Positions 1-22,906 of a DNA stretch of 22,906 nucleotides are shown piece by piece; the first letter of the stretch is position 1; the number at the start of each line of letters is the position of its first letter. Origin of the DNA: Phoronis ovalis (lineage: Eukaryota; Phoronida; Phoronidae); contig JAOXYB010052723.1 in NCBI GenBank assembly GCA_028565635.1, positions 3,185 to 26,090 on the forward strand, given 5' to 3'. The notes below the pieces were generated by a model. It saw nothing but the letters and a program-made list of their open reading frames with translations. It did not search any database and was not told where the DNA came from. A program made the translations under genes and the position numbers.

Positions 1-231
1 TCCTATGTGTTGTATAGTCTGCATGTGAATTTAAATGCAATATGTAAATATTATAAGCAGTTGCTCGTGTTGTGCGGTAAAAACATGTAAAACAAAAGCA
101 TAATAGTCTAAGTATAATTACATATGTATTTCCTGATTATAAAATATATAGTACATTATATATCATGTCCCTGTCACCAACCAATAGTTTGTGTTATTAA
201 TAACAGATATATTTCAAATGCATATGTAATA
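1..231. other. Flank beyond the TALDO1 3' end
   Basis: This is AT-rich sequence past the likely poly(A) site. No open frame, RNA gene or repeat was recognised. Confidence 0.4.
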
Positions 232-241
232 TTTATTTATT
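232..241 (-). terminator. Overlapping AATAAA poly(A) signals for TALDO1
   Basis: Two overlapping TTTATT on the plus strand read as AATAAATAAA on the minus strand. They are the only canonical signals between the stop codon and the left edge, and would give a 3' UTR of about 330 bases. Confidence 0.55.
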
Positions 242-542
242 TCACTACACTGTGGCATTTTGTGCGAAACCAAATTTAGAAGTACTGCCAGTTTGATCAT
301 TTCATTGAAAAAACAACTTTATCACTTTTGTATTTTTTGTACAAACTAGCACATTTTTGGAAGAAACAAACATTCCTGACAATACTATTAGTACTTCTTT
401 CCATTACAGTAGATATAAGTATAAAATGTTTGATAAACTATTTTTAATTCAAAATATTACAAGCCCATAAAATAGCATATAAAATATAATCTTAAAAATA
501 TTTGGGACACTCTAATCTCATCACTTTTTCCATTCCCCACAA

Positions 543-777
543 TTAGGCAGCTGAAATCTTTTCTCGGACAATATTTTCTAGCTTAATAGCATCCGCAGCA
601 AATTTACGAATTCCTTCAGAAAGTTTATCATGGGACATTTCATCCTCATTCAGCATCCAACGGAAAGTTTTCTCATCCATGCTGATTTTTTCAATGTCCA
701 TTTTCTTTGCTGTCTGTTCACTTAGATACGGCGTCAGTGGTTCAGTAGCATTTGACAATTCTTCCAGAAGCTTTGGT
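543..777 (-). CDS. TALDO1: TALDO1 coding exon 8 (residues 256-333) and stop
   Basis: The acceptor is CACTTTTAG. The exon encodes [28 protein letters not shown] and [15 protein letters not shown], and ends ISAA before TAA. This is the C-terminal helix bundle typical of animal transaldolases. Confidence 0.96.
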
Positions 778-3700
778 CTAAAAGTGTACAAAAAAATTGA
801 CAAAAACTTTATAAGAAAGACTAGTAATCTTGAGTTTTTACTTTGTGGGTATATCGATACTAAGCTCTGTAAAAGTGTACATCCTTATATCTACTGTCAT
901 TTCCATATAAACACAATACATATCGCAATTGAGGGCGTGCACATGAAGCTTGTTACCTTATCAATGTAATAAATATGATCATTATAATTTGGAGTACTAC
1001 TCTGAGCAGGATTGGAGAAATCCCCTTTGATTACAGTCAGCAGTCTCATCTCTCCTGTCAATGGAGCTACCATACAATTACTTACGAGATGGTGAGAAGG
1101 TCACACCCTGTCAATGCAGTTATCTGACCCTTATTCCTGAATGATGCACCCATCACAACGGTTTTGTATCCAAACTTCTTGTAATAATTATAGATGCGAG
1201 TCACACTCTTTACACCTGACAATACAAAACATAACATGGCATTAATGATATCTGACCAGTTCTTTTACCAAGAAGTGTTACAAGTGTGCAAACAATAAAA
1301 TCTCAAAATACTGTCTGACCACCAGATGGCACTGGTTACTGTGCAGGAAATTTGGTTCACCAAAAGAATAAACAGCAATTCAGATTTTACACACTTTATA
1401 TATTTCCTAGTTGCATACTGTTACTGACCTGGATCTTCCAGAGGCTCAAATGTTGATTGACCCTTATTCTTCACATACCAATCATAAATACGACCAACAA
1501 AAGGTGAGATTAAAGTGACACCAGCTTCACAACAAGCAACAGCCTAGAACAGTTGTTTTTAAAATTATTTATCTCGATTTTATATTAACATGATTGTCTA
1601 ATTAACCTACATAATTGACAATTGTACATCACTAAAATGAGTGTCTAAAATGAGTCAGTCCATGAATTCTGCATTTGATTCTTCTCGAAGGCACGCTTTC
1701 AGTAACGTAATCACATATAATTTGTTTAAAACATATTTGTACTACAGTTTAAAATATTACACTTTTTATTTAGTTACAATTTAAATTAACACTTTCTTGA
1801 ATGGTTGTCTGCTTACCTGAGCAAAAGAAAATAAGAGGGTCAAATTACAATGGATTCCATGTTCTTCTTCAAGGACTCTGAAATGAAATAGTAATAAATC
1901 CTTACATGTAAATACATTTTCACCATGTAACAGAGATACATCCTACTGTTAGGAATCTCACTACACTGTGTTGAATTTATAAGACTATAAGTAATAAAAT
2001 AATAAATTCAGTCATTCTTTTCGTTCATGTAACAAATGGAACTATTGTAGACTATTCTATTCTTAAAAGTGAGTTTATAAACATAAACAGCATACCATAC
2101 AAAAAATGTGGTTGTATACAGCAGGTATTATTTGTCCTTGCTAAAACAACCACATATTAATGAAATTAATTTTTCACAAGGAATGTTTTCTCACTTTGCT
2201 GCTTGAATACCTTCCCAGGTAGAGGCAAGTTTGATCAAAATTTTTTCCTTCTTAATTCCATCTGCCTCATACATTTTAATCAGCTGACGAGCTTTTGCAA
2301 TTGAAGCTTCTTTATCAAAGGAAAGTCTGAAAGAAATTTGAGAATAAATATAAAGACTTGCAATCATTATTTATTATTTTTACTACAGATTTCATTAGCA
2401 TTATCAGGAGGCTGTTTATTATGCTGAATAAAATATCAGTATTTCTAGCTGGCCAACAGACAATTTTAACAACAGGTCAGCTTCTAAGACAATATGAATA
2501 CCATTGTGTGAGAGTATTAGTACTGTCTTTCCCACTAGATGGCACCAGGTTATGGATTTTTCAAGTATTTATTAAATCTCTATGTATTCCAGGAGTTTTT
2601 TAAATGAAAGATGAGACTATTTGAATGCACCAGGTGGCATAGCGAAATAATCCTAATTGATCCCATAATTCTAAGCAATTTGTGTGTGATCAATCCCACA
2701 ACTCTCAGTAATACCAGGGAATATTCTGAGACAGTGCGAGATTTGAGGGTTAGCCAGCACTCAATGTATTGGAAACATTCTGTTTTTCTTAAAAATCATT
2801 TCATTTATTTACTGTTAAACTGTCATTTACATTTTTCAAAGTTACAGAGGATTTAGGAAGAATTACTTGTCAAATAATTTATTTTTCAGCATACTAAATA
2901 CAATTTCATACAGTCCCGAAGTCTCTCCAATTTTATATTATGCTCTATCATACTGGCCCAAACACTTTGCAAGATGACACAGTTCCTGTGACATATACAG
3001 TCATATATACTAATAGCACAGTGACTGAAAGTGTCAGTAAATAGGAGTTTCAATTAGTAATATATAAATAATAATATATAAATGAATCGTATCTAGTCAG
3101 TTCAAATAAGTACATGTACCTTGCATCGACCTCAGTGGAAACTCTACCAGGAACAATTTTCAAGATTTCACTTCCAAACAAGACAAACAGCTTGTCCATA
3201 GCAACTTCTACTTGTTCTTCAAATGTCCTGCAACCAATTAAAACATAAATGCGCTAAATCATACAACCTAGAGATGTTTCTTAAATACCTGTTAAGTTGC
3301 CAGAATATTTGTGCATAAGAATTTGATTGTGGGATATTGTGTTAACTTGCTAGTCCTGGCAGAAGATTTTTTTGGCCAGGAGGAGTAACTCGAATATGGG
3401 AAACTTGACAGATATAAAGTTAACATATCTGTGAAATATGCATTTCATTTCAACACTGAACATAATCTACCTAGTTGACGACAACTGGTGGCGTAGCAAA
3501 AATCTTGATTTGAAACTAAAACAATAATTGTATTTCAGTCCAAGGTTTGCTTCATGCTCTCTGTTTTGGATCACTTTTTGTTAAACATACAGATGGTAAC
3601 CATAATAGTATGAAATGTATAATTTGGTAATTGTATTATGAAGAATAGTTAAGAAAACTAAGATGCAGCTTGCAGCTAATATTTACAGCTCACTGGATAA

Positions 3701-6462
3701 ATTATCAGATAGCAGTACAATGCTCAAGGATGGACAACATACATGGATGACTATGGTTGGCACTCTAACCTGGCTTTTTCCTTAGCATAACTAATTGCTT
3801 TGTCGCACAGGTTCTGATACTGAGGCATCTGAGAGGCTGCCAATATCAACGAAGGATTGGTAGTGGCATCGGTTGGCTTGTATTTTTTCATCGCTAAAAA
3901 CATGGTGATGAATGTTAAAATTGAAACAATTATTATCTGTAACAATCAAAACAATGTCACAAATTACAGTATGAAAAACTTTATCAAGCTGAGAAGCATC
4001 CTTACACACTATCTACAAAATGCTAAAGATGGGTAAGATGCTCTTCCATTCAAAACAGTTCCTAGTTTTGAAAGCACTCCAAGGGAAAGACTAAAGTGCA
4101 TGATTATTGTGTTTAATTCAGTTTAGGCTCAATTAGGTAGGTCTGCTGTCCCTAAACTCAGAGCTATCAGGGTCCAAGATCAGTGGACTTCTAGAATTTG
4201 GAAATGAAGTTGATTACTGATTCAAAGCGAAATTCCTACCCAAAATTCACAAGCAAAAAAGGGGTTTTCATGTCTATCTCGAGAGTGAATTGTTTGTCAT
4301 TACAAGAATTTTCTGATTCTCAAGCGATTTTAATTGGGTGACTACTTGGCAAGATGGGACATTTGACTGGTGTGTAAAGTGAATGCTCAAGTAGATGAAG
4401 TAAGTGCTAATACAGCATGACATTCTAAGCGTGGTGACATATTCTTTTCATTGAAAAGCATAAGTAAGATTGGTTATTTGTACGTCACTGATTTATGACT
4501 AAAATAGTGTTTAAAATTATGTACATCAAAAGAATCTCTCAACTGTAAAAGGGACATTATACTAAATGTTAAAGCCTGCATAACTGTTAATCACATAATG
4601 ATGAACTGTACAAACATTAATTAGTTTTTCAAGTCATGCTGTCTTTGACCAATAAGTGGCTCTATTACGTCCTGTCATGAACAGGATATGATACTGACAT
4701 TTTTGTATCAATGCATGTAAGCATGATATAGGTGATCCTTCTTTCATTTATTTTAAATTGAAAAACCTCTTATGTTGTAAAAGTGGTAATTGTGGGCAAT
4801 CGTCCACTGAGCAACAAAAGTTTGTATACACTAATGAATATTTATGTCTTTAGTGCGTAATGAAGGATGAAGGACCACAGTAATAAAACATTCCATTTCA
4901 GCTTAATCTAATAATGAAGCATGACATTTAGCTGGAAATATCATGAAGATATATATGGACATTGCCCTCCCATCTAACACCCTGTGTTATGAACGTGTGG
5001 TAAAGGGGGTAATCTACTTGGGATGTGCCATTCGGAACAGCAACTATTTCAGCCTTCCAGGTATAAATAGGGGTCACAATTTCCTCTTTCCTGGTATAAT
5101 TATAGGTATTTTTTTCTTCATGTTTTGGTACAAATCTGAGTTATTATTTAGTGACCAATGCAGTAAACAAATAGTAAAGATAACCTTCAATCCCAGTTCA
5201 AAATTTTAATGTCATTTTCTGCAACCAGTTGTCAATTGACCTCAAAACACATAGAATCTCTCTGCTCTGGGTATAAATATGGGTATTATTGTATTATATA
5301 TAAATTATGGGTCTATTTTTTAGTGTTATGTAGGTATAAACATGCTCAGGATTGTTGTGGTCAGGCGTAACTCCACAAAATACATCAATTGAGAAAATTA
5401 ATTCATAGTTTTAAAACAATGACCACACAGCAGTGCACAGATTTAGAGATTGTATCTGTTCATTGATCCAATGCAAGTTCTAAGGTATTGTATGTAGGAT
5501 TAGTGTTACTGCATTAAACACCCCCCCCCCCCCGGATTAAACAAGTCAAAATATATCAAGAAAAGTAAATGTAGATAAGAGATGATTGTTTATAATTGCT
5601 TGATGCTAGGATATATAAAAGTTTTATATATATCCTAGCTTGATAGTAGTGAGATAAAAGCTTTTAGAATGAACAATGCACTCCCCTTCCCTTGTGATAA
5701 CACCCACACCGACAGCTATAAACCAGGAAGTAAAAAAAGCCGAGTAGAACAGAATATCCATGTAAAATATCTTCACTACTACATGGCAATTTAATTATCA
5801 CCACATAATTACTACCCTTAAAAAATATGACAAAAACAGTAAAACACTGAAGTTGGTAACCCGTACATGGCCGTACATTTTGTAACATAATACCTTTTAG
5901 ATGGATAATTATATGCACTAGACTGGTCGTTTGATTTTAGTGTTTTTTAAAAATAAAATTAGAACACATTCATTCTATTGCGTGTGGTAACATCTGCAGC
6001 TTAAGATCCGGACCATGAGTCACAATTAGCATTTTCTAAAACAGGGAAAAGGCTGAGGTAATTATATCGAAAGTTGCTGCCTGTCTGCAGATGTGTAATT
6101 TCTAATGTCTTTGTATTTATACTGGATTGTCAATGAATCGCCTATAACATTACTTTGATAAGAAACTAAAACACATATTACAAGCGGGTTCAATGCACTA
6201 TCACATTTATACGTTCAAGGTTAATGTCCTCCTTTCCAGACTCTTATCTTCCAAATTAAAAAGCAACTAAGTCTGACGTCGGCTTGGCGGCAAACAACCG
6301 ACAGACGAGTTATAACTATAAGAGTATAAGACAAATTGAAATCACATATTGTATAAGTGAAATACCTTCAAAATCGCCTGTATCAGCGACCACAATTGTG
6401 TGATCCTTCAGTTGATCCAATTCGGAAGACATTTTGTGTTGTTTCGTAGCTGGTTCGCTCAT
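543..6462 (-). CDS. TALDO1: Transaldolase, complete, eight coding exons
   Basis: Transaldolase moves a dihydroxyacetone unit from sedoheptulose-7-phosphate to glyceraldehyde-3-phosphate in the non-oxidative pentose phosphate pathway, in the cytosol. Eight exons with GT-AG junctions join in frame to 333 codons; the human enzyme has 337. Family motifs appear in order: ADTGDF with Asp27, [10 protein letters not shown] with Asn45, GRVSTEVDA with Glu106, [11 protein letters not shown] with the Schiff-base Lys142, [20 protein letters not shown] and GASFRN. The start at 6462 gives an N-terminus whose Asp27 matches human numbering. Exons: 6366-6462, 3770-3893, 3120-3227, 2195-2326, 1817-1877, 1429-1543, 1086-1215 and 543-777, with stop TAA at 543-545. 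No break or missing catalytic residue is visible. It lies just downstream of the IRAG/LRMP gene on the same strand. The introns of 200-550 bases contain nothing I can name apart from the motifs listed separately. Confidence 0.97.
1086..1215 (-). CDS. TALDO1: TALDO1 coding exon 7 (residues 213-256)
   Basis: The acceptor is TATTGTCAG and the donor is TC|GTAAGT. The exon encodes [19 protein letters not shown] and then VVMGASFRN, which contributes to phosphate binding, and CDLLTIS. Confidence 0.94.
1319..1332 (+). promoter_or_regulatory. CTCF-consensus match in a TALDO1 intron
   Basis: CCACCAGATGGCAC fits the core CTCF consensus CCASYAGRKGGCRS at every position. It lies between coding exons 6 and 7. 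Binding is inferred from the motif only. Confidence 0.35.
1429..1543 (-). CDS. TALDO1: TALDO1 coding exon 6 (residues 175-213)
   Basis: The acceptor is GTTCTAG and the donor is CAG|GTCAGT. The exon encodes [20 protein letters not shown] and FEPLEDP, both conserved in animal transaldolases. Confidence 0.94.
1817..1877 (-). CDS. TALDO1: TALDO1 coding exon 5 (residues 154-174)
   Basis: This short exon of 61 nt has acceptor TTTCATTTCAG and donor CAG|GTAAGC. It encodes [18 protein letters not shown], a barrel strand of the enzyme, and ends in phase 0. Confidence 0.94.
2195..2326 (-). CDS. TALDO1: TALDO1 coding exon 4 (residues 110-154)
   Basis: The acceptor is TTTCTTTCAG and the donor is AA|GTGAGA. 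The exon carries [14 protein letters not shown] with the Schiff-base Lys142 at the human position. Confidence 0.95.
2327..3119 (-). other. TALDO1 intron 3
   Basis: This 793-base intron holds the CTCF-like motifs at 2532 and 2627. The open frames at 2358-2856 on the plus strand show no family likeness and are treated as chance. Confidence 0.7.
2532..2545 (+). promoter_or_regulatory. CTCF-consensus match in a TALDO1 intron
   Basis: CCACTAGATGGCAC also fits the CTCF core at every position, in the same orientation as the match at 1319. It lies between coding exons 3 and 4. A weaker relative, GCACCAGGTGGCAT, follows at 2627-2640 with two mismatches. Confidence 0.35.
3120..3227 (-). CDS. TALDO1: TALDO1 coding exon 3 (residues 74-110)
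   Basis: The acceptor is GGTTGCAG and the donor is AG|GTACAT. The exon encodes [13 protein letters not shown] and then [10 protein letters not shown] with Glu106, which acts with Asp27 in proton transfer. Confidence 0.95.
3770..3893 (-). CDS. TALDO1: TALDO1 coding exon 2 (residues 33-74)
   Basis: The acceptor is TTTTTAG and the donor is AG|GTTAGA. The exon encodes [20 protein letters not shown], the active-site strand with Asn45, and joins exon 1 through a split Ala codon. Confidence 0.95.
3894..6365 (-). other. TALDO1 intron 1 (about 2.5 kb)
   Basis: No exon was recognised inside. It contains two near-identical TATA-like words at 5060 and 5270, a run of about 14 C at 5521, a long hairpin at 5606-5638, and TGACGTC (a near-complete CRE) at 6274-6280, about 90 bases from exon 1. 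The longer open frames, such as 4943-5209, look like chance. Confidence 0.7.
5598..5644. repeat. Hairpin flanked by 7-bp direct repeats
   Basis: The arms CTAGGATATATAAAA (5606-5620) and TTTTATATATATCCTAG (5622-5638) are inverted copies apart from one extra AT, with almost no loop. GCTTGAT flanks the hairpin on both sides, at 5598-5604 and 5638-5644. The layout resembles a tiny foldback insertion with a target duplication, but it is too short to name. Confidence 0.5.
6366..6462 (-). CDS. TALDO1: TALDO1 coding exon 1 (residues 1-33)
   Basis: The exon starts at ATG 6460-6462 and holds [20 protein letters not shown] with catalytic Asp27. It ends in phase 1 before GTATTT. A second in-frame ATG lies ten codons in, but the first gives the better length match. 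Confidence 0.93.
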
Positions 6463-7440
6463 AATCAATGATATAATTGCTTCGTCATGCACTATATAAA
6501 TACCCACATGCAACAAGAAGAGCCGGTTGATTCTCTGTATCGCCCCTAGTGGTAAAAATGGATGAACAAATTCTACATGATCCTGGAACAGGAATTCTAG
6601 CTCAAAATTCTGCAATGATGAAAGTAATTATAAGGATGCAATTCAATGTAAAACTTAATTTTAAAAAAATACTAGTTTCCGAAAATGCTATGATCAGATA
6701 AATGGTCTTTTTATTGCTATTTTTTGATACTGAAAGATTGCATCTAAATGAACTATTTTGAAAGGGTCAATCTTTGAGGGCTGTAGGGTGGTTTTCGCTA
6801 GCATCGAGCATTGGGGTCTGTTAAGTCAGAGAAGCGAGCATTTTCTTTTTGGCAACTTTAAAAAAAATTTTTTTTTACTTGCCGCGACCTTTTTTTTGCG
6901 GCGATTTTTAAGTGCGAGCAGTGACCATTGCACCTGGGGGGGACCCCTACCCCCTCAATTTTAGAAAATGACTATTGTACTCTAAACATGATTTAAAAAC
7001 CCGACAGTCCTTTCAAGGGCCAATCAGATTTTCAAGAAGTACTAATCAACTTGCACACAAAAGAAAATAATTGATAAAGCAAAAATAATTGATAAAAATA
7101 TGGGCATTTCTGAAAATTTGTTGTTGAAAGTTCACCATGGGCCTTTTTCACAGATTTCTGATAATTTGTCTCGAGACAGTTTTTAAAGTGAGCTTGTTTT
7201 TGGAATGTATTTATGATTCCATTCAAATCATCAGAGCAGTAGTTTTAATCCCTTGACAAAGCAATGAGGAAATAAGAACATTTTCAGTTACCCAAGGTAT
7301 TACTTCGTTTCTTATATTTTTTTGTAGCCTTCAAGTTTCCACCTTATTAATATTTTTCTCTTTTTTGTGAACAAGGCAGTTTAAAATTGGGGGCAACAAC
7401 TTGGATACAAAAGGTAGGATATGGTGGTTGCAAAACAGTA
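6463..7440. other. Region between the two genes
   Basis: This stretch holds the TALDO1 promoter and 5' UTR and the end of the upstream gene's transcript. I could not fix a TSS. A TATA-like word on the minus strand near 6488-6498 lies only about 30 bases from the start codon. The patch 6758-6960 is unusual in composition and is listed separately. No gene was recognised. Confidence 0.5.
6758..6960. repeat. Low-complexity, homopolymer-rich patch
   Basis: A perfect A8/T9 inverted run at about 6860-6877, a second T run, G7 next to CCCC runs at about 6936-6954, and CGAGCA repeated near 6804, 6835 and 6915 set this patch apart from its AT-rich surroundings. It may be the remnant of an unidentified repeat. 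The plus-strand open frame across it is mostly homopolymer translation. Confidence 0.35.
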
Positions 7441-7463
7441 TACAGTATGCAAATAAAAAATAA

Positions 7464-7469
7464 TTTATT
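7464..7469 (-). terminator. Distal AATAAA poly(A) signal of the IRAG/LRMP gene
   Basis: This is the most distal of four AATAAA words on the minus strand after the stop codon. Which one is used cannot be told from sequence alone. Confidence 0.35.
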
Positions 7470-8080
7470 CCATACAAATAAAACAGTTAACCATAATATA
7501 AGAATACATATTTACAGATAACATCAAAGAGAGCACACTGAAAACAGGGAAAACCTTGATATGATTTCTTCTTACTGTTTTACAAAATCACAAATTATTA
7601 ACTGAAGTACACTTCAGAATTAACAATTGCATTAAAATACTACATAAACAGCCACATGAATCTTGCTTCAAATATTGTATAATAATGCATTCAGTCTCTT
7701 TGAAAAGCGAGTACACGTACATTTTGGCATTCATATTCCTAAGGCATCTGTGCTTCGAGACAATTCTAACACACCCCTATTACAATACACCTATATAACA
7801 TCCACTTATAATTTGCTTTATTGAAGTGCAGATAAAATTCAACATTTGGCAGCGCATATTTCTGTCTTGTAGCGTACATTTTTTTTAATTACTTAGGCAA
7901 TAACAGTGCACAAAACCCTTAGACACACTGGGCATTTATTTAACAATTTGGACCTTAAGAAAATGACATATTGGTACACAACAATACAAAATATCATATA
8001 TAAAATGAGCATACAACAGGAATACCATTCTTCTGGTGCTGAAGTATTACAACTCAGCTTGACAACACTACTGGTCTAAC

Positions 8081-8232
8081 CATTTTGCACTGCATGCATG
8101 TGCAGCAGTGTCCCTCCCTATCTAGTGATATAATCATTTTGCACAGCATGCATGTGCAGCAGTGTCCCTCCCCATCTAGTGATATAATCATTTTGCACTT
8201 CATGCATTTGCAGCAGTGCCCTCCTTATCTAG
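8081..8232. repeat. Tandem repeat, 54-bp unit, about 2.8 copies
   Basis: Units begin at 8081, 8135 and 8189 with CATTTTGCAC and share GCATGCATGTGCAGCAGTG and ATCTAGTGATATAAT. Copies 1 and 2 differ at few positions; copy 3 is shorter and more diverged. The core of copy 1 can fold, CACTGC pairing with GCAGTG. It lies in the presumed 3' UTR. Confidence 0.9.
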
Positions 8233-8996
8233 AGGTTGACATAATATAAACATGTTTTACTAAAAAAATTAAATAAATAACATTTTATAATATCAGTATA
8301 ACGATATAAGTAGAATTAAGAGATTTCTCTCAGTAATCTGCCAAATACTAAGTGAAAATCAGACTAAATCTTTACAAGTGAAGCAGTTATTCTACTGCTG
8401 CTTTTCAGACAGATTGTTAAATGATATATACAGGTTACATTAACTGACAACGTAAACATATTACATGCAGTATCTCCTACAATATGAATACTTGTATTAT
8501 CACAGCACAATGTCACATTCCTAAATAAACACTCTTTATTACGTTAACTAAAATGATTAATTCCCTGTAAACATATTGTACATGAATAAGATTGCATTTT
8601 AATCTGATTCAATCAAAAATAAATAGTAATTAAACTGCACCGCAAACTGCACTATAAATCTGATTTTTTAAATATTATTGGAAACGGAAAGATGTTACAT
8701 CCCCACTAATCAATCAGCTGAAAAAGTTTTATAATTCAAGTTCAATCAATTCTACAGTTCAACAGGAATACACTTTCTTTGAAGTAATCCATTTGATGTA
8801 ATACAAACAAATTTTCTCAAAGCATTTACATGCTATCCATGAAAAAACTACAGAGCTTTACCACTGCATTTATAGTGTAGTAATGCATGAAGTGGATTTG
8901 TGTCTGAAATGTCTACTGCTTTTACTGTACAGCAAGTGTACATGCATTACACAATAATATTTGCAAGTTTAAATTAATTGTTGAATTTGGATTTTG

Positions 8997-9318
8997 TTAA
9001 AATGGAGGTGGTTTTTTGTGCGTAAGTTCAGCAAATGGATTAACAGCATCGCTAAGTACCCACCATGTTTCTTGATAACGAGAACTATCCAACGCTGACT
9101 CAACTGTTGGTGGTATCAACACATAAACCATTAAAAAAAATGCAATTAATATCATAAATCCAGCTGCCAAGATCCGCAGTCTTTTTGATGTGAAATCCAT
9201 TGTTAACAAAGCACCAATGTTATTAAGGCGTAAATATGGCAATCTTTTACAAAGAGTTTTCGTTTGCGTCCATTTTTCCTTAACTGTCCCTCTGGCTAAT
9301 TGCAATACAGTTCGAGCA
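8997..9318 (-). CDS. IRAG2: IRAG/LRMP last exon: membrane anchor and KASH-like tail
   Basis: The acceptor is TGTGTTCCAG and the stop is TAA at 8997-8999. A basic amphipathic stretch leads to the hydrophobic segment ILAAGFMILIAFFLMVYVLI (9114-9173). A 38-residue tail with QETWW follows and ends THKKPPPF. A single C-terminal membrane segment places the bulk of the protein in the cytosol and the tail in the ER or perinuclear lumen. Confidence 0.93.
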
Positions 9319-12300
9319 CTGGAACACAAATAATATATGTTAATTATGTATGTTAATTAAGAATTTCATCTCATTGCACAAAATGGATGAAGTATATTGT
9401 TGGAAATTACAGAAAGATATGCAAGTTATACACATATGTGAAATAACTACAATATTTGTTGCATATTCCTTTTTCAGGCATTGTTAATTTTGGTAATTTA
9501 TATTCTATAGCAAAGACTTACGGTGAGTTTCAAATTTTATAAGATTATCTTTAAAGAGTAACAAAGGAACTAAATAGATTTACATTGCAGCACAATTGTT
9601 TATTTCGTATTGTTTCAAAAGCAGCACATAACAGTAAGACAATTCTAGTTATAACTTTCAAAGCCTGTACCCCAGAGAGAGAGAGAGGTCAAGACGAAAC
9701 GCAAGATTTGCAGATACAATGGTATTTACATTTTTCTTAATGAAAAAAATATACCGCCAAATTACTTATTTACCAATAGGAAAAATGCTATTTTATTTAA
9801 AACAAGTTACTTAACATTGTGTGGATGCTGTTTTAAGTCCCTAGTGCAATTAGAAATAGGGGTGCTGCTTACGTGGTAATATTTTCTTCCTCCTCCTGTG
9901 TTTTATCTATAAGATCTTCTATTTCAGTTTGCATTTCACTTTGCTGTTCTTTGATATTACCTATTTCTTGAGCAACTTTTGCTCTCATACCTTGTTCAAA
10001 CCTAGAGTACAACAGTAAGGATATTATCCAAGAATATCAGAGTCAAGTTACATTAATCAGCAATCAAAGCTTTTATTCACACCTTCATCACTAATATTAT
10101 CATTGTGTTATTTTATAAACATATCAGATGGTGTGTTGCAACTAATACCTAAGATGTAGTATTTTTTAATTCGATATATCAGAAAACTCATCTTTCCTGG
10201 GTTCAGCCAAAAATATTTTGAAATTAAATTAGATACATTTATTCTTTATTGTCACAAAGCAACACAATTAATCTAATAAAAAGTTAATAGCGTATTGCGA
10301 GAAAAAAGTTTCATTTGAGAATTGTAATTAAAACAACAAAAATTTTGGATGATTAACAAAATTATTGTCAATTAATAGGATCTATTCTTATTCATTTGCT
10401 AACAAGACTATTAGCATGCAATTGGTGGAGCCACTGGTCATCAACCGACACATTTCCAGAATGCAGTATTTGATGAGCAACGATACATACCCCATTGGCT
10501 TAACTCACTGCATGGAAATAGTCTATTGAGAGCCAAAGTTTGGTCTACTTACCCTGCTTTGAAAGCTACCTCTTCAGCTATTTTCCTGCTAACATCAGAT
10601 TCTGGTGAAGGTGTAGTCGGTGTGTTTGGCTGATCAGAACACTCATCCCTGTGATTAAGCAAAAGCTATATTTTGAAGTAATTTATGCAAACAGAAAAGA
10701 AGCAAACAGAAAAGAAGCAACTAGTCTTGTCATTAGTCTTAGAACATACATTTGATTTGCTTTACTGGGCTTTTCCAAACCCTTTTATGCAACCATAACA
10801 CTGATGCCTCAAATATTTCCATAACATGTTTGTTTTACGACTGATTGTTAGCAATGTTTTTTTTTAGATGGCTGGAATTAATGGAGTGAAGCATACTTCA
10901 TAACAAATACTACATAACACTTCCTTAAGTAATCACCATAATATAGATACATGATTGGTTGATTATTAGACCGAAACATAGTTAATACAGGATTTACTAC
11001 TCACTTTTTGTTATCTTTGTCAGCAATGAGTGAATTATTGTTCGTTTCAGTTGATGATTTGGTGTCTGACACTTTAGCACTTTTGTTTTCTAAGGAAGCC
11101 CTCCTTAACGATGAAGTAATCGAGTTCTTAACTTGAGCTGCAGCGACAATACTCTGGAATCTTGTCTTGGCATCCTGGATAGCAGATAATATTATATTAA
11201 ATGTTCATGACATACAATTCTAGAGAATTTTTAGTTATTGAAATTTTAAGTCCTTATTTTATATTTATTAATGTGCAATATGACCCTTCCTTGCTCCAAT
11301 TTCCTGGTTTCACTACTAGAAAAAAATAGAGTCGAAAAACGAATCATACTTATTTTGTGAATAAACTGGTATTCTTTTACTACAAAATAAATAACTTGAT
11401 ATCTAATTCATTTTCAATCTTTAAAAATTTGGAATTTTTTTCTTTGCACAAAGGTACTTTTGAAAAAAATTATTATTAGTAGAAAACAATCTGAACCGGT
11501 GTAGATACAAAGATAGGGATACGGCACGGACATATACTGTAAGATTTTCTACTTGGTGTACTAAAAAAAGGGTCAGTTAGGCATTCCTTTTATTATATAA
11601 TATAAATAATATTACTAGTACCACTTTTTTCTAACGATTGCTTGTGTTTCTCATTTTTTCATTATAATTATAATGCATAGATAAATTGTGTACACAAACA
11701 AAAGTTACTAACTAAATATTCTGAAACTATTTTGTTATTAAATCATTCTGTACAAACAGCGTTTTACAGCAATCATACATTCATCACCAAAGAAAGAAAT
11801 AAAACAATATCATAATAACATATTGTTTATGAATGGCAGGGAATACATCAAAGTGGACACATATTTGTGAATAACAGGAGAACAAAAAGTGTATGTCTAG
11901 AACCTTTAAAATCATGCTAAACAATGCCTTAGTTAAAATCTTTTTAAAATTTTCTAAAATTTTCAATATTATTGCTTCTATATTCAACACCGAATGCTAA
12001 TCACGAAGCATGTTTACTCGATTTAGTATACATGAATTTTAAAATGAACAAGCAAGCAATGTTTAAGTGTCACACAAGTTAGTTGAAACATTATATCAAG
12101 GTTTTTAGAGGTGCAGTTGGGTATGGAAAATTAGTTCTAACACCAAACTATGCAGGACTTATTGGCATTCGACAGATATCCTCAACCTTGTGCTTCTCAC
12201 CTTACTATGGAGATCCAGAGACGGAATAACACTGTTCTATCAATACGAGCATACAATCAATTAATATCACGCAAAAGATGGCCAAAAACTAAGAAAAGGT

Positions 12301-15300
12301 ATATTTAGTGCTCATAACACATCAATGTTTAGTAATCTTGTCCTTCAAATACAATTGTTTGTTATTAACTGCATGTCACGAATCTAAAAACAAAATCCAC
12401 TCTCACTTTCCTTAGTACACCCTTGCAGTGTGGAGGGTTCTATTAAACTATGTAAGCAATGTAAGGTCTATTAAAAGTGCTAACAGAAATTTTTATATTA
12501 GTAATTTTGAACTTACCATTTGAGGAGAAACAGGTGAAGAGGGAACACTACCAGTACCGCCTAGCATTCTGGGTAAAGCTGTAGCGATACTAGCTCGCCT
12601 TCGAGCTGTTCCCTGTAACAGAAAATTAAAAACACCACAAATTATTAACGATTAATTTTTTGCTTAGAATAATGATTTATTTGAGAAACAAATATTTTTC
12701 AGTACTCTTGAGTGTTTTTTCTTGACTTGTACTCTTATGGGTTAAAATCTCAAGAAATTTAATAATTATTCATTATAACAGAAGTATAAAAGGCTTTAGT
12801 TTTTGTTGTGGACTGTGCATTTCAGGTCATACTTATTATTTACCGACTATTTGCAGCTAAAAGTGGAGCCACTACTACAACAATGGCTGTATGACAACAC
12901 AGCAAGACAGAGTAAAGAAATAAATTTCAGCACACATCTATAGAAATAAGCTAAACTTTATTAATTATTCATTCAAAATTCAAAGTGAAATAAAAGTTTG
13001 ATAAAAACTACAATAAACTATAGAAACACAAGCGGAGCTATTTTCTTAATAACTCAAATAAAGGTTTAAAATGAAAAGCATGTGAAGTGAAAAGCACATC
13101 TCTGGTGTGTAAAATAAGTTTTAATTTGTAACTTGCAGTATTATTGCGCACGGGCTTGGAACAAAAAGCTCTTGATACAACATTTAAAGATTCCATAAAA
13201 GCAGGTAATTGTTATTAAAAAGAGATTGAGGATTATAAGTTAACAACACAGCAATCTTAGTTTGAAAATCAAACGATTGCAAGTACCTGTTCCAATATTG
13301 GCGGAGATGTCGAGCTCCTCTGATGAATTACATTTGTCTACATACATATCAAACATGATGTTATTACAATTATGTTATTAACGTTCCAATTTTACTTTTA
13401 TACTTTTGAGCCACTAACACATACTTAAATAGGCTTACACTGCTATATATAATATGAAAGTTTACTTAATTTATTCAACAGCTGAAATTATACACTCAAG
13501 TAAAATTACTCCACATGTCTGCATAGTTTATACACTTCAGTCTTAACGATAATGGTTCGTTTCAAACTATGAAAGTTCATACAAAGATATATGTCCATTT
13601 CTCTAAATACTCCTAGGCTGAATCTTATGGTGGTTGATGAAGATAGTACAAGATCTGTGTATGTGATGATCAGTACATACCTTAGAACCTTGTCTACTAA
13701 AGCCCACTGATGACCTTCGACTATTTGGTTCCAATTCTCCATTAGCACTCACAGTAGACCAAGATCTTTCTTGTAACAAGCGCCTACAAAATAAAGGGTT
13801 TTGATATAATAGTCATAACTTAAAGTTACATTACAAATGAGTCGCTACATAATTGCTTGCATCTCAGGCAAATCGAACAGATATTTTGAAGACAACACCA
13901 AAATATGCAAATGTCTTACACATTCGCATGTAAGGTTAAGCAAAATGTTTTGATTCCTAGAGTGAGTTTAAAGTTAAATTCCATTCTATTACGTGACTAT
14001 ATATACTTTAAGCATTTTTTTTTTCAGGATAAATCCAATAAAACTTGTTTTAATACAATCACTCATTCAACATTCAGTGGCATAATCATGATCACCAGGT
14101 ACAAACAAGTTGAAACACTTTTTTTCGTATTTAAGTATAATTTCACAAAGGTCACAAAATAGGATAGCTGTAGTGTTACTACATTACTGGAGTCTTAACA
14201 ATGCATAAAGCAACTTTTTTAGTGGTTCAGATGATTTCACATTATAAAATTAGCAATGTACAATTACAATTAACTTTATATTTTGAATGGATATTCATAT
14301 AGTATCTTCACCTGGTCAGTTATTTAAATATATTTTCAAAGATTTTAGTCACTTGCTGCCGAATGGCTATTCCAATAGTTGTTTACCCCCCTACTTCCGG
14401 TTTTTATACAGATGCATACTATCAATTACACTGTAGAAATAAAGGTTTATTGGACTTTAAAAAATCAGTAAAGAAAATTGTAGAAAAAGAAATTATTGAG
14501 TACATGTATATAACACTATACATCATGTCAACAGAAAAAATTCTAAACATAAGATTTATTTTTAATTTGAAGATTTGTCCTAATTTCTACTGAAGGTACA
14601 TTTGGTTTGCATGTGTAGCATTAGGAGGGGGACTGAAGCAGTCTCTGTATGAGAAGGCCCTATTATTCAGCTCATTCTGAGATTTTTCGACTATCACCAG
14701 GTGACTATAATCTTTATCAACTTAAATATCAATATGAATGTTCACTCTGTTAACTCATAATTAATAGTCAACAATTAACAAAAAAATTAAGCTTACAATC
14801 ACAGTGAAAATTGTGATAAATTTATTTTTGATTCATAATGAAACAAATTTTTTACCTGTATTTACATTTTTTTTAAACAAAACAGTGGCTAAATAGTCAC
14901 TGGATCGCATGGCTGCTATGTTTCAATATACAGAATCAAGTAACTTTAACAAATGTTTAAAATTACAAACTATATTAAATCCAGCAGTGCAACTTTGCTG
15001 CATATATAATACATAATTATAAGTGTTATTAGAAAAGCATCACTCACTGTTAGAAAATGTGAATGTTGATGTCTAATTCCACCAAAAGAAAACTTCATCC
15101 AAAAAATGTGAAACGGGTATTAGAAAATCAATTAAACCAGCAGACTTTCATGATATAACATAATTTTTGTATTTGAAAACTTCTACTTAGTAAACTGGGA
15201 AAATAATGAACAATTCAGAAACTCAGCTGGAAATCGGAAGCTTAGAAACCACTTCAACAACAAAGTCACACTATACTGAAAGCATATATTATGGAGAAAA

Positions 15301-18300
15301 CAAACATAAGCAGTGATGTCAGAGTAAAGCCACAACACATGATTTACCGTCCTCCTGGAGGAGTGCTGGCGCAAAATATAAACTCCCTAAATCATCAACA
15401 TTATCACAAAACAATATCAGAAACATGCAAAATGGCACAATATAAAATTTTGGAAAACATACCAAAAATTATTACTTTTTCCTTGACATGATAGAAAACT
15501 ATATCTTGGGGAAAGATTTATATTAATTTCAAATTCTACTGTCCACAAGTGGTGAACTTTTGCCACAGCACATAAAAAAATAAATACATGTTTTTTTTCT
15601 ATGAAATCATGTCAATGGGACACTTAGGGTGGGTTGCAACTTCTTGATGTGCAAGAATATCAATTTAAGACGTACTTTGTTTCTTCTAACTCCTGGTGTT
15701 CTCGTTCATAAATGTTCTTCAGATTTTCAACGTATATCAGCATCAGATCGATAGCCATGTTTAGTCTGTTCTCCTTTAAAGTAAAATAGATTAAATCAGC
15801 TAAGAATATTGTCACTATTTTAGGTAACATAAAACCTCAAAGATACATCCGATTATTATAACACACTATAAAGTATTTGGTAGCAAACAAGCTTAGTTAA
15901 TTAAGGGGTATACATGGGTTCACATCGACACAAGCAGCATAACCTTAAAATTACACTGACAGAGAACACAATGGTAAATACTGAGTGATGAACACTATTT
16001 GTATTTTTACCTTTTGGGGTATACATGGGTAAAAATCGACACTAACTTTGGATACAGGGTAACATATTTATACATTCATAATTTTGGGGATCCATGTATA
16101 CCGTTTCCTTTATTAGACGCTTAGATAAGTATCAATTTCATAGTAGAAATATTAAGACTCATATGTAGATCAGACTGTATTATTACCAACCTGTTGTACA
16201 GCACCATGTATTTCAGCCTTCATTGAGATTCTTTTTGTTGACTGCTCTAAAACTTGTATGTGGTATTTGATTTTATTCAAAATTTCATTAGTTTCCGCAT
16301 CTACCAAAGCAACGTTCAGACTCTGAAATCATAAAAGAAAAGTGTTTTATAAGACACTGAGCATTTTCCTAGAAAGGGCATATTTATCGGCATTGTTTGA
16401 CCACAGTATTCTAGTTTTGATGTCTTAGGTAACAGACCATTTCCCCAGTCAAATGGTTTTATTTCATCTCCAAAGTTTCAGGGAGGTAGAGGGAGAGATC
16501 ATGTAAATGTGTAGACGATTACAGGCCTATAGTAAGGGCCCTGGGGTTTCAGCACTGGATAAAAATCATATTGGACACCTGTATCTCAAATGGGATACTC
16601 CTCCACATTTCAGACAGAATTAGTGTGCTAATTTTTCAAGTTGAATGAAGTATTTGTGTCACAACAAATAAACACTCCCTTGGTACACAACATTGTATGA
16701 TATTTTACTAAACTGCAATGTGGAAGTCTGTGTGAATATTAATATTGTACCGTCAATATACTTCAGAAGTTATTTGACTGCAATACCAGTAACAGGACAG
16801 AAATCTTCCCTATACAACACACATGTCAGTCAGTACATACAAACAACGTTACAAAAACAACAAAAAATCATTTCAAAAAGTTTTTACATCGAAATATTGA
16901 CACTATGCTTTCTACAGCAAGAAATGTTTAATTCCAAGAATCTTTCCAAGCTGTTGTAAAATGACCTGGTTTACTAAAATATTTTTAAATGACTGAAATT
17001 TACATACAACATTTTCTAAATGGATCAATGAAGCAATTTTTTATGATTAACTAAAATAAACTAAAATAAATAAACAGAGTGAGATATAGTAAAAGACAAT
17101 TATGTAGTGAAATATTAGTAAAATAACAGAAACAATTAGATCTCAGATTATCATGCAAACAAAAAAATACGAAAGATGTACCATTTGTTTGTTGAACCCT
17201 TGAAATGCCATCTTTTAAACAAAAATAAAAAAAAACATGACATAATTAATAAATCTAAAATCTTAGAGAAAAAAATTAAGTCATGCAGGTTACAATGACC
17301 TAACTCCAGGAATAAAAAATTATTCTTTATTTAAAATAAAATATATTAAAAAAATTGAATTGGTGTTGGGATTTCACTGATACCTTTATACATTGTAGAT
17401 ATATATCTTTTTTGTAAGCTGCTTGATACCCAAGATTATGTTATTTAAATCCAGTACATGCCAAAGATCTATTGGCATTTGCCTCATATAATTACATACT
17501 ATGCATGTTTATGCTAGATATTCAAAAAAAAATAAAAAATTGACTAGCAACCAGACACCGATATCGCGCGAGAAAATTACATCAAAAATGGACTATGTAG
17601 GTAAAAGTTTTGACAAGACATTTTAAACTGAAGAGTCATATTTGACACAGAATGTTACTATTTGATTCAAATACAAAATAGACATAGAAGTGAGGAATTT
17701 TGCCAATATGGAGTACACATATTTCTCAGCAGCATTTTAACATATTAATTTCCTAACTTTTGCATATTTTTAAGTTTTTTCCAATGCCTAATAGATGTGT
17801 TTAAACTTTTAAGTTTAAAAACAAAAAAGGAACATCAGTTTTTCTAGTTTGTTTTGCATAATTATGCATATAAATCAGATATCTGAGTTTAGGGATTTTA
17901 AAAAAGTGCATTTAAACAGTATTTGAGGCAAGAGAGGGGACAAGTAACATACTTTTGTGGACAATGACAGAATACATCAAAAAAAATCATTTTTGTCTTA
18001 TGAATTTTATGAAATTAAATGCTTTTTTGTATCTTTTTGAGTATTTAGTTTTTAGTGGCAGCATGTATTCAAGAAAACGTGACATTATTTAAATTAACAG
18101 ACTATACTGTTTCTAAAAATGTATTGCACCTATACAATATTACTAACTATGTTTATTAAAATTAATGCAAATAACATGGTGTGACGCATGGTGAAGAGTT
18201 GCATCATACCTAAATTTCAAAATCACTGATGCGCACGCAGTCATGACAAATAAAAGTATACATTGACAAATAATCATTCTTTAATGAGTAAAAAATAAAC

Positions 18301-21300
18301 AATAATACCCATAAAGTTAGGTAAAAAAGGGGTTATTCATAACAAAAAGAGTTTAATATCTGGATGGTAAAAAGATCAAGATTATTATTCATATTTCATT
18401 GACTCATGTGAATAAGTTTTTTTTGCAATAAATATTAAGTTGAAATCTTTTAAATGGCTATTATATTAGGTCAGCAACTCAATAAACATTTACATTTTAA
18501 TTCTTCCTTAACCTCAGCTCAATAGAACATTCATATGTGGTTAGAAAGTGACAACACCCACATTTTTTTTAATATTTAACCATTAGAATTTGTTTTACCT
18601 GTAAGGTATCGTGCAAGCCTTTTAGTTCCTTATCAGCACTTAGTTCTGCAGCATCTCGAGCTCTCTGTTGTGTTTCTAGTCTCTGATGTAATGTCTCCTT
18701 GTCCATTTTAAATGCAATGCTTAAACTGTTAAACTTACGTTCCAGTTCTTCTTCACTCATATTAGCAGGACTTAAAAGAAACAAAAGTATATTAGAAATG
18801 ATTTAAAACTGAACAAGTACAATATTATAGACATATTTTACACAAGGCAGCTACCACTTTCCTTTTTTATGAACTACGGAAATACACTTTATATAATTAC
18901 ATACGTACTATGCAAACATATACTTATAAAGATTTCCTGTAGCTTACCTAGTGAAATCTTGAACAACAGCTCTCCTTTTCTTGAGTCCCATTCTCTGTAA
19001 ATATTTATTTGGAAGGCTTGGTGTGATAGGTTCATCTGTTGTTTCAGGCTGAGGTACCTCAACAATAAGCCGTGACTGAGAACCATTTTGTTCTTCAGAG
19101 CTATTCTGAATTCTCGCTTCAACTTCAAAATCAGGATTCATTGGTTTTGTTGGTGATGTTAGCTCATTTTCTGCCTCTTGCAATCCGGGCATTTTTAATG
19201 CCTGAAACTGTCCACGCTTTTTGGTTAAGTTGTCCTGAAGAATGAATGCAAACAGAGTTGGCAACAAGCAGTATAAAAACTAAGACTCACAAAATTTAAA
19301 TTAAAAAAATATTTCAACTGCAATGGAAAACATAGCATCATGTAAACAAACAGTCTCGATGATCCCGAGAGATCAGAAACATTGAATTTGGCAATATGTG
19401 GACAGCACTTTTTTGAAAAAAAGCCTTTGTTCCTGCATGTTGTTCCTGCGCTTTGTTTTGAAAATACACAATAAAAACAGTCTTCTTTTAACACGATCTT
19501 TCAGCACACAACGTTATTATTGCTACTCAAAAACATGTTTTAAGGAAAGACCTAATTCATTACCATTTGCTGCAACCATTACCTAATAGTAGAGTTATGT
19601 AACAGCCCTTCAAAACTTATGTTTCTAAACACTTTTAGAACATGTTTATCAGAACATGAACTAGTTAATGTAGTTGTAGTAATTATTTCTAGTAAGATAA
19701 GCTATTTTCACCAACTACATAATTACCTAATATACCTAATTAGGAGAGCAAAAATACTTAGCATACTAAGTTAGCATTTAATCTTAAAAACAAGCATTTC
19801 AAAATCTTTGAATTCAGTATTTACCTGAGTTAACCAGTGCAAAAGTTTTGTTCTCAACCAAACCAAAGTAAACCACAACATACCAAACAGAAGAAAATAA
19901 TGTTGCTTTGACTTGTTTACTGAGGTGTCAATTTTAAACTTAGGATCATATCCTGAAAAAGGTATCATATTTCAGGAGATTCTAAAATTTATAGAAATGT
20001 AGCTGTAGAATAAACTCACCTGTCTTATTTTGGCCAAATCTGAAGCACTATTGGGCTTTATGAATTTACTGCTGTGAAAATCTACAGGTTTTCCCTCTAA
20101 AGCTTCATTAAAACCTTGAAGAATTTCTTGCTTTATATCCACAGACTCAACTTCAGGATCCTAAATTATAAATAGCACAGTATGTGATTAATAAACAAAT
20201 GTGATTAAAATTCATCGCATTATTAAATTTCAACCATATAATTTTTAAATAATGAGCTAACCATCAAATAAAATAATATATGTGTTGTGTAGGCCCTTTG
20301 CAAGTTATTCATGTAGAAATAGCATGCAAATGTTCCATCCAGTCCAATACAAAAAGAATTAAAAACTCTAAAACACATGCTAACTCCTCACATGGTTTGG
20401 AATCAACCTTATAAACATGTCTCAAACACAGGTATGTCTAAAGAAAATAAATACAAAGTACATGTATATGTTAAACATTTACCAAAAAATCATGTACCTG
20501 CTGTGTGGCTTTTCAACTAGTGATCATGTGTATTAACTTGGCTCAGTAGAAAAGTTTAATTTTTAACTGGCTACAATTGACCACAAATGTCAGGTGTAAA
20601 CTTAGTTAGTATTCTGGAAACTATCAATTTACTCCAATATAAACAATTCAGTACAAACAGTGTCTTATATAATGAACTTTAAAAAAAGTAAGCATTTTAT
20701 TTACCTAAGTTCTTGTTTATCAGAGACCCTACACTTTTTTTATAAACATTTTTTTCGTATTAATTATAGAACATCTGCAAAGGTAAGTATATTAAGTCCA
20801 ATAATAAAACTCTCTACTACAAATTCATTCATAGTCTATGTTTCATGGAACAGTAACAATTACAGTACAATAGCAATTGTTATCTATGCCACACAAAAAT
20901 CTTCAAAACAAATCTGTGCAACTAAAATTGTGCACCTAATTGTCTTACCATGCCATGCTGATGTTTTCTACAACTGGAGGTGGTTAAAAGTGTGCTATTA
21001 TTTATGTAACATGGGTTCACATTTTGCAAAAATATCTAAACACATTCTTGATTTCAGTTTGTTTATTGAAGCAGGAAATGTGAGAATAGGTATATGTTTA
21101 TTTAGACTGCTGAAAGTTAAGAAAGTAAACACTGAAAAGTGTATTTTAGACCAGGTATAATAAAGAAAAAAATAATGCAACATTCAGTGCTTATGGCATG
21201 ATTAAGGTATCAGTTTTTATGCATGAATAAACTGTTAGCATGAAAGCACGCTTAATAAACTGTATACATTAACTGCATGGACAGTACATTAATCATACTG

Positions 21301-22294
21301 TCTAATAATATAAACTTTCCTTTCCATGACATGAGAAAAAAAGTTTCATCTAAAAAAAAAATTGGAGAAGAAATTAAGTCAAAACTCCTCCACCTACATA
21401 TACCGATACTAACATTTGGGGTTTTGATTTCCAAAAAATATTTCTGTGTTAGAATTTTTCAAAGTTTTAACTTAAACTATAAACCCTTAAACTTTAAAAC
21501 TTTCTTACTTAGAACAAGAAAATTTAAAAACCTGATAAACTGACACATAGTTTTGTGGAGCCATAATATGATTGTTACAAGTTATTTGTGAAAAATATGA
21601 ATATTACAGGTGTTGGGGGTGGGGGGTTCTACATTCACTACATTAGAAAGTGTGACTTGCATGCTTTTATAATTGTAAATTTTTATAAGTCAATTCCGGG
21701 TCTATATATATTGCTAAATTTTGTTCGTGCTTAAAATGTTGCAGCAACCCCTCCAGCCAACTAAAATACCAGTAATTATCTAATATAAAGTATCTGGCTT
21801 GGCTGAAAAGCTTATTGCTCATTTTCAACAGGTGTCTACTACATTTGAATTTGCATGTGTTTTTCTTAATATACTAACATTGCATCTAAACATACTGATG
21901 TTCCTTTCATAATTTTCTTATGCTTTTAGCACGTTACCTCTTTTCGCTCTTGACTTTCCTGTGTACTTATATTAAAGTACGACTCCCTTGTTGTTGCATC
22001 AGTTAGTGATATTTCTTCTGAAGCAATACTATCTTCAGAGATACTGTCCTGAATTGATTCTGTTTCGGCTCTTTCCAAAGCTTCTTTTAACTTTACTTGA
22101 TCCACTGCTAGTTCAAGAGCACTATCATACGAATGTCTTCTTTGTAAACCTGAAGAAAGAGGGAATTTAATGATGTCAGCACAGCCAACTATCACTAGAT
22201 GTTAGGATGTAAGAGTGGAGCCCACTGCATGCGCACCTGTCAAAGGCTTCTCTTTTACTTGGAAGTCTTTTCCGTTGGTTCGATTATCAGTCAT
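8997..22294 (-). CDS. IRAG2: IRAG/LRMP family membrane protein with KASH-like tail
   Basis: This is a homologue of IRAG1 (MRVI1) and IRAG2 (LRMP/Jaw1), coiled-coil proteins of the ER and outer nuclear membrane that bind IP3 receptors; vertebrate IRAG1 is a cGMP-kinase I substrate. Fifteen exons join in frame to 694 codons. Residues 238-370 are coiled coil with the family block EELERKFNSLSIAFKMDKET and YVENLKNIYEREHQELEE. Residues 388-483 are basic and Ser-rich with RRSS, RRRAS and LRRAS. Residues 534-590 are a second helix including AFKAGFEQGMRAK. Residues 637-656 are a single membrane segment, followed by a 38-residue lumenal tail ending KKPPPF. The start at 22294 has an in-frame TAG upstream (22340-22342). 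The family call rests on remembered mammalian sequences. It resembles both paralogues, so the symbol is a choice. Introns not listed separately hold nothing I can name. Confidence 0.9.
9319..9872 (-). other. Intron 14 of the IRAG/LRMP gene
   Basis: This 554-base intron holds a candidate alternative exon at 9522-9548 (see findings) and a short GA run near 9675. Nothing else was recognised. Confidence 0.6.
9873..10001 (-). CDS. IRAG2: IRAG/LRMP coding exon 14 (residues 545-576)
   Basis: The acceptor is TACTCTAG and the donor is AC|GTAAGC. The exon encodes FEQGMRAKVAQEIGNIKEQQ and an acidic coiled coil ending TQEEEENIT. The exon also carries the end of the split codon at residue 545 and spans to residue 588 by length. 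Confidence 0.9.
10553..10648 (-). CDS. IRAG2: IRAG/LRMP coding exon 13 (residues 513-545)
   Basis: The acceptor is TTAATCACAG and the donor is GG|GTAAGT. A Thr/Pro-rich stretch (TPTTPSPE) is followed by SRKIAEEVAFKAG, the start of the second helical region, which resembles IRAG1. Confidence 0.9.
11005..11174 (-). CDS. IRAG2: IRAG/LRMP coding exon 12 with LRRAS site
   Basis: The acceptor is TGCTATCCAG and the donor is AA|GTGAGT. The exon encodes DAKTRFQSIVAAAQVKNS and SSLRRASLENK, then a Ser/Thr/Asn-rich linker. LRRASL resembles the classic cyclic-nucleotide-kinase peptide. Confidence 0.9.
11175..12516 (-). other. Introns around the 36-nt microexon
   Basis: Apart from the microexon at 12201-12236, this 1.3-kb stretch is AT-rich and shows no exon, repeat family or RNA gene that I recognise. 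Confidence 0.6.
12201..12236 (-). CDS. IRAG2: IRAG/LRMP coding exon 11, 36-nt microexon
   Basis: The acceptor is GTATTGATAG and the donor AAG|GTGAGA is strong. Twelve whole codons, NSVIPSLDLHSK, are phase 0 at both ends. It sits where mammalian IRAG1 has a Ser-rich stretch with IPSLP, which supports a real exon. It may be alternatively used. Confidence 0.62.
12517..12612 (-). CDS. IRAG2: IRAG/LRMP coding exon 10 with RRRAS site
   Basis: The acceptor is TTCTGTTACAG and the donor is ATG|GTAAGT. The exon has 32 whole codons beginning GTARRRASIATALPRMLGG. The RRRxSxA-x-x-P pattern matches the kinase-site block of vertebrate IRAG1 and LRMP as I remember them. Confidence 0.92.
13287..13319 (-). 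CDS. IRAG2: IRAG/LRMP coding exon 9, 33-nt microexon
   Basis: The acceptor is AATTCATCAG and the donor is CAG|GTACTT. Eleven whole codons, RSSTSPPILEQ, lie between phase-0 neighbours. The content (Ser/Pro-rich) and frame fit. Skipping it would keep the frame, so it may be optional. Confidence 0.7.
13681..13783 (-). CDS. IRAG2: IRAG/LRMP coding exon 8 (residues 367-401)
   Basis: The acceptor is TATTTTGTAG and the donor is AAG|GTATGT in phase 0. The exon encodes RLLQERSWSTV and NSRRSSVGFSRQGSK, a basic segment with an R-R-x-S site as in the LRMP family. Confidence 0.88.
13784..15675 (-). other. Intron 7 of the IRAG/LRMP gene (about 1.9 kb)
   Basis: This intron has several small open frames on both strands and some isolated splice-like sites, for example near 15050, but none gives an in-frame exon. 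No recognisable element was seen. Confidence 0.6.
15676..15773 (-). CDS. IRAG2: IRAG/LRMP coding exon 7 (residues 335-367)
   Basis: The acceptor is TACTTTAAAG and the donor is AA|GTACGT. The exon encodes ENRLNMAIDLMLIYVENLKN and YEREHQELEET, the end of the main coiled coil and a strongly conserved family block. Confidence 0.93.
15905..16102. repeat. Direct and inverted copies of GGTATACATGG
   Basis: GGGGTATACATGGG followed at fixed spacing by ATCGACAC occurs at 15905-15931 and again at 16016-16042. An inverted copy, CCATGTATACC, lies at 16092-16102. All are in intron 6 of the IRAG/LRMP gene. The pattern suggests the ends of a small decayed element; the family is unknown. Confidence 0.6.
16191..16322 (-). 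CDS. IRAG2: IRAG/LRMP coding exon 6 (residues 291-334)
   Basis: The acceptor is GATTTCAG and the donor is CAG|GTTGGT. The exon has 44 whole codons of coiled coil, including EQSTKRISMKAEIHGAVQQ, which aligns with the family without gaps across both junctions. Confidence 0.92.
16323..18598 (-). other. Intron 5 of the IRAG/LRMP gene (about 2.3 kb)
   Basis: This is mostly AT-rich simple sequence. It contains one weak candidate microexon at 17182-17211 (see findings) and a less AT-rich stretch near 16480-16620 of unknown origin. Confidence 0.6.
18599..18770 (-). CDS. IRAG2: IRAG/LRMP coding exon 5 (residues 233-290)
   Basis: The acceptor is TTCTTTTAAG and the donor is CAG|GTAAAA. This is the most diagnostic exon: EELERKFNSLSIAFKMDKET and RLETQQRARDAAE match the conserved start of the IRAG/LRMP coiled coil. 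Confidence 0.93.
18948..19234 (-). CDS. IRAG2: IRAG/LRMP coding exon 4 (residues 138-233)
   Basis: The acceptor is TTCATTCTTCAG and the donor is AG|GTAAGC. The exon encodes DNLTKKRGQFQALKMPGLQE, a Pro/Glu-rich linker, and YLQRMGLKKRRAVVQDFT leading into the coiled coil. Confidence 0.9.
19235..20019 (-). other. Intron 3 of the IRAG/LRMP gene with a candidate alternative first exon
   Basis: This 785-base intron holds an open stretch at 19825-19968 that could act as an alternative first exon (see findings). Other open frames across 19225-19586 look like chance. Confidence 0.55.
20020..20160 (-). CDS. IRAG2: IRAG/LRMP coding exon 3 (residues 91-137)
   Basis: The acceptor is TAATTTAG and the donor is CAG|GTGAGT. 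The exon has 47 whole codons, phase 0 at both ends, encoding EILQGFNEALEGKPVDF and ending LAKIRQ. Confidence 0.87.
20161..21937 (-). other. Intron 2 of the IRAG/LRMP gene (about 1.8 kb)
   Basis: The intron holds the longest uninterrupted open frame in the window, on the opposite strand at 20672-21160. It has no recognised family. No in-frame sense exon was found. Confidence 0.55.
21938..22149 (-). CDS. IRAG2: IRAG/LRMP coding exon 2 (residues 20-90)
   Basis: The acceptor is TTTCTTCAG and the donor is GAG|GTAACG in phase 0. The exon holds LQRRHSYDSALELAVDQVKL, a basic R-R-x-S site, then an acidic Ser/Glu-rich stretch likely to be unstructured. Confidence 0.88.
22237..22294 (-). CDS. IRAG2: IRAG/LRMP coding exon 1 (residues 1-19)
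   Basis: ATG at 22292-22294 begins MTDNRTNGKDFQVKEKPLT. The donor is ACAG|GTGCGC in phase 1, matching the next exon. An in-frame TAG at 22340-22342 supports this start if the leader is unspliced. Confidence 0.75.
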
Positions 22295-22906
22295 AATTTT
22301 ACATAAAATTAATTCAACTAAGTCACAGCAAATATGACACTATTGTGTAAAATTCTTGTAGAACTGATGGAGGCGTTCCATCTTGTCACCTACGTTAACA
22401 GGTGCATAATTAGTTGGCAAAAATTAATAAAGTGTGAAATATAACAAACAATTAAAAACCTTCAATTTGAATTAGATTGGCTTGAACTAGAATACTGTAA
22501 ATAAAATGTAAGCATCTATTTTAAAGTGCTTACAAATGCTAACTTTCAGAATTTCCCCCTATTGCAGCTTATAGCCAACATTAAAAAAAAAATATCCTAA
22601 ATAACTATAATTCTGGAACTTTTGAATACTATATAACTATTAGCCAAGTAGACTTGCTCAAGTCCTTGGGAACTTAAAAAAAAAAATAAATAAAAAAAAA
22701 TAAATGTTTAATTCTCTTTTTATGTCTTTTACATCAGTGTTTTTAATTATCTCGAATTTTTTTTTTTTTTTTTACTATCATATATATGTTGGGTGTTTGC
22801 CGTCCACAAGGACTTGTAAAGTTCGCAGACTTTCCATTGATATGAATAATTCATGACCTTGTGACGTCATATTTAAATAGCAATTTCGAAAGTTAGACTT
22901 TTCCCC
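22295..22906. other. 5' flank and leader of the IRAG/LRMP gene
   Basis: This stretch contains the likely 5' UTR and possibly the promoter. It includes a start-stop uORF next to the start codon, A-rich and T-rich runs at about 22676-22704 and 22755-22772, and a CRE at 22862. The transcription start could not be placed. Confidence 0.45.
22862..22879. promoter_or_regulatory. Perfect CRE next to a TATA-like palindrome
   Basis: TGACGTCA at 22862-22869 is the full palindromic cAMP-response element, and TATTTAAATA at 22870-22879 directly abuts it. Both read the same on either strand, so they could serve the IRAG/LRMP gene, about 570 bases away, or a gene to the right of the window. Confidence 0.4.

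Follow-up and report, generated by a model that had tools for sequence, protein, structure and literature searches.

The IRAG/LRMP gene of Phoronis ovalis encodes a predicted invertebrate protein that closes with a real KASH6 domain, the atypical KASH type of LRMP. Judged from sequence, the anchoring ability it would confer looks older than the vertebrates. The gene lies in the window, by which we mean the whole stretch of DNA analysed (22,906 nucleotides). Its last exon encodes one membrane segment followed by a luminal tail that starts at residue 644, comprises 39 residues (IPPTVESALDSSRYQETWWVLSDAVNPFAELTHKKPPPF), has no cysteine and ends in PPPF. A preliminary description of this DNA had listed these properties, and the spliced model bears them out with a tail of 39 rather than 38 residues; it named no strand; the minus strand carries the gene. 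It also spoke of a canonical KASH signature. The KASH end is real, but the alignment and identities given below place it with KASH6 and not with the nesprin type. The direction of the earlier interpretation is right, its subtype is wrong and its PPPx signature is too general.

We built the gene by hand from splice signals as 14 exons between an ATG at 22294 and a stop codon at 8997, with 682 encoded residues, GT-AG borders at 13 of 13 introns and an open frame throughout. The start ATG is uncertain, and the contig ends 612 bases upstream of it. Residues 189-494 score 112.5 bits with the Pfam MRVI1 model (PF05781; cut-off 27); the match ends at model position 430 of 533, short of the tail. Three MRVI1 matches occur in the assembly, all on the window's contig (C3148), and a second IRAG/LRMP paralogue was not found in this assembly of 77.4 Mb and 4805 contigs, which may be incomplete. 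Protein searches found no close relatives; in a protein tree, the window protein sits on a long branch outside any supported group, weakly associated (54/75 support) with an annelid, molluscs and a bird. The features are as follows.

22720..22906 (+): inverted-repeat arm holding the end of the window's contig; the same arm ends contig C1776
18948..22294 (-): exons 1-4 (22237-22294, 21938-22149, 20020-20160, 18948-19234), N-terminal region (splice model)
15676..18770 (-): exons 5-7 (18599-18770, 16191-16322, 15676-15773), conserved MRVI1 coiled coil (PF05781 by exon and on the whole protein)
13681..13783 (-): exon 8, with RRSSV at residue 389 (splice model and site pattern)
13287..13319 (-): exon 9, a 33-base microexon encoding RSSTSPPILEQ (splice signals only)
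12517..12612 (-): exon 10, with RRRASIATALPR at residue 416 (splice model and site pattern)
11005..11174 (-): exon 11, with the basophilic site LRRAS at residue 467 (splice model and site pattern)
10553..10648 (-): exon 12 (splice model)
9873..10001 (-): exon 13, stem preceding the membrane segment (splice model)
8997..9318 (-): exon 14, the last, with pre-membrane stem, membrane segment, predicted KASH6 tail and stop (acceptor, phase and open reading frame)
9117..9179 (-): membrane segment, about residues 623-643 (hydropathy)
9066..9116 (-): rest of the luminal tail, residues 644-660, without cysteine (spliced model)
9000..9065 (-): 22-residue KASH6-like luminal domain, residues 661-682, WWVLSDAVNPFAELTHKKPPPF (ungapped match to human KASH6, profile, shuffles and identities)
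9000..9011 (-): PPPF hook, residues 679-682 (spliced model; unique PPPx among 1536 open reading frame ends)

Two further elements lie past the stop codon. A 54-base tandem repeat (2.9 copies, 91% matches) occupies window positions 8077-8232 and is perhaps part of the 3' untranslated region. The exons of a transaldolase gene, from 543 to about 6460 (-), are located directly downstream on the same strand; one of them matches TAL_FSA with 24.9 bits, against a cut-off of 27, and the remaining ones were judged by eye.

Exon 14 begins at the acceptor TTTGTGTTCCAG in phase 2 and finishes with the stop codon at 8997-8999; the stretch 8997-9173 encodes residues 625-682 and the stop. Hydropathy windows above 1.3 are confined, in the whole protein, to residues 618-653, with a single hydrophobic segment peaking at about residues 625-643, from which we infer a type II topology with one C-terminal membrane segment. 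In this predicted gene model, the use of exon 14 rests on its splice sites and on homology. Were the exon mis-assigned, the main transcript would end elsewhere and lack a KASH domain, which would agree with the Capitella model, one that ends without a membrane segment. The clean acceptor, the frame-keeping phase 2 junction, the stop immediately after PPPF and the alignment of stem and membrane segment with the gastropod-like protein P0001 all speak against such an ending, which we regard as very improbable.

In KASH proteins the luminal tail is no longer than about 40 residues and ends in PPPx; the tail described here has 39 and ends in PPPF. A PDB search with the membrane segment and tail (E up to 10) returned only the human LRMP KASH6 chains 8b46_D (E 0.29) and 7z8y_D (E 0.66), and this match is weak alone and not significant. 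The tail aligns without gaps to human LRMP KASH6 from the tryptophan to the C-terminus, over 22 residues of which nine are identical. The window residues at the LRMP positions are Trp534, Leu537, Val541, Pro543-Phe544, Leu547 and His549, so that the LRMP-spaced Trp534, Pro543-Phe544, His549 and PPPx are all present; differences from the human domain are Asp at His539, Lys at Gly551 and PPPF for PPPV. Counted without gaps from the C-terminus, the window 22-mer shares nine identities with human KASH6, three with nesprin-2 and five with nesprin-3. A profile of six KASH6 tails, from which the window was excluded, scored the window tail at 43.7 and the runner-up at 4.8 among 1536 stop-terminated open reading frame ends of at least 22 residues, drawn from the window and five stretches of the same genome; the window tail is also the sole PPPx end in this set. 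Shuffling the tail 300,000 times never reproduced its profile score; with PPPF held out, one shuffle in 300,000 did. The preliminary description had stated that vertebrate LRMP has such an end, and the PDB match, profile and identities agree that the window tail is homologous to the LRMP KASH domain.

A proline-rich tail behind a membrane segment might resemble a KASH end by coincidence, as PPPx alone is short and the tail's own PDB match has an E of only 0.29. We consider this extremely improbable in view of the shuffles and of the gap between 43.7 and the next open reading frame end, and because the tail occurs in the right family, for which a SUN complex with the KASH domain of the human member has been solved. 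The profile and shuffle tests led us to reject a chance or convergent PPPx end. We also rejected a nesprin-type KASH domain, which fits more poorly and has no Pfam KASH match: a Pfam scan of the window protein to E 1 gave no KASH match, and the Pfam KASH model (PF10541) had no match in the animal's own genome, but the control genomes likewise gave none. We take this model to rest on nesprin-type domains.

Eight KASH6 tails align without gaps over the 22 residues, with Trp534, Pro543 and a Phe or Tyr at position 544 present in 8/8 each. His549 is kept in five of the eight (window, human, bird, Diploptera and Cryptotermes). At position 539, the window and Cryptotermes have Asp, Periplaneta and Diploptera have Glu, and the bird has Gln; human, Homarus and Petrolisthes have His. 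His539, which human KASH6 needs for its pH-triggered 9:6 assembly, is therefore absent from the window tail, and this residue may not define the subtype.

Pooled protein searches yielded 33 distinct relatives, including isoforms and repeated species; one of the searches scored only 7997 candidates, those sharing the most words. A script identified a C-terminal membrane segment in 29 of the 33, the exceptions being Capitella, two Arion entries and the partial bird protein P0030. The arrangement Trp-(8)-Pro-Phe/Tyr stands exactly 22 residues from the end in 9/29: Homarus, Petrolisthes, Periplaneta, Diploptera, Cryptotermes, P0018 and three LRMP entries (two named birds). The arthropods that share the domain thus include two cockroaches, a termite and a lobster, and the best PDB match of the Periplaneta (E 1.5e-4) and Homarus (E 1.4e-4) tails is human KASH6. 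Since the same domain occurs in vertebrates and arthropods, KASH6 predates their split and is older than the vertebrates, whatever the window species. The KASH end is thus no vertebrate novelty, which agrees with the earlier suggestion that linking the nucleus to the cytoskeleton would be an old function of the family.

The PPPx end itself is not general in the family. A strict PPPx end is found in 6/29 relatives and an xPPx end in 15/29, and the 22-residue domain is missing from 20/29, so the family can apparently live without it. The preliminary description had regarded related species without PPPx as evidence against its reading; such species do occur, which counts in part against it, although the distribution looks like erosion within particular lineages. 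In Petrolisthes, the 22-residue domain is present but its end is CKPF. The gastropods and bivalves retrieved have short tails: unionid bivalves end in EPPH, Biomphalaria in RPPT and Bulinus in QPPT (luminal stretch of about 13 residues), and Pomacea, Babylonia and P0001 in PAQ or SAQ. P0012 and P0013 end in TPPV, with luminal stretches, like those of the unionids, of about 14-19 residues. Horseshoe crabs end in HNPL, LTPL or APRS, and the copepod and barnacle have lost the motif and carry unrelated ends. In P0009, P0010, P0012 and P0013 (bivalves among them), the short tail retains xPPx and, like LRMP, a His six positions ahead of the C-terminus. This suggests to us a shortened hook, as if without the lid-packing helix, and not an unrelated end.

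The same genome encodes a matching SUN partner. Four exon translations on contig C317, joined by hand, form a SUN domain that matches human SUN1, the chain also present in the 8b46 complex, with 228.7 bits; in the KASH-lid region the two agree at 30 of 39 positions, including the whole of SLFGIPLW. A second, more divergent SUN-domain exon (HYGQEHYCPLSIVRVY) lies on contig C688:4363-4557 (+). The Cys of RCSETY, presumably the one that bonds nesprins, is present in this genome's SUN. Cysteines of SUN1 and SUN2 can form bonds with nesprins, as stated in a passage of PMC5371868. Passages of PMC10827754 describe the human SUN1-KASH6 crystal structure, in which the C-terminus occupies a pocket between SUN protomers and the adjoining residues pair with the KASH-lid. 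Its lid residues Phe671, Ile673, Leu675 and Trp676 are where Trp534, Leu537 and Leu541 pack, the hinge is His549 instead of the Tyr of other KASH proteins, and low pH induces 9:6 assembly by way of His539.

With the family and tail homology, the spacing, the key residues and this SUN partner in hand, we consider it likely that the gene product is a tail-anchored type II IRAG/LRMP protein of the endoplasmic reticulum and outer nuclear membrane that carries a luminal KASH6 domain and is retained via SUN. The predicted steps concern binding, location, the cytoskeletal link and regulation. PPPF would insert into the pocket between two SUN protomers, AELTHKK, just before it, would pair with the KASH-lid, a hinge His would occupy the place of LRMP His549, and the Trp-led segment would pack on the lid like the LRMP helix. 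We expect this pocket-and-lid binding to proceed without the pH-switched 9:6 form. Part of the protein would thereby be retained at the nuclear envelope, where SUN would be joined to the partners of the cytosolic part, namely those of the conserved coiled coil (the IP3 receptor in vertebrates) and of the cGMP-kinase-type sites.

Alternatively, the tail could be a KASH6 relic that is homologous to LRMP but no SUN ligand, and would serve only as the luminal anchor of an IP3-receptor-regulating protein of the endoplasmic reticulum under cGMP kinase. The short, eroded or lost tails of 20/29 relatives (molluscs, horseshoe crabs, copepod, barnacle) fit this idea, as do the Asp at His539 and the Lys for Gly551 in the window. 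However, the PPPx end, the hinge His and the Trp-to-C-terminus spacing are intact in the window, the KASH-lid of the partner is intact as well, and their joint retention is not expected of a relic, which makes this explanation unlikely. The anchoring scheme outlined above remains our preferred reading.

The cytosolic part retains the regulatory region of the family. Passages of PMC10298018 report that the conserved MRVI1 coiled coil is needed for IP3-receptor interaction in vertebrates and place phosphosites at RSAS363 and RRVT375 of human LRMP and at RSMS664 and RRVS677 of IRAG1. A pattern scan of the window protein detected putative sites past the coiled coil at RRSS(V) 389, RRRAS 416 and LRRAS 467. 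We identify RRRASIATALPR at 416 as the putative counterpart of the LRMP RRVT and IRAG1 RRVS cGMP-kinase site, and RRSSV at 389 as a candidate counterpart of RSAS and RSMS. As bird-type LRMP has RRVSIATLPR, the putative cGMP-kinase site after the coiled coil is probably old, and it shares a chain with the predicted KASH domain here. The microexon at 13287-13319 (-) sits between two candidate cGMP-kinase sites, and its optional use could alter their spacing.

The gene may extend further upstream. EF-hand_9 and KASH_CCD, the domain pair of the dynein adaptor KASH5, precede MRVI1 in Cryptotermes P0021 (KASH_CCD 54.9 bits, cut-off 43.3; EF-hand_9 34.4 bits, below the cut-off of 37) and in Bambusicola P0030 (169.5 and 57.5 bits), a partial protein that stops before the membrane segment. 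The termite fusion is possibly a gene-model artefact, and Pfam detected neither domain in the Babylonia and Biomphalaria proteins, which are long enough. Passages of PMC10071310 report homology between KASH5 and the N-terminal part of zebrafish futile cycle/lrmp, in which an EF-hand mutation impairs pronuclear migration. In this assembly, C1776:5336-13307 (+) harbours EF-hand_9 exons scoring 44.6 bits (cut-off 37) and KASH_CCD exons scoring 42.8 bits, slightly short of the 43.3 cut-off; all share a strand and follow the expected order. A local profile located the EF exons on C1776, which an earlier EF-hand_9 search had missed, and no other place for the EF pair was found in the genome. We rejected EF-hand_9 matches on C2693, C1323 and C4581, whose translations resemble calmodulin-type EF-hands, and set aside a KASH_CCD match on C4690 as this model also matches two bacterial/archaeal control genomes.

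C1776 ends at 14039 and the window's contig at 26090, both inside the same inverted-repeat arm, and the two contigs, laid end to end along transcription, reproduce the plus-arm, minus-arm order of intact copies, for example those on C1901 and C3923. With 40 of 174 candidates scored, 48 matches to this element are listed in the assembly. On the same scoring, at least 18 of the 35 contigs with the element have a match within 250 bases of an end, that is, 18 of 9610 contig ends, a count whose true value may be several times higher. The element therefore seems to break the assembly, and because so few contig ends fall within it, chance sharing of the terminal arm is unlikely, with a probability under about 2 per cent even on the assumption that every one of the 174 candidates is terminal. 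The rest of the coiled coil, however, was not found. The C1776 exons are possibly the 5' half of the IRAG/LRMP gene, in which case a KASH5-type dynein-binding EF-hand would also be linked to SUN.

These observations lead us to propose, with evenly divided confidence, that the ancestral bilaterian gene was three-in-one, combining a KASH5-type dynein-recruiting EF-hand/coiled coil, an IRAG coiled coil with cGMP-kinase sites touching IP3 receptors, and a SUN-holding KASH6 domain. Mammalian KASH5, LRMP and IRAG1 would be fragments that split these jobs, and all parts would be kept here, probably in one locus broken by the repeat. If this is true, NO/cGMP and calcium signalling could act directly on the nucleus-moving LINC complex. 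The presence of KASH6 in insects, a lobster and this animal would place the origin of LRMP-type nuclear anchoring at least in the arthropod-vertebrate common ancestor. It fits the role of zebrafish lrmp in pronuclear migration, as against mammalian LRMP, known from immune and taste cells. Simple animals become usable for testing LRMP-type nuclear anchoring, and the repeated shortening or loss of the tail provides a natural experiment that separates the calcium role from the nuclear role.

A review lists LRMP as one of six vertebrate KASH proteins and credits Drosophila with two (PMC4130368). Among titles and abstract openings of the open-licence literature searched, we recognised no description of an invertebrate LRMP-type KASH domain, and the LRMP passages of the papers found there to name LRMP, KASH and invertebrates report none.

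Compared with known systems, the KASH5-type exons on C1776 recall KASH5 (CCDC155) and zebrafish futile cycle and lie in the same genome, although their physical link to the gene is presumed. The protein resembles nesprins 1-3 in its C-terminal membrane segment and PPPx end and differs from them in a tail without cysteine, a hinge His instead of Tyr and only three (nesprin-2) and five (nesprin-3) identities. It shares the family domain and a putative equivalent phosphorylation-site region with IRAG1/MRVI1, which is not known to have a KASH domain. In common with LRMP/Jaw1/IRAG2, it has the MRVI1 coiled coil, putative cGMP-kinase-type sites in the stretch that separates the coiled coil from the membrane, one C-terminal membrane segment and a predicted luminal KASH6 domain in which Trp534, Pro543-Phe544, His549 and PPPx keep the same spacing. 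Unlike human LRMP, with which its tail shares 9/22 identities, it has Asp for His539 and PPPF for PPPV, and a single family locus was found in this assembly where vertebrates have IRAG1 and IRAG2.
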